From positions 248,001-312,000 of the forward strand of contig UCCA01000018.1 in the NCBI GenBank assembly GCA_900470805.1: DNA of 64,000 nucleotides, given 5' to 3'. The position numbers and the translations under genes are program-made. The notes under the pieces were generated by a model. That model searched no databases, was not told the origin of the DNA, and was given only the letters and a program-made list of their open reading frames with translations. Shown one piece after another: positions 1 to 64,000 of this stretch (its first letter is position 1; every line of letters starts with the position of its first letter). Origin of the DNA: Hyphomicrobiales bacterium (GTDB taxonomy: Bacteria; Pseudomonadota; Alphaproteobacteria; Rhizobiales; Rhizobiaceae).

Positions 1-1049
1 CCTTCGACGTAGAAATTCATGCCGAGCAGCGTGCCGTCATCAGCCTTTTCGCCGGCCTTCAGCCAAGGCGTGCCGTCCTGCTTGTTGATCGGGCCGGTGA
101 ACGGATGCAGCTCGCCGGACTTGATCTTGGCTTCGGTTTCCTGGGCCATTTTCTTCACGTCGTCAGGCATGTTGGTGTAGTCGGCCATCTTCAGGATGTT
201 GTCCTTCAGTCCGTCCCAGCTCTGCTCCGACTTCCAGGTGCCGTCCAGGAGCGCATGAACGCGCTTGGAGTAGTAGTTGCCCCAGGTGTCGACGATTGCT
301 GTCAGCTGCGCCTTGGGGCCGGCCGCGATCATGTCGGAGGCCTGACCGAAGGCGTGGATGCCGCGCTCTTCGGCAACCTGCATCGGCGCGGTGGTGTCGG
401 TGTGCTGCGTCAGCACATCGACGCCCTGGTCGACCATGGCCTTGGCGGCGTCGGCTTCCTTGCCCGGGTCGAACCAGGTGTTGACCCAGATGACCTTGAG
501 CTTGAAGTCAGGATCGACAGACTTGGCGCCCTGCTCGAAGGCGTTGATGCCCATAACCACTTCCGGAATCGGGAAGGAAGCGATGTAGGCAGCGCCGTGC
601 TTCTTGGAGGTCTTGGCGGCGATCTGGCCGAGGATGTAGCGGCCTTCGTAGAAGCGCGAGTTGTAGGTCGCGAGGTTCGGGCCGGACTTGTAGCCGGTGC
701 CGTGCTCGAACTTCACGTCGGGGAACTTGGCGGCAACCTTGACGGTGGCGTCCATGAAGCCGAACGAGGTGGTGAAGATCAGCTTGCAGCCGGAGCGGGC
801 AAGGCGCTCGATGGCGCGCTCGGCATCCGGGCCTTCAGGCACGTTTTCGAGGTAAGGCGTGTCGATCTTGTCGCCGAATTCCTTCTGGATCTGCTGGCGG
901 CCGAGGTCATGCGCCTGCGAGTAGCCGCCATCGGTGTGCGAACCGACGTAGACGAAGCAGACCTTGGTCTTGTCCGCAGCCTGAGCGGCTGAACCGACGC
1001 TCAGGATGGCTGCTGCCGAAGCAGCAAATGCGAGTGCTAGTTTTTTCAT
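1..1049 (-). CDS. BMP family ABC transporter substrate-binding protein (partial, C-terminus outside window)
   Basis: Periplasmic binding protein of the basic membrane protein (PnrA/Med) family, which feeds purine nucleosides or related compounds to an ABC importer. The ATG at 1049 starts a Sec signal peptide (MKKLALAFAASAAAILSVGS, then AAQA) with likely cleavage after residue 24. No lipobox cysteine is visible, so the mature protein should be soluble. About 349 codons are present without a stop, and the family is about 355-360 residues, so only a few C-terminal residues are missing. It lies 49 bases downstream of two permeases and a duplicated ATPase on the same strand, the standard BMP transporter order. 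The substrate is inferred from the family only. Confidence 0.9.
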   Translation of the reverse strand, partial: MKKLALAFAASAAAILSVGSAAQAADKTKVCFVYVGSHTDGGYSQAHDLGRQQIQKEFGDKIDTPYLENVPEGPDAERAIERLARSGCKLIFTTSFGFMDATVKVAAKFPDVKFEHGTGYKSGPNLATYNSRFYEGRYILGQIAAKTSKKHGAAYIASFPIPEVVMGINAFEQGAKSVDPDFKLKVIWVNTWFDPGKEADAAKAMVDQGVDVLTQHTDTTAPMQVAEERGIHAFGQASDMIAAGPKAQLTAIVDTWGNYYSKRVHALLDGTWKSEQSWDGLKDNILKMADYTNMPDDVKKMAQETEAKIKSGELHPFTGPINKQDGTPWLKAGEKADDGTLLGMNFYVE

Positions 1050-1098
1050 TGTTACCTCTGTTGGTTTGAAATTTCCGGACGTCCGTCTCATCTTCTTT

Positions 1099-2019
1099 TT
1101 AACGTTCCGGCACGAAGGGCTTTCCTAAAGACGCAGGCGTGTTGATCAGCGTTGTGCGCCGATTATGGGAAATGATCACGAGAACCACAATAGTGGCCGC
1201 GTAGGGCAGCATCGACAGGAATTGCGCCGGAATACCGATGCCGAAGGCCTGCGCGTGCAGCTGCAAAATCGTGACGGCGCCGAACAGGTAGCCGCCGGCG
1301 AACACCCGCCAGGGACGCCACGAGGCGAAGACGACAAGCGCCAGCGTGATCCAGCCGCGGCCCGACGACATATTCTCCACCCATTGCGGCGTATAGACCA
1401 GCGACAGCTGCGCACCGGCCAAGCCGGCGCAAGCACCACCGAACATCACCGCGAGATAGCGGGTGCGGATAACGCCGATGCCGAGCGCATGCGCGGAGGA
1501 GTGACTGTCGCCGATGGCGCGCAGCTTGAGACCGGCCCGGCTGCGGAACAGGAACCAGCTGACGCCGAAGAGCAGCGCCAGCGACAGGTAAAACGTCAGG
1601 TCCTGGCGAAACAGCACGGAGCCGATGAACGGAATATCCGAGAGATAAGGAATGACGATCGGCGTCAGGCGGACGCCGGGGACGCTGACATAGCCCTCGC
1701 CGAGCATGCCCGACACACCGAGGCCGAGGATGGTCAGCGCCAGGCCAGTGGCGACCTGATTGGCGACCAGCGTCAGCGTCAAGAAGCCGAAGAGCAGCGA
1801 GAACAGGGCACCGGCCCCGATGCCCGCGAGCAGCCCGATATACGGCGAACCCGACATCTGCGCGCCGGCGAAGGCCGCGACCGCGCCCATGATCATCATG
1901 CCCTCGACACCGAGATTGAGGACGCCGGATCGCTCCGTCACCAGTTCGCCCAGCGCGGCGATGACGAGCGGCGTGGAGGCGGTGATGACCGTGAGCAAGA
2001 TGGCTTCGAAAATGCTCAT
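1099..2019 (-). CDS. ABC transporter permease (BMP/nucleoside type, second permease)
   Basis: Integral membrane permease of the BPD_transp_2 family, 306 residues from ATG 2019 (MSIFEAILLTVITASTPL). The segment ELVTERSGVLNLGVEGMMIM near the N-terminus is typical of YufQ-like nucleoside permeases, and the rest is a series of hydrophobic helices. A longer frame runs upstream, but ATG 2019 is preferred because it overlaps the stop of the preceding permease in an ATGA arrangement (2016-2019), indicating translational coupling. It should form the membrane channel with the permease at 2016-3101, powered by the ATPase at 3091-4683. Confidence 0.92.
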   Translation of the reverse strand: MSIFEAILLTVITASTPLVIAALGELVTERSGVLNLGVEGMMIMGAVAAFAGAQMSGSPYIGLLAGIGAGALFSLLFGFLTLTLVANQVATGLALTILGLGVSGMLGEGYVSVPGVRLTPIVIPYLSDIPFIGSVLFRQDLTFYLSLALLFGVSWFLFRSRAGLKLRAIGDSHSSAHALGIGVIRTRYLAVMFGGACAGLAGAQLSLVYTPQWVENMSSGRGWITLALVVFASWRPWRVFAGGYLFGAVTILQLHAQAFGIGIPAQFLSMLPYAATIVVLVIISHNRRTTLINTPASLGKPFVPER

Positions 2020-3101
2020 GCGACGCCTCCCCGGACACGCGACCAGACGATGCGGATCTTGTAATAAATCAGCGTGTCGCAGGACAGAACGAAGAACAGG
2101 AGCAGCCCCTGGAAAACGCGGGTGACCTTGTCGGAGACGCCGATCGACAGCTGAGCCGCCTCGCCGCCGAGATAGGTCAGTGCCAGCACAAGGCCGGACG
2201 CGATGATGCCGAGCGGATTGAGACGGCCGAGGAAGGCGACGATGATCGCGGTGAAGCCGTAGCCGGGCGAAATCGCCGGCTGCAGGTGGCCGATCGAGCC
2301 CGAGACTTCGGAAATGCCGGCCAGCCCGGCCAGCGCGCCGGAGAAGAGAAAGCTGAACCAGATCATCTTCTTCGACGAGAACCCTGCGAAACGCCCTGCC
2401 CGCTCGGATTGGCCGAGGACGACGATCTCGAAGCCCTTCAGCGTGTATTTCAGCATAAACCAGACGAGGATGGCGGCGAGAATGGCGAAGATGAAGGCCC
2501 AATGGGCGCGGCCAGACTCTTCCCATATCGCTGGCAGCACGGCCTCGGGCGGGAAGGAGACGCTTTCAGGGAAATTGAAGCCGGCCGGATTGCGCCAGGC
2601 ACCGCGGATCAACCAGTCGAGAAAGAGCTGGGCGATATAGACCAGCATCAGGCTGGTCAGGATTTCGTTAGTGTTGAAGTGCGCCTTCAGCAATGCCGGG
2701 ATGCCGGCAAACAGTGCGCCACCGAGGGCGCCCATGATCAGCATGAGCGGCAGGACGAGCGGCGAATGCCATTCGGTGAACAGGATCGGCAGAATCGACC
2801 CGGTGATGGCGCCCATCGTGAACTGACCTTCGGCGCCGATGTTCCAGTTGTTCGAGCGATAGCAGACGGAGAGCCCGACGGCGATCATGATCAGCGGCGC
2901 GGCCTTGACGGCCAGTTCGTGCAGAGACCACACTTCGAGCAGCGGCTCGAGGAAGAACGCATCCAGCGCCTCGACCGGATCCTTGCCGAGGATGGCGAAC
3001 ATGATGGCACCGGCGACGAGCGTCAGCGCCAGCGCCAACAGCGGCGACACAAAGCCGTAGAGCTTCGATCCCTGCGGTCGCTTTTCGAGTTCAATGCGCA
3101 T
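2016..3101 (-). CDS. ABC transporter permease (BMP/nucleoside type, first permease)
   Basis: 361-residue inner-membrane permease resembling YufP. A short cytoplasmic N-terminus is followed by many hydrophobic segments. The sequence around YRSNNWNIGAEGQFTMGAI is the family signature paired with the ERSGVLNLGVEG segment of the next permease. Its start overlaps the end of the ATPase gene by 11 bases and its stop overlaps the next permease by 4 bases, so the transporter genes form one tight operon. Inferred role: half of the heteromeric channel of a purine/nucleoside importer. Confidence 0.92.
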   Translation of the reverse strand: MRIELEKRPQGSKLYGFVSPLLALALTLVAGAIMFAILGKDPVEALDAFFLEPLLEVWSLHELAVKAAPLIMIAVGLSVCYRSNNWNIGAEGQFTMGAITGSILPILFTEWHSPLVLPLMLIMGALGGALFAGIPALLKAHFNTNEILTSLMLVYIAQLFLDWLIRGAWRNPAGFNFPESVSFPPEAVLPAIWEESGRAHWAFIFAILAAILVWFMLKYTLKGFEIVVLGQSERAGRFAGFSSKKMIWFSFLFSGALAGLAGISEVSGSIGHLQPAISPGYGFTAIIVAFLGRLNPLGIIASGLVLALTYLGGEAAQLSIGVSDKVTRVFQGLLLFFVLSCDTLIYYKIRIVWSRVRGGVA

Positions 3102-4683
3102 GCGACGTCTCCGGGGCGGTCTTGCTCTCGTGCAGGCCGCCCATCAGGAGGCCGATCTTCTCGCGGGTGAGTTCCCCTGCCGGAAACGGTGAAGACAGCC
3201 GGCCTTCCGATATCACGGCGATCTCGGTGGCGACCTCGAAGATTTCGTCCAGATCCTGGCTGATGACGACGACCGCCGAGCCGTTTCGTGCCAGATCGAC
3301 CAGCGCCTGGCGGATGCGGCTTGCCGCGCCGGCATCGACGCCCCAGGTCGGCTGGTTGACCACCAGCACCGCAGGCTGGCGATCGAGTTCGCGACCGACG
3401 ATGAACTTCTGCAGGTTGCCGCCCGAGAGCGAGCCGGCAGCGGGATCCTCGCCGCTCTTGCGAACGTCCATTTCCTCGGAGATGCGCTTCGTGGCGTTCT
3501 TCACCGCGCCGCGGCGAATGATGCTCAGCAAGGCGCCGGCGAGAAAGGCCTTACGGTCAGACTGGCTGCGGGCAAGCACAAGATTGTCGGAGAGCTTCAT
3601 TGCCGATACCGCCGCGTGACCGTGGCGCTCCTCGGGAACGAAGCCTGCGCCGAGCAAACGGCGGGCGGTGATGCCGAGCGTCCCGACAGGCTTGTTGCGG
3701 ATGACGACCGCGTCCGGGTTCGTCACCGGGTATTCGCCGGAGAGGGCATCGAACAATTCGCCCTGCCCGTTTCCGGCAACCCCTGCGATCGCCAGAATTT
3801 CGCCGGAACAGACCTTGAGCGCTACATCCTTCAGCGGCATGGCAAACGGCGTGCGGGGTGCGACGGATAGACCGGCGACCGCGAGTTGTACGTCACCCTT
3901 GGCGCCGCGGTCCGGATGCGTGACGCTGGCGACGTCGCTGCCGACCATCATGCGGGCGAGCGAGGCCGGCGTCTCCTGCGCGGGCACGCAGGCACCCGTC
4001 ACCTTGCCATGTCGCAAGACAGTGGCACGATCGCAGATGCGCTGCACCTCTTCGAGACGATGGCTAATATAGAGGACGGAGCGGCCCTCAGCCTTGAGCT
4101 TGAACAGCGTCTCGAACAGCCTGTCAGCTTCCTGCGGCGTGAGGACCGAGGTCGGCTCGTCGAGAATGATGAGTTTGGGGTTCTGAAGCAGGGCGCGGAC
4201 GATCTCGATGCGCTGGCGCTCGCCGACCGACAGATCGGCGACATGGGCATGCGGATCGAGCGGCAGGCCATAGGCCAGAGACAAGGCTCTTGCCTCTTCG
4301 GCAATCTTGCCGATCGGAACGCTGTCATCCAGCGACAGCGCGATGTTTTCCGCAACCGTCAGCGCCTCGAACAGCGAAAAATGCTGGAACACCATGCCGA
4401 TTCCGAGCTTGCGGGCGTTCCCGGGCGAGCCGATCGTGACCGGACGGCCTTCCCAGACGATCTCGCCCTCGCTCGGCTCCAGGACGCCGAACAGCATCTT
4501 GACCAAGGTCGATTTGCCGGCGCCGTTTTCGCCGAGAAGGGCATGGATTTCGCCCGGGGCGATATCGAGGTCTATGTGATCGCAGGCAGCAAAGCTGCCG
4601 AAGCGCTTTGTCAGTTTCTGAACCGACAGTAATGCGCCGGAACCCGGCACAGTCGATGACGACACGTTCCCCTCATTTCCCAC
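3091..4683 (-). CDS. ABC transporter ATP-binding protein, two fused ATPase domains (BMP/nucleoside type)
   Basis: 530-residue cytoplasmic ATPase with two ABC domains, as in sugar and nucleoside importers (YufO/RbsA-like). The first domain has Walker A GENGAGKST (residues 51-59), signature LSVGERQR and Walker B LIILDEPTS. The second has a degenerate P-loop (GVAGNGQGE) and signature LSGGNLQKF, the usual asymmetry of this family. The start is GTG at 4683 with AGG about eight bases upstream; no ATG lies ahead of the first domain. It begins 21 bases after the quinone reductase gene, so it may be read from the pcs promoter or from an unrecognised one. Confidence 0.93.
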   Translation of the reverse strand: MGNEGNVSSSTVPGSGALLSVQKLTKRFGSFAACDHIDLDIAPGEIHALLGENGAGKSTLVKMLFGVLEPSEGEIVWEGRPVTIGSPGNARKLGIGMVFQHFSLFEALTVAENIALSLDDSVPIGKIAEEARALSLAYGLPLDPHAHVADLSVGERQRIEIVRALLQNPKLIILDEPTSVLTPQEADRLFETLFKLKAEGRSVLYISHRLEEVQRICDRATVLRHGKVTGACVPAQETPASLARMMVGSDVASVTHPDRGAKGDVQLAVAGLSVAPRTPFAMPLKDVALKVCSGEILAIAGVAGNGQGELFDALSGEYPVTNPDAVVIRNKPVGTLGITARRLLGAGFVPEERHGHAAVSAMKLSDNLVLARSQSDRKAFLAGALLSIIRRGAVKNATKRISEEMDVRKSGEDPAAGSLSGGNLQKFIVGRELDRQPAVLVVNQPTWGVDAGAASRIRQALVDLARNGSAVVVISQDLDEIFEVATEIAVISEGRLSSPFPAGELTREKIGLLMGGLHESKTAPETSHAH

Positions 4684-4704
4684 TGCCGACCTGCCCGTTC
4701 AGGA

Positions 4705-5691
4705 TCATTCTGGTATCAGCAGCGTCGCTCCGGTAGTTTTTCTGGCTTCCAGATCCGTGTGGGCTCGTCCAACCTCACGTAACGGATAGGTCTGGTGGAT
4801 ATTGATACGCACTTTGTTGCTCAAAACAACATCAAATAATGCGTTTGCACAATCAGTTAGCTCGTCACGGGTGGCGATGTAGGTGAAAAGCGTGGGGCGC
4901 GTGGCGAAGAGCGAGCCCTTCTGCGCCAACAACGCCAGCGTGAAGTTCTCGATCGGGCCGGAAGACTGGCCGAAGGACACGAACATGCCGAGCCGCTTCA
5001 GGCAATCGAGCGACTGCGGGAACGTATCGCGGCCGATGGAATCGTAGACGACATCGACACCCTTGCCGCCGGTAATTTCCGCAACGCGCGCGACAAAATC
5101 CTCGGTGTTGTAGTCGATGACGTGGTCGTATCCATGGGCAAGCGCCATCTCCGCCTTGGCCGGAGAGCCGACGGTGCCGATCACGGTGGCGCCGAGCGCC
5201 TTGGCCCACTGGCCGGCAATCAGGCCGACGCCGCCGGCGGCGGCGTGGAACAGGATCGTGGTGCCGGGGCCAACCTTGAAAGTGCGGTTGAGCAGGTACT
5301 GTGCCGTCATGCCCTTGAGCATCATCGCGGCAGCAGTCTCCAGCGCAATGCCGTCGGGCACTTTGACCAGATGCTTCGTCTCGATGTTGCGTTCGACGCT
5401 ATAGGCGCCGTCGGAGCCGGCATAGGCCACCCGATCGCCGACCTTGAAATCCTGCACATCCGGTCCGAGCGCGGTGATGGTCCCCGCGGCTTCCTTGCCC
5501 GACACGAATGGCGTATGCGGCGTCTTGTAGAGGCCGGTGCGGAAATAGACGTCGATGAAGTTCAGGCCGATCGCCGCATGCCTGATCTGAACCTCACCGG
5601 AGGATGGCGGCGGCAGGTCGATATCGACGTAGTCGAGAACCTCCGGACCACCGGTTCCATTCAGTACGACAGCCTGCGTCTTCGCCATCAT
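4705..5691 (-). CDS. qor: quinone oxidoreductase, zinc-independent MDR family
   Basis: 328-residue medium-chain dehydrogenase/reductase of the QOR type, which reduces quinones or enones with NADPH. The N-terminal GroES-like half (residues 1-130) contains IGLNFIDVYFRTGLY, a quinone oxidoreductase hallmark. The Rossmann half carries AAAGGVGLIAGQWAKALGA for NADPH. The catalytic zinc ligands of true alcohol dehydrogenases are absent. Two tandem ATGs (5691, 5688) follow a strong AGGAGG that overlaps the TAG stop of pcs, so translation is coupled to pcs. The true substrate cannot be read from sequence. Confidence 0.9.
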   Translation of the reverse strand: MMAKTQAVVLNGTGGPEVLDYVDIDLPPPSSGEVQIRHAAIGLNFIDVYFRTGLYKTPHTPFVSGKEAAGTITALGPDVQDFKVGDRVAYAGSDGAYSVERNIETKHLVKVPDGIALETAAAMMLKGMTAQYLLNRTFKVGPGTTILFHAAAGGVGLIAGQWAKALGATVIGTVGSPAKAEMALAHGYDHVIDYNTEDFVARVAEITGGKGVDVVYDSIGRDTFPQSLDCLKRLGMFVSFGQSSGPIENFTLALLAQKGSLFATRPTLFTYIATRDELTDCANALFDVVLSNKVRINIHQTYPLREVGRAHTDLEARKTTGATLLIPE

Positions 5692-5697
5692 CGCCTC

Positions 5698-6423
5698 CTA
5701 GGCGCGTCCCAATTTCGGAAAGAACTGCAGAACCGCACCAATGCAGTAGAGATAGATGCCGCTCAGGATGAACAGAACCAGTGCCCATTGCGGTACAACG
5801 AAATGCATCAGCAGCGCATAAATGCCGAGCGCCGACCAAAGAAAAAATATGCCGAGATTGAGCGGGCGCAGGCGCTTGACGCGAACGGGGTGCAGGAAGC
5901 TGATCGGCAGAAAGGTGAGAACCACGGAGACCGTGACGACAGCCAGTGCCGTCGTGGCGCTCGCGTCGATGACGAAGAGTGTAAATACGATCATGTTCCA
6001 GACGACGGGAAAACCAGAGAAAAAATACTCTTCTGTCTTCATGCCCATGTCGGCATAGTAGATGGCGCTGGAGACGACGATCATGCCGGCCGCCACGAAG
6101 GACCACGGCTCGCCGATCATGCCGCTCTGATAGAGCGCAAAAGCCGGCAGCAGCACGTAGGTGACGTAGTCGATGATATTGTCGAGCGTATCGCCCGACC
6201 AGTTCGGCAACACTTCCTTGACCTTGACCTTGCGGGCGATCGGCCCATCGATGCCATCGACCAGCAGCGCGAGGCCGAGCCACCAGAACATGTCAACGAA
6301 GCGATGTTCGGCGGCAGCGACGACACCAAGAAATGCCAGAAACGAGCCGGAGGCCGTCAGGATATGGACGGAAAATGCGCGCATTTCCGCATACGGCACG
6401 CGCTTGTAATTGAAAATCTTCAT
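5698..6423 (-). CDS. pcs: phosphatidylcholine synthase
   Basis: Inner-membrane enzyme that condenses CDP-diacylglycerol with choline to give phosphatidylcholine, the direct Pcs route used by rhizobia, Agrobacterium and Brucella. The 241-residue form starting MKIFNYKRVPYAEMRAF is preferred over an in-frame ATG 24 bases upstream because it matches the length and N-terminus I recall for Sinorhizobium Pcs. The CDP-alcohol phosphotransferase motif is visible as DGPIAR, a 12-residue spacer, then GDTLDNIID, followed by several membrane helices. The stop overlaps the ribosome binding site of qor. It is divergent from fpr across a 247-base intergenic region. Confidence 0.95.
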   Translation of the reverse strand: MKIFNYKRVPYAEMRAFSVHILTASGSFLAFLGVVAAAEHRFVDMFWWLGLALLVDGIDGPIARKVKVKEVLPNWSGDTLDNIIDYVTYVLLPAFALYQSGMIGEPWSFVAAGMIVVSSAIYYADMGMKTEEYFFSGFPVVWNMIVFTLFVIDASATTALAVVTVSVVLTFLPISFLHPVRVKRLRPLNLGIFFLWSALGIYALLMHFVVPQWALVLFILSGIYLYCIGAVLQFFPKLGRA

Positions 6424-6670
6424 GTTTCCCCGAGTTGCCGTAAGCAATCCGCACCCCCGAGGCGCGATTTCGGCCTAATATGCATCCTTTGCCTTACTTC
6501 GCCAGAGCAAAAGCGACGCATGCACATGGTGTTCTCCAAACCTGAGAATGACATGCATATTTCGCGCAACTCCCCGTCGAAAGAATGGATTACCTTTAAT
6601 CCGCCGCCTATTTGTAATATGTGGCTGGCATCGAACTGATCATCGACGAACTACGGGATCCGACACCGCA
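6424..6670. promoter_or_regulatory. Divergent intergenic region between pcs and fpr
   Basis: 247 bases without a supported gene; it should hold the promoters of pcs (minus) and fpr (plus). It contains the AT-rich stretch TTTGTAATATGTGG (about 6610-6623) ahead of fpr and two ATGCAT hexamers. I do not see a Pho box, SoxR site or other recognisable operator. The open frame crossing it on the plus strand from 6548 is an upstream extension of fpr and is not supported. Confidence 0.4.
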
Positions 6671-7483
6671 ATGAACGCCCCTGCAAAGACCGAAGAATTC
6701 GCAGCCCCTATTCCTGCCGGCGTCTTCGCCGAAACCGTGCTCAGCGTGACCCATTATACGGATCACCTTTTTCGTTTCACGATGACGCGCGCTGAAGGAT
6801 TCCGCTTCCGCTCCGGCGAATTCGCGATGATCGGCCTGATGGTCGAGGGAAAACCGGTCTTCCGTGCCTACTCGATCGCCAGCCCCGCCTGGGCCGAGGA
6901 ACTCGAATTCTTCTCGATCAAGGTGCCTGATGGTCCGCTGACGTCACATCTGCAGGCTATCAAGCCCGGCGACCAGGTGCTGATGCGCAAGAAGCCGACG
7001 GGCACGCTGGTGCTCGACGCGCTGACCCCCGGCCGTCGCCTCTACATGTTCTCGACCGGCACGGGCATCGCGCCCTTCGCCAGCCTGATCCGCGATCCGG
7101 AGACCTATGAGAAGTTCGAGCAGGTGATCCTGACGCACACGACACGCGACATTGCCGAGTTGAAGTACGGCTTCGATCTGGTTGACGAAATCCGGAATGA
7201 CGAGTTGCTGCAGGAAGTGGTTGGCGACAAGCTGCTGCACTACGCAACCGTCACCCGCGAAGATTACCAGTACACCGGCCGCATCACCGACCTGATCTCG
7301 TCGGGCAAGCTGTTTACCGATCTCGGTGTTCCGCCGCTCGACCCGGAAATCGACCGCGGCATGATTTGCGGCTCCTCGGCGATGCTGAAGGACACCAAGG
7401 AGCTGCTGGAAAAGGCCGGTCTTGAGGAAGGCGCCAACAGCAAGCCGGCGCAGTTCGTCATCGAGCGCGCGTTCGTCGGCTGA
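6671..7483 (+). CDS. fpr: ferredoxin--NADP(+) reductase
   Basis: 270-residue flavoprotein that exchanges electrons between NADPH and ferredoxin or flavodoxin. The FAD-binding motif RAYS is at residues 65-68 and the NADP-binding GTGIAP at 130-135. The C-terminus ends AFVG, typical of the bacterial subclass I enzymes. ATG 6671 gives the usual length; the frame is open further upstream but without support. In this window it may supply reductant to the sulfite reductase (18993-20666), which has no flavoprotein partner encoded nearby; that is inference. A hairpin terminator follows at 7508. Confidence 0.95.
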   Translation: MNAPAKTEEFAAPIPAGVFAETVLSVTHYTDHLFRFTMTRAEGFRFRSGEFAMIGLMVEGKPVFRAYSIASPAWAEELEFFSIKVPDGPLTSHLQAIKPGDQVLMRKKPTGTLVLDALTPGRRLYMFSTGTGIAPFASLIRDPETYEKFEQVILTHTTRDIAELKYGFDLVDEIRNDELLQEVVGDKLLHYATVTREDYQYTGRITDLISSGKLFTDLGVPPLDPEIDRGMICGSSAMLKDTKELLEKAGLEEGANSKPAQFVIERAFVG

Positions 7484-7507
7484 TTGAAAGACAACAAGAC
7501 TTGAGAG

Positions 7508-7533
7508 ACGGCTCCGGAAACGGGGCCGTTTTC
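7508..7533 (+). terminator. Rho-independent terminator of fpr
   Basis: Arms ACGGCTCC and GGGGCCGT (eight pairs, one G-T) enclose a GGAAAC loop and are followed by TTTTC. It lies 24 bases after the fpr stop and ends at the last codon of the convergent GntR gene. Confidence 0.7.
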
Positions 7534-8146
7534 ATTTGTGGCCGAGATAGTCGATCAACACCGTCATCGCCTTGCGCGCTTCGACGGCCTTGCCCTGCTG
7601 GATGGCGCGGATGACGGCAACATGCAGGGAGATCGAGCGATCCATGCGCTCGGGGCTCGCCTTCGCGTACCAAAGGCGGCGAGAATGGGTCTGCACCGGC
7701 ACAAGCGCCGAGGTGATGAAGGCATTGGGACAGGCATTCTCGAGTATCTCGTCGAAGGCCTTGTCCGCTGCGAAGAAGGCCGCCAGATCACCGCTGATGG
7801 CGCAGTCGTTCATTGCTCTGGCGCATTCCACCAGCTGCTTGCGCTGTCCTCCGGTGGCGTGTTCAGCCACCAACGCCGCAGCGATCGGCTCCAGTTCGCG
7901 GCGCACTTGCATGACATCGGCGTGGTCCGTCGGCTTGATCTCGGCAATCTGGAGGCCGACCCGTGGCTTGATGACGATCAGGCCCTGCCAGGCCAATTTC
8001 TGGATCGCCTCGCGCACGGGCGTACGGCCATGGCCGAGGAGATCGATCAACTGCTTTTCATTGACCAGTGCACCGGGCTGGAGCGCCAATGTGACGATCG
8101 CATGCTCCAATGCCAAATAGGCGAGATGGCTCTGTGAATTCGTCAT
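7532..8146 (-). CDS. GntR family transcriptional regulator, FCD (FadR-like) subfamily
   Basis: 204-residue DNA-binding regulator. Residues 8-70 form the winged helix-turn-helix with the characteristic LIDLLGHGRTPVREAIQKL recognition region. Residues about 80-200 are an all-helical FCD ligand-binding domain with the expected Asp/His metal-site spacing (VMQVRRELEP through ISLHVAVI). FCD regulators usually sense carboxylates or amino acid derivatives; the ligand here is unknown. Two TGATATATCA-like palindromes upstream (8167 and 8214) suggest autoregulation. Neither flanking gene is an obvious catabolic target, so the regulon may lie elsewhere. Confidence 0.88.
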   Translation of the reverse strand: MTNSQSHLAYLALEHAIVTLALQPGALVNEKQLIDLLGHGRTPVREAIQKLAWQGLIVIKPRVGLQIAEIKPTDHADVMQVRRELEPIAAALVAEHATGGQRKQLVECARAMNDCAISGDLAAFFAADKAFDEILENACPNAFITSALVPVQTHSRRLWYAKASPERMDRSISLHVAVIRAIQQGKAVEARKAMTVLIDYLGHK

Positions 8147-8166
8147 CGCGGATCCATGATTCGATG

Positions 8167-8176
8167 TGATATATCA
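8167..8176. promoter_or_regulatory. Candidate operator TGATATATCA upstream of the GntR gene
   Basis: A perfect 10-bp palindrome located 21 bases ahead of the GntR start codon. A near copy with one mismatch (TGATATATGA) is at 8214-8223. The arrangement suits autoregulation by a dimeric GntR protein. Seen directly; the regulatory role is inferred. Confidence 0.5.
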
Positions 8177-8187
8177 TAGACTTCCCT

Positions 8188-8207
8188 CCCTCCAATGCAA
8201 TGGAGGG
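8188..8207. repeat. Inverted repeat (CCCTCCA/TGGAGGG) downstream of the MacB-like permease gene
   Basis: Seven-base perfect arms around an ATGCAA loop, 50 bases downstream of the MacB-like permease stop. No T-run follows on the minus strand, so it may be a weak terminator of the efflux operon or part of the GntR control region, lying between the two TGATATAT elements. Confidence 0.4.
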
Positions 8208-8256
8208 TTGCCCTGATATATGAGCGATGCCGAAATTGCTGTGGACCGAAGCACCT

Positions 8257-9454
8257 TCACTCGTGCCTCAGCGCCTCGATCGGATTGAGCTGGGCGGCGC
8301 GGCGGGCGGGGAAATAGCCGAAAATCATGCCGATCGCGGCCGAAAAGACAAAGGCAACCGCAATCATCATTGGGCTGACGACGAAGGGTACCTTCAGCAG
8401 CGTGACGGCGCCAAAGCCGAGACCAAGGCCAAGCAGAATACCGCTCATGCCGCCGAAAACCGACAGGGCAACCGCTTCCACCAGAAACTGCAACAGGACC
8501 TGTCGCTCAAGCGCACCGATCGCCAGCCGGATGCCGATCTCGCGCGTGCGCTCGGTGACTGAGACCAGCATGATGTTCATGATGCCGATGCCGCCGACCA
8601 GAAGGCTGATCGCCGCCACCGCACCGAGCAGGCTGGTGAGCAGCGTGGTGGTGCCGGTCATCGCCGCGGCGATCTGCGTCATGTCGTTGACGTTGAAATC
8701 GTCCTCCCGGCCCGGAATGATCTTGCGGCGCTCACGCAGCAGGTTCTCGGTCTCCGACTGAACCTTCGACGTCGACACGCCGTCGCGCGCAGACAGGACG
8801 ATCATCGACACGTTGGCGTTGGCCTTGCCGCCGATGCGGCGCTGATAGACCTTCACCGGCATCACCACGACATCATCCTGATCATTGCCCATGCCGGATT
8901 GGCCGCGCTTGGCGAGCACGCCGACAATGGCGCAGGAGACCTTGCCGACACGAATCTGCTGGCCGGTCGGATCGGCCGAACCGAAGAGCTGCGAGCGGAC
9001 CGTCTCGCCGAGAATGCAGCGCGCGCGACCGCGCTCCTCCGCCGCATCGAAGGTGCGGCCGATCGCCATGTCCCAGTCCTGGGCGATGAAATAGTCGTTT
9101 GTCGTTCCCATCACCGTGGTCGAGTGGCTCTGGCCGCCGTAGATCGCCGTCGCGGTCGTCTGGTTCAAGGGCGCCACGGCCCTGAGGCCGCCGACCTGAT
9201 CGCTGATGGCATCGACATCGGCCACAGTGAAGCGCCGCGCCTCCGAGCTCGCACGCCCGGGGCCGAACTGGCCGGGGCGGGCAAACAGCATGTTGGTGCC
9301 GAGCCTTGAGAGTTCCGACGTGACCTGTGCCGTCGTGCCGTTGCCGATCGTCACCAGGGCGATGACGGCGGCGACACCGATCACGACGCCGAGCACGGTC
9401 AGGAACGAGCGCAGCATGTTTCGGCTGATGGCGCGAAGAGCGAGTTTCAACGTC

Positions 9455-9465
<11 letters not shown>
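8257..9465 (-). CDS. MacB-like ABC transporter permease
   Basis: 402-residue inner-membrane protein of the MacB/FtsX family. One N-terminal helix (about 20-40) is followed by a large periplasmic MacB_PCD domain and a cluster of three helices at the C-terminus with the family motif VTERTREIGIRLAIGALERQ. The start ATG 9465 is chosen because GGAGGG lies just upstream; it overlaps the ATPase gene by 11 bases. In E. coli MacB the ATPase is fused to this module, whereas here it is encoded separately. It should work with the adaptor at 10183-11484 to extrude a substrate through an outer-membrane channel not encoded in this window. Confidence 0.9.
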
Positions 9466-10171
<706 letters not shown>

Positions 10172-10182
10172 AACGCGCCCGC

Positions 10183-11484
10183 CTATCTCGACTGCTCGGT
10201 CGAATCGGTGACGATCGCGTCGTTTTCCTTGAGATCGCCGGAAACAACCTGCGTGAACTGTCCGTCCGAGGATCCGACCTGAATGACGACAGGCGACGGC
10301 CTGCCCGCCTTTAGCACCCAGACCCGACGCTTGGCGCCGGTCAGCGTTTCTCCGCCGCCCTGGTTGGATGGGCGCGGTCCCATGCGTGGCGGCGCGAACA
10401 TGCCGAACAGGCCACGATTGCGCCGGCCTTCGGCGGCCGGCGGCGCATAGCGGAGCGCGGCGTTCGGGACCATCAGCGTGCTCTTCACCGCTTCCACGGT
10501 CACGTCGGCGGTGGCGGTCATCCCGGGGCGCAGCAGCAGGTCGGCATTGTCGACCGAGAGGATCGCCTTGTAGGTCACGACGTTGTTGGTCGTCTCGGAG
10601 GCGAAGCGGATCTGTTTGATCTCGGCCGGAAAGGTCCTGTCGGGATAGGCATCGACCGTGAACGTGGCCTTCTGGCCAACGGCGATCTGGCCGACATCGG
10701 CCTCGTCGACATCGACCTGCAGCTCCATCTGGCGCAGGTCGCCGCCAATGACGAAGAGAACAGGCGCGGACAGCGACGCGGCAACTGTCGCGCCGGGATC
10801 GACTGAACGGGTCAGGATGACGCCATCGATCGGCGAGATGATCTTCGACTTGGAGAGATTGACCTCGGCCAACTGCAGATCGGCCTCGGCCGACAGCACA
10901 GCCGCCTCGTTGATCTCCTTGGCGGCCACCGCGGAGTCATACTTGTAGCGCGCATCCTCAAGGCTCTGCTGTGTCGTCACGTTGTTCTGAACGAGATTGC
11001 GAGTGCGCTCATAGGAGCTCTGGGCGGACTGCAAATCGGCGGTTGCCTTGACGACGTTTGCCTTGGCCGAATCGAGCTTGGCCTGCGTGCTCTTGAGATC
11101 GGCTTCAACCTTGTTGGTGTCGAGCACCGCCAGCACGTCGCCTGATTTCACCTCGCTGTTGTAATCGACATTGACGTCGCGGACCGTGCCGGACAGCTCG
11201 CTTGATATATCGACCTGCTCGGTCGGCTGCACCGATCCTGTGGCCGTGACCAGCACGGTTAGGTCGCCGTTTTTCACTGGCTGGGTGGTGTAGCTCACTT
11301 CGCTGCTGCTGCGGCCCGCATAGAGATAGGCACCGCCACCAAGGAGAATGATCGCCACAATGAGAATCACGATACGGCGGAGCCAGTGCCCCTTTTTCCG
11401 CTGCCGCGACGACGCGAGAACCGCGGCCAGATCGGCGCTGCCTGTCGTGCTTGTTCTGTGGTTCGAATTGCTGATGTCGTTCAT
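10183..11484 (-). CDS. MacA-like periplasmic adaptor (HlyD/RND efflux adaptor family)
   Basis: 433-residue membrane-fusion protein. A cytoplasmic N-terminus of about 36 residues leads to one transmembrane helix (37-56), then a barrel-sandwich hybrid domain split by a long alpha-helical hairpin (about 120-220, rich in Lys, Ala and Gln) and beta-barrel domains. The DVDEADVGQIAVGQKATF region is typical of MacA-like adaptors. ATG 11484 is preferred to the one at 11499 because GAGG precedes it. It is the first gene of the efflux operon; no TolC homologue is present locally. Substrate unknown (macrolides, peptides or lipids are possible for the family). Confidence 0.9.
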   Translation of the reverse strand: MNDISNSNHRTSTTGSADLAAVLASSRQRKKGHWLRRIVILIVAIILLGGGAYLYAGRSSSEVSYTTQPVKNGDLTVLVTATGSVQPTEQVDISSELSGTVRDVNVDYNSEVKSGDVLAVLDTNKVEADLKSTQAKLDSAKANVVKATADLQSAQSSYERTRNLVQNNVTTQQSLEDARYKYDSAVAAKEINEAAVLSAEADLQLAEVNLSKSKIISPIDGVILTRSVDPGATVAASLSAPVLFVIGGDLRQMELQVDVDEADVGQIAVGQKATFTVDAYPDRTFPAEIKQIRFASETTNNVVTYKAILSVDNADLLLRPGMTATADVTVEAVKSTLMVPNAALRYAPPAAEGRRNRGLFGMFAPPRMGPRPSNQGGGETLTGAKRRVWVLKAGRPSPVVIQVGSSDGQFTQVVSGDLKENDAIVTDSTEQSR

Positions 11485-11667
11485 GCGAGCCTCGATCAAA
11501 TGCGGCCAGTCCGACCGTCAGTCACGCAGTAACGGCATGAAGCTGAACGCAGGATTAGCGAGCAACGCGATTCGCACGACACAACGACAAAGGGAAATGA
11601 AATCTTGGTAATCTTGGGAAGGTTTTGGAAACACAGCCCATATCTTACCGAGGCCAATCTGGAATCG

Positions 11668-11699
11668 AAAAGACCCGCGCGTGTTCTTGCGCAGGCCCT
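11668..11699 (-). terminator. Probable terminator of the 68-residue ORF
   Basis: On the minus strand GGCCTGCGC and GCGCGGGTC pair over nine bases (two G-T) around an eight-base loop, followed by TTTTC. It lies about 40 bases after the stop of the small gene at 11740-11946. Confidence 0.55.
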
Positions 11700-11739
11700 T
11701 TGCTTCCGGATCAATCCTAAAGGGTAGCGAAATATCGCG

Positions 11740-11946
11740 TCAGGCGCCCAACGCCGCCAGCGACACCGGAGGACGACGTTTGGCGGCCATAAGGAGATCC
11801 AGTTCAGTGGCAGACGGCCCAAACTTCTCGAAGAGCCGCGCAGCTTCTTCTGCTTCAAGCCGGTAGCGGCGAGAAAACTCAGCGAGGCTGTAGGCGCGGC
11901 CACGAAGAACCTTACGGGTGGTGGAGTGTTCGATCACATCGGTCAT
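11740..11946 (-). CDS. small conserved hypothetical protein (68 aa)
   Basis: A 68-residue acidic/basic mixed protein without membrane segments. The middle (SLAEFSRRYRLEAEEAARLF) looks like a helix-turn-helix-like or helical hairpin segment, and the C-terminus LLMAAKRRPPVS is basic. AGGAGA precedes the ATG at 11946 at good spacing, and a terminator-like hairpin follows, which supports a real gene rather than a chance frame. I recognise similar short proteins as hypothetical in Rhizobiaceae but know no function. It is monocistronic and divergent from tRNA-Lys and the small stress genes to its right only in position, not by an obvious shared promoter. Confidence 0.7.
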   Translation of the reverse strand: MTDVIEHSTTRKVLRGRAYSLAEFSRRYRLEAEEAARLFEKFGPSATELDLLMAAKRRPPVSLAALGA

Positions 11947-12222
11947 GGCTATCTCCTGCTTATGGACAGTGAGATAGGGCGTTGATCCATTTCGTAAAGT
12001 GCCAGATCTATGCGAAGGCGTTGAATTTACTTGTTATTCCGGTGGAACTTTTTGCCCGCTGTCGCGTTAGATGCAGATGTAACTTGAGCTATACCGCGGT
12101 CTTCGTTGCTTTGCCGTGTCGATCGTGCGTCTGACCGCGCCATCATATCCATGGAGACATACGGAAACAGTACCCCAACACCTCAGGCACCACCATAATT
12201 CCGGTAAGTTCATGATTTTGCT

Positions 12223-12298
12223 TGGTGAGAGCGCAGGGGTTCGAACCCTGGACCTACTGATTAAAAGTCAGTTGCTCTACCGGCTGAGCTACGCTCTC
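12223..12298 (-). tRNA. tRNA-Lys (anticodon UUU)
   Basis: A complete 76-base cloverleaf read on the minus strand. The acceptor arms GAGAGCG and CGCTCTC pair fully, the D-arm has GCTC/GAGC, the anticodon stem ACTGA/TCAGT encloses loop CTTTTAA giving anticodon TTT (plus-strand 12263-12265), and the T-arm is CAGGG-TTCGAAC-CCCTG. The discriminator base is A and CCA is encoded (12223-12225). No integrase or attachment-site duplication is visible beside it. Confidence 0.97.
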
Positions 12299-12474
12299 CC
12301 TCGGCGCAAGGCACGAATAAATCGGCCCGGCTGGAAGTGCGCGGAACATATGCAGACGACCCATTGCGGTCAACCGAAAAATCTATCTTTCCTGTGCATT
12401 AGGCACATTTCTTGCGACGTACACCTACCGTGCCGCGCTGGTGAAAGCCAACGCGACATAATCGGTGTGGCCGT

Positions 12475-12499
12475 GGAACATTTTGCCTTCTTGGCAGTT
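12475..12499 (+). promoter_or_regulatory. Candidate general-stress (EcfG/RpoE2-type) promoter of the DUF2934 gene
   Basis: GGAAC at 12475-12479 is followed, after 18 bases, by TT at 12498-12499. This fits the GGAAC-N18/19-TT consensus known for the Sinorhizobium RpoE2 (EcfG) sigma factor. The predicted transcription start is about 20 bases ahead of the ATG at 12527. The match is short, so it is supportive rather than decisive. Confidence 0.5.
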
Positions 12500-12526
12500 C
12501 AAGCGATGGAACCATCGGAGAATGAC

Positions 12527-12793
12527 ATGTCAGACCACGAAAACCGTGTCCGTGAACGCGCCTACTCGATCTGGGACAGTCGAGGCCGGCCGGATGGAAA
12601 GCATGACGAACATTGGGCCGAAGCAGAGCATGAGATCAGCCACAGCGGCGATGAGATCGAAGGCGACGATCTGCCCAATCTCGGCGTCCTGCGCGAAGCA
12701 GCCCGGCAGCATACAGACAGCTTCATCGTCAAGACGGATCTTGAGGATGCCGATCAGCGCAAAGCGACCCCTGGCGTACGCGAACAGCCTTGA
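12527..12793 (+). CDS. DUF2934 domain-containing protein
   Basis: 88-residue soluble, highly charged protein. The N-terminal half (ENRVRERAYSIWDSRGRP, then HDEHWAEAEHEI) matches the DUF2934 pattern of Arg-rich helix, W, GRP and HW-AE motifs seen in many alphaproteobacterial small proteins. Function unknown; the family is often found among general-stress genes. ATG 12527 is chosen because GGAG stands about seven bases upstream; the frame is open further left, but that part overlaps the tRNA. A GGAAC-N18-TT promoter candidate lies at 12475. The entericidin gene follows after 59 bases and may be co-transcribed. Confidence 0.82.
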   Translation: MSDHENRVRERAYSIWDSRGRPDGKHDEHWAEAEHEISHSGDEIEGDDLPNLGVLREAARQHTDSFIVKTDLEDADQRKATPGVREQP

Positions 12794-12852
12794 CAGCACA
12801 GTATCCATTCAGCCGCTCGTTTGAGCCGTTTTGTCGGAAAGGGATTTGACCT

Positions 12853-13014
12853 ATGACACACTCCATAATAGGCAAGGTAGCAGCTGCTCTGTGCATCATG
12901 CTGGCACTGAGTTCGTGCGGCAACACGATCCGCGGCGTCGGCAAGGATGTTGCCGGTACCGTCGATGCCACACAGAACGCCGGTAACCGCGTCGGCAATG
13001 CGGCTGCGAAGTAG
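12853..13014 (+). CDS. entericidin A/B family lipoprotein
   Basis: A 53-residue small lipoprotein. The N-terminus MTHSIIGKVAAALCIMLALS runs into a lipobox-like LSSC with lipidation expected at Cys22, followed by GNTIRGVGKDVAGTVDATQN, the entericidin signature. Entericidins are cell-envelope lipoproteins; in enterobacteria EcnA and EcnB form an antidote/toxin pair under stationary-phase control, but single copies in rhizobia have no proven role. A hairpin terminator lies about 100 bases downstream. It follows the DUF2934 gene and may share its promoter. Confidence 0.85.
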   Translation: MTHSIIGKVAAALCIMLALSSCGNTIRGVGKDVAGTVDATQNAGNRVGNAAAK

Positions 13015-13115
13015 TCCATCGGACCGCAAAGTTTCCGCGAGCTTCAAACCGAGCCGATCCGGCATCGGTCATGGGCATTCTAATGTTTACGAAGACGAGC
13101 ATCGTATCTAGATTG

Positions 13116-13138
13116 GGGCGCCGTGGGGCGCCCTTTTC
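13116..13138 (+). terminator. Rho-independent terminator after the entericidin gene
   Basis: GGGCGCC and GGCGCCC pair around a GTGG loop, followed by TTTT. It lies about 100 bases past the entericidin stop and ends just before the palindrome at 13145. Confidence 0.65.
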
Positions 13139-13142
13139 CATA

Positions 13143-13156
13143 TATGGTGCGCACCA
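13143..13156 (+). promoter_or_regulatory. Palindromic element TATGGTGCGCACCA upstream of the DUF6665-like gene
   Basis: Contains the 12-bp perfect palindrome TGGTGCGCACCA (13145-13156), 53 bases ahead of the ATG at 13210. The same 14 bases occur in the same orientation relative to the gene upstream of pdhA (46021-46034). A TGGT-N4-ACCA layout is typical of dimeric regulator sites; the protein is unknown. Confidence 0.5.
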
Positions 13157-13209
13157 TGGCGATCGCCGCCTCTGAGTTGGTGTAGCTCCAAATATCATGT
13201 GGGTGCTTC

Positions 13210-13533
13210 ATGAGTTTTCGTCCACCGCAATCGCTGAGGGAGCCCTTTTCGGTCGAAAGCGGCTTAAATGTCCTCGAATACGAATTGAGGGCAGAGCGCG
13301 CGAATTCACTCGGTCGCAGCGGCCTGAAAGCCGAAGCGGCACTTGCCGATCTCAAGGCCTGGAACGAGCAGCGGCATGGCCGCGAGCAGCGCGAGGCCCT
13401 CTTGAAGAAGGCGGCCGCTGCGGTGTGGGATCTCTTCGTTCAGCGCGAGATCTGCGGCCTGCGCAACAGCCGCGACGTTATCCAACGCTACGCCATACCG
13501 GACGAGGTCCTGGTGCGGCTAGGTTCAAGCTAG
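13210..13533 (+). CDS. hypothetical protein, DUF6665-like (107 aa)
   Basis: 107-residue soluble, helix-rich protein. It has the pattern I associate with DUF6665: SGLNVLEYELRAERANSLGR near the N-terminus, a charged middle helix, then VWDLFVQREICGLRNSRDV and a C-terminal YAIPDEVLVRLG. The family is recalled from memory, so the assignment is tentative. Function unknown. The start ATG 13210 has only a weak Shine-Dalgarno. It lies downstream of a palindrome shared with the pdhA leader and ends 18 bases from the convergent diguanylate cyclase gene. Confidence 0.72.
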   Translation: MSFRPPQSLREPFSVESGLNVLEYELRAERANSLGRSGLKAEAALADLKAWNEQRHGREQREALLKKAAAAVWDLFVQREICGLRNSRDVIQRYAIPDEVLVRLGSS

Positions 13534-13551
13534 CGGCATTGGCGGTTGCAC

Positions 13552-15357
13552 TCAGGCGGTTCCGCGCTTCTTTTCGTCGGCGAGGAGCGCAGATGCCAGC
13601 ACTGTCATGTTTCGACCATGCGTCTTGGCGTCGAGCAAGGCGGCGTCGGCGCGGATGAGAAGCGTGGTCGCCGCCCCCTTGTCGAAGGAGGATGCCACGC
13701 CGATCGAGACCGAAACGGCGCCGAGGATGCGGCCGCGGTGCGATAGCGGCGTGCTGCGGATATTCTCCCGCACCCGCTCGGCAAGCGCCAGACCTTCGGC
13801 ATCGTCAAGGTTCGGCATCAGCGCGGTGAACTCCTCGCCGCCGAATCGATAGGCCCGGCCGGAATCGCCGATCGTGTCGCTGATGATCTGGGCGACATAT
13901 CGCATCACTTCATCGCCGGCATCATGGCCGAACTCGTCATTGAACCGCTTGAAGTGATCGATATCAATCATCATGCAGGCCAAAGGCCGGGATGCGCTGT
14001 CACGGACGTGGCTGTTGAGGTCCTCGTCGAGCGAACGTCTATTGTAGAGACCGGTTAGGGCATCGCGGATCGAGAGGTTCGTCAGCTTGTCGCGGAGCTG
14101 CAGATTGGCGGCGGCGAGACCGATGTTCTCGGCGATCAGTTCCAGATAGAGGCGCGATGCCTCCGCCACCATATGCCCCTCTGGACGTTCCTCGAAATAG
14201 AGCAGGCCGATGGCATCGCCCTGCGCCGTGAGCGGCACGCACAGGCCGGCGATATCGGCGTGGTCGAGATGCTGGCAGCTGATGTCGCCGTGCTCGTGGG
14301 AGCTGACATGCGGACGGCCGCGTCGCAGCCCCCAGCAGGCGGTGGCTGGAAATACCGGCTCGGAGCGTTGCGGGTCGAGCCACGACGATCTCCTCGACAA
14401 CGTGGAGCGGCTCTCGTTCATGATGTAGAGGTTGCCGGCGAGTTCAGGAAATATCTGCGGCGCGAAGAGCGCCACGACTTCGGCCAGTTCCTGCTGTGCC
14501 TGGCAGGCCTGGAGCCGGTGCATCATCTGCAGGATCAGGTCCTTGGTCTGCTGGTCGCGGCGGCGCTCGGCGTCGAGCCGGTCGCGCTCCAACCCATTCG
14601 CCCGGAAGATATGGATCGCCTCGTTCATTTCGCCGATCTCGTCGCGCCGCGTGTCGAGGGGCACATCGACAGCGTAGTCCTGCTTCGCCAGACGGCTGAC
14701 GATGCCGGTCATGCGGATCAGCGGCATCGCCACCCGACGCTTGAGGACGAAATAGAGGACACCGAGGAAGAGTATGGCGGTCAGCGACAACAACGTCTTG
14801 GCAACGAAGCCCCACCAATCGCTTCTGATCTGGGCATCCTGCATAGCGGCTTGGGTGCGGGCATTGGTCAACTCGCGAAACCGAGTGACGGCACCGAGCA
14901 GGGCCGTCTGAACGCGGTCGTGCTCGGGGCCGAATAGCGTCTCGCGCGCCCCAGCCTGATCGCCGTTGCGGTAAGCAGCCACAGCGGCAGCCTCGATCCG
15001 ATCCAGCACGTCGGCGTTGGTCTCGACCTCGTCGAGCGCCTCGACTTCGACCGGTGTCGCGCCGAGTTGCCTGACGCCCTTGATCGCGCCTTCGCGCAAC
15101 CTCTCCTCGCTTTCCTTCCCCTGAAAGGCTTCGAGATGCCTGACATCGCCGCGCATCACGTAAAGGCGGGCCTCGTCGGTGCGCTCTTCCGAACCAAGCG
15201 CCAGATCGTCGGCAAGCTCGCTCAGCGTCAGGTGTTCCTCGACGGCGGTCCGCTCACGCGTCGCACTGGAGGCAGAAAGGATGAAAGCCGTGCCCGACAG
15301 CACCGTCAGAACGACGGTCACTCCGTAGGCCCAGTTGGTGATAACGCTTATCCTCAT
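13552..15357 (-). CDS. membrane diguanylate cyclase (HAMP-GAF-GGDEF)
   Basis: 601-residue sensor enzyme predicted to make cyclic di-GMP from two GTP. Two transmembrane helices (about 7-29 and 184-206) bracket a 150-residue helical periplasmic sensor. A HAMP domain follows (207-260), then a coiled segment, a GAF-like domain (about 285-415) and a GGDEF domain (about 430-590). The active-site loop is GGEEF at 506-510 and metal-binding Asp is in MIDIDHFKRFND, so it should be active. The inhibitory I-site RxxD is missing: the residues before GGEEF read GDSGRAYRF. The ATG at 15357 gives the full first helix. It is divergent from ccdA. Confidence 0.92.
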   Translation of the reverse strand: MRISVITNWAYGVTVVLTVLSGTAFILSASSATRERTAVEEHLTLSELADDLALGSEERTDEARLYVMRGDVRHLEAFQGKESEERLREGAIKGVRQLGATPVEVEALDEVETNADVLDRIEAAAVAAYRNGDQAGARETLFGPEHDRVQTALLGAVTRFRELTNARTQAAMQDAQIRSDWWGFVAKTLLSLTAILFLGVLYFVLKRRVAMPLIRMTGIVSRLAKQDYAVDVPLDTRRDEIGEMNEAIHIFRANGLERDRLDAERRRDQQTKDLILQMMHRLQACQAQQELAEVVALFAPQIFPELAGNLYIMNESRSTLSRRSSWLDPQRSEPVFPATACWGLRRGRPHVSSHEHGDISCQHLDHADIAGLCVPLTAQGDAIGLLYFEERPEGHMVAEASRLYLELIAENIGLAAANLQLRDKLTNLSIRDALTGLYNRRSLDEDLNSHVRDSASRPLACMMIDIDHFKRFNDEFGHDAGDEVMRYVAQIISDTIGDSGRAYRFGGEEFTALMPNLDDAEGLALAERVRENIRSTPLSHRGRILGAVSVSIGVASSFDKGAATTLLIRADAALLDAKTHGRNMTVLASALLADEKKRGTA

Positions 15358-15510
15358 GAGCGCATATTAGATATTTCGAATTGCCAGACAATTAACGGAG
15401 GTTGCATCCCACTGCCGTTGCTCCCGCTCAACGAGACGCAAAAAGGTGATTGGCGGGAGCCGACCCGCTGCGGTAGGACTGCGCACCATTGCGTTTGCCG
15501 GAGAGCCTGC

Positions 15511-16260
15511 GTGTCGATTGCCGATATATCCCTGTTGAGTGCCTTGATTGCCGGCGCGCTGTCGTTTCTGTCTCCCTGCGTTCTCCCGCTGGTACCGCCC
15601 TATCTCTGTTACATGGCCGGCATTTCCGTCGAGCAGTTCCGCGGCGGTGGAGCGGTAACCGTTGCACCGGATGTGCGACGCGGCGTGCTGTTTTCGGCGC
15701 TGTTTTTCACGCTCGGCTTTGCCACTGTCTTCGTGGCGCTTGGCGCCGGCGCATCGAGCATCGGCATGGTGCTGCGCCAGCATCTCGATCTGCTGGCCAA
15801 GGTCGGCGGGCTGATCATCATCGTCATGGGGCTGAACTTCCTTGGGCTGTTCCGGATCGGCATGCTTTCTCGCGAGGCGCGCTTCCAGAGCGGCGGCAAG
15901 CCGGCGACGCTGACGGGCGCCTATGTGATGGGGCTGGCTTTCGCCTTCGGCTGGACGCCATGCATCGGCCCCGTGCTCGGCGCAATTCTCGGCGTTGCCG
16001 CGTCGCGCGAAACGGTCGGCTCAGGCGCCGGACTGCTCGCGGTCTATTCGCTGGGCCTCGCCATCCCGTTCTGGATCGCCGCCGGTTTCTCCGGTGCCTT
16101 CATGGGCTTTCTCAAACGCTTTCGCCGGCATCTCGGCACGGTGGAGAAGGTCATGGGCGTCTTTCTGATCCTTACCGGCCTTGCCTTCATCTTCGGATTC
16201 GTCAGCGACGCCGCAATCTGGTTCCAGCAGACCTTTCCAATCCTGATGAAAATCGGTTAA
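15511..16260 (+). CDS. ccdA: cytochrome c biogenesis protein CcdA
   Basis: 249-residue membrane protein that carries reducing equivalents from cytoplasmic thioredoxin across the inner membrane for cytochrome c maturation. About six helices are visible, and the two conserved redox cysteines sit in LSPCVLPLVPPYLCY near the N-terminus and GWTPCIGPVLG in the middle. The start is GTG at 15511 with GGAGAG six bases upstream; the frame is open further left but overlaps the promoter of the divergent cyclase gene. The other ccm genes are not in this window. Confidence 0.92.
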   Translation: MSIADISLLSALIAGALSFLSPCVLPLVPPYLCYMAGISVEQFRGGGAVTVAPDVRRGVLFSALFFTLGFATVFVALGAGASSIGMVLRQHLDLLAKVGGLIIIVMGLNFLGLFRIGMLSREARFQSGGKPATLTGAYVMGLAFAFGWTPCIGPVLGAILGVAASRETVGSGAGLLAVYSLGLAIPFWIAAGFSGAFMGFLKRFRRHLGTVEKVMGVFLILTGLAFIFGFVSDAAIWFQQTFPILMKIG

Positions 16261-16302
16261 GCCTGAGGTCCTCCCGACGACCTGCCCGCATTGGAATAAA
16301 GC

Positions 16303-17253
16303 TTGGCCGACATTGTCAGTCTTCTCCTGCCGTTCTTCGGCCTGATCCTCATTGGCTACATCGCAGCCAGAATAACCAAGCAACCGGCAGAGGCGATGGG
16401 ATGGCTGAACACCTTCATCATCTATGCCGCCCTGCCCGCGCTCTTTTTCAAGCTCGTATCGCGTACCCCGTTCGAGGACCTGACGCGGATCGATTTCATC
16501 GCCACCGATCTGGCGGCCACCTACTCGATCTTTATTGCGCTGTTCGTGATCGGCCGCTGGATCCGCGGCAATTCGTTCGCTGACAGCACTATCCAGTCTT
16601 TCGCCGGCGCCTATGGCAACATCGGCTATATGGGTCCGGGGCTTGCGCTGATCGCGCTTGGCGAAGGGGCGGCGGTGCCGGTGGCGCTGATCGTCTGCAT
16701 CGAGAATGCTTTCCACTTCATCGTGGCGCCGGCGATGATGGCCGCAGCCGGTGACGACACACGGTCGCGCCGGCAACTGACCTTGGATATTGCGCGCAAG
16801 GTGGCGTTACACCCGTTCATCCTGTCGACCGTGCTTGGCTTCATCGCCGCGGGCTTTCACGTGCCACAGCCGGAAGCGTTTCAACGGTTCGTTGATTACC
16901 TCGCGCAGGCAGCAGCGCCATGCGCACTGTTTGCAATGGGAGTCACGCTGGCGCTCAGGCCGATCAAGCGCATTCCCGTCGAGATCAGCTACATCGTGCC
17001 GGCCAAGCTCATCATCCATCCGCTCGTCGTCTATCTCGCGCTGACGGCTGTCGGCGGGTTCGAGCCGGTGTGGATCTATGCGGCAGTGTTGCTCGCGACG
17101 CTGCCGACGGCGACCAACGTGTTCGTCATCGGCCATCAATACGGCGTCTGGCAGGAACGCGCCTCGGCAACGATCCTGATCACCACGGCTCTTTCGGTGG
17201 TGACCGTCTCGGCGTTTCTGCTGGCGATAAAATCAGGCCTTCTTCCGACCTAG
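16303..17253 (+). CDS. AEC family transporter (auxin efflux carrier-like permease)
   Basis: 316-residue integral membrane protein with about ten helices in two inverted halves, the layout of the auxin efflux carrier/MdcF family. SFAGAYGNIGYMGPGLAL in the first half and LLATLPTATNVFVIGHQYGV in the second carry the conserved Asn/Gly-rich crossing segments. Bacterial members move carboxylates such as malonate or other organic anions; the substrate here is unknown. The start is TTG at 16303 with a modest GGA upstream. It starts 42 bases after ccdA and its end overlaps the convergent hydroxylase gene by 21 bases. Confidence 0.87.
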   Translation: MADIVSLLLPFFGLILIGYIAARITKQPAEAMGWLNTFIIYAALPALFFKLVSRTPFEDLTRIDFIATDLAATYSIFIALFVIGRWIRGNSFADSTIQSFAGAYGNIGYMGPGLALIALGEGAAVPVALIVCIENAFHFIVAPAMMAAAGDDTRSRRQLTLDIARKVALHPFILSTVLGFIAAGFHVPQPEAFQRFVDYLAQAAAPCALFAMGVTLALRPIKRIPVEISYIVPAKLIIHPLVVYLALTAVGGFEPVWIYAAVLLATLPTATNVFVIGHQYGVWQERASATILITTALSVVTVSAFLLAIKSGLLPT

Positions 17254-18444
17254 GCGCTCGCGGATTGCCGCCGGAATATCGCGAAAACCGCGGCCCGGTT
17301 CGATCCCCTCACGCATGACGATGCTGCGGAACGGTGGAACGGCCGCCAGGATGTGCAGGCCTGCGGCGCGCAGCACCTGCATTGGCAGGAAGTCGGACAA
17401 TAGCGAGCGATTGAGAACGTCCACACTTGCCGTGCGGGTCACGATATCAGCACGGCGCTTGCGGTCGAACTGATTGCCGGTGTCGGCTGCGATCGGCAAT
17501 TCGGGCCTGGCGGAAAGGATATCCGTCAGCGCCATGACGTCGCGAAGGCTGAGATTTAGTCCCTGCGCACCGATCGGCGGGAAGACGTGTGCGGCTTCGC
17601 CGATCAGCGCCACGCGGCCCTTGCCGGACCGATGCGCCATCATGCTGGACAGCGGCCAGATCTGGACGCCCTCCTCTACCGTCACCTTGCCAAGCAGCGA
17701 CTGCATACGTTCCTCGACGACATTGCTCAGTTCGGCCAGCGACAGTTCGTTGCGGGCCTGCGCATCCGACGGGCTTTGGACCCAGACGAGGCTGGAGCGC
17801 TGGCCGGGCAGAGGCACCTGGGTGAACGGGCCGCTTTCGGTGTGGAACTCGGTGGAAATGTTTTCGTGCGGCAGCGAATGGGCGAAATTGAGCACCATGG
17901 CAGACTGCGGATAGGACCAGTTGCGGGTGTCGATGCCGACCGTCTCGCGCAGCTTCGACTTGCGGCCATCGGCGCCGATTGCGAAATCGGCCACCAGCGT
18001 ATCGCCGTCGGACAGCGTGATCGCCACCATGTCGGCGCTCACCTCAATCGCATCGGCAAAGGCTGTGAAGCGGGTGATGTTGCCCTCGGCGACGATTGCG
18101 GCCTCGAGAAGATCCATCAATGCTTTGTTCGGGAAGTTATAGCCGAACGCCTCAAGGCCGACTTCGGCCGAGCGAAAGGTTGCGGTCGGCGCGCGCAGCA
18201 GGCGGTTGGTGCCGTCGATGATGCGCATGGTCGCCAGCGGCGCGGCTGCTGGCTTCAGCTTGTCCCACAGAGCAAGGCGGTCGAGGAAGCGGATCGACTG
18301 GTCCATCAGCGCCGTCGTACGGCGGTCTTCGCGGGGTGCTGGCGGGGCAATGAGCGCCACGTTGCGGCCGCCGCGCCCAAGCGCGATGGCGGCGATCATG
18401 CCAGCCAGTCCGCCACCGATCACCGCTACTTCGAAAGTCTTCAT
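17233..18444 (-). CDS. UbiH/UbiF family FAD-dependent hydroxylase
   Basis: 403-residue flavoprotein monooxygenase probably acting on the ubiquinone ring. The dinucleotide fold VIGGGLAGMIAAIALGRGG is at residues 8-26, the DG motif appears as GADGRKSKLRE, and the FAD ribityl-binding segment is GEAAHVFPPIGAQGLN, where the usual GD is GE. Alphaproteobacteria use UbiL/UbiM/UbiH variants with overlapping specificity, so the ring position hydroxylated cannot be assigned. It is the last gene of its strand group, 36 bases after the DUF934 gene, and converges on the AEC gene with a 21-base overlap. Confidence 0.88.
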   Translation of the reverse strand: MKTFEVAVIGGGLAGMIAAIALGRGGRNVALIAPPAPREDRRTTALMDQSIRFLDRLALWDKLKPAAAPLATMRIIDGTNRLLRAPTATFRSAEVGLEAFGYNFPNKALMDLLEAAIVAEGNITRFTAFADAIEVSADMVAITLSDGDTLVADFAIGADGRKSKLRETVGIDTRNWSYPQSAMVLNFAHSLPHENISTEFHTESGPFTQVPLPGQRSSLVWVQSPSDAQARNELSLAELSNVVEERMQSLLGKVTVEEGVQIWPLSSMMAHRSGKGRVALIGEAAHVFPPIGAQGLNLSLRDVMALTDILSARPELPIAADTGNQFDRKRRADIVTRTASVDVLNRSLLSDFLPMQVLRAAGLHILAAVPPFRSIVMREGIEPGRGFRDIPAAIRERLGRKKA

Positions 18445-18480
18445 TGCACCCGTCCGTCCATTCAGATGGGCGAGCCAGCG

Positions 18481-18993
18481 TTACGCCGCCGGCTTCGCCT
18501 GACGGCGCCAACTATAGCTCTTGCCTGGCTCCGCGTCACGCGCAGTCGGCTGATAATAATGCGGAATCTCCGGCAGCCGCTTCTCCGTGAGACGCTTTAT
18601 CGCAGTCTCGTTGGTGACCGCGAAGCTGTCGATGCCACAACGCAGCATCAATGGCACCTGGTCGATCAGCACATCGCCGACGGCGCGTAGCTCGTTGGTG
18701 TAGCCGAGGCGTTCGCGCAGAAGCGAGGCATGGCTGAAGGCGCGACCATCGTTGAAGGCCGGGAACGCTACCGCCACGAGTTCGAGCCGATAGAGATAGG
18801 GCTCCAGCTTTCGGACGTCGTCGGCCGGCTTGATCAAGACGCCGAAACCGACGTCATTGCTCTCGTCGGCCTTGACGATCAGTTCCTCAAGGCTGAGCAA
18901 CGGCTTCTCGCCCTCGCCCGCCTTCACCTCTTCGGTCTCGATCACCCATGGATCATTTTCGACAAAGCCCGTTTCTCTCCAAATCTTCGCCAT
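18481..18993 (-). CDS. DUF934 domain-containing protein (sulfite reduction operon)
   Basis: 170-residue soluble protein of the DUF934 family, characteristically encoded beside assimilatory sulfite reductase and phosphoadenylylsulfate reductase. The conserved block runs from FGVLIKPADDVRKLEPYL through AFPAFNDGRAFSHASLLRER and YTNELRAVGDVLIDQVPLML. The biochemical role is not established; electron delivery or assembly has been suggested only by context. Its ATG overlaps the cysI stop by one base (TAATG), so it is translationally coupled. Confidence 0.9.
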   Translation of the reverse strand: MAKIWRETGFVENDPWVIETEEVKAGEGEKPLLSLEELIVKADESNDVGFGVLIKPADDVRKLEPYLYRLELVAVAFPAFNDGRAFSHASLLRERLGYTNELRAVGDVLIDQVPLMLRCGIDSFAVTNETAIKRLTEKRLPEIPHYYQPTARDAEPGKSYSWRRQAKPAA

Positions 18994-20666
18994 TACGCCG
19001 CCTCCGCCTTGGAATCACCGTAGAGCGCATCCTTGAAGGGCTGCGGGCCGACGCGGCGATAGGCGTCCAGGAAGATTTCCGACGGATCCTTGCGCAGGCC
19101 GAGATAGGTGTCGACGATCTTCTCGATCGCATCCGTCACCTTCTCGGGCTCGAAGCCGCGGCCGATGATCTCGCCGATCGACGTGTGTTCGTCGCCGGAA
19201 CCACCGAGCGTGATCTGGTAGAGTTCGGCGCCCTTCTTCTCGACACCAAGCAGGCCGATGTGGCCGACATGGTGGTGCCCGCAGGCATTGATGCAGCCGG
19301 AGATCTTGATCTTCAGCTCGCCGATCTCGGCTTGGCGTTCCGGATTGCCGAAGCGACGGGAGATTTCCTGCGCCACCGGGATGGAGCGCGCATTGGCGAG
19401 CGCGCAGTAGTCCAAGCCGGGACAGGCAATGATGTCGGTGATCAGGCCGGCGTTGGCTTCCGCAAGACCGATCGAAACCAGGCCGCGATAAACCGACTCA
19501 AGATCGGCCAGTGCCACGTGCGGCAGAATCAGGTTCTGCTCGTGGCTGACGCGGATTTCGTCGAAAGCATATTCCTCGGCGATATCCGCGACCGAATCCA
19601 TCTGGCTATCGGAGGCGTCACCGGGAATGCCGCCGATGGGCTTCAGCGAGATCGTCACCATGCCGTAGTCGGGGTTCTTGTGCGGCTGGACGTTCTGCTG
19701 CACCCAGCGGGCGAAATCAGGATCGGCTTTCTTCCAGCGCGCAAGGTTTTCCCAACCTTCAACGCGTTGCGGCAATGCCGGTGGCGCGAAGTAGGCGGTG
19801 ATCGCCTTGACGTCCGACTCAGGTAGCTTCAGTTCGGTGTCCTTCAACGCAGCGAACTCGACTTCAACCTGACGCGCCAGCTCCTCGGCGCCGGTTTCGT
19901 GGACGAGGATCTTGATGCGGGCCTTGTACTTGTTGTCGCGGCGGCCGTGCAGGTTGTACACGCGCATAACAGCGGTGGTATAAGACAGCAGGTCCTCTTC
20001 CGGCAGGAAGTCCTTGATCAGCTTGGCGATCATCGGCGTGCGGCCCTGGCCACCACCGACATAGACGGCAAAGCCGATCTCGCCCTTGTCGTTCTTCTTC
20101 AGATGCAGGCCGATGTCGTGAACCTGAATAGCGGCGCGGTCACGCTCCGCACCCGTCACAGCGATCTTGAACTTGCGGGGCAGGAAGGAGAACTCGGGGT
20201 GTACCGAGGACCACTGGCGCAGGATTTCAGCATAGGGACGCGGATCGGCAACTTCATCGGCGGCTGCGCCTGCGAAATGGTCTGCCGTGACGTTCCTGAT
20301 GCAGTTGCCCGAAGTCTGGATCGCGTGCATCTCCACGGTGGCCAGTTCCGCCAGCACGTCGGGCATGTCGGACAGTTTCGGCCAGTTGAACTGCAGGTTC
20401 TGGCGCGTGGTGAAGTGGCCGTAGCCGCGGTCATAGGTGCGCGCGACATGCGCCAGCATGCGCATCTGCTTGGAGCTCAGCGTGCCGTAGGGAATGGCGA
20501 TGCGCAGCATGTAGGCGTGGAGCTGCAGATAGACGCCGTTCATCAGGCGCAGCGGCTTGAACGCATCCTCGGCCAGTTCGCCCGACAGGCGGCGCTCGAC
20601 CTGGTCGCGAAACTGGGCGACGCGCTCGGCAACAAAGGCGTGGTCAAATTCGTCGTAGCGGTACAT
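18993..20666 (-). CDS. cysI: assimilatory sulfite (nitrite/sulfite) reductase hemoprotein
   Basis: 557-residue enzyme that reduces sulfite to sulfide with six electrons at a siroheme-[4Fe-4S] centre. Cluster cysteines are Cys415 and Cys421 (ACPGLDYCALANARS) and Cys458 and Cys462 (SGCINACGHHHVGH). Substrate-binding basic residues are in YGHFTTRQNLQFNW. Two nitrite/sulfite reductase ferredoxin-like half domains flank the catalytic regions. ATG 20666 (MYRYDEFDHAF) is preferred over longer frames because it follows the DUF2849 gene by eight bases. No CysJ flavoprotein is nearby, so a ferredoxin donor is likely. Confidence 0.93.
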   Translation of the reverse strand: MYRYDEFDHAFVAERVAQFRDQVERRLSGELAEDAFKPLRLMNGVYLQLHAYMLRIAIPYGTLSSKQMRMLAHVARTYDRGYGHFTTRQNLQFNWPKLSDMPDVLAELATVEMHAIQTSGNCIRNVTADHFAGAAADEVADPRPYAEILRQWSSVHPEFSFLPRKFKIAVTGAERDRAAIQVHDIGLHLKKNDKGEIGFAVYVGGGQGRTPMIAKLIKDFLPEEDLLSYTTAVMRVYNLHGRRDNKYKARIKILVHETGAEELARQVEVEFAALKDTELKLPESDVKAITAYFAPPALPQRVEGWENLARWKKADPDFARWVQQNVQPHKNPDYGMVTISLKPIGGIPGDASDSQMDSVADIAEEYAFDEIRVSHEQNLILPHVALADLESVYRGLVSIGLAEANAGLITDIIACPGLDYCALANARSIPVAQEISRRFGNPERQAEIGELKIKISGCINACGHHHVGHIGLLGVEKKGAELYQITLGGSGDEHTSIGEIIGRGFEPEKVTDAIEKIVDTYLGLRKDPSEIFLDAYRRVGPQPFKDALYGDSKAEAA

Positions 20667-20674
20667 CGTATTCC

Positions 20675-20989
20675 TCAGACTGCAATGAATGCGGGATCGG
20701 CCGGCTTGTAGCCCGGCGCGTATTCCATGGTCGGCCCCTGAGCGCGGATGCGCTCGCGCAGGCGCAGCGGCCACAGTATCCCGTTGGTTTCCTGAACTTC
20801 GACAACGGCGACATCGACGACCTGATTATCGGCATACGACTTCTTGCCGATCTCCTCAAGCGCGGTCACAGCCTCGGCGTGACGGGCAACGAGCGCATCC
20901 TGCAGCGAGGTTGCCCACTTGCCGTTGGCATCAAGCCATACGGCGATGCCATCCGTCAGCCGGTTGGCGGTCAGAACCTTGTCTACCAT
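20675..20989 (-). CDS. DUF2849 domain-containing protein
   Basis: 104-residue protein of the DUF2849 family, found almost only between siroheme synthase and sulfite reductase genes in alphaproteobacteria. Recognisable features are KVLTANRLTDGIAVWLDANG at the N-terminus and PLRLRERIRAQGPTMEYAPG near the C-terminus. The repeating GxAVWL-type strands suggest a small beta-barrel-like fold. Function unknown. It sits two bases downstream of cysG and eight upstream of cysI, so it is embedded in the operon and very likely serves siroheme delivery or sulfite reductase assembly (inference). Confidence 0.88.
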   Translation of the reverse strand: MVDKVLTANRLTDGIAVWLDANGKWATSLQDALVARHAEAVTALEEIGKKSYADNQVVDVAVVEVQETNGILWPLRLRERIRAQGPTMEYAPGYKPADPAFIAV

Positions 20990-20991
20990 AG

Positions 20992-22431
20992 TCAGCTCCT
21001 TAGCAGTTCCTCGGACCGGGCGCGTGCACGCACCAGCGGTTCGGACAGGTCGAAATTGGCGCCCGCAACAGCGTCACCGATGATTACCATGACGGGCCCG
21101 GTCAGTTCGTCGCGATATTGCAGATCCGGCAGATCGCGCAGCGTGCCGTGCAGCAGGCGGCGGTCGGCGCGGCTAGCGTTCTCGATGACGGCAACCGTGG
21201 TCTCCGCAGCGATACCCGCGCGCATCAGCCGCTCCGCGACCGAAGCGGCAACGGTGCGGCCCATATAGACGGCGATGGTAGCGCCCGATACGGCAAGGCT
21301 TGCCCAATCCGGGAGCACATCGCCGGTCAGATCGTGGCCGGTGGTGAACACCAGCGACGAGGCGACGCCACGCAATGTCAGCGGCAGCTCGAAATCGGCG
21401 GCGGCCGCGAAGGCGGATGTGATGCCCGGGACGACCTCATAGGCGATACCGGCGGCGCGCAGCGCGGCCATTTCCTCACCGGCGCGGCCATAGACCAGCG
21501 GATCGCCGGATTTCAGGCGAACGACGCGCTTACCCTCACGTCCGAGATAGACGAGCAGGTCGTTGATTTCTTCCTGCGACTTCGAATGGCAGCCCTTTCG
21601 CTTGCCGACTGACAAGCGTTCAGCATCGCGGCGGCCCATGTCGACGATTTCCTGCGGCACCAGCGCATCGTAGACGATGACATCGGCCTGCATCATCACG
21701 CGCTGGGCGCGGAGCGTCAGCAGATCGGCGGCGCCGGGACCGGCGCCGACGAGCCAGACGCGCCCTTCAACCTTATCGACCGACTGCAACAGGCCATCGG
21801 CAACACGCCGGGCGCCCTCAATATTTTCACTGGCGACGGCATCGGCAACCGCACCGGAGAAGAAACGGCGCCAGAAGAGGCGGCGCGCGGCACCCTTCGG
21901 CACGACATGCTCGACCGCCTTGCGATAGCTGACGGCAAGCTCCGCCAGCCGACCGAGCGACGGCGACAGCAACTGATCGACCTGCGCGCGGATCATCTGG
22001 GCCAAGACAGGCCCGGCCCCCTCCGTGCCGATGGCGACGGCGACGGGAGCACGGTTGACCAGCGCGGGCGTATAGAAATCGCAGTAGTCAGGCTGATCGA
22101 CTGCGTTTGCGGGAATCTTTTCCAAGCGCGCCGCATCGACAATGGCGCGATCCTGTACGACGTCACCGGTGGCCGCGAACACCAGCACCGCGCCGCGAAC
22201 CTGCTCGGCCACAAATCCGGCACGCACCGTCTCGATGCGATTGGCGATCAGGTAGGCATGATAATCAGCTTCGGGGCGATCGGCATACGCAACGATACGC
22301 GCCCTGGTGTGGGACAACAGCCGGACCTTGGCAAAGGCCTCGTCGCCATCGCCGAAAACGGCCGTTACCTTGCCTTCCACGCGAAAGAAAGCAGGGAACA
22401 CCGACAATTGCTCAGTCTTGGAAGGCATCAT
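20992..22431 (-). CDS. cysG: siroheme synthase (multifunctional CysG)
   Basis: About 479 residues with two modules. The N-terminal part (1-210) is the precorrin-2 dehydrogenase/sirohydrochlorin ferrochelatase with a Rossmann segment (TAVFGDGDEAFAKVRLL). The C-terminal part (about 220-478) is the SAM-dependent uroporphyrinogen III methyltransferase, with VWLVGAGPGAADLLTLRA and LKSGDPLVYGRAGEE. It makes siroheme for the downstream sulfite reductase. The segment that reads SSGGTSP in enterobacterial CysG, around its phosphoserine, reads GTEGAGP here. Tandem ATGs lie at 22431 and 22428 behind GGATTG. It is the first gene of the operon. Confidence 0.93.
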   Translation of the reverse strand: MMPSKTEQLSVFPAFFRVEGKVTAVFGDGDEAFAKVRLLSHTRARIVAYADRPEADYHAYLIANRIETVRAGFVAEQVRGAVLVFAATGDVVQDRAIVDAARLEKIPANAVDQPDYCDFYTPALVNRAPVAVAIGTEGAGPVLAQMIRAQVDQLLSPSLGRLAELAVSYRKAVEHVVPKGAARRLFWRRFFSGAVADAVASENIEGARRVADGLLQSVDKVEGRVWLVGAGPGAADLLTLRAQRVMMQADVIVYDALVPQEIVDMGRRDAERLSVGKRKGCHSKSQEEINDLLVYLGREGKRVVRLKSGDPLVYGRAGEEMAALRAAGIAYEVVPGITSAFAAAADFELPLTLRGVASSLVFTTGHDLTGDVLPDWASLAVSGATIAVYMGRTVAASVAERLMRAGIAAETTVAVIENASRADRRLLHGTLRDLPDLQYRDELTGPVMVIIGDAVAGANFDLSEPLVRARARSEELLRS

Positions 22432-22688
22432 CAATCCATTTCGAAGTTGCCGGAATATGCACTGCCGGACCAGCCAAATGAAGAAACAGAATTCCAAAGC
22501 GTGCGCAGGCGCGTATTGTTTTACCCGGCTCGTCAATGATTTGAGCAAAACTCACCGGTGATGCACGCAGGCGACAGTGTGATGTGCCGGATCGCAAGAG
22601 AAAGACTGTGACAAATCCGGCCGCGCGACGCAATCTCGTTTCCCTCAGCGATCCGCGACGATAAGATACCGCGATCAAGGAGAAAACG

Positions 22689-23276
22689 ATGTCCGATACC
22701 GCCATTGCCGCCCGCCTGCTCGATGTGATGGAGCAGGATATCCTGCCGCTGACGGAAGGCGGCGTCCGTGCTGGTAACAAGGTGTTCGGGGCGGCCATCC
22801 TGCGCAAGTCGGATCTCTCGCTGGTGATTGCCGAAACCAACAACGAGTTGGAGAACCCGCTCTGGCACGGCGAAGTGCATACGCTGAAGCGTTTCTACGA
22901 GCTTGGCGAAAAGCCTTCAACCAAGGATTTGATCTTCCTGTCGACGCATGAACCCTGCACCATGTGCATGTCGGCGATCACCTGGGCCGGCTTCGACAAT
23001 TTCTACTACTTTTTCAGCCACGAAGATTCGCGCGACGCCTTTGCCATTCCGCACGACCTGAAGATTCTCAAAGAGGTTTTCGGACTGGAGCCCGGCGGTT
23101 ACAGGCGCAGCAACGCCTTCTGGAACAGCTTCGCCATCGCCGATTTGGTCGAGACCGAAGACGAAACCACGAAGGCTGACCTGAAGGCGCAGTCGGTGCG
23201 CATCAAGGCGCGCTACGATGCGCTCTCTACCAGCTATCAATCGTCCAAGGGCGACAACGACATTCCGCTGAACTGA
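22689..23276 (+). CDS. nucleoside/cytidine deaminase-superfamily protein
   Basis: 195-residue zinc hydrolase-like protein. The deaminase signature is visible as WHGEVH (zinc His60 and catalytic Glu62) and HEPCTMC (zinc Cys90 and Cys93), at the usual spacing. The C-terminal 60 residues are charged and lack a recognisable domain. It resembles guanine/nucleoside deaminases more than the tRNA adenosine deaminase TadA, which is shorter; the substrate is not determinable. AAGGAG precedes the ATG. The gene is divergent from cysG and 20 bases upstream of mazG, with which it may form a nucleotide-housekeeping operon. Confidence 0.85.
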   Translation: MSDTAIAARLLDVMEQDILPLTEGGVRAGNKVFGAAILRKSDLSLVIAETNNELENPLWHGEVHTLKRFYELGEKPSTKDLIFLSTHEPCTMCMSAITWAGFDNFYYFFSHEDSRDAFAIPHDLKILKEVFGLEPGGYRRSNAFWNSFAIADLVETEDETTKADLKAQSVRIKARYDALSTSYQSSKGDNDIPLN

Positions 23277-23296
23277 GCGCGGGGACCCAAGAGATC

Positions 23297-24130
23297 ATGG
23301 AATCATCAAAGGATATTTCGCGCCTGATCGAAATCATGGCAGCGCTGCGCAACCCTGAAACCGGCTGCCCCTGGGATATCGTCCAGACGTTCGAGACCAT
23401 CAAGCCCTACACGATCGAAGAAGCCTACGAGGTCTCCGACGCGATCGAGCGCAACGACATGGACGATCTCTGCGACGAGCTCGGCGACCTGTTGCTGCAG
23501 GTAGTGTTTCATGCGCGCATGGCGGAGGAAGCCGGTGATTTCGCTTTTGGCGACGTGGTCGAGGCCATAACCCGCAAAATGATTCGCCGCCATCCGCATG
23601 TTTTCGCCCGTTCGGATGCCGATACGCCGGATGCCGTGAAAATCCAGTGGGACGCGATCAAGCAGGCGGAGAAGCGCGAACGGGCCGAGAGGCGGGCCGC
23701 GCGCGGTATCAGCGAGGATTTCAAATCGGGTTTTCTGGGATCTGTGCAGCGCAGCTTCCCGGCACTGACCGAAGCGCTAAAACTTCAGGAGCGAGCCGCC
23801 AAGGTCGGGTTCGACTGGTCGTCGCCGGAGCCGATCCTCGACAAGATCGAGGAGGAAATCGGCGAACTGCGCGAGGCGCTGAAGTCTGGAGACCGCGCCA
23901 AGGTGAGCGACGAACTCGGCGACCTGATCTTTGCGGTGGTCAATATCGGCCGACATGTGAAGGCCGATCCGGAGCAGTCGCTCCGCGGCACCAACACCAA
24001 GTTCCGCCGTCGTTTCGGCCATATCGAGACGACGCTGGAAGCCGAAGGCGAAACGCTTGAGGCGGCAACGCTGGAGCGGATGGAAGACCTGTGGCAGGCG
24101 GCAAAGGCGATTGAGCGGCAGCTCGGATAG
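23297..24130 (+). CDS. mazG: nucleoside triphosphate pyrophosphohydrolase
   Basis: 277-residue MazG that hydrolyses NTPs to NMP and pyrophosphate, removing aberrant nucleotides. Two MazG helical domains are present. The first carries the magnesium-binding set EEAYE (Glu41, Glu42, Glu45) with ELGD (Glu61, Asp64); the second repeats it as EEIGELREAL and DELGDLIFAVV. A charged linker (residues 118-140) separates them. The length is typical of the full two-domain form. It converges on hflX with 26 bases between stops. Confidence 0.94.
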   Translation: MESSKDISRLIEIMAALRNPETGCPWDIVQTFETIKPYTIEEAYEVSDAIERNDMDDLCDELGDLLLQVVFHARMAEEAGDFAFGDVVEAITRKMIRRHPHVFARSDADTPDAVKIQWDAIKQAEKRERAERRAARGISEDFKSGFLGSVQRSFPALTEALKLQERAAKVGFDWSSPEPILDKIEEEIGELREALKSGDRAKVSDELGDLIFAVVNIGRHVKADPEQSLRGTNTKFRRRFGHIETTLEAEGETLEAATLERMEDLWQAAKAIERQLG

Positions 24131-24156
24131 AGCTTGCCTCTTTCGCAGAGATAAGG

Positions 24157-25500
24157 CTATTCCCAGTCTTCGCGCGGAGCCTTTAAGCCATTGCCCAGGC
24201 GACGCTCAAGTTCGGTCGCTTCCGTTTCGGACAAGCGAAGGTCGAGCGTGATCGAGCCGTCCTCATTGTCCTCGCGGTTGTCGACGATGGCGTGATCGTA
24301 GAGCCAGGGCAGCAGCGCCAGCTTGTCGACCGGTAGAGTTACCGTCGTTTCCGTCAGTACACCCGACAGCCTGCGGCTGATCTCGTCCATCAGCGTGTCT
24401 ACGCCCTCGCCCGTCACAGCCGAAACAGCCACAACGTTGCGCGCACCCTCGGCCTTCTGGACGATGGCTTCGTGATTTTCAGGCTCCAGCCGGTCGATCT
24501 TGTTCCAGACCTCGATGATGCGCTTCTCGCCTTCGGCCTCGTCGATGCCGAGGTCCTTCAGGATGCGCAGCACATCGGCGCTCTGGGCCTGATTGTCGTC
24601 GTCCGCCATGTCGCGGACATGCAGAACCAGATCGGCTTCCAAAACCTCTTCCAGCGTCGCACGGAAGGCGGCGACCAGATGGGTCGGCAGGTCGGAGATG
24701 AAACCGACGGTGTCGGACAAGATGACGGTGCGACCATGCGGCAGCTTCATGCGGCGCAGCGTCGGGTCGAGCGTCGCGAACAGCATGTCCTCCGCCAAAA
24801 CGCCGGCGCCGGTGATGCGGTTGAACAGGGTCGACTTGCCGGCGTTGGTATAGCCGACCAGCGCGACGATCGGATGCGGCACCTTGCGGCGCTTGGCGCG
24901 ATGCAGCTGGCGGGTGCGAACGACCTGCTCCAGCTCACGCTCAAGCTTGATGATGCGGTCCTGCAGCATCCGACGGTCGGCTTCGATCTGGGTTTCACCG
25001 GGGCCGCCCATGAAGCCGCCACCGCCGCGCTGACGTTCCAGGTGGGTCCAGCTGCGCACCAGACGGCCCTTCTGGTAGTTCAGATGCGCAAGATCGACCT
25101 GCAGCGTGCCTTCCTTGGTGGAGGCGCGGCGGCCGAAGATTTCCAGAATGAGGCCGGTGCGGTCGATGACCTTGGCGTTCCATTCCTTCTCGAGGTTGCG
25201 TTGCTGCACTGGCGTCAGCGGATGATCGACGATGACGAGGCCCGAATCATTTTCCTCGAGACTGTCCTTGATCTCCTGGATCTTGCCGGTGCCCATCAGC
25301 GTCGCCGGACGCGGGTCGCTGACGGTGACGATGACGCCCTTGACGACATCTAGATCGATCGCCTGCGCCAGACCGGTCGCCTCTTCCAGGCGGCTCTCCG
25401 GCGTGCGGGTAACGGCGGCACCCTCGGCATTGTTGCGGCTGCCGCGAGCCTGCTTGAGCACAGGCACGACCACAGTCGCGCGCATGTCATCCCGGTGCAT
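24157..25500 (-). CDS. hflX: ribosome-associated GTPase HflX
   Basis: 447-residue GTPase that binds the 50S subunit and splits stalled or stressed ribosomes. The N-terminal HflX domain (about 30-205) includes the glycine-rich ERQRGGGGFMGGPGETQIE. The GTPase domain follows with G1 GYTNAGKST (216-224), G3 DTVGF (263-267) and G4 NKID, and a C-terminal region of about 90 residues. Rhizobial copies lie directly downstream of hfq, as here with 61 bases between them. ATG 25500 is used; a shorter start inside the variable N-terminus is possible. Confidence 0.95.
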   Translation of the reverse strand: MHRDDMRATVVVPVLKQARGSRNNAEGAAVTRTPESRLEEATGLAQAIDLDVVKGVIVTVSDPRPATLMGTGKIQEIKDSLEENDSGLVIVDHPLTPVQQRNLEKEWNAKVIDRTGLILEIFGRRASTKEGTLQVDLAHLNYQKGRLVRSWTHLERQRGGGGFMGGPGETQIEADRRMLQDRIIKLERELEQVVRTRQLHRAKRRKVPHPIVALVGYTNAGKSTLFNRITGAGVLAEDMLFATLDPTLRRMKLPHGRTVILSDTVGFISDLPTHLVAAFRATLEEVLEADLVLHVRDMADDDNQAQSADVLRILKDLGIDEAEGEKRIIEVWNKIDRLEPENHEAIVQKAEGARNVVAVSAVTGEGVDTLMDEISRRLSGVLTETTVTLPVDKLALLPWLYDHAIVDNREDNEDGSITLDLRLSETEATELERRLGNGLKAPREDWE

Positions 25501-25561
25501 TACAGCTTCCGGGATGATCGAATCATTCTTGGTATCACGTGTCGAGATGACTTATGTCCTG

Positions 25562-25804
25562 TCAGGAAGCGGATTCTTCGCTCTCGAACATCTGCATCGG
25601 CTGGCCGGGCATGATTGTCGAGATCGCGTGCTTATACACGAGTTGCGAATGACCGTCACGGCGAAGCAGAACGCAGAAATTGTCGAACGACGTAACAACG
25701 CCGGTCAGCTTAACGCCGTTAATGAGAAAAATAGTCAGGGAAATCTTTTGCTTGCGAACAGTATTGAGAAATAGGTCCTGCAAATTCTGAGAACGTTCCG
25801 CCAT
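25562..25804 (-). CDS. hfq: RNA chaperone Hfq
   Basis: 80-residue Sm-like protein that forms a hexameric ring and pairs small RNAs with mRNAs. The Sm1 region ([34 protein letters not shown]) and Sm2 motif YKHAIST are intact, and the C-terminal tail is short, as usual in rhizobia. ATG 25804 is preceded by a purine-rich region. A TATAAT-like -10 sits inside a small inverted repeat at 25827-25844. Gene order dat-hfq-hflX is conserved in Rhizobiaceae. Hfq is needed in rhizobia for nitrogen fixation gene control and stress survival. Confidence 0.97.
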
Positions 25805-25826
25805 CGCGCCGATTCTTTCTTTATTG

Positions 25827-25844
25827 CCGGCTATTATACGCCGG
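25827..25844 (-). promoter_or_regulatory. Candidate -10 region of hfq inside an inverted repeat
   Basis: On the minus strand TATAAT (plus-strand 25833-25838) lies in the loop between CCGGC and GCCGG arms, 29 bases ahead of the hfq ATG. No convincing -35 hexamer is present, so the promoter call is tentative; the hairpin could instead end the dat transcript. Confidence 0.4.
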
Positions 25845-25914
25845 TGAAATACTTCTTATTTTTCCATCAGGCAGCCGACAACCCTCATCCCTGCTGCCCG
25901 GAAAACCTTTGGTA

Positions 25915-26778
25915 TCAAATCGCAATCTTTTCCGCAACGTCGAAAAAGACCTCCCGAATTTTATGGGAGACACTGCCAGGATGGCCATTCGCGATGGTCT
26001 GACCGTCGATCGAAACAACGGGAAAGCAGATGCTGGTGGCGGCGGTGATGAACACCTCACGGGCATCAAGCATTTCGGCCACAGAGAACTTGCGTTCCTC
26101 AATGTTCAGGCCGAGCCTAGCGCCGATATCGATCAGCGTCGTGCGGGTGATGCCGCGCAAAATGCCGCGGTCGGCTGGCCGGGTGACGAGCGTCCCGTCC
26201 CGATCGACGATCCATACATTGGTTGCAGCGCCCTCCTTCACCATGCCATCTGCGTCGATGTAGATCGCCTCCTGAGCCCCGGCTTCCTTCGCCTGCTGGC
26301 GCGCCATGACATTCGGCAGCAGTCCGACGGACTTGATATCGACGCGGTCCCAGCGATTGTCCGGCACCGTGATCGCCTTGATCCCATTGGCGTTCTTGGC
26401 AGCGATGATTTTCGGATCGGTGCTCTTCGCCGTCACCACCAGCGAAGGTGGCGTGCCAGCCGAGGGGAAGATATGATCGCGCCGTGCGACGCCGCGCGTC
26501 ACTTGAAGATAAAACAGGCCGTTGCGGACATGATTGCGGCGCAGCGTCTCGCGGATCACCGTCGTCAGGGCGGCGCGGCTCATTGGCCAACCGATGCGCA
26601 ATTCGCCAAGCGAGCGCTCCAGCCGGTTCAGGTGGCGGGTCAGATCGACAATGTAACCATGCCGGATTTCGCAGACTTCATAAACGCCATCCGCGAACTG
26701 GTAACCGCGATCCTCGATATGGACCATGGCGCTGGAGTGTCTGACGTAACGGCCGTTGACATAGGCTATTCTGGGCAT
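25915..26778 (-). CDS. dat: D-amino-acid aminotransferase
   Basis: 287-residue fold-type IV PLP enzyme that interconverts D-amino acids and 2-oxo acids, typically D-Ala with 2-oxoglutarate to give D-Glu for peptidoglycan. The catalytic lysine is Lys149 in VDIKSVGLLPN, and the phosphate-binding segment is RGILRGITRTTL. The N-terminal VNGRYVRHSSAMVHIEDRGY is typical of Dat rather than branched-chain aminotransferases. It lies between ntrX and hfq, a location conserved in rhizobia, and is separated from ntrX by 69 bases. Confidence 0.92.
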   Translation of the reverse strand: MPRIAYVNGRYVRHSSAMVHIEDRGYQFADGVYEVCEIRHGYIVDLTRHLNRLERSLGELRIGWPMSRAALTTVIRETLRRNHVRNGLFYLQVTRGVARRDHIFPSAGTPPSLVVTAKSTDPKIIAAKNANGIKAITVPDNRWDRVDIKSVGLLPNVMARQQAKEAGAQEAIYIDADGMVKEGAATNVWIVDRDGTLVTRPADRGILRGITRTTLIDIGARLGLNIEERKFSVAEMLDAREVFITAATSICFPVVSIDGQTIANGHPGSVSHKIREVFFDVAEKIAI

Positions 26779-26847
26779 GGGAGACCTGGTTGTCGCTTGG
26801 ATATGGATGTTCGCTCGAGGCCGGCGGACTGCGCCGTCCTCGCAAAA

Positions 26848-28212
26848 TCAGACGCCGAGCGACTTCAGCTTGCGATGCAAGGCCGAGCGTTCCATGCCGA
26901 CAAACTCGGCTGTGCGCGAGATGTTGCCGCCGAAGCGGTTGATCTGGGCAATGAGATAGTCCTTCTCGAACATCTCGCGCGCCTCGCGCAGCGGTAGGGT
27001 CATGATGTGATAGTCGTTCTTGGCGGAAACCTTGGGCAGCATGTCGCCGAGGTCGGTGGGTAGCATCTCGGCGGTGATCGGCGCATCCGGACCATCCGAG
27101 CGGGCAAGGATCATCAGGCGCTCGATGTTGTTGCGCAGCTGGCGGATGTTGCCCGGCCAGTCATGAGCCTGCAGGACGGCCATGGCGTCGTCGCCAATGC
27201 GGCGCGGTCGGATACCGGCCTGCTCGGAAATCTGGCGCATCAGCTGATCGACCAAGAACGGGATGTCCTCGCGACGCTCGGCCAGTGCCGGCACCTTGAC
27301 CGGCACCACGGCGAGGCGGTGATAGAGATCCTCGCGGAACCAGCCCTCGGCAATACGGCTTTCGAGATTGTAGGCGGTGGATGAGACGATGCGGACATCG
27401 ACCTTCACCCGCTTCGAGCCGCCGACGCGCTCGAACTGCTGGTCGACGAGCACGCGCAGTATCTTGTTCTGCGTCTCGCGCGGCATCTCGCCAACTTCGT
27501 CGAGATAGAGAATGCCGCGATGGGCCTCTTCGAGCGCGCCGATCTTGCGGGCCTGGCCCGGCGATCCCTCGGTGCCGAATAGCGCCACTTCCATACGGTC
27601 TGGGGTAATGTTGGCCGCGTTGATGGCGACGAACGGGCCATTGGCGCGCGTCGATTTCTTGTGGATCATCCGCGCCACCAACTCCTTGCCGGAGCCCGAA
27701 GAGCCGAGGATCATGATGCGGCTGTTGGTCGGCGACACCTTCTCGATCGTCTGGCGCAGTTGCGACACGGCGACCGAGGTGCCGATCAGTTCAACGGGGT
27801 CTCCCGCCTTGCGCTTCAGTTCGGACACCTCGCGCTTGAGCTTGGAGTTTTCCAGCGCCCGCTCGGCAATCAGGATCAGGCGGTCGGCCTTGAACGGTTT
27901 CTCGATGAAGTCGAAGGCGCCGCGCTTGATGGCGGAAACAGCGGTTTCGACGTTTCCGTGACCGGAAATCATCACGACAGGAATGTCGGGGTGACGCGCC
28001 TTGACCTCGTCCAGCAGCGCCAGACCGTCAAGCTTGCTACCCTGCATCCAGATATCGAGGAAAATCAGCCGCGGCGCGCGGTCGGAGATCGCCGCGAGCG
28101 CGCTGTCGCTGTCATGGGCCGTGCGGGTCTCATGGCCCTCGTCAGAGAGAATGCCGGAGACAATCTCGCGGATGTCGTGTTCGTCGTCGACGACCAGAAT
28201 ATCAGAGGCCAT
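26848..28212 (-). CDS. ntrX: nitrogen-related response regulator NtrX
   Basis: 454-residue response regulator partnered with NtrY. The receiver domain (1-125) has phospho-acceptor Asp53 in IFLDIWMQ. The AAA+ domain (about 140-375) has Walker A GSSGSGKE (170-177) and Walker B ILYLDEVGEMP. The sigma-54 contact loop GAFTGA is replaced by a TEGSPGQARKIG stretch (214-225), so it should not activate sigma-54 promoters. A Fis-type helix-turn-helix forms the C-terminus (GGNISRTAEFVGMERSALHR). ATG 28212 (MASDILVVDDE) is preferred; two upstream ATG/ACG-like extensions are less likely. It overlaps ntrY by 11 bases. Confidence 0.95.
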   Translation of the reverse strand: MASDILVVDDEHDIREIVSGILSDEGHETRTAHDSDSALAAISDRAPRLIFLDIWMQGSKLDGLALLDEVKARHPDIPVVMISGHGNVETAVSAIKRGAFDFIEKPFKADRLILIAERALENSKLKREVSELKRKAGDPVELIGTSVAVSQLRQTIEKVSPTNSRIMILGSSGSGKELVARMIHKKSTRANGPFVAINAANITPDRMEVALFGTEGSPGQARKIGALEEAHRGILYLDEVGEMPRETQNKILRVLVDQQFERVGGSKRVKVDVRIVSSTAYNLESRIAEGWFREDLYHRLAVVPVKVPALAERREDIPFLVDQLMRQISEQAGIRPRRIGDDAMAVLQAHDWPGNIRQLRNNIERLMILARSDGPDAPITAEMLPTDLGDMLPKVSAKNDYHIMTLPLREAREMFEKDYLIAQINRFGGNISRTAEFVGMERSALHRKLKSLGV

Positions 28213-30472
28213 ATGCATTTTCCTTGTCACTTGCAGCCGTGGCAGCGGGCGAATGTTCCAGGCGCGGCAGGTGCACGCGGATCATGGCGCCTCTTCCCTG
28301 GTCAAAATCGGCGGGTGCATCGTGCAGTTCGAGCTGCCCGCCATGCTCTTCAATAATCTTCTTGACGATGGCGAGGCCGAGGCCGGTGCCCTTGTCGCGC
28401 ATCGTCATGTAAGGTTCGAGAATGCTGTGGCGGTTTTCCACCGGCAAACCGCGGCCATTGTCGATGATGTCGATGGTGAAGCGATCGCGCGGCTGATCGA
28501 GTGCGGCGCGCACCAGCACCTTGCGCTCGTCACGCTCGTCAGTCGGAACGGCCTCGATCGATTCCACGGCATTCTTGATCAGATTGCCGAACGCCTGCCC
28601 GAGCATGCGGCTGTCGAACTGGCCTTCGAGTGGCGTCTCGCCCAGCTCCTGCAGGAATGCGACATGGCTATTTCCCATTTCGCGCAGGAAGACGGCGTCG
28701 TGAAGGATCTTGCGCAGATCGCTCGGTTCCTTGATCGGCTTGGGCATGCGCGCAAAGGACGAGAACTCATCGACCATGCGACCGATATCGCCAACCTGGC
28801 GGATGATGGTTTCCGTACACTGGTCGAAGACGCCGCGATCATCCTGATCGATCTGCTTGCCGTAGCGACGCTGGATCCGCTCGGCCGACAGCTGGATCGG
28901 GGTCAGCGGGTTCTTGATCTCGTGAGCGATACGGCGTGCCACGTCGCCCCATGCAGTCGAACGCTGGGCGATCACCAGATCGGTAATGTCGTCGAGCGTG
29001 ATCACGTAGGATTCGCTCATGTCGCGGACTTCCTCGCGCGTCACCTGGACGCTGAGCGTCCTGACGGTTCCGGCGCGCACCAGCGCGATCTGCTTGCGGA
29101 AATCGCCGCGATAGCGCACCGCAGCTTCCGTCAAGACCTGATCGACCTCGGGCGCGATCTCGGACAGCTGTTTGCCGAGCATGTCGGAGGCATCGAGCGC
29201 CATCAGCGTCTCGGCGGAGCTGTTGACGATGGTGACGCGGCGATCGTGCTCGACGCCGATAACGGCGGCGGTCACCCCCGACAGCACGGCTTCGATAAAG
29301 CGGCGGCGGTCATCCACCTCGTCCTTGGCCTCGAGGATTTCGTCACGCTGGGTGCGGATTTCCGAAATCATCTTGTTGAAGGTGCGCGAGAGATTGGCGA
29401 CGTCGCCATCGACTGCATGGACGGGAACGACGATGTCCATGTTGCCGGAGGCAACGCTGTCCGCCGCGGTTATCAGCAGCCGGATCGGGCGGACGATACG
29501 GTCGGCGACGGCAATCGCGGTCCAGATGGCGGCGAGCAACACGATCAGCGCGAAACCGACGTAGAGAATGGCGAAGGCGATCTGCAACGAGAATCGCCCC
29601 GCCTCCATCGATTTATACTCGGTGGCGTTCTCCTCCATCATCCGCATCGCGGTCATGACCTTGGGGTCGACCGCGCGAACCGTGTAAAGGAAGGCGCCGT
29701 CGATTGCCTCCAGCTTGATGATGGCGCCAACCAGATTGGTCACGCCAGGCGGGATGAGCGTCGGCTGCCCGGCGGCGGCCTTGTTGAGCGCATCCTGGGG
29801 AATGGCCGGCAACGGCTTTTCCGTCTTGATGTCGGCCTGCGTCAGCACATCGCCATCGGACTGGACGAGAAACGCGCCAAGCAGGCCGCGCCCCCTCGCC
29901 TGGCGGGTCATCAGTTCGGCAAATCCGGTTCGGTCGAGATTGAAAAGCTGGCGATTGCGCTCGAGGTCGTTGGCCATCGACACGGTCTGCCCCTGGAGGT
30001 AGCTCGCGTTCTCCATCATGTAGGCCTGCCCGATGTTGCGGGAAGAGCTGACGATCGATTGGGTTCTCAACGCAAACCAGCGGTCGAGGCCGGCATTCAA
30101 TGTGATACTGGCAAACAGCGCAACGAGGATCGCCGGCGTGATGGCGACGATCGAAAACAGCACGACGATGCGGATGTGCAACCGTGCGGCCGCGCGACCG
30201 CGCTTGCGGGCCTTCAAGAGCCGTGACACTTCCCGACCGATGAGCGCCATGAGGCCGAGCACGAAGAAGGAATTGACGACGACGGACGTGATCACGACAG
30301 GCGATGTCGGCGCGATCGGAGTCAGGCCAATCAGCACGAAGAGCGTTATCGTTGCACAGAGAAGCGCGCCACCCGCAAGCACAAGCCCGGGCAGAGCAAA
30401 CAGCGCGCGGCGATCGGTTACCGTGGTAACGGCTTCGCCTTCCGCCGCCGGCGGCAACGCATCCTGCTTCAT
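28202..30472 (-). CDS. ntrY: nitrogen-regulation sensor histidine kinase NtrY
   Basis: 756-residue membrane kinase. Transmembrane helices lie at about 24-50, 58-80, 100-123 and 297-322, with a periplasmic domain between the last two. A HAMP domain (322-377) and PAS domain (about 385-500) precede the kinase core. The phospho-acceptor is His517 in [14 protein letters not shown], and the ATPase has NLIKNAVES, DNGRGLP and GTGLGLAI. NtrY phosphorylates NtrX and, in some species, cross-talks with NtrC; links to nitrogen, redox and envelope control are known in alphaproteobacteria. The upstream 193-base gap after ntrC should hold its promoter. Confidence 0.95.
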   Translation of the reverse strand: MKQDALPPAAEGEAVTTVTDRRALFALPGLVLAGGALLCATITLFVLIGLTPIAPTSPVVITSVVVNSFFVLGLMALIGREVSRLLKARKRGRAAARLHIRIVVLFSIVAITPAILVALFASITLNAGLDRWFALRTQSIVSSSRNIGQAYMMENASYLQGQTVSMANDLERNRQLFNLDRTGFAELMTRQARGRGLLGAFLVQSDGDVLTQADIKTEKPLPAIPQDALNKAAAGQPTLIPPGVTNLVGAIIKLEAIDGAFLYTVRAVDPKVMTAMRMMEENATEYKSMEAGRFSLQIAFAILYVGFALIVLLAAIWTAIAVADRIVRPIRLLITAADSVASGNMDIVVPVHAVDGDVANLSRTFNKMISEIRTQRDEILEAKDEVDDRRRFIEAVLSGVTAAVIGVEHDRRVTIVNSSAETLMALDASDMLGKQLSEIAPEVDQVLTEAAVRYRGDFRKQIALVRAGTVRTLSVQVTREEVRDMSESYVITLDDITDLVIAQRSTAWGDVARRIAHEIKNPLTPIQLSAERIQRRYGKQIDQDDRGVFDQCTETIIRQVGDIGRMVDEFSSFARMPKPIKEPSDLRKILHDAVFLREMGNSHVAFLQELGETPLEGQFDSRMLGQAFGNLIKNAVESIEAVPTDERDERKVLVRAALDQPRDRFTIDIIDNGRGLPVENRHSILEPYMTMRDKGTGLGLAIVKKIIEEHGGQLELHDAPADFDQGRGAMIRVHLPRLEHSPAATAASDKENAYGL

Positions 30473-30629
30473 TCGCTTAACTCTCCGTACGGCAAGATAC
30501 CTCTTGCCGCTGTCCGCGGTTCAGGATCGGAAACTGCGCGCGATAGACGGCTCGCCGTTCAACGAGCAAGCCTTTCGGACGCAGAACTGACCGCGGGCAC
30601 ACAAACCCCTTGCGTGACTTATTGGCAAC
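30473..30629 (-). promoter_or_regulatory. ntrYX upstream region
   Basis: No supported gene lies between ntrC and ntrY. The stretch should carry the ntrYX promoter. I see GC-rich short repeats (around TGCCGCTGTCCGCGG) but no clear sigma-70 or sigma-54 hexamers. A long nested inverted repeat adjoins it at 30630-30665. Confidence 0.35.
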
Positions 30630-30665
30630 CATTGTGGCGAAAATGCAACGCATCTCGCCACAATG
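30630..30665. repeat. 36-base nested inverted repeat immediately after the ntrC stop
   Basis: Outer arms CATTGTGGCGA and TCGCCACAATG (11 bp, perfect) enclose inner arms ATGC and GCAT around AAC. The repeat starts at the base after the ntrC TGA. No T-run follows on the minus strand, so it may be a 3'-end stabilising structure, a poor terminator or a protein-binding site between ntrBC and ntrYX. Confidence 0.65.
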
Positions 30666-32113
<1,448 letters not shown>

Positions 32114-32117
<4 letters not shown>

Positions 32118-33262
32118 CGAGAAGGTCCTGTGGGGGTTATGGTGGCGTCCTCAAGCGATGCATCCTTGGATGCAGGCATCAGCACGCGGAATGTGGTTTT
32201 GTTGGTCTGGCTGTCGCATTCGATAATGCCGCCGTGATCGCCGATGATCTTGGCGACAAGCGCGAGACCGAGGCCGCTGCCATTGGTCTTGGTGGTGATG
32301 AAGGGGTCGAACAGGTGCGGCACCAGATCCGAAGGCACGCCCGGGCCGTTATCCTGGACGCAGAATTCCAGCGGCAGCGAGATCTTTTCCCGGGTGCCGG
32401 CCACCGACAGGCGAATGCCCGGGCGGTAGGCCGTCGTCAGCACTATTTCACCGTCAGGTCGGTCACCGATCGCCTCCGCTGCGTTCTTGACGAGGTTGAG
32501 GAACACCTGAACCAGCTGGTCGCGATTGGCATAGACCGAAGGCAGGGACGGGTCGTAGCTCTCGGTGATCTTTAGATTACGCGCGAAACCAGCCTTCGCC
32601 ACAGCCTTCACGTGATCGAGCACGGAATGGATATTGACCGGCACGCGATCGACTGGCCGTTCGTCGGAAAACACTTCCATGCGATCGACCAGCGAGACGA
32701 TGCGATCCGTCTCGTCGCAGATCAGGCGGGTGAGCGCCCGGTCGTCGTCGCTCGCCGAATGTTCCAGCAGCTGTGCTGCCCCGCGAATGCCGGAGAGCGG
32801 GTTCTTGATCTCGTGCGCCAGCATCGACGCCAGACCGGTGACCGAGCGGGCGGCGGCGCGATGCGTCAACTGGCGGTCGATCTTGTCGGCCATCGACCGC
32901 TCCTGGAACACGATGACCACCGATCCGGGCTCACTGGTGACGGGTGCCACGTAGATATCGACGAGCTTGTCCTGGCCGAGGCGCGGTGAACTCAGATCGA
33001 CGCGGTATTCGTTGATCGGCGCGCGGCGCTCCCGCACCTGATCGATCAGCGCCAGCAGCGGGCTGCCGAAGGGAATGAAGGTGGAGATCTTGTAGCGGGC
33101 CAGGTGCGAGGCGCTGGCGCCGAAGAATGCCTCCGCCTCCCAATTGGCGAAGGCGACCAAGCCGGCCTCGTCGACCATGACGACGGGGTTCTGAATGGCA
33201 TTGAGCACGGCCATCGCAACAGCGCTGCCGGCATGGCCTGATGATGGCACATCGTTTGTCAT
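32114..33262 (-). CDS. ntrB: nitrogen regulation sensor histidine kinase NtrB
   Basis: 382-residue cytoplasmic bifunctional kinase/phosphatase that controls NtrC in response to PII. A PAS domain occupies about 14-125. The phospho-acceptor is His150 in [15 protein letters not shown]. The ATP-binding part has [22 protein letters not shown] and [13 protein letters not shown] 33262 (MTNDVPSSG) is preferred since GGGAGG precedes it and it overlaps the dusB stop by four bases; a longer open frame is a shadow of dusB. There is no membrane helix, unlike NtrY. Confidence 0.95.
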
Positions 33263-34260
33263 GCGGCCTCCCGGGTATTTGCGTTCGATGCTGCCGCCGT
33301 GAGAGCATCGTGGAATCGTGAGGCGACCTCGCGCGGATCGCGCGCCGTCATGATCGCTGCCTTGTCGGTAGCGGCAATCGACGGCGCGAAGCGCTCGATA
33401 TACCAGCCGAGGTGCTTGCGGGCGTGGCGGACGGCGACCATCTCGCCATAGAAGTCGAGCATCATCCGGTAGTGTTCGACGGCGATATCGGCGATCTGCC
33501 ATGGCTGCGGTGCATCGGCACCGGCCAGCACGCCGGCATGCCACGGCCGGCCCTTACAACCGCGGCCGATCATGACAGCATCGGCGCCGGAACGGCGCAG
33601 GATTTCCTGGGCATCGTCTACCGTTTCGACGTCGCCATTGGCGATCAGAGGAATCGATAGCACATCGCGAACGGCGCGAATGGCATCCCAGTCGGCGCGG
33701 CCCTCGTAGAACTGCATGCGTGTGCGCCCATGTATCGTCACAAGCTGGACGCCCGCCTCTTCGGCACGCCTGGCGATGTCAGGCGCGTTGATGGAATTCT
33801 CATCCCAGCCGAGACGCATCTTCAGCGTCACGGGAACATCAACCGCCTTGACCGTGGCCTCGATCAGAGACAGCGCGTGATCCGGATCGCGCATCAACGC
33901 CGAACCGGAATAGCCGCCGATCACCTTCTTGGCCGGGCAGCCCATGTTGATGTCGATGATATCCGCACCGTGATCAGCCGCGATCTTCGCTGCCTCCGCC
34001 ATCCAGTGCGCTTCGCGGCCGGCGAGCTGCACCATGTGCGGCTGGAAGCCGGCATTGCGCAGACGCGCCCAGGATTCAGCGGTATCGATCACCAGCTCGC
34101 GGCTTGCGACCATCTCGGTTACAACCAAGCCGGCGCCATGGCGCCAGGCCAGTTGCCGGAAGGGCATATCGGTCACTCCGGACATCGGCGCGAGGACGAC
34201 GCGGTTGCGTACCGCGACGGATCCGATGCGCAATGGGGAGGCGAGATGGACGTCAGACAA
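33259..34260 (-). CDS. dusB: tRNA-dihydrouridine synthase (NifR3-like)
   Basis: 333-residue FMN-dependent reductase that forms dihydrouridine in tRNA; historically NifR3, the first gene of the ntrBC operon in rhizobia and Azospirillum. The TIM-barrel start is [18 protein letters not shown] and the active-site cysteine is Cys108 in [13 protein letters not shown]-binding segments include LIANGDV and [11 protein letters not shown]. The start is TTG at 34260, because no ATG lies upstream of the barrel motif; the Shine-Dalgarno is weak. Its stop overlaps ntrB, so ntrBC expression depends on this transcript. Confidence 0.93.
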
Positions 34261-34422
34261 TTGATTATCTTTCAGGCACGCTGGGCAGGTGCACTATTTT
34301 TAGACAGATTTAAAAGACTTGCCAAGGGGGAAGTGCCCGAATTGATATTTTTCGGGCAGATGCTGGAATTCGATGCGCCAAGCCGTTAGAGCACCTCTAC
34401 AAATTCTGCTTTTTGGGGATTT
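34261..34422. promoter_or_regulatory. Divergent promoter region of dusB-ntrBC and ispDF
   Basis: 162 AT-richer bases between two divergent operons. It contains an inverted repeat, TGCCCGAA and TTCGGGCA (34334-34341 and 34351-34358), around a nine-base loop. No consensus NtrC site or -24/-12 element is recognised. Confidence 0.45.
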
Positions 34423-35643
34423 ATGCCGCAAATGCATCAAAAGCAACCGATATCGATCGGAATTGTCGTCGTGGCGGCCGGCCGTGGCGAGCGTGCCGGC
34501 GCTTCCGTGGAAGGTCCAAAGCAGTACCGCAGTATCGGCGGCAGGCCGGTGATCGCTCATACGCTCGGCGTTCTCACCAGTTGGGTGCGTGCCGAGCATA
34601 TCGTCACCGTGATTCATCCGGATGACGAAATGCTGTTTGCAAAAGCGCTGGAAAGCGTGACCGCCAAGCGACCGATCGCGACAGTGCACGGCGGCGCCAC
34701 GCGGCAGCAATCGGTTCTTCGCGGGTTGCAATATCTACGGGACAAGGGGATCACCCATGTCCTTATCCAGGATGCAGTTCGACCTTTCATCGACCACGAG
34801 CTGCTTGACCGCATCACCGCCATGCTCGAGAGCGGCGCAGCGGCGGTGCTGCCTGCGATGCCGGTTGCCGACACGTTGAAACGCGCCGATGCATCCGGTA
34901 CCGTCATCGATACCGTGTCACGGGAACAGCTTTATGCGGCGCAGACGCCGCAATCCTTTGCCTTCGACATCATCCTTGCGGCGCACGAAAAGGCCGCGGC
35001 GGCCGATCGAAGCGATTTCACCGACGATGCGGCGATCGCAGAATGGGCCGGCCATCCCGTGACGATCGTCGAGGGTTCGGCCGACAACGTGAAACTGACA
35101 GTGAGGCGCGATATCGCAATGGCCGACCAGAGACTTTCCAGCCACCAGCTACCCGATGTTCGCACCGGCAACGGCTATGACGTGCATCAGCTCGAGCCCG
35201 GCGATGGCGTGACGCTCTGCGGCGTGTTCATCCCGCATGACCAGAAGCTCAAGGGCCATTCCGACGCGGACGTGGCGCTGCACGCGCTGACGGATGCGCT
35301 GCTCGCAACCTGCGGCGCCGGCGACATCGGCGACCATTTTCCGCCATCCGATCCGCAGTGGAAGGGCGCGCCGTCGCGCATCTTCATCGAACATGCGGCA
35401 AAGATCGTGCGTGAGCGCGGCGGCACGATCATGAACGCCGACGTGACGCTGATCGCTGAAGCGCCGAAGGTCGGGCCGCACCGTGGCGCGATGCGGGCCA
35501 TGCTGGCGGAGTTCACCGGCATCTCGATCGACCGCTGCTCGGTCAAGGCCACGACCAACGAGACGATCGGCTTCGTCGGTCGCCGCGAGGGGATCGCCGC
35601 CATCGCCACCGCCACCGTCGTCTATCAGGACATCAAGCCATGA
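34423..35643 (+). CDS. ispDF: bifunctional IspD/IspF (MEP pathway)
   Basis: 406-residue fusion of 2-C-methyl-D-erythritol 4-phosphate cytidylyltransferase (IspD, about 1-235) and 2-C-methyl-D-erythritol 2,4-cyclodiphosphate synthase (IspF, about 240-406), typical of alphaproteobacteria. IspD shows [12 protein letters not shown] and QDAVRPFID. IspF starts with [13 protein letters not shown], where the Asp and His are zinc ligands, and includes [22 protein letters not shown] precedes the ATG at 34423. It supplies isoprenoid precursors for undecaprenyl phosphate and quinones; its stop overlaps the next gene (ATGA). Confidence 0.96.
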
Positions 35644-36140
35644 GCCTTTTTCCCGCCGACATCCTGTCGGAGTCAGAAGCGCTCATCCGGACGTTCGGCG
35701 CAGCAGGCCTGATGGTGTCCACGGCGGAATCGTGCACCGGCGGGCTGATCGCCGGCGCGTTGACCGAAATCTCAGGATCGTCGGCGGTCGTCGATCGCGG
35801 CTTCGTGACGTACACGAACACGGCAAAGATGGAGATGCTCGGGGTTCAGGAGGCGACGCTTGCCACCTTCGGCGCGGTATCCGAAGAGACGGCGCGGCAG
35901 ATGGTGCATGGCGCGCTGTTCCGCTCGAAGGCATCCATTGCCGTTGCCGTCACCGGCATTGCCGGCCCGGGCGGCGGATCGGCGGAAAAGCCGGTCGGGC
36001 TCGTCCACCTCGCGGCGAAGTCACGCAGCGGTGACCTGATACACAGCAGGATGCTCTATGGCGATATCGGGCGCGCGCAGGTGCGGCTTGCAACGGTGCG
36101 CTCCGCGCTGCAGATGCTGCGCCAACTGGCTCAGCTGTAG
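35640..36140 (+). CDS. CinA C-terminal family nicotinamide-nucleotide amidohydrolase
   Basis: 166-residue stand-alone CinA C-terminal domain (PncC-type), which deamidates nicotinamide mononucleotide to recycle pyridine nucleotides. The catalytic serine is in [15 protein letters not shown], followed by the conserved [17 protein letters not shown] and [18 protein letters not shown]. The N-terminal MoCF-like domain of longer CinA proteins is absent, which is normal for this subgroup. Its ATG overlaps the ispDF stop by four bases. Its end overlaps the convergent ratA-like gene by ten bases. Confidence 0.92.
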
Positions 36141-36574
36141 ATTTTTCCGGCGCGGGTCTCAAAGGCCTCGGTGAACATGCGGAAAGCGCGATCGAACATC
36201 GTGCCCATCAGCGCGCCGAGGATGCGGCTCTTGAATTCGTAATCGATGAAGAAGTGCACGTCCGAGCCCGTGGCAGTGTCTTCGAAGCGCCAGCGGTTGT
36301 CGAGAAACTTGAACGGCCCGTCGATGTATTTGACGTCGATGATGCGCTCGGCCTTGTTGAGCAGAACCTGCGTGGTGAAGGTTTCGCGGATCGCCTTGTA
36401 GCCGACAGTCATATCGGCGACGAGCAGCACCTTGCCGTCGCGCTCCTTGCGACTGCGGATGGTGAGGCCGTCACAAAGCGGCAGGAATTCCGGGTATCTC
36501 TCGACATCGGCGACGAGATCGAACATCTGTTCAGCGGAGTGCGGGACGAGGCGATGCGTTTCGAACTGAGGCAT
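36131..36574 (-). CDS. RatA/COQ10-like START-domain protein
   Basis: 147-residue SRPBCC (START-like) protein annotated in databases either as RatA-type ribosome association toxin or as a coenzyme Q-binding COQ10 homologue. The characteristic start QFETHRLVPHSAEQMFDLVA and the central FLPLCDGLTIRSR, MTVGYKAIRETFTTQV, DGPFKFLDNRWRF are all present. In alphaproteobacteria a ubiquinone-binding role is the better supported one. It normally follows lipA; here it is separated from lipA by higBA and a P-loop gene. The end overlaps the cinA-like gene. Confidence 0.88.
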   Translation of the reverse strand: MPQFETHRLVPHSAEQMFDLVADVERYPEFLPLCDGLTIRSRKERDGKVLLVADMTVGYKAIRETFTTQVLLNKAERIIDVKYIDGPFKFLDNRWRFEDTATGSDVHFFIDYEFKSRILGALMGTMFDRAFRMFTEAFETRAGKIYS

Positions 36575-36583
36575 GATCGGCAG

Positions 36584-37171
36584 TTAAGCGGGCGCGCCGA
36601 GAAGATCAAGAAGGCGACGCATATCTCGGTGCGATTTCAACTGCAGAACCGGCACATCAGGGCCAAATCGCTCGATACCAGCCACGATCAGCGGCACGAA
36701 CAGACGCTCGAAATTCCAGATGAAGCGCAGAAACTCCAAATCCAGTTTCTCCGGGCAACCCGGCGCCATCTCCGGCCGCGGCTGACCGCGCCAACGAAGC
36801 CACCGCGTGGTGACGTCGAGCAGACAACTCCATCGCGGCAGCCGGACCCAGACCACGACATCGGTGCGCGGCATCCTGATATCGAAAGTCGACGACCCGG
36901 TGCCGTCCATCAACCACTTGCGCTCGGCGACGGCAGCCGCGATCAACTGGCGCTCTTCAAGTTTCGGCCGCTTGACCCAACCGGGGAGCCAGTAGAAATC
37001 GCGATCCATCGAGATATGCGGAAGACTGAGCTGCTTCCCGAGACTCCTAGAGAGCGTGGTCTTGCCTCCGCCGGAGCAGCCGACGACGAGGATGCGGTCG
37101 GCGCCGTTCAACAGTGCCACCGCTTGGTCGACGCTTTTCAAGTTCAGTCGATATTTCGGTTTCTGCGGCAT
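36584..37171 (-). CDS. P-loop NTPase, adenylate-kinase-like (topology modulation/FlaR-like)
   Basis: 195-residue soluble P-loop protein. Walker A is VGCSGGGKTTLSRSLG (about residues 29-44), followed by LPHISMDRDFYWLPGW, a pattern shared by FlaR-like topology modulation proteins and small-molecule kinases. DGTGSSTFDIRMPRTDVVVW supplies the Walker B-like strand. The substrate is unknown. It lies 28 bases downstream of higA and nine upstream of the ratA-like gene, in a short segment that appears inserted between lipA and ratA. Confidence 0.8.
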   Translation of the reverse strand: MPQKPKYRLNLKSVDQAVALLNGADRILVVGCSGGGKTTLSRSLGKQLSLPHISMDRDFYWLPGWVKRPKLEERQLIAAAVAERKWLMDGTGSSTFDIRMPRTDVVVWVRLPRWSCLLDVTTRWLRWRGQPRPEMAPGCPEKLDLEFLRFIWNFERLFVPLIVAGIERFGPDVPVLQLKSHRDMRRLLDLLGAPA

Positions 37172-37199
37172 GCCTCCTCGCCTGACTGGAAATAATCGA

Positions 37200-37496
37200 T
37201 CAGGCCGCTTGAACCGGCGTGATGCCGCTTAGATCGCCTGCCGCCTGCCTCGCAACCGAGAGATCGTAGGTGCGCTGCAGATTGAGCCAGAATTCCGGGC
37301 TGTTGCCGAAGTAACGTGACAGCCGCAACGCCGTATCGGCCGTTATCCCATTCTCGCCCCGCAACACCCTTTCGATCCGCGTGCGCGGTATACCCATATC
37401 CTCGGCCGCGCGGTAGGCGGTTATCCCATATTCCTTCAGGAAATCTTCCTTCAGGATTTCGCCGGGATGGATAGGATCGACAGGAATGATCTGCAT
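37200..37496 (-). CDS. higA: HigA family antitoxin
   Basis: 98-residue DNA-binding antitoxin of the HigA/VapI group. The N-terminal IPVDPIHPGEILKEDFL is the family signature, followed by an XRE helix-turn-helix (ITAYRAAEDMGIPRTRIERV) and RYFGNSPEFWLNLQ. It should neutralise HigB and repress the operon by binding the inverted repeat at 37791. It follows higB by nine bases, the toxin-first order typical of higBA systems. Confidence 0.92.
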   Translation of the reverse strand: MQIIPVDPIHPGEILKEDFLKEYGITAYRAAEDMGIPRTRIERVLRGENGITADTALRLSRYFGNSPEFWLNLQRTYDLSVARQAAGDLSGITPVQAA

Positions 37497-37505
37497 CCGC
37501 TTCTC

Positions 37506-37787
37506 CTAATGGTAATCGCAGAATTCGACTTGGTCGGCATTTCCGTCCTTCCAGACAAAACATATCCGCCACTGATCATTGACGCGGATCGAATGTTGGC
37601 CTGCCCGGTTGCCCTTCAACGCCTCCAAGCGATTGCTTGGCGGCACGCGCAGATCATCAAGGCTTATCGCGGCGTCCAGCGCCATCAGCTTGCGGCGTGC
37701 CCGTTCAACGACATCCGCCGGAAAATGGCGTTTATCGCGTCGCAGGAACAGGCCTTCCGTCTGCTTGTTGCGAAAGCCAACGATCAT
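37506..37787 (-). CDS. higB: HigB family toxin (RelE/ParE superfamily)
   Basis: 93-residue ribosome-dependent mRNA interferase of the HigB family. The typical start MIVGFRNKQTEGLF, the central LRVPPSNRLEALKGNRAGQH and the C-terminal RVNDQWRICFVWKDGNADQV are complete, so the toxin looks functional. ATG 37787 is chosen by family alignment; a longer frame with an ATG at 37823 would read through the operator. There is no good Shine-Dalgarno because a 31-base inverted repeat ends three bases before the start codon. Expression is probably autoregulated. Confidence 0.9.
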   Translation of the reverse strand: MIVGFRNKQTEGLFLRRDKRHFPADVVERARRKLMALDAAISLDDLRVPPSNRLEALKGNRAGQHSIRVNDQWRICFVWKDGNADQVEFCDYH

Positions 37788-37790
37788 GCA

Positions 37791-37821
37791 GATATCCGTA
37801 TCGGAAAACGATACGGATATC
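37791..37821. promoter_or_regulatory. Inverted repeat at the higB translation start (operator candidate)
   Basis: Perfect 13-base arms GATATCCGTATCG and CGATACGGATATC flank a GAAAA spacer. The element covers the position of the higB ribosome binding site. It is a strong candidate for HigA binding and could also fold in the mRNA and hide the start. Confidence 0.8.
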
Positions 37822-37848
37822 AATCCTGGGTGACTGAAGCGAAATTAC

Positions 37849-38823
37849 TCACTCCGCCGCGATCAGCACCTTCTTCTCACGCGCTGCGCGCAGGCGGGCG
37901 AAGTCGTCGCCGGCGTGGTGCGAGGAGCGGGTCAGCGGGCTGGACGCCACCATCAGGAAGCCCTTGGTGTAGGCGACCGTCTCGTAGGACTTAAATTCCT
38001 CCGGCGTGACGTAGCTCATGACGGCGTGGTGCTTGCGGGTCGGCTGCAGGTATTGGCCGATCGTCAGGAAGTCGACGTCGGCGACGCGCAGGTCGTCCAT
38101 CAGCTGCAGCACTTCGTTGCGCTCCTCACCGAGGCCGACCATGATGCCCGACTTGGTGAACATCGTCGGGTCCAGTTCCTTGACGCGCTGCAGCAGGCGG
38201 ACGGAGTGGAAGTAGCGGGCGCCAGGGCGGACGGTAAGGTAGTTGCCGGGCACGGTTTCCATGTTGTGGTTGAAGACGTCGGGCTTGGCGGCAACGACGC
38301 GCTCCAGCGCACCCGGCTTCTTCAGGAAGTCGGGCGTCAGGATTTCGATCGTGGTCGATGGCGACGCGGCGCGGATTGCCCAGATCACCTTCTCGAAGTG
38401 CTCGGCGCCACCGTCTTCCAGATCGTCGCGGTCAACCGAGGTGATGACCACATGGCTGAGGCCCATCTCCTTGACGGCCTTGGCGACGCTCTCGGGCTCG
38501 GCCATGTCGAGTGCGTTCGGCTTGCCTGTCGCCACGTTGCAGAAGGCGCAGGCGCGGGTACAGATCTCGCCCATGATCATGAAGGTGGCGTGCTTCTTGT
38601 CCCAGCACTCGCCGATATTCGGGCAGCCAGCCTCCTCGCAGACGGTGACGAGCTTGTGCTCCTTCACGATCGAGCGGGTTTCGGCGTAGCCCTTGGAGGT
38701 CGGCGCCCTGACGCGGATCCAGTCCGGCTTGCGCATGACCTCCGTGTCGGGCTTATGGGCCTTCTCCGGGTGGCGCACGCGCTTATCGGCGCTGGGATTG
38801 ATCCTGTCGAGAATAGTTACCAT
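37849..38823 (-). CDS. lipA: lipoyl synthase
   Basis: 324-residue radical SAM enzyme that inserts two sulfurs into octanoyl-lipoyl domains. The auxiliary cluster ligands are Cys62, Cys67 and Cys73 ([13 protein letters not shown]) and the radical SAM CxxxCxxC is Cys88, Cys92, Cys95 (ICTRACAFC). The C-terminal RSSHHAG supplies the serine ligand of the auxiliary cluster. ATG 38823 is used; the preceding TTG is less likely. It serves the pyruvate dehydrogenase lipoyl domains encoded nearby. It lies 40 bases downstream of two small membrane protein genes. Confidence 0.96.
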
Positions 38824-38863
38824 CAATAACCTGCCTTCAAACCGCCGGAAGCGGCCTCCTTCG

Positions 38864-39112
38864 TCAGCGTCTGACGAGTTTTGCCATAAATAGCAAGATG
38901 CACGAGCCGATGAAACCCGTCACCAGGTAACCCAGCCAACCGCTGGCGACATAGATGCCGGCGCGGGTGAAGATCGCATTGGCGAGCACAGCGCCGACAA
39001 TACCGATGATGATGTTCATGAAAACACCGAAGCGGATGTTCATCAGAATGCCGGCCAGCCACCCTGCCAGTCCGCCGATGATGATTGCCGCAATCCAGCC
39101 CACGCCTTCCAT
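38864..39112 (-). CDS. GlsB/YeaQ/YmgE family membrane protein
   Basis: 82-residue protein of three hydrophobic helices (about 5-25, 28-50 and 57-78) with the glycine-rich [16 protein letters not shown] and [16 protein letters not shown] of the transglycosylase-associated/YeaQ family. Function unproven; members respond to envelope, acid and osmotic stress. GGGGCAGG lies directly ahead of the ATG. It is 13 bases downstream of a paralogue on the same strand and 40 bases ahead of lipA. Confidence 0.9.
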
Positions 39113-39125
39113 CCTGCCCCTGCCC

Positions 39126-39380
39126 TTACGCTATCGCCCTTGCGATCAGCACCACGACTATGGCGCCGACGGTGGCGTGAATGATCTGCACCACGATGGC
39201 GCTGTCGATCCCCAGATTGATCCCCAGCGCGTTGAAGAGAAAGCCTCCGACAAACGCGCCGATGATGCCGCTGAGCAGGCACCGTATCAATCCGCCTCCA
39301 CCAACGATCAGACTGGCGAGGAACCCCGCGACCAGACCGATCAGGAGGAAGATGAGCAGTGCCTGCGTACCCATGGACAT
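39126..39380 (-). CDS. GlsB/YeaQ/YmgE family membrane protein (paralogue)
   Basis: 84-residue three-helix membrane protein related to the gene at 38864. Family features are IGLVAGFLASLIVGGGGLIR, LSGIIGAFVGGFLFNALGIN and a third C-terminal helix ending VVVLIARAIA. GGAAAT is just upstream of the start. It may be transcribed from lpdA, 76 bases upstream, or from its own promoter. Its divergence from the neighbour suggests an old duplication. Confidence 0.9.
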   Translation of the reverse strand: MSMGTQALLIFLLIGLVAGFLASLIVGGGGLIRCLLSGIIGAFVGGFLFNALGINLGIDSAIVVQIIHATVGAIVVVLIARAIA

Positions 39381-39456
39381 GATGATTTCCTTTCGCTTTT
39401 TCCAGTCCGTGATCGAACGTGGTTCAATCCGTCATAGAGAGCGGCAAAGAAAATTA

Positions 39457-40902
<1,446 letters not shown>

Positions 40903-40917
40903 GTTTTCCTGCCTTCG

Positions 40918-41505
40918 TTATCGGGCGTCGCGGGTGAGAAGCACCCACTCGTGTTTCCTGCTGCTTTCGAAAACGGAGATCGCCTGACGGCGGGCCTTTT
41001 CCGAAAATCCATTCTTCTTGTAGAGCGACAGAGTCGCTTCATTGTCACTTGCGGTGATCAGGCTGACCGGCAGCATCCCTGCCCGATCGATCTGATCTTC
41101 CAGTATCCTGCGGCCGATGCCGATGCCCCGCAGATGGCTATAGACGCCGAGCGTTGCAATGAACCAGCTGCCAACAACCATCTTCTGCAGATCGATCACC
41201 GGCTGCAAAGCCACCCGATCGACCTCCATGTTCTTCACGTCGTCGCCGAGAGCGTAACCGATGGCTGCTCCCGCCGTTTCGCCGTAGGCTTCCGCCAGCA
41301 CCGCGTGACGCCAGCTGCCGTATCCGTCATCGCGACGCAGCTTCAGCCGGCCGAGTTCCATCGGCGTGTCGCCTTCGGTTCCTGCCAGTTCTCCCAGCCA
41401 CAGCCAGGAGGCAAAGCCATGCGAGGCGATGTCGGCGAGGATCGCCAGTTCGGCCGCATCCTCCCGTGTCGCGGAACGGAGCGTCACGAAAGACGCCGCC
41501 GTCAC
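40918..41505 (-). CDS. GNAT family N-acetyltransferase
   Basis: 195-residue acetyltransferase fold. The acetyl-CoA binding motif A is visible as FIATLGVYSHLRGIGIGRRIL, followed by SLITASDNEATLSLYKKNGF, the usual C-terminal strand and helix. A moderately long insertion (about 60-120) lies before it. The substrate is unknown. The start is GTG at 41505, because it overlaps the SGNH hydrolase stop as GTGA; longer frames upstream are antisense-like extensions. It lies between pdhC/SGNH and lpdA and ends 15 bases ahead of lpdA. Confidence 0.87.
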   Translation of the reverse strand: MTAASFVTLRSATREDAAELAILADIASHGFASWLWLGELAGTEGDTPMELGRLKLRRDDGYGSWRHAVLAEAYGETAGAAIGYALGDDVKNMEVDRVALQPVIDLQKMVVGSWFIATLGVYSHLRGIGIGRRILEDQIDRAGMLPVSLITASDNEATLSLYKKNGFSEKARRQAISVFESSRKHEWVLLTRDAR

Positions 41506-42143
41506 AGGCCCAACATCATCCGCACGGTCGATTCCATGCCACGCCCGAGAGCGCGGGTATTGTCGGCATCCAGATGCACGCCATCGAGCGGCGTGGTCCT
41601 GGCGACCGAATTGCCGTCGAAGAAGCCGCAGCCGAGTTCGTCGGCGAGATCGCGGTAGAGCGTCGCCAGCTTCGTCGATTCCTCGATGCCGCCGGCGAAG
41701 GAGGCTGCAAACGGCGCGTTGGCCGTCTCGCAGAGCTTCGGCGGGGCGACGATGAGAATATCGGGCGCATCGAACTCGAACGGCCAGGCGTGATTGCGAA
41801 TCAGCCTGACCAGCCGGGCGATGCCCTGGCAGGCGGCGAAGGCCGACCCTGCCACGACAGGCTTCATGTCGTTGGTGCCGAGCAGGAGAATGACGAGATC
41901 GAGCGGCGCATGCGTCTGCAAAATAGTCGGCAGGATTCGGGCGCCATTGCGATCGCAGTCGGCGAGATGATCGTCGAATGCGGTGGTGCGACCGTTGAGG
42001 CCCTCCGCTATGATCCTGACCTCGTTGCCGAGTGCCGCCTGAAGCGCGCTCGGCCACCGATCCCGGTGGTCATGACGGCCGATGGAAGCGGCGTCATAAC
42101 CCCAGGTCAGGCTGTCACCATAGCAAAGAACGGTCTTCGTCAT
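41502..42143 (-). CDS. SGNH/GDSL hydrolase (arylesterase-like)
   Basis: 213-residue esterase. Block I is CYGDSLTWGYD with nucleophile Ser11, block II contains EGLNGRTTAFDD, block III is LLLGTNDMK and block V is PLDGVHLDADN, completing Ser-Gly-Asn-His. No signal peptide is present, so it should act in the cytoplasm. It resembles the arylesterase/lysophospholipase type found beside pyruvate dehydrogenase genes in rhizobia. It follows pdhC by 19 bases and is coupled to the acetyltransferase gene. Confidence 0.9.
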   Translation of the reverse strand: MTKTVLCYGDSLTWGYDAASIGRHDHRDRWPSALQAALGNEVRIIAEGLNGRTTAFDDHLADCDRNGARILPTILQTHAPLDLVILLLGTNDMKPVVAGSAFAACQGIARLVRLIRNHAWPFEFDAPDILIVAPPKLCETANAPFAASFAGGIEESTKLATLYRDLADELGCGFFDGNSVARTTPLDGVHLDADNTRALGRGMESTVRMMLGL

Positions 42144-42162
42144 TTCCGTCTCCGCTCTTGTC

Positions 42163-43512
42163 TCAGACGAGCATGCCCATCGGATTTTCGATGTAGCCCT
42201 TGAAGGCGTTCAGCAGTTCCGCTCCGAGCGCGCCATCGACGCAGCGATGATCGGTCGACAGCGTGACGCTCATCACGGTGGCGATGACCATTTCGCCCTT
42301 CCTGACGATGACACGCTGCTCGCCTGCGCCGACCGCGAGGATCGTTGCATGCGGCGGGTTGATGACGGCTGCGAAGTTCTTCACGCCCATCATGCCCATG
42401 TTCGAGACCGACGTCGTGCCGCCCTGGAACTCTTCCGGCTTCAGCTTGCGATCCTTGGCGCGCTTGCCGAGGTCGCGCATCTCGTTGGAGATCGCCGACA
42501 GGGTCTTTTCCTCGGCCTTGCGGATGATCGGGGTGATCAGGCCGCCGGGGATCGAGACGGCGACGCCGACATCGGCGTGCTTGTGCTTGACCATGTTGGC
42601 TTCGGTCCAGGAGACGTTGGCATCCGGCACATCGCGAAGCGCCAGCGCCATGGCCTTGATGACCATGTCGTTGACCGACAGCTTGTAGGCCGGCGCGCTG
42701 TCCTTGCGGGGCGCGGCGTCGTTGAGCTGGGCGCGCAGCGCCAGCAGCGCGTCTAGTTCGCAATCGACGGTGACGTAGAAGTGCGGCACGGTCTGCTTGG
42801 ATTCGACGAGGCGCTTGGCGATGATCTTGCGCATGCCGTCATGCGGCACGAGCTCGTAGGAGCCCGGCTCGAACAGCTTGAGAACGCTGTCGTCGAAGGC
42901 GCCCTTTGGTGCCGCGGCAGGCGCCGATGCGACGGCCTGAGGTGCTGCAGCGGGAGCTGCCTTGGCGCCACCACCCGATACGGCGGCCTCGACGTCACTC
43001 TTGACGACGCGGCCATGCGGGCCGGAACCGGCGATAGCAGACAGGTCGATACCGGCTTCCTTTGCCAGACGCCGCGCCAGCGGCGAGGAGAAGGTGCGGT
43101 TGCCCGAGGCAGCGGCAGGTGCGGCAGCCGGAGCCGGTGCAGCAGTAGCTGGTGCCGCGGCAGGCGCCGGAGCGGCTTCGGCCTTCGCTTCAGCCTTCGG
43201 TGCTTCCGCGGCAGCGGCCTTCGGAGCCGGAGCAGCGCTCGCACCGCTGGCAGCGGCAGCGACATCTTCGCCATCGACAGCCAGAACGGCGATCAGCGCG
43301 TTGACCTTGACGCCTTCGGTGCCGGCGGGAACGACGAGCTTGGCGACGACGCCTTCGTCGACTGCTTCGACCTCCATCGTCGCCTTGTCGGTTTCGATCT
43401 CGGCGATCACATCGCCAGACTTAACCGTATCGCCTTCCTTGACCAGCCACTTGGCGAGGTTGCCCTCTTCCATGGTTGGAGACAGGGCAGGCATCGTGAT
43501 GTTGATAGGCAT
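42163..43512 (-). CDS. pdhC: pyruvate dehydrogenase E2 (dihydrolipoamide acetyltransferase)
   Basis: 449-residue core of the pyruvate dehydrogenase complex. One lipoyl domain (1-80, lipoyl Lys43 in [11 protein letters not shown]) is followed by an Ala/Pro-rich linker, the E3-binding domain ([20 protein letters not shown], about 140-175), a second linker and the catalytic acetyltransferase domain (about 220-449). The active-site motif is [12 protein letters not shown] near the C-terminus. It lies 18 bases downstream of pdhB. Confidence 0.96.
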
Positions 43513-43530
43513 CGAAATACCCTCCCCTTG

Positions 43531-44922
<1,392 letters not shown>

Positions 44923-44940
44923 TGGGTCAACCCTCCCCGA

Positions 44941-45987
44941 TTACAGCAGAATGTCGGTGTAGAGCTCGGATGCATCCGGCTCCGGTGCGGCCTGGGCGAA
45001 GTCGGCCGAGTCTGCGACGATGTCGCGGACGTCCTTGTCGACTGCCTTCAGGTCGTCCTCGCTGGCCCAGCCCCTTTCAATGAGGCGCGCCTTGACCTGC
45101 TCGATCGGATCCTGCTCGGAGCGCATCTTCTGCACTTCTTCCTTGGAGCGATACTTCGCCGGGTCGGACATGGAGTGGCCGCGATAGCGATAGGTCAGCA
45201 TTTCCAGGATGATCGGACCCTTGCCGGAGCGGCAATGCTCGAGCGCCTCGTCGGCGGCCGCCTTGACGGCGCGAACATCCATGCCGTCCACCTGGACGCC
45301 GGGGATGCCGAAGCCGGAGCCGCGCAGCGAGTAGTTCGACTGGGCGGTGGCGCGGGCCGTGGAGGTGCCCATGGCGTAGCGGTTGTTCTCGATGATGTAG
45401 ATGATCGGGAGCTTCCACAGAGCAGCCATGTTGAAGCTCTCGTAGACCTGACCCTGGTTGGCGGCGCCGTCGCCGAAATAGGCGATCGAGACGCTGTCAT
45501 TGCCGCGGTAGCGGTTGGCGAAGGCGAGACCAGTGCCGAGCGACACCTGGGCGCCGACGATGCCGTGGCCGCCGTAGAAATGCTTCTCCTTAGAGAACAT
45601 GTGCATCGAGCCGCCCTTGCCGCGGGAATAGCCATCGATGCGGCCGGTCAGCTCGGCCATGACGCCACGGGCGCTCATGCCGGTGGCCAGCATGTGACCG
45701 TGGTCGCGATAAGCGGTGATGACCTGGTCACCTTCCTTCTGCGCCATCTGCATGCCGACGACGACAGCTTCCTGGCCGATATAGAGGTGACAGAAACCGC
45801 CGATGAATCCCATGCCGTACAACTGGCCGGCCTTCTCTTCGAAGCGGCGGATCAGAAGCATCTCCCGATAGGCCTTCAGCTCTTCATCGCGATCGAAATC
45901 GGCGACGGGGCCGCCGTTGGATGCCTTGTTTGCCGGTTTCGCGCTGGTCTTGCGGCTGGAAACGGTCGCGTTTTTTCGCGGCGCCAT
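44941..45987 (-). CDS. pdhA: pyruvate dehydrogenase E1 component subunit alpha
   Basis: 348-residue thiamine diphosphate-binding subunit that decarboxylates pyruvate. The TPP motif runs from GDGAANQGQVYESFNMA to ENN; the phosphorylation-loop-like YRYRGHSMSDPAKYR is conserved. The N-terminal 25 residues are basic and rich in Ser/Lys (APRKNATVSSRKTSAKPANK). GGGAGG stands seven bases upstream of the ATG. It is the first gene of the pdh operon, downstream of a palindrome-rich leader (45988-46133). Confidence 0.96.
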   Translation of the reverse strand: MAPRKNATVSSRKTSAKPANKASNGGPVADFDRDEELKAYREMLLIRRFEEKAGQLYGMGFIGGFCHLYIGQEAVVVGMQMAQKEGDQVITAYRDHGHMLATGMSARGVMAELTGRIDGYSRGKGGSMHMFSKEKHFYGGHGIVGAQVSLGTGLAFANRYRGNDSVSIAYFGDGAANQGQVYESFNMAALWKLPIIYIIENNRYAMGTSTARATAQSNYSLRGSGFGIPGVQVDGMDVRAVKAAADEALEHCRSGKGPIILEMLTYRYRGHSMSDPAKYRSKEEVQKMRSEQDPIEQVKARLIERGWASEDDLKAVDKDVRDIVADSADFAQAAPEPDASELYTDILL

Positions 45988-45995
45988 TCAACCCT

Positions 45996-46037
45996 CCCTA
46001 TGGGTTTGTCGGTTCTTAGGTGGTGCGCACCATAGGG
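45996..46037. promoter_or_regulatory. pdhA leader inverted repeat and shared palindrome
   Basis: CCCTATGG (45996-46003) and CCATAGGG (46030-46037) form an eight-base inverted repeat. Within it, TGGTGCGCACCA (46021-46032) is a perfect 12-bp palindrome. Read toward pdhA the sequence is TATGGTGCGCACCA, identical to 13143-13156. It lies about 34 bases ahead of the pdhA ATG. Confidence 0.6.
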
Positions 46038-46081
46038 AAGAATATTGGACACAGCAATGCCATAAATGCATGGCTCATATT

Positions 46082-46137
46082 CTGGAATAAGTACTTGATA
46101 AACAACAATTTATTCCAGTTAACCTGAAATCGGTTAA
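46082..46137. repeat. Two adjacent inverted repeats between ftsB and pdhA
   Basis: CTGGAATAA (46082-46090) and TTATTCCAG (46110-46118) form nine-base arms; directly beside them TTAACC (46119-46124) and GGTTAA (46132-46137) form six-base arms that include the ftsB stop. They may end the ftsB transcript or bind regulators of pdhA. Confidence 0.5.
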
Positions 46138-46475
46138 TTTGAATAATGATTGAAAATGACAATCTCGTCGGCGCGAGAGAAGTTCAATTGCAGACGCGCC
46201 TTCTCGTCCAGCATGTCCTTGTCCATCGAGCCGTCACTGAGCAGCGCCACCTGGTTTTCCAGATGCTCGCGCTTGTTTTTCAACACGGCCAGCTCCCGTT
46301 CGCGTGCGATGCGCTGACGCTCGAACACCTCGGTGGCACGCAGGCCATAGTCGCCGTGGATGCAATGGTAGCCGAAATAGGAGAGAAACGCGACCGCCAT
46401 CGCCGGAATGACGAAACGGCCTATCTTTTTCTTCTTATGATGCTTGGTCCACATACACGCATTCTCGAAACGCAT
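46134..46475 (-). CDS. ftsB: septum formation initiator family protein (FtsB/DivIC-like)
   Basis: About 113-residue bitopic membrane protein of the divisome. A short basic cytoplasmic N-terminus (KHHKKKKIG) is followed by one helix (FVIPAMAVAFLSYFGYH) and a coiled coil (RQRIARERELAVLKNKREHL) with a C-terminal tail. ATG 46475 has AAGGG at good spacing; ATG 46454 (MWTKHHKKKK) is an alternative closer to other rhizobial annotations as I recall them. It lies between eno and pdhA, a conserved rhizobial arrangement. Confidence 0.87.
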   Translation of the reverse strand: MRFENACMWTKHHKKKKIGRFVIPAMAVAFLSYFGYHCIHGDYGLRATEVFERQRIARERELAVLKNKREHLENQVALLSDGSMDKDMLDEKARLQLNFSRADEIVIFNHYSN

Positions 46476-46540
46476 TACCCTTGCTTGTGAGACTACCGAG
46501 CAGAGATTAACCGTCCGTTGACTATGAACACCCGGCAACA

Positions 46541-46571
46541 AAAAACCCGCGCCAGAGCCTGGCGCGGGTTC
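46541..46571 (-). terminator. Rho-independent terminator of eno
   Basis: On the minus strand ACCCGCGCCAG and CTGGCGCGGGT pair perfectly over 11 bases around GCT, then run into TTTTT. It begins about 25 bases after the eno stop. Confidence 0.92.
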
Positions 46572-46595
46572 CAAATGCTTGAAATCGGGAGGATA

Positions 46596-48023
<1,428 letters not shown>

Positions 48024-48866
48024 TCAGCCCTTGGCGATGGCGTCGAAGGCCAGAAGCTTTTCGAGAAGGCGCGGCATGTCCTTCAGATAGACCATGTTCG
48101 GTCCATCGGAAGGCGCGTTGTCGGGGTCTTCGTGCGTCTCGACGAACAGACCGGCGATGCCGACGGCGACGGCGGCGCGCGACAAGGTCTCGACGAATTC
48201 CCGCTGGCCGCCCGTCGAACCGCCCTGCCCGCCCGGCTGCTGCACAGAATGGGTCGCGTCGAACACGACTGGCGCGCCGAGGGCTTCCATGATCGGCAGC
48301 GAACGCATGTCGGAGACCAGCGTGTTGTAGCCGAAGGAGGCGCCGCGTTCGCACAGCATGATATTCGGGTTGCCGCTGGCATTGAGCTTGGCAAGTACGT
48401 TCTTCATGTCCCAGGGCGCCAGGAACTGGCCCTTCTTGACGTTGATGGCGCGGCCTGTCTTGGCGGCGGCGACCAGAAGGTCCGTCTGCCGGCTAAGGAA
48501 GGCCGGGATCTGCAGCACATCGACGACCGTCGCGACTTCGGCGCACTGCTCTTCGGTGTGAATGTCGGTCAGAACAGGGAAACCGTATTCCTTCTTCAGA
48601 TCGGCAAACACTTCCAGAGCCGTCTCGATACCGATGCCGCGCTGCGCGGAGAGCGAGGTGCGGTTGGCCTTATCGAAGGAGGACTTGTAGACGAGGCCGA
48701 TGCCAAGCTTGTCGCAGAGTTCTTTCAAAGTGCCTGCGATCATGAAGGCGTGGTCGCGGCTCTCCATCTGGCAGGGGCCTGCGATCAGCGACAGCTTGCC
48801 CGTATTCGAAAACACCACCTTGCCGGCGCCTTCGCCAACGGCCACTTCAGAATTTGTCTCGGTCAT
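48024..48866 (-). CDS. kdsA: 3-deoxy-8-phosphooctulonate synthase
   Basis: 280-residue TIM-barrel enzyme that joins phosphoenolpyruvate and arabinose 5-phosphate to Kdo 8-phosphate for lipopolysaccharide. The segment [17 protein letters not shown] places Cys32 where E. coli KdsA has Asn, so this should be a metal-dependent class II enzyme. Other conserved motifs are [11 protein letters not shown] and [14 protein letters not shown]. The start overlaps the VOC gene stop by four bases. Confidence 0.95.
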
Positions 48867-49747
48867 CGTTTCTCCTCGAAGGCGAAGAGGGCGCCCTGTC
48901 CGGATGCAGCTCTCACCAGAATTCGATTGTTCTTGCGCGTGTAGGTGATCCCGTTAGCAGCCAAATGCGCTTCTGTCACGGCGAGATCGGCGACAGCAAA
49001 AACAATGGCCGCGCCACGCAAGCCGCGATCGGGGCCAGTCGTCGCCAAATCGAAATAGGCGTGCATGCCGTCGGGCGACAGCACGCTGATCCGGGCATTG
49101 CCGGCATCGAGGCTTATTCCAAGTGCGTCTTCCCTTGCCTCCGTCGCTGACGACGCACGTTTCAGGAATCCGGCAAAGGCCTTGGGGTCCGGTGCGTTCA
49201 GCACGATCTCGGTGATGCCGACGACGCCATTGGCATGGGTCTCCAGCGCCCTGCGGTCGCTCGGCAGCGGATTGATGCGCTGGCAGGTAAACAGGAAGAA
49301 ATCCGGCGCGCGCAAATCCGCGGCAAATGCCAACCGGAAGGCTGCCGTGGTCCGCGATCCGTCCGGCATCTTCATCGGCCGCTCGAACTGCAGCATCTCG
49401 CCACCACTCAACCGGCCGGCCACGAACCTGATATGATCGCGGTCCGCGTCGGCAGTGCCGAGCACGATCGCCGACAGGCCATTGTCGCCGCAGCGAAACC
49501 GAAAGGCCTGATCGCGCGCCGTAAACGCATTGCCCGCCTGCGTCGCCGCCTCGTAGGCGCCGGGACTGGCCACGCCGAGCGGCTCCAGATAGGTCTTGTC
49601 GGCAAAGAAGATGCAGGCGTTTTCGGTGCCGAACGGGTGCGCTGCGTCAGCGGCGACCGTGAAGCCGAGCTTGCCGAGCCGCTCGCGCGCCAGCCCGATG
49701 CTGGCGACCGGCAGCACAAGGTGATCCAGCGGATGGGCTTCACGCAT
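48863..49747 (-). CDS. VOC family (glyoxalase-like domain) protein
   Basis: 294-residue protein with vicinal-oxygen-chelate folds. It opens with [20 protein letters not shown], a glyoxalase-like strand with a metal-type His, and repeats beta-alpha-beta-beta-beta units to the C-terminus. The substrate is unknown; similar rhizobial genes sit beside kdsA. GGAGGAG precedes the ATG at 49747, and the stop overlaps kdsA, so the two are co-translated. It is divergent from lexA. Confidence 0.85.
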
Positions 49748-49898
49748 CGGCAACTCCTCCCGTTCGTTCGACTGTGATGTGAGCCGCATAACCAGACAAT
49801 GCAAGGGTCTTGGCAATGGTCTTGACCGTCATCCCTAGAATGAAGCGTAAAAACACGACAATTCCGAGCCAAGTTTTACGAAAATTTAGGCACTTGCG

Positions 49899-49913
49899 GA
49901 ACACATATGGAAC
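49899..49913 (+). promoter_or_regulatory. SOS (LexA) box of lexA
   Basis: GAAC at 49899-49902 and at 49910-49913 are separated by seven bases, matching the alphaproteobacterial GAAC-N7-GAAC (GTTC-N7-GTTC) LexA site. It lies 48 bases ahead of the lexA start, consistent with autorepression. Confidence 0.9.
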
Positions 49914-49961
49914 ATATAGTGTCCGTTCTGGCTTTGTTTCACGACTCTGAGGTTCATTTCG

Positions 49962-50684
49962 ATGCTCACACGCAAGCAACAGGAACTGCTTCTGTTCATT
50001 CACGAACGGATGAAAGAGTCTGGCGTTCCACCATCCTTTGACGAGATGAAGGACGCACTCGACCTCGCATCGAAGTCCGGCATCCACCGGCTGATCACGG
50101 CGCTGGAAGAACGCGGCTTCATTCGCCGGCTTCCGAACCGGGCGCGCGCGCTCGAAGTCATCAAGCTGCCGGAAGCCTATAATCCCAGCCTGCAGCCACG
50201 CCGCGGCTTTTCGCCGAGCGTCATCGAGGGCAGCCTCGGCAAGCCGCAGCCGGTCGCCACCCCTGCCCCGAAACCGGCACCAAGCGCCGACAACGGCAAT
50301 TCGGCCACCGTCCCAGTCATGGGCCGGATCGCAGCCGGTGTGCCGATCTCGGCGATCCAGAACAACACCCACGACATCACCGTTCCCGCCGACATGCTCG
50401 GCTCCGGCGAGCATTATGCGCTGGAGGTCAAGGGCGACTCGATGATCGAGGCCGGCATCTTCGATGGCGACACGGTGATCATCCGCAACGGCAACACCGC
50501 CAATCCCGGCGATATCGTCGTGGCGCTTGTTGATGACGAGGAAGCGACCTTGAAGCGGTTCCGCCGCAAGGGCGCATCGATCGCGCTTGAGGCCGCCAAC
50601 CCGGCTTACGAAACCCGCATCTTCGGGCCGGACCGCGTCAAAGTGCAAGGCAAGCTCGTCGGGCTTATCCGCCGCTATCACTGA
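49962..50684 (+). CDS. lexA: LexA repressor
   Basis: 240-residue SOS repressor/protease. The N-terminal winged helix (1-65, [20 protein letters not shown]) is followed by a long Pro/Ala linker (about 80-115) and the S24 autoprotease. The cleavage site is Ala125-Gly126, and the catalytic pair is Ser160 (in [11 protein letters not shown]) and Lys198 (in TLKRFRR). The linker is longer than in E. coli, as usual in rhizobia. Its end overlaps the convergent comEC by 20 bases. Confidence 0.96.
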
Positions 50685-53115
50685 CCGGTGACGCGAGGTC
50701 GCTAAACTGGTCCTCGCGCCAATCATAGGCGCGATGACGCATCCACGGGCGCGCCAGCCCGTCATAGGCCTCAGTCACGACAGGTGCCCCCTGGCCGTCG
50801 ATGCGAATTTCGAGCGATCCGGAGCGGCGCAACGTTTCGCCGGTGACCAGCATGGCGCCGGAGCGACAATCCGCACGACGAAGACGGACCGGTGTGATGA
50901 CGATGTCAGCCGCATCACAAGCCGGGCCGAGATAGGCGGCGTTCTCAAGCGTCACCACGAGGTAGCCGCTGTCGAGTAGTGTGGCGCACCACGCAGTCTT
51001 CAGACAGGCAAAGCCGCCACCGGGCGCAGAGGAGGCTGCGGTGCGCATGCTGGCGCGAGTCTCTCGTTGCTGCTGCGGCGTCAACCTCGGACGCTCCTCT
51101 CCTCTCTTTTTCGGGATCGCCAGAGCTGTTCCTTGAAGCGCATCGGGCGGCCGGTGCTTCTCGATCGCCAACGCCCTTTGCCACTGGCCGAAGATGAAAT
51201 CCGGTGGCTTGTCGCGATTGACGGCAAGCACATCGCCCTTGATCGCCGCGACCACGCTGCCATCCTCGGACACGACAAGGTCGGCCCGCGGATTGGGCGG
51301 CAGTAGAACGACCGTCAGCGTCGCGATCGCAGCAAGGGCGGCACCGACATAGCGAAGCCGCGTCGTCAGAAGCGCGGCGATCAGAAAGCCGAGAACGGCG
51401 GTCGCGAAATACCATTCCGGGATGCGGCCGATATCGACGGTGCCGCCCCAGCCCGAGACAGTTTTGGCAATATCGATAACGATATCGAGGCCAAGTCCGG
51501 CAACCTTCCACGGCCAGAAATCGAGGCCGAGTGGCGTGAGCAGCATTGCCAGCATGCCTGCGGGCATGACGATAAAGGATATGACAGGCATGGCCATGAG
51601 GTTGGCAGGGAGGCCATAAGCGCTCAGCCGATGGAAGTGCTCGATCGAAAACAGTGCAGTGGAGAACCCGCCGATCATCGAGGTCAGCGCGATGCCGCCG
51701 AAAAAGCGGAAGACGAAGACCACCGGCTTGATCGCCCGGTGGCTCAAGAAGGCGCGGTCGCGGTGCGGCCGCTTTGTCCAGATCGCGAAGCCTGCCACCA
51801 GCGCCAGTGTCGCGGCGAACGACATTTGGAAACTTGGCCCGAGCGCTTCGGATGGTGATGTCACGATGATCAGCAGTGCCGAGAGCGCAATATTGCGCAG
51901 GCTTATCGATGGTCGGTCGAACAGCGCGGCAATCAGCATGATTGCCATCATGATGAAGGCTCGCTCGGCCGAGACGGCAAAGCCGGAGATCATGTAATAG
52001 GCGGTCAGCGCGAGCAAGGCTGCAGCGGCGGCGATCTTCTTGGTCGGATGGGCTTGGGCAAAGCCCGGAAGCAGGCCAAGGGCATATCGAAGCCCGACGA
52101 AGAAGATGCCTGCAGACAGCGCCATGTTGAGGCCGGAGATCGCCACGATGTGGGCAAGGCCGGATTGACGCAGGGCCTCCGTCGTCTCGTTGGATATCGC
52201 ACGTCTCTCGTCGGTGACAAGCGAGGCTGCGAAGGCTCCCGTATCTCCCGGCAGGATATCGCGAATGCGGTCGCCGATGCGGCTTCGCAGTGCGTAGAGC
52301 CCTTCGATCACGGCGCTGCTCAACGACGGGTCATCAAACCCATGCGGTCGCGCCTGCACCGGTGCCGGATCTCCGTAGAAAAAGCCGTTGGCACCGATGC
52401 CGTTGAAGTAGGCGGAGAAGCCGAAGTCGTTGAGGCCAGGAAGGGCCGGCCCCGCCGGCGGCGTCAGCCGTACGCGGCCGGTCAGCCAGCCGCCGACCTC
52501 GACGGGCGCACCACTGCGAGCGACCAGCGATACATGCTCCGGCAGACGCTTCAGGGTCGGCGTATCGGTGGCCGTCACCCTGACGATATAGCGCCAACGG
52601 CCGTTGTCATCGCCCTCCCGCTTTTCGACACGACCAGTCAGCGTCGTCGTTACGGGTGCGTCGAGAATGATCGTCGCGGCACGCCATGTTTCGAGCTGCG
52701 CTGCAAACATGCCGCCGACGACAAGCAGGCCGGCGACCGCGGCCCGGCGCAACGCGACGCGCTCGAAGCCTGCAAAAAGAAAGACAAGGAGCAGCAGGCC
52801 TCCCCAAGCACCAAGTCGGCCGAGCGGGACGTCGGCGTCCAACCGAAACCATGCGACGGCGCCCGCGCCGAGAAAAACGGGCGACAGCAGGAAGAAGCGC
52901 CCATGCTCCAGTTCCTCTGCATAGGCCGCAACAGCGGCGGCACGATGGCGCCCTAGAGCCCGGAGGAAACGAGAGAGAACCGGCGACTTCGACTGCGTCA
53001 AGGCGGCGCGCGTCATTATGGCACGACCGAGTCGCCCGGAAATGGGCCGGACTGCTACGAAATTCGCCTCATCAGGCGCCGTAAATTCGACGTCGCTTGT
53101 TTTCAACTCCGGCAT
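50665..53115 (-). CDS. comEC: ComEC/Rec2 family DNA internalization protein
   Basis: About 816-residue polytopic membrane protein of the ComEC family, the channel for single-stranded DNA uptake. An N-terminal DUF4131-like region is followed by the Competence domain with many helices ([20 protein letters not shown] is the family signature). The C-terminal 200 residues resemble the metallo-beta-lactamase-like domain but lack a HxHxDH motif, so no nuclease activity is predicted. ATG 53115 is used; a GTG further upstream is less likely. It is convergent with lexA and divergent from gltA. Confidence 0.9.
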
Positions 53116-53185
53116 GCAACGACACTCGCAAGCCACCCTGACCTGCACCCAGAATGCCGCTGGCAGGGGTCCAAATCAACAATAA

Positions 53186-53203
53186 TCGTTTGAATTCAAA
53201 CGA
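53186..53203. promoter_or_regulatory. 18-bp perfect palindrome between comEC and gltA
   Basis: TCGTTTGAATTCAAACGA reads identically on both strands. It lies 71 bases upstream of the comEC start and 207 upstream of gltA, in an AT-rich stretch. It is a strong candidate for a dimeric repressor site. Confidence 0.65.
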
Positions 53204-53409
53204 GAAATAAAACCACCAAAAATGTCAGGATTATCATTGGCTTCCGCTATGCGCTTGCGGCATTTCAGCACTGCTCAAAAGTTGATACTGCGATGCACAA
53301 AATGGCATCACGGTAACTTGGCATTAGGCGCGCGATCATATAGCTATCGCAGACGACGCTTAACCCTATGGCGCTTTTAAGGCGCCACCCGCCAGTTTGG
53401 AGGATCAGA

Positions 53410-54699
53410 ATGACGGATCAAAGCGCAACACTGACACTCGGTGACAAGACGGTCGAGCTCTCTGTCAAGAGCGGCACGATCGGCCCTGACGTCATCGACA
53501 TCGGCGCCCTCTACAAGAACACGGCTTCCTTCACGTACGATCCTGGTTTCACCTCGACCGCATCCTGTGAATCGAAAATCACCTATATCGACGGCGACGA
53601 GGGCGTCCTGCTCCATCGCGGTTACCCGATAGAACAGCTGGCCGAACAGGGCGACTTCCTTGAGGTCTGCTATCTGCTGCTCTACGGCGAACTGCCGACG
53701 GCTGCACAAAAAAAGGACTTCGATCATCGCGTCACGCACCACACCATGGTGCACGAGCAGATGTCGCGCTTCTTCACCGGCTTCCGCCGCGATGCGCATC
53801 CGATGGCCGTCATGTGCGGCTGTGTCGGCGCCCTGTCGGCCTTCTACCACGACTCGACCGACATCACCGATCCGCACCAGCGCATGGTCGCTTCGCTGCG
53901 CATGATCGCCAAGATGCCGACACTGGCCGCGATGGCCTACAAGTATCACATCGGCCAGCCCTTCGTTTACCCGAAGAACGATCTGGACTATGCGTCGAAC
54001 TTCCTGCGCATGTGCTTTGCTGTTCCGTGCGAGGAGTATGTGGTCAATCCGGTGCTTGCCCGCGCCATGGACCGCATCTTCATCCTGCACGCCGATCACG
54101 AGCAGAACGCTTCGACCTCGACCGTTCGCCTCGCTGGCTCCTCGGGTGCAAACCCGTTCGCCTGCATCGCGGCCGGCATTGCCTGCCTCTGGGGCCCTGC
54201 TCACGGCGGCGCCAACGAAGCAGCGCTCAACATGCTGACCGAGATCGGCTCCGTCGATCGTATCCCTGAGTACATCGCTCGCGCCAAGGACAAGAACGAT
54301 CCGTTCCGTCTGATGGGCTTCGGTCACCGCGTGTACAAGAACTACGATCCGCGCGCCAAGATCATGCAGAAGACGACGCATGAAGTTCTGGCCGAACTCG
54401 GCATCAAGGACGATCCGTTGCTCGACGTGGCCATGGAACTGGAGCGCATCGCGCTGACGGATCCATACTTCATCGAGAAGAAGCTCTATCCGAACATCGA
54501 CTTCTACTCCGGCATTACGCTGAAGGCACTGGGCTTCCCCACGACCATGTTCACCGTGCTGTTCGCTCTGGCCCGCACCGTCGGCTGGATCGCCCAGTGG
54601 AACGAAATGATCGAGGATCCGCAGCAGCGCATCGGCCGTCCGCGCCAGCTCTACATCGGCGAGCCGCAGCGCGACTACCAGCCGGTTTCCAAGCGTTAA
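53410..54699 (+). CDS. gltA: citrate synthase (type II)
   Basis: 429-residue enzyme that makes citrate from acetyl-CoA and oxaloacetate. Catalytic histidines lie in [14 protein letters not shown] and [13 protein letters not shown], with Asp in [10 protein letters not shown]. An N-terminal domain of about 45 residues precedes the fold, as in hexameric, NADH-sensitive enzymes. ATG 53410 gives the standard rhizobial length; upstream in-frame starts overlap the promoter. A hairpin terminator shared with lpxB follows. Confidence 0.97.
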
Positions 54700-54719
54700 A
54701 CGACGCCGAGACAGCCATT

Positions 54720-54751
54720 AAAAAACCCGGTCAGAGATGGCCGGGTTTTTT
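54720..54751. terminator. Bidirectional terminator between gltA and lpxB
   Basis: AAAAAACCCGG and CCGGGTTTTTT form the stem, which extends inward to a GAGA loop. T-runs are present on both strands, so it can end both convergent transcripts. Confidence 0.92.
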
Positions 54752-55912
54752 CGTTCTGATGACCTCGAGGACGACCTCGGCGGCGTGCTCGCGAGGCGGC
54801 TTTACCGTCTGCATCCGTTCCCAGACAAGATCGTAGCCTTCCATCATCGAGCGCCGTGGAAGCGTGTCGGTCGATAGCTTCTCTGTCCAGCGGACGAAGC
54901 TTGCGCCGCGCACGACCTCGTTGATGTATTCGGGGATGACGGCATAGTCGGCGACGAGGTTCGGGATCGCCGCCGTCCAGATCTTGATCTTGCCGGTCAT
55001 CAGCTTGATGATCCAGTCGGTCTGGTAGGCCGAGACGCAGGGGACGCCCGATAGTGCGAGTTCGAGGATGACAGTGCCGGATGCGGCCATGGCGGCGTCC
55101 GCCTCCGCAAAGGCCTGCCATTTCTCATCGCTGCCGGTCACAACATCAGGCTTTACCTGCCAGTCCTTGATGATCTCGCGCACCATCGCCTCGCGGCGCG
55201 GTGCTGTCGGCAGGATAAAGCGAATTCCCTCGTTGCGCTGCGCGAGTTCCTGAACCGCATCGCCGAAATAGGGCAGCAACCGGGTGATTTCCGATCCCCG
55301 CGAACCGGGCAGCAGCATGATCGTCTTGCGGTCACCGGCCGCACGCGGTTTCGTCGCCGCCCTCGCCTGCCGTGTCGCCAGCACGTTGGCATCCGCCGTC
55401 AGGCGATGTCCGACATAGGTGGTCGGCGGTCCGCCGAGCTTGCGCATCACGTCAGGCTCAAACGGCAGGACGGCCAGCACGTGATCGACATAGGGCAGCA
55501 TCCGCTGCGCCCTATATTCCTTCCACGCCCAGACACTGGGGCAGACATAGTTGACGACAGGCAGGTCAGGCAACGCCATACGAACGCGCTTGGCGACGCG
55601 GTGGGTGAAATCCGGGCTGTCGACGATGACGAGAACGTCGGGCTTCGCCGTGATGATCGCCGATGCGGTCTTGCGGATCAGCCGAACCAGGGTCGGAAGC
55701 TTGCTAAGTACCTGGGTGATGCCCATGATCGACAGTTCGGAGAAATCGAACAGCGAGCGCAGGCCCTGTGCCTGCAGCCCCTCACCGCCGACGCCCACCA
55801 GTTCGACAGGGCCGGCATATTGCTGTTTCAGAGCGGCGACCAGATCGGCGGCCAGGAGATCGCCGGAAACCTCGCCGGCAATGATGGCAACCTTCAACGC
55901 ACGCTCCGTCAT
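54731..55912 (-). CDS. lpxB: lipid-A-disaccharide synthase
   Basis: 393-residue peripheral inner-membrane glycosyltransferase that joins UDP-2,3-diacylglucosamine and lipid X to the lipid A disaccharide. Conserved features are IIAGEVSGDLLAADLVAALK, SPDFTHRVAKRVR, YVCPSVWAWKEYR and LPGSRGSEI. ATG 55912 overlaps the lpxI stop (ATGA) and is preferred to ATG 55924. It is the last gene of the outer-membrane block and ends in the shared terminator. Confidence 0.95.
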   Translation of the reverse strand: MTERALKVAIIAGEVSGDLLAADLVAALKQQYAGPVELVGVGGEGLQAQGLRSLFDFSELSIMGITQVLSKLPTLVRLIRKTASAIITAKPDVLVIVDSPDFTHRVAKRVRMALPDLPVVNYVCPSVWAWKEYRAQRMLPYVDHVLAVLPFEPDVMRKLGGPPTTYVGHRLTADANVLATRQARAATKPRAAGDRKTIMLLPGSRGSEITRLLPYFGDAVQELAQRNEGIRFILPTAPRREAMVREIIKDWQVKPDVVTGSDEKWQAFAEADAAMAASGTVILELALSGVPCVSAYQTDWIIKLMTGKIKIWTAAIPNLVADYAVIPEYINEVVRGASFVRWTEKLSTDTLPRRSMMEGYDLVWERMQTVKPPREHAAEVVLEVIRTKKPGHL

Positions 55913-56790
55913 TCCAGTCCCCATGAAGGCAATCCGCGATCCAGACCGCAAACGAAGATACCGGCGTCCTTTGCCGCCGCGATGACGGCCGGACGGTCGA
56001 GAATGAGCGCACGGCCGGCCTCGATGGCGACGCCCGCAAGCCCGGCCTTGCGGGCGTTCTCGATGGTCGACATGCCGATGGAGGGCAGATCAGCGCGCAA
56101 ATCCTGCTGCGGCTTGCAGAGCTTCACCAACACGCCGCGGCGGCGTGTCGAGATGCGGCCGGCGGCGCGCAACTCGGCCACCCTCTCAAGCATGCTGTCG
56201 GTACCCTCGACGCCTTCGAGCGCTACGATGCGGCCACCGACGGAGACAGCACCCTGCCCGACGTCGAGACGGCCGAGCGCATCGGCGGCGGCGCCTGCTC
56301 TCGCGATATCCTTGACGTCATCGGCGCTCGGCGCGATCGACCCGAGCGGACCGACGGCGGCCAGCAGATCCGGTGCGATCTCCTGCACGCCGATGACACG
56401 TCGGCCATTCTTCTCGATAAGCCCGATCACCATGCGCAGCACGGTGTCGTCGCCGCCGGACAGCAGCGTGCGGATCGTCGAGGGAATGGTTGCCAGCGTC
56501 TTCAGCGTCGGGCGCACTTCGCGCCATTCAGGGCGACGGCGGACGGCGCCGGACATGACGACGCGCTCGATGCGGTTGCTTTCAAGCAGCCGGTCGATGG
56601 CCGCGAAATCGCCGACGCCGACGATCGAATGTTCGAAGCCATCCCACGAGCGGTCGGTCTCGTTCTTCAACGCTATGACCAGTGGATTTTCACCGGCCGC
56701 TCGCGCCGCTTCCGCAACGTAGGAAGGGAGAAAGCCGCTGCCGGCGATGATCGCCAGGCGGCCCTTCGAGGTGTCACTGACCGGAGACAA
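55909..56790 (-). CDS. lpxI: UDP-2,3-diacylglucosamine diphosphatase LpxI
   Basis: 293-residue cytoplasmic hydrolase that forms lipid X, the alphaproteobacterial substitute for LpxH. The N-terminal LAIIAGSGFLPSYVAEAARA and the central DDTVLRMVIGLIEKNGRRVIG are typical. The start is TTG at 56790, three bases after the lpxA stop, with AAGGGG ahead of it. Its neighbours lpxA and lpxB complete the pathway, which supports the assignment. Confidence 0.93.
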   Translation of the reverse strand: MSPVSDTSKGRLAIIAGSGFLPSYVAEAARAAGENPLVIALKNETDRSWDGFEHSIVGVGDFAAIDRLLESNRIERVVMSGAVRRRPEWREVRPTLKTLATIPSTIRTLLSGGDDTVLRMVIGLIEKNGRRVIGVQEIAPDLLAAVGPLGSIAPSADDVKDIARAGAAADALGRLDVGQGAVSVGGRIVALEGVEGTDSMLERVAELRAAGRISTRRRGVLVKLCKPQQDLRADLPSIGMSTIENARKAGLAGVAIEAGRALILDRPAVIAAAKDAGIFVCGLDRGLPSWGLE

Positions 56791-56793
56791 GAT

Positions 56794-57612
56794 TCACCCC
56801 TTCTGTCCCCGGGTCGGGGAGGAAAGAGCGCGGTCGCTTTCGGCAGCAATGAAATCGAGGATCTGGACGACCTGCTCGCAATCGGCGAATTCTTCGCGGA
56901 TGGCAGCGGCGTTGTCGCGCACGTTGCCTTCGCCTTCGAAGATCGCCTTGTAGGCACGGCGAACGATGTGGATGGTGGCACGATCGACGCCCGAGCGGGT
57001 CATGCCAACGACATTCAGCCCGCCGAGCAGCCCCGGATTACCGTTGAGCATGCCGTAGGGGATGACGTCGTAGCTGACGGCCGACAGTCCGCCGACGAAG
57101 GCGTGGCGGCCGACGCGAGTAAACTGGTGCACGGCCGAACCGCCGCCCAGGATGACGCGGTCCTCGATCACCACATGACCGGCGAGCATGACGTTGTTCG
57201 ACATGATGACGTGGTTGCCGACGCGGCAATCATGGGCGACGTGTGAGTTGGCCAGAAACAGGTTGTTGTTGCCGACGATCGTCTTTCCGCCGAAATCGGC
57301 GGTGCCGGTGTTGATCGTCACACCTTCGCGCATCGTGCAGTTATCACCAACCGTCAGCGTCGTTTCTTCGCCGCCGTGGTGCACGCTCTGTGGATCGCCG
57401 CCGATAACGGCCATCGGGAAAATCTTGGTACCCTTGCCGATGGTGGTGATACCGGTGACCACAGCATGCGCCAGCAGTTCGACATTGTCGCCGAGCACGA
57501 CGCGTGGCCCAACATGGCAGAAGGGGCCGATCTTGACGTTCTCACCGATCACGGCGCCGTCTTCGACGACGGCCATGGCGTGGATGCTGGCGCTGGCGGC
57601 GATCGTGCTCAT
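56794..57612 (-). CDS. lpxA: acyl-ACP--UDP-N-acetylglucosamine O-acyltransferase
   Basis: 272-residue left-handed beta-helix enzyme for the first step of lipid A synthesis. Hexapeptide repeats run from about 2 to 190 ([20 protein letters not shown] onward), with the active-site region [20 protein letters not shown]. The C-terminal helical domain follows. The ATG overlaps the fabZ stop by four bases. Confidence 0.96.
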
Positions 57613-58076
57613 GCCTGATCCTTGCGAACGATCATCGCACCGATATCAGCCTCGGCGACGAGCGCTCCATCAACCTTGGCATCGCAGTGGAACTTCCAGA
57701 TGTTACCACGCTGCTTGTGCTTCTTCACGTGGAATTCGACGCGATCACCAGGGATGACCGGCTTGCGGAATCGGGCGTTGTCGATGGTCATGAAGTAGAC
57801 CAGATTGCCGGTTTCGCCTTCCTTCTTGGCGCAGATCGCGCCTGCGGTCTGGGCCATGCCTTCGACCAGAAGCACGCCCGGCATGATCGGCTGTTCCGGG
57901 AAATGCCCGGTGAAATGCGGTTCGTTGGCCGTCACGTTTTTGATGCCGATCGCCGAATCGTCGCCATCGATCTCGATGATCTTGTCGACCAGCAGGAAAG
58001 GATAGCGATGCGGCAGAAGCTTCATGATTTCAATGATATCTGCCGAGGAAAGCGACTTCTTGACTTCTTCAGTCAT
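57609..58076 (-). CDS. fabZ: 3-hydroxyacyl-ACP dehydratase
   Basis: 155-residue hot-dog fold enzyme of fatty acid synthesis that supplies precursors at the lipid A branch point. The catalytic pair is His58 ([13 protein letters not shown]) and Glu72 (VLLVEGMAQ), and the N-terminal [12 protein letters not shown] is characteristic. ATG 58076 (MTEEVKKS) is preferred to an upstream frame; it overlaps the end of lpxD by eight bases. Confidence 0.96.
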
Positions 58077-59130
58077 TCTTTTCTCCCGTTTTCTTGGCAC
58101 TTGTCGACCGCATCATGACTGTCGCGACTTCGCGCAGAAAATCATGTACCGGCCGCGCAGGAATGCCTCCGTAGCGCTCCCCAGCGGGGATATCCGAGAT
58201 GACGCCGCTCATCGCAGCGATCTGGACGCCATCGTGAATGGTTATATGGCCCTTGATTCCACTATGGCCACCGATCTGGACACCGTCGCCAATAATCGCA
58301 CTGCCGGCAATGCCGACCTGCGAAACGATGGCGCAATGGCGGCCGATGCGGACGTTATGGCCGATCTGGACGAGGTTATCGATCTTCGTCCCTTCGCCGA
58401 TCACCGTGTCGTCCATGGTGCCGCGATCGATCGTGGTGTTGGCGCCGACCTCGACGTTATCCTGCAGGATGACGCGGCCGACCTGCACGATCTTGATCAT
58501 GCCACGCGGACCCGGCGCATAGCCGAAACCGTCCTGGCCGATGCGTGCGCCATTGTGAATGATGACACCATTGCCGACGAGTGCGCAAAGAACGGTGGCG
58601 CCAGCGGCAATCGAGCAGTTGCGGCCGATCTTGACACCCGGTCCGATGACAGCGCCGGCGCCGATGCGGGTGCCCTCGCCGATCTCGGCATGCGCGCCGA
58701 TGGCGGCAAAGGGCTCGATGGCGACGTTGGCTTCGACCTTTGCCGTCGGATCGACGGACGCGCGATCAGAAACGCCGGCGTCGTCAGAGCGCAGCGTCAG
58801 CGGCTGCAGCGCTGTCGGGTAGAGCAATCCACCGGCCATCGCGAACGCGGCGTGGGCGTTCTTCGAGATCAGAACCGGAATATGGGGCGGAATGATCGAT
58901 TGCAGGCCGGACGCGCAAAGAATCGCGGACGCCTCGCAGGTGGCGAGCTCATCCTTGCTTCTCTTCGAGATGACATAGCAGAGATCGCCCGTCTTCGCCC
59001 TGCTTACGGGCGAAACGGACTTTATCAGGATATCAGTGTGTTTGGGGTCGGCAAGTTCTGCCCCAAGATACTGCGCCAGCTCCGAGAGCTTCACGCCATC
59101 ATGGGGCAGAAAGAAACAAGTTTGCTCCAT
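58069..59130 (-). CDS. lpxD: UDP-3-O-(3-hydroxymyristoyl)glucosamine N-acyltransferase
   Basis: 353-residue trimeric acyltransferase, third enzyme of lipid A synthesis. An N-terminal uridine-binding domain (1-100) precedes hexapeptide repeats (about 110-300) with the family motif [19 protein letters not shown], and a helical C-terminus. ATG 59130 (MEQTCFFL) follows GGAGA and is preferred to a TTG six bases upstream. It is 50 bases downstream of bamA. Confidence 0.95.
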
Positions 59131-59180
59131 CGGCAAATCTCCAGAACGGAATTCGATTTTACGGTTCCGGACTGCCGATA

Positions 59181-61520
59181 TCAGAATTGGTTGTTGATGC
59201 CAAACTTGAAGTGCTGAACCTTGTCGTAGTCTTCCTTCAGGACCGGGATCGCATAGTCGACGCGCAGAGCGCCGAACGGCGAGTTCCAGACAAGACCGAT
59301 ACCGACGGATGCGCGCAGCGACGCATCTTCGCCGTTCACGAACTCGCCAGGACCGGCGTTGACCTTGTTGCCGAACAGCGTACCGGCGTCGGCAAACAGA
59401 GCGCCACGCAGACCGAAGTCACGCGGAACGGCCGGCAACGGGAACGATGCTTCCGCGGAGACCGTGAAGTAGGTCGTGCCACCCAAAGGATCATCCGGGC
59501 CACCGCCGATGCGTGGGCCGATACCCTTGTTCTCGAAGCCGCGGATGTCGCCGTTTGTCAGCGTGAACTGGTCAAATACGTGCAAATCCTTGCCGAGGCC
59601 AACTACGTAGCCGGCAGAACCGGCAACCGAGCCGATGATATCGGCGTCGTCGGCGAGAAGATGATAGTAACGAGCCTTGCCGTAAATCTTGTAGAACTGC
59701 GAGTCACCACCGAGGCCGGCGATTTCCTGCGTGGCACTGGCATAGATACCTTCGCGCGGCAGGACCATGTCATCAAGCGTGTTGTAGGTCAGCGTCTGCG
59801 AGACAGACGACTTCACCCACGGGCTGTTGTTGACGAGATCCTGGTACGGGGTCGACAGATCGGCGAGCGAACCATCCGGATCGTACTTCATCTGCTTGTA
59901 GTTGTAACGGAACGTCGTTGCCAGATCTTCGGTGATCGGCGCGGTAGCGCGCAGAACGACGTTGTTTTCTTCGTAGTCGTAATTGTCGTTGCTCGACGTC
60001 TCGCTGTGGTTGATGTCGAAGCCGACAGCCAGACGATAGCCGAGGAAGTAAGGCTCGGTGAAGTTCAGGCCGTAGGTCCGCGACCCTTCCTGACCGCCAC
60101 CGGCAGATACCTTGATGTACTGGCCGCGTCCGAGGAAGTTCTTTTCCTCGATCGAGGCTTCGAGCAGAAGACCGTCGCCGCCGGCGGCATAGCCTGCGCC
60201 GATACCGAACGAACCGGTCGACTGATCCTGCACATCGACAACAACCACGACGCGGTCCGGCGAGCTGCCAGCCTGGGTGGTGATGTTGACCGACGAGAAA
60301 TAGCCAAGGGCTTCAAGACGACGCTTGGCGCGGGTGATCATCTGCTGATTGAAGGCGTCGCCTTCGCTCATGTCGAACTCGCGACGGATGACGTAATCGC
60401 GCGTGCGGCTGTTGCCGCGGATTTCGATACGCTCGACGTAGGCGCGCTCACCCTGGTCGACGAGGTATTCGACGCCGATGGTGTTGTTGTTCAGGTCGCG
60501 GTTACCGCGTGGTGTGACGCGAGCGAAAGGATAGCCGGCAGATGCCACCTGATCCGAAATCGCTTCCATCGACTTCTGGACTTCCTTGGCGTTGTAGACA
60601 TCGCCTTCATGCGTGCGGACGAGTTTCTGCAGCTCGGCTCCATCGACACCCTGCACGGTCGACTGAACGCTCACCGCACCGAAGTCGTAGCGCGGACCTT
60701 CTTCAACGTTGAAAGTCAGCGTGTACTTGTTGGTCGCTTCATCGAACGCAGCATCCGACGATACGATCCGGAAGTCGGCGTAACCGCGGTTATAATAGAA
60801 CTGACGAAGAGCTTCCTCGTCTGCATGCAGCTTGTCTTCGCTGTAAACGTCCTTGCGGGTCAGGAACGACAGGAAGTTGCTTCGCTTGGTGGCGATGACC
60901 GAAGCCAGGCGGCCGGAGCTGTAGGCGCTGTTGCCGACGAAATTGATCGAGTCGATCTTGGTACGATCGCCTTCGTTGATGACGAATGCGAGGTTGACGC
61001 GACCCTGACCGAGCGGCACGACCTGCGTCGTCACTTCGATCTCGTTACGGCCGGTCGCCGCATAGGCGTCCTTGATGGTCTGAATGTCGGCTTGGACCTG
61101 AGCTTCGCTGTAAGGACCGGACGGCTGGGTCTTGACGGCCTGAGCGAGCTTGTCGTCCTTGATCTTGCGGTTGCCGTTGAACACGACCTGGTTGACCAGC
61201 TGAGCTTCCTCAACGGTAACAACCAGCGTGCTGCCGGAGACGGAAATCTTGACGTCCGAGAAGTAACCGGTGTCGTAAAGCTGCTTCACAGAGTCGTCGA
61301 TATCGGTACTGGAGAAGCTCGCGCCTGGCTGGATTGTCAGGTTGGACCGCACAGCCTCGGCGCCGACGCGGTTAGCACCGCGAACGTCGATACGCTGAAT
61401 GGTCGCAGCCTCGGCAGCTGTTGCCGAGATCAACATCGTTGCACCTGCCCCCGATGCAACAATTCCTGCAGACAGCGCTACCGCCGATACTGCGTTCAAA
61501 AATCTTGAACCAGCCTTCAT
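59181..61520 (-). CDS. bamA: outer membrane protein assembly factor BamA
   Basis: About 779-residue beta-barrel insertase. A signal peptide ([19 protein letters not shown] through ATAAEA) is followed by five POTRA domains (about 40-430; the first starts [13 protein letters not shown]) and a 16-strand barrel ending in Phe (INNQF), the outer-membrane sorting signal. Two earlier ATGs (61529 and 61550) are possible; 61520 is chosen by similarity to other rhizobial BamA starts, while the Shine-Dalgarno is weak. A structured inverted repeat lies upstream. Confidence 0.93.
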
Positions 61521-61640
61521 TTCACCCATTACCTTTTTTCTCGTCCCCATCACCAGGCGTCCCCCGATTCCGGTCACGTGTGTCGTTTTACCCGCTTTTG
61601 ACATACAAGCAAGGGAGCAGGTTAATTTCTGTTTACTTCA

Positions 61641-61678
61641 TTTCAAAGCGTGTCGCTTTCGCCACTACAGCTTTGAAA
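61641..61678. repeat. Inverted repeat between rseP and bamA
   Basis: TTTCAAAGC (61641-61649) and GCTTTGAAA (61670-61678) are perfect nine-base arms. The spacer has a second, imperfect stem (GTGGCG and CGACAC on the minus strand) around AAAG. It starts 37 bases after the rseP stop and could be a terminator without a T-run, or part of the bamA leader. Confidence 0.6.
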
Positions 61679-61715
61679 CATCGTAAATAAATCGTAATTT
61701 TCTCTGGTCCGACAA

Positions 61716-62849
61716 TCAGCCGATCAGAGCACTAATATCGTTCCATGTCGCAAAGACCATCAGGCTCAGAACCATGGCAAGGCCGATGCGAAACGCAATC
61801 TCCTGAGCCGACGATCCCAATGGCTTTCCTCTCACAGCTTCAATCGCATAGAACATCAGGTGGCCGCCATCAAGTACCGGAACCGGCATGAGGTTCAGTA
61901 ATCCGATGGAAACCGACAAGACGGCCGCCAGCTGAAGCAAAGCTGCAACGCCGAGCGTCGCCATCTGGCCGGAGGCCTGTGCAACGCGGATCGGCCCGCC
62001 GAGCTGGTCGGGCTTCATGTAACCAGATACCAGATTGCCGATATACTTGAAGGTCCCGGTGACGATGTGCCAGGTCTGGACAGTCCCCTCGTTCAGCGCC
62101 TGCAGCGGTGTATAGGTCTGCTGGCGGAAATGGCCGACGTCCTGATTGGTCACGATACCGATCAGGCCGATCTCCATCTTGTTGCCGAATTGGTCGGTCA
62201 TGTCGGTGCGGGCCGGCACCATCGGCACGTCGATCTTCTCGCCGTTGCGCTCGATCGTTACGACGATCCTCTGCATCGGGCGGATGCTGACGTAACGGCG
62301 CACATCGTCGAAGGTCTGCACCTTGGAACCGTCGATGGCGATCAGCAGATCGCCCGGCACGACGCCGGCTTCCGCAGCCACACTGCCGGGCTTGACCTCG
62401 GCGACGACCGGATCGGCGACAGGGCGGCCGTAGATCGTGAAAAGAACGGTGAAAATGGCAATCGCCAGGATGAAATTCGCGATTGGACCGGCGGCAACCG
62501 TGGCTGCACGCTTCCAGAGCTTGGCGCCGGCAAAGGACCGAGCCCGCTCCTCGTCCGACATCTCGGCCAGCCTTCCCTCATCCGGCTTGCTGGATGCATC
62601 CTCGTCGCCGAAGAACTTCACATAGCCCCCGAGCGGAATGGCGGAAAGCTTCCAGCGCGTTCCATGCTTGTCCGTGTAACCCAGAAGTTCGGGTCCGAAG
62701 CCAACCGAGAATGCCAGGATACGGATGCCGCTCCAACGTCCGACCAGATAGTGTCCCATCTCGTGGACGAATACCAAAAGCGAAAGCACGAGCACGAAGG
62801 GAACGATGTATCCCGTCAGAAACCCGAAAATGCCCATCAAGCCTGTCAT
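61716..62849 (-). CDS. rseP: site-2 intramembrane metalloprotease RseP (MmpA-like)
   Basis: 377-residue membrane zinc protease. The HExxH motif is HEMGH (His29, Glu30, His33) in the first helix, a PDZ domain occupies about 130-210 (VKPGSVAAEAGVVPGDLLIA), and the third zinc ligand is in NLMPVPVLDGGHLMFY near the C-terminus. It cleaves anti-sigma factors or signal peptides; MmpA of Caulobacter is the alphaproteobacterial example. GGAAGGA precedes the ATG. It lies between cdsA and bamA as in most proteobacteria. Confidence 0.95.
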   Translation of the reverse strand: MTGLMGIFGFLTGYIVPFVLVLSLLVFVHEMGHYLVGRWSGIRILAFSVGFGPELLGYTDKHGTRWKLSAIPLGGYVKFFGDEDASSKPDEGRLAEMSDEERARSFAGAKLWKRAATVAAGPIANFILAIAIFTVLFTIYGRPVADPVVAEVKPGSVAAEAGVVPGDLLIAIDGSKVQTFDDVRRYVSIRPMQRIVVTIERNGEKIDVPMVPARTDMTDQFGNKMEIGLIGIVTNQDVGHFRQQTYTPLQALNEGTVQTWHIVTGTFKYIGNLVSGYMKPDQLGGPIRVAQASGQMATLGVAALLQLAAVLSVSIGLLNLMPVPVLDGGHLMFYAIEAVRGKPLGSSAQEIAFRIGLAMVLSLMVFATWNDISALIG

Positions 62850-62877
62850 AAGATCCTTCCGTCAGCGTCCGCCGACA

Positions 62878-63711
62878 TCAAACGCCGAACAGAGCGGCTC
62901 CGAGCGACGTCATTTCTCCGCCCTTTATCAGCGAAAACACGCCAGCTAGCAAGAACGCCGCGAAACAGGCGAAAATGAGCCCGTCGACCCGGTCCATGAC
63001 ACCGCCATGCCCGGGAATCAGATGGCTGGAATCCTTCACGCCGAAGCGGCGCTTGATGAAGGATTCGAACAGGTCGCCGGATTGGCTGCAAACAGACAGG
63101 ACGAAAGCAACCAGAGCGGCACGCGCGATGCTGTCCGGAAATGCGGTATAGGCGACAAGGCTACCAGCAATCACGGCGCAGACAGCGCCACCGATCGCGC
63201 CGGACCATGTCTTGCCGGGCGATATCTTCGGCGCAAGCTTTGGTCCGCCGATGGCACGGCCGACGAAATACGCCAGGATGTCGGTTGTCCAGACGACCGC
63301 GAAGACGAACAGCATGGCATGCAGGCCCGACGTGTCGCCGCCGCGAATAGCCGACAGCGCAATTCCGGTCAGTCCCGCATAGACGATGCCGGCAGGAAAC
63401 CAGCGCGAAACGCCGCGCGCGGCAACGAAGCCGATGGCGATGGCCAGGAACAGCGCGAGCAGAATGATCGAGTAGGTCACGGTTCCGGAGACGACGGCAA
63501 CGGCGATGGCCGCCTGCCCGATCCAACCGACCGTATTGGCCGACGGCTGCTCGCTGGCGAACCGCGTGATCGTCGACCACTCATAGTAGATCAACAGCCC
63601 GATGGCTGCCGAAAGGACACTGAAGGCAACGCCGCCGAACCACGTCGCGGCAAGGACGACCGCCGCAAGGATCAGCCCGGAAATGATGCGAAGCTGCAGT
63701 TCGCGCGGCAT
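62878..63711 (-). CDS. cdsA: phosphatidate cytidylyltransferase
   Basis: 277-residue polytopic enzyme making CDP-diacylglycerol, the substrate of Pcs and of all phospholipid synthesis. About eight helices are visible, and the C-terminal signature is SHLIPGHGGVMDRVDGL. The ATG overlaps the uppS stop by one base (TGATG). Confidence 0.95.
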   Translation of the reverse strand: MPRELQLRIISGLILAAVVLAATWFGGVAFSVLSAAIGLLIYYEWSTITRFASEQPSANTVGWIGQAAIAVAVVSGTVTYSIILLALFLAIAIGFVAARGVSRWFPAGIVYAGLTGIALSAIRGGDTSGLHAMLFVFAVVWTTDILAYFVGRAIGGPKLAPKISPGKTWSGAIGGAVCAVIAGSLVAYTAFPDSIARAALVAFVLSVCSQSGDLFESFIKRRFGVKDSSHLIPGHGGVMDRVDGLIFACFAAFLLAGVFSLIKGGEMTSLGAALFGV

Positions 63712-64000
63712 CAGCTTCCCACTGCCGCCACCGTCTCGGCAACCAGACCGCCGAAACGACGGTTGCGCGAGGCAAAGGTTTCAAGCGCGGCAAGCAGCGT
63801 GTCGCGGCCAAAGTCCGGCCAGTAATCGGGAAGGAAGACGAATTCCGAATAGGCGGCCTGCCACAACAGGAAGTTGGACAGCCGCTCTTCGCCGCTGGTG
63901 CGGATGATCAGATCTGGATCGGGAATTCCTGCCGTATCGAGACGTGCATTGACGAGCGCCGGCGTGATGTCCTGCGACCGCAGACGTCCCTCTTCGACGT
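63711..64000 (-). CDS. uppS: undecaprenyl diphosphate synthase (partial, N-terminus outside window)
   Basis: The last 96 codons of an isoprenyl transferase. The diagnostic C-terminal region is [20 protein letters not shown] followed by [20 protein letters not shown], which holds the substrate-binding Arg and Glu of cis-prenyltransferases. It makes the undecaprenyl carrier for peptidoglycan and LPS O-chains. It is the most upstream gene of the outer-membrane block visible here; its start is beyond base 64000. Confidence 0.95.

Follow-up and report, generated by a model that had tools for sequence, protein, structure and literature searches.

A coincidental palindrome and a conserved box that is a plausible LysR/LsrB-type target at the pdhA promoter of Rhizobiaceae

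Operators of the GntR/FadR type, for example that of E. coli PdhR, have a consensus spacer of three bases. The operators described for LsrB/VtlR are those of NfeR1 and AbcR1 in S. meliloti, and of abcR1, atu1667 and vrsA in A. tumefaciens (PMC10746234, PMC8844928, PMC7486931). According to PMC10746234, S. meliloti LsrB binds the NfeR1 promoter at TGCA-N6-GCAT, a T-N11-A box, and point changes in this box abolish binding; the published effect of LsrB at NfeR1 is activation. The lsrB gene is described as lying beside trxB and abcR, and VtlR as the primary regulator of DUF1127 proteins (PMC12595884). A published search of the A. tumefaciens genome with the 15-bp VtlR consensus is reported to have given one new site, which is not pdhA. 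A word search for pdh found nothing in the main texts of three LsrB/VtlR papers, and no literature link between LsrB and pyruvate dehydrogenase or pdhA was found, the enzyme occurring in the accessible text of PMC10746234 and PMC8844928 in a reference title only.

The locus analyzed here lies in a window (the whole 64-kb stretch of DNA examined) of a 6.49-Mb assembly, whose nearest named records by pdhA are mostly titled Rhizobium. Its pdhA gene is preceded by a conserved 24-bp box, AGCCATGC-N7-GCATTGCTG (Table 1), which resembles the LsrB/VtlR operators in its T-N11-A dyad with an exact TGCA-N6-GCAT, and the Rhizobium ar14 promoters in the framework AGCNWTGC-N7-GCATTGCTG; the genome context also resembles the known lsrB locus, with an lsrB-like gene that has reductase and ar15 neighbours. 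The differences concern both target and placement. The pdhA target is a metabolic operon, whereas the known LsrB/VtlR targets are a small RNA or a DUF1127 gene. The pdhA dyad is centred near -42, over the -35, whereas the ar14 boxes are placed around -60 relative to the Rfam 5' end and are followed by the core promoter; likewise, the NfeR1 site stands upstream of the -35, unlike the pdhA site, which overlaps the predicted -35 and departs from the placement of activated targets. Finally, the second repeat that follows the ar14 box (GCATTGC-TGCATTGC) is missing at pdhA. Our main reading, to which we assign a probability of roughly 0.8, is that a 12-bp palindrome found at pdhA and before a DUF6665 gene represents two coincidences without relation to each other, and that the neighbouring box and the conserved promoter constitute a genuine cis-element and a plausible target of a LysR/LsrB-type regulator.

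Table 1. Genes and predicted promoter features in the window (window positions)
Feature	Position	Strand	Remarks
Conserved 24-bp box AGCCATGC-N7-GCATTGCTG	46052..46075	-	predicted LsrB/VtlR-type operator; overlaps -35
Dyad ATGC-N7-GCAT in the box (TGCA-N6-GCAT, LysR T-N11-A)	46057..46071	-	centre 46064, ~-42 from predicted start
Predicted -35, TTGCTG	46052..46057	-	TTGC in 63/63, TTGCTG in 52/63 distinct promoters
Conserved spacer stretch TTCTTCCC ahead of -10	46035..46042	-	alignment columns 33-40
Predicted -10, TATGGT	46029..46034	-	TATNNT in 61/63 distinct promoters; 17 bp from TTGCTG
Palindrome TGGTGCGCACCA, pdhA copy	46021..46032	.	last four bases of predicted -10 and bases around predicted start
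Palindrome, second copy	13145..13156	.	53 bases ahead of the DUF6665 ATG; coincidental
Presumed pdhA ribosome-binding sequence, GGGAGGG	45992..45998	-	
pdhA, pyruvate dehydrogenase E1 alpha	44941..45987	-	TIGR03182, 511.7 bits
pdhB, E1 beta	43531..44922	-	NF008854, 873.8 bits
E2, dihydrolipoamide acetyltransferase	42163..43512	-	TIGR01349, 588.3 bits
DivIC-type gene, upstream of pdhA	46134..46574	-	PF04977; bounds the intergenic region 45988-46133
DUF6665 gene	13210..13533	+	PF20370, E 5.3e-18

The region upstream of pdhA displays the elements expected of a sigma-70 promoter (a TTG-type -35, a spacing of 17 ± 1 bp and a TANNNT -10). When 67 pdhA upstream sequences (30 from relatives and 37 hand-picked out of 80 named loci for being of Rhizobiaceae type and having a plausible start codon) were aligned on the box, 65 could be placed without gaps over 72 columns, yielding 63 distinct promoters, and the box site was missing in the other two (L109 and L110). 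Between box and start codon the distance ranges from 53 to 110, while the spacing between TATNNT and TTGC is constant; this combination points to a -10/-35 pair, and hence to the left half of the palindrome as the -10. TATGGT is therefore very probably the pdhA -10, and the suggestion made from the sequence alone, that TTGCTG stands 17 bases ahead of TATGGT and that the palindrome may overlap a -10, is well supported by the alignment. Transcription is predicted to start near position 46022, within the palindrome, which would leave a leader of about 35 bases. The conservation of TTCTTCCC is unusual for a spacer, and a second regulator contact at this stretch is possible but weakly supported.

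We propose that the left half of the palindrome is the TATGGT -10 of a conserved sigma-70-type promoter (TTGCTG-17-TATGGT), and that its right half would be drifting sequence at the predicted start, completing the symmetry by chance in a few strains. All six pairs are present in only 3 of the 63 distinct Rhizobiaceae-type pdhA promoters and four pairs are kept in 25, while inner pair 4 is formed in 4 of the rows and inner pair 5 in 9. The 14-base extension of the palindrome occurs at pdhA in three of 37 Rhizobium genomes (G000, G015 and G022), and the commonest reading at this place in Rhizobium pdhA leaders is TATGGTaCGCgCCA (30 of the 37 inspected as sequence, the other seven by pattern only). 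The palindrome resembles the E. coli PdhR operator in its TGGT...ACCA halves before a pdh gene, but has a spacer of four bases versus three, and its right half is unconserved here. Complementary stretches are visible in the pdhA leader, and the palindrome region might act in RNA: in transcripts that read through, the nearby CCCTATGG could pair with the CCATAGGG located at the ribosome-binding site; yet L038-L043 have CACAGGG as the second strand and do not keep the pairing, and the first pairing strand would lie outside a transcript that begins at the predicted start, so that we hold this explanation to be extremely improbable.

Both copies of the palindrome in the window are exact, as is the extension to 14 bases (TATGGTGCGCACCA) on the own strand of each gene, pdhA and the DUF6665 gene (G000:C25:261143-261156 (+) and 294021-294034 (-), corresponding to window positions 13143-13156 and 46034-46021). 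From this repetition the sequence-only reading had proposed a regulator common to the two genes. Two of the four copies in the genome are indeed intergenic; they share 14 identical bases and precede start codons by 33 and 53 bases. The window also has a mild surplus of near matches, an observation that speaks against chance: ten sites with at most two mismatches were counted versus 4.3 expected, a number reached in one of 100 shuffles. The expectation of 0.004 copies, offered as a sign of non-chance, applies to a single 12-mer named in advance, and the fair measure is the recurrence of any perfect palindrome. The window contains 31 perfect 12-bp palindromes with two recurring kinds, GCCGCCGGCGGC three times and TGGTGCGCACCA twice, whereas Markov simulations of the window (order 1-4, 60 each) gave means of 31-37 palindromes and 0.7-1.3 repeated kinds per window, 50-72% of the runs having one repeated kind or more. 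Altogether, 1483 distinct 12-mers are present two or more times in the window. Genome-wide, four copies of TGGTGCGCACCA were observed versus 1.7 expected under an order-5 model of the window and 0.6 under an order-1 model. Across 61 genomes 121 copies were found, 71 of these in 37 Rhizobium genomes, compared with four for a control string, the palindrome read backwards, which occurs once in this genome; this contrast likewise speaks against chance. The rarity of this control is attributed to codon usage (GTG CGC ACC) and to the scarcity of the control string, whose modelled frequency is 0.2-0.4 per genome. The recurrence of the palindrome is no more than chance.

The genomic setting of the copies also tells against a shared regulator. 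A motif search of the genome placed the other two of the four copies within ORFs of 708 and 595 aa, which by eye we take to encode a penicillin-binding protein and a ChvG-type kinase. In relatives, one copy per genome was sampled from 30 out of 51 genomes that have a match, and all 30 copies fall within ORFs of at least 280 aa; for 25 of these ORFs Pfam gave a match at E up to 1e-10. This test for covering ORFs lacks full specificity, since a long ORF also spans the pdhA leader copy (L002). The sequence-only reading had itself named copies lying mostly inside genes as evidence against its proposal, and such is the distribution found. A comparison of 30 DUF6665 upstreams, each 400 bases long, showed the palindrome in the window's own sequence and not in the remaining 29. 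DUF6665 matches were detected in 38 of the 61 genomes. At the window's own DUF6665 gene, homology with three close relatives (L046, L047 and L048) ends at about 13014 and restarts at about 13196-13217, and the palindrome copy sits in the intervening stretch (~13014 to 13195), which cannot be aligned in them. With the repeat at chance level, conserved at neither gene and its one conserved half assignable to the -10, a regulator binding the palindrome at both genes, perhaps in this species only, is very improbable. The palindrome should be struck from lists of regulatory motifs, being on its own not a real feature. Just ahead of the DUF6665-side copy, a GC-rich inverted repeat with T residues behind it was noticed by eye at window 13108-13138, and is probably the terminator of an upstream gene. 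A longer ORF (13197-13658) overlaps the DUF6665 gene in another frame; a Pfam search with it gave nothing at E up to 0.001.

In contrast to the palindrome, the box was retained across the pdhA promoters compared. The sequence upstream of the pdhA core promoter reads GAATNNGAGCCATGCAWTTATGGCATTGCTG, and the dyad within it, TGCA-TTTATG-GCAT at 46070-46057, ends on the first base of the -35. Among the 63 distinct pdhA promoters, 54 have TGCA-N6-GCAT and 59 have T-N11-A. For the dyad ATGC-N7-GCAT, pdhA upstreams were divided by hand into 38 of Rhizobiaceae type, 31 of which contain it, and 42 others, Brucella and Mesorhizobium records among them, 11 of which contain it (shuffles giving about 0.1 per group); a dyad with N8 spacing is present in nine of these 42. 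The Mesorhizobium upstreams L146, L150 and L156 carry several overlapping ATGC/GCAT dyads with both N7 and N8 spacing, an arrangement more elaborate than the Rhizobium box. Two other explanations of the dyad were tried and rejected: RNA pairing, as no covariation was seen and the dyad is invariant except for two cells in A1 (built from 37 of the 41 distinct elements, without three of Hoeflea type and a fourth of another kind), and, by eye, a leader peptide beginning at the ATG in the dyad, the distance of which to pdhA varies in a frame-breaking manner (mostly 62-69, but 53-59 or 108-110 in other rows).

When applied to 25 Rhizobium genomes, the sequence-only model R1 of the box, derived like A1 from pdhA sequences, gave a single strong copy (39-42 bits) in 24, always at the pdhA promoter, and the best other match among those listed for 41 genomes reached 17 bits. 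The exception, G003, is an assembly with 82% completeness in which the best pdhA match is merely 68% identical. No wider regulon was seen for the 31-bp element under strict filters that may lose weak sites, each genome having one strong copy. Since this single strong copy lies at pdhA, the box in its full pdhA form is, on the sequences compared, a local element rather than a regulon motif. Such a distribution is that of a dedicated site, and the core promoter overlaps the box; accordingly, the box could be the operator of some other regulator, or a strong bipartite promoter element in need of no regulator, a substantial possibility to which we give somewhat less than even odds. Against it stand the ar14 promoters, which carry the same framework, and the related site that precedes a DUF1127 gene. 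The looser pattern ATGCN7GCATTGC, that is, the pdhA dyad followed by TTGC, has nine places in the genome, two of them at promoters (pdhA and ar14) and each of the other seven under a covering ORF of at least 120 aa. The ar14 place is also overlapped by an ORF, of 151 aa, which was taken as spurious because an Rfam match follows.

It was this search that led to the promoter of the ar14 gene, a member of what we assume to be the family of NfeR1. The pattern AGCNWTGC-N7-GCATTGCTG, with small departures allowed, is situated at -71/-70 of the Rfam 5' end in 19 of 30 ar14 loci (18 distinct boxes), the other 11 loci lying outside the pattern used; without the left flank a 20th locus, taken to be L253, was obtained. 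A matrix made from the 18 distinct ar14 boxes, with no pdhA sequence, ranked the pdhA box first in the 64-kb window with a score of 22.9, compared with 25.6-36.0 for the ar14 boxes themselves, 16.3 for the next separate site in the window and 16.0 for the best of 2200 shuffles; the boxes had been cut with a pdhA-shaped pattern, so the frame was not blind, and 18 of the 19 start at the same place. With this matrix 77 of 110 pdhA upstreams scored above 99% of shuffles. The ar14-only Infernal model R2 likewise placed pdhA best in the window when run with filters off (11.3 bits, E 0.041, or about 4 when scaled genome-wide). With filters on it gave no match in the window, and genome-wide at E up to 10 it returned three matches from which pdhA was absent (the first look scored 150 of 5755 candidates). 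The likeness of the pdhA and ar14 boxes is thus significant window-wide and not genome-wide. Over the next 20 columns the pdhA and ar14 consensus agrees partly (T--TC-CTAT, at equal distance), but T.TTC.CTAT is complete in only 4 of 20 ar14 rows, which leaves a second contact common to both a weakly supported possibility.

The second of the three genomic R2 matches (E 0.195) fell at the promoter of a 47-aa DUF1127 gene, and the published regulation of DUF1127 proteins by VtlR supports the identification of the ar14 box as an LsrB box. In the DUF1127 locus (L274:1501-1782) the ar14-type box reads AGCTATGCGCCTTGCGCATTG and lies about 120-140 bases upstream of the gene. Six ar14-family matches were recorded in the genome (G000:C21:55366, C57:117617, C32:80250, C27:26008, C42:86567 and C49:120834). 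With the ar14 matrix, four of the five other ar14 copies of this genome score at most 9.7 and one, a partial box, 15.3, while the four ar15 upstreams score at most 9.7; these scans covered 105-115 bases before the Rfam 5' end, which in several copies is seemingly not the transcript start.

The regulation of rhizobial pdh by PhaR has already been reported, and a PhaR/AniA site was therefore weighed as the identity of the box. PhaR is described as activating pdh in S. meliloti (PMC12542648) and as weakly shifting the B. diazoefficiens pdhA promoter in a gel (PMC6201568), so that in two rhizobia pdh is part of the PhaR regulon; this genome has a phaR gene, and the box contains two GC-N3-GC cores like those of the PhaR/AniA consensus, given as TGCRNYGCASMA and WNWD2NYGCRNYGCRNH2WNW (PMC6201568, PMC12542648). 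The outer letters, however, do not fit. A matrix of 34 published S. meliloti PhaR sites gave the pdhA promoter a score of 3.1 (p 0.13), at the palindrome and not at the box, compared with 9-24 for known sites, and on this ground a PhaR box at pdhA was rejected; moreover, pdhA does not appear in the S. meliloti PhaR site table of PMC12542648. We consider the PhaR/AniA explanation distinctly unlikely. Elsewhere, the pdhA upstreams L113, L115, L122, L147, L149, L151 and L158 contain PhaR-matrix sites of 11.6-17.7, versus 3.1 in the window, and titles among these records include Agrobacterium vitis, two Rhizobium sp., Bosea and Stappia. PckR was also set aside as a candidate, pdhA being absent from the main text of PMC4052901.

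For the reading favoured here, a LysR/LsrB-type operator, a candidate protein is encoded in the genome. The lsrB-like gene (L272:2319-3230) specifies 303 aa with LysR domains, the best PDB chain being 9hh1 (E 9.5e-192), named only as a LysR regulator, and it adjoins a thioredoxin-reductase-like gene, read as trxB, and two ar15 matches, the same neighbourhood as in the published lsrB setting. Viral contigs scanned with the LsrB-like protein yielded no match. The VtlR consensus GCAT-N3-TG-N3-T, which is that of B. abortus and A. tumefaciens, is present at the ar14-aligned place in 17 of 63 pdhA rows, this window not among them, and at a shifted place in 19 of 63, this window included, compared with 20 of 30 ar14 loci.

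According to the model proposed, LsrB, or another LysR-type regulator of the same specificity, would bind the 24-bp box; that LsrB itself binds the predicted pdhA operator is a tentative assignment, just short of an even chance in our estimation. Because the box overlaps the -35, a bound protein would be slightly likelier to block than to recruit polymerase, and repression is marginally favoured over a class-II-like activation, should a protein bind. The same LysR regulator would then stand beside the promoter at ar14, with activation, and atop the -35 at pdhA, with repression; protein binding and its sign at pdhA are what we infer from this arrangement. The box is a plausible new target, judged from its sequence, for a known kind of regulator. 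An LsrB-like operator at pdhA, if real, would link the entry of carbon into the TCA cycle with redox sensing and with small RNAs. In its most extended form, the proposal would have redox-sensing LsrB directly control pyruvate dehydrogenase throughout Rhizobiaceae via an NfeR1-type operator, the core promoter being shifted by ~18 bp and activation turned into repression, with pyruvate entry to the TCA cycle tied to the thiol redox state; taken in its entirety this is speculative and rather unlikely.

Among the named records collected for pdhA, L162 (JAHREI010000002.1) is titled Bacillus subtilis SK6B4 and encodes a PdhA 80% identical to the Rhizobium protein; this record is probably mislabelled or contaminated.
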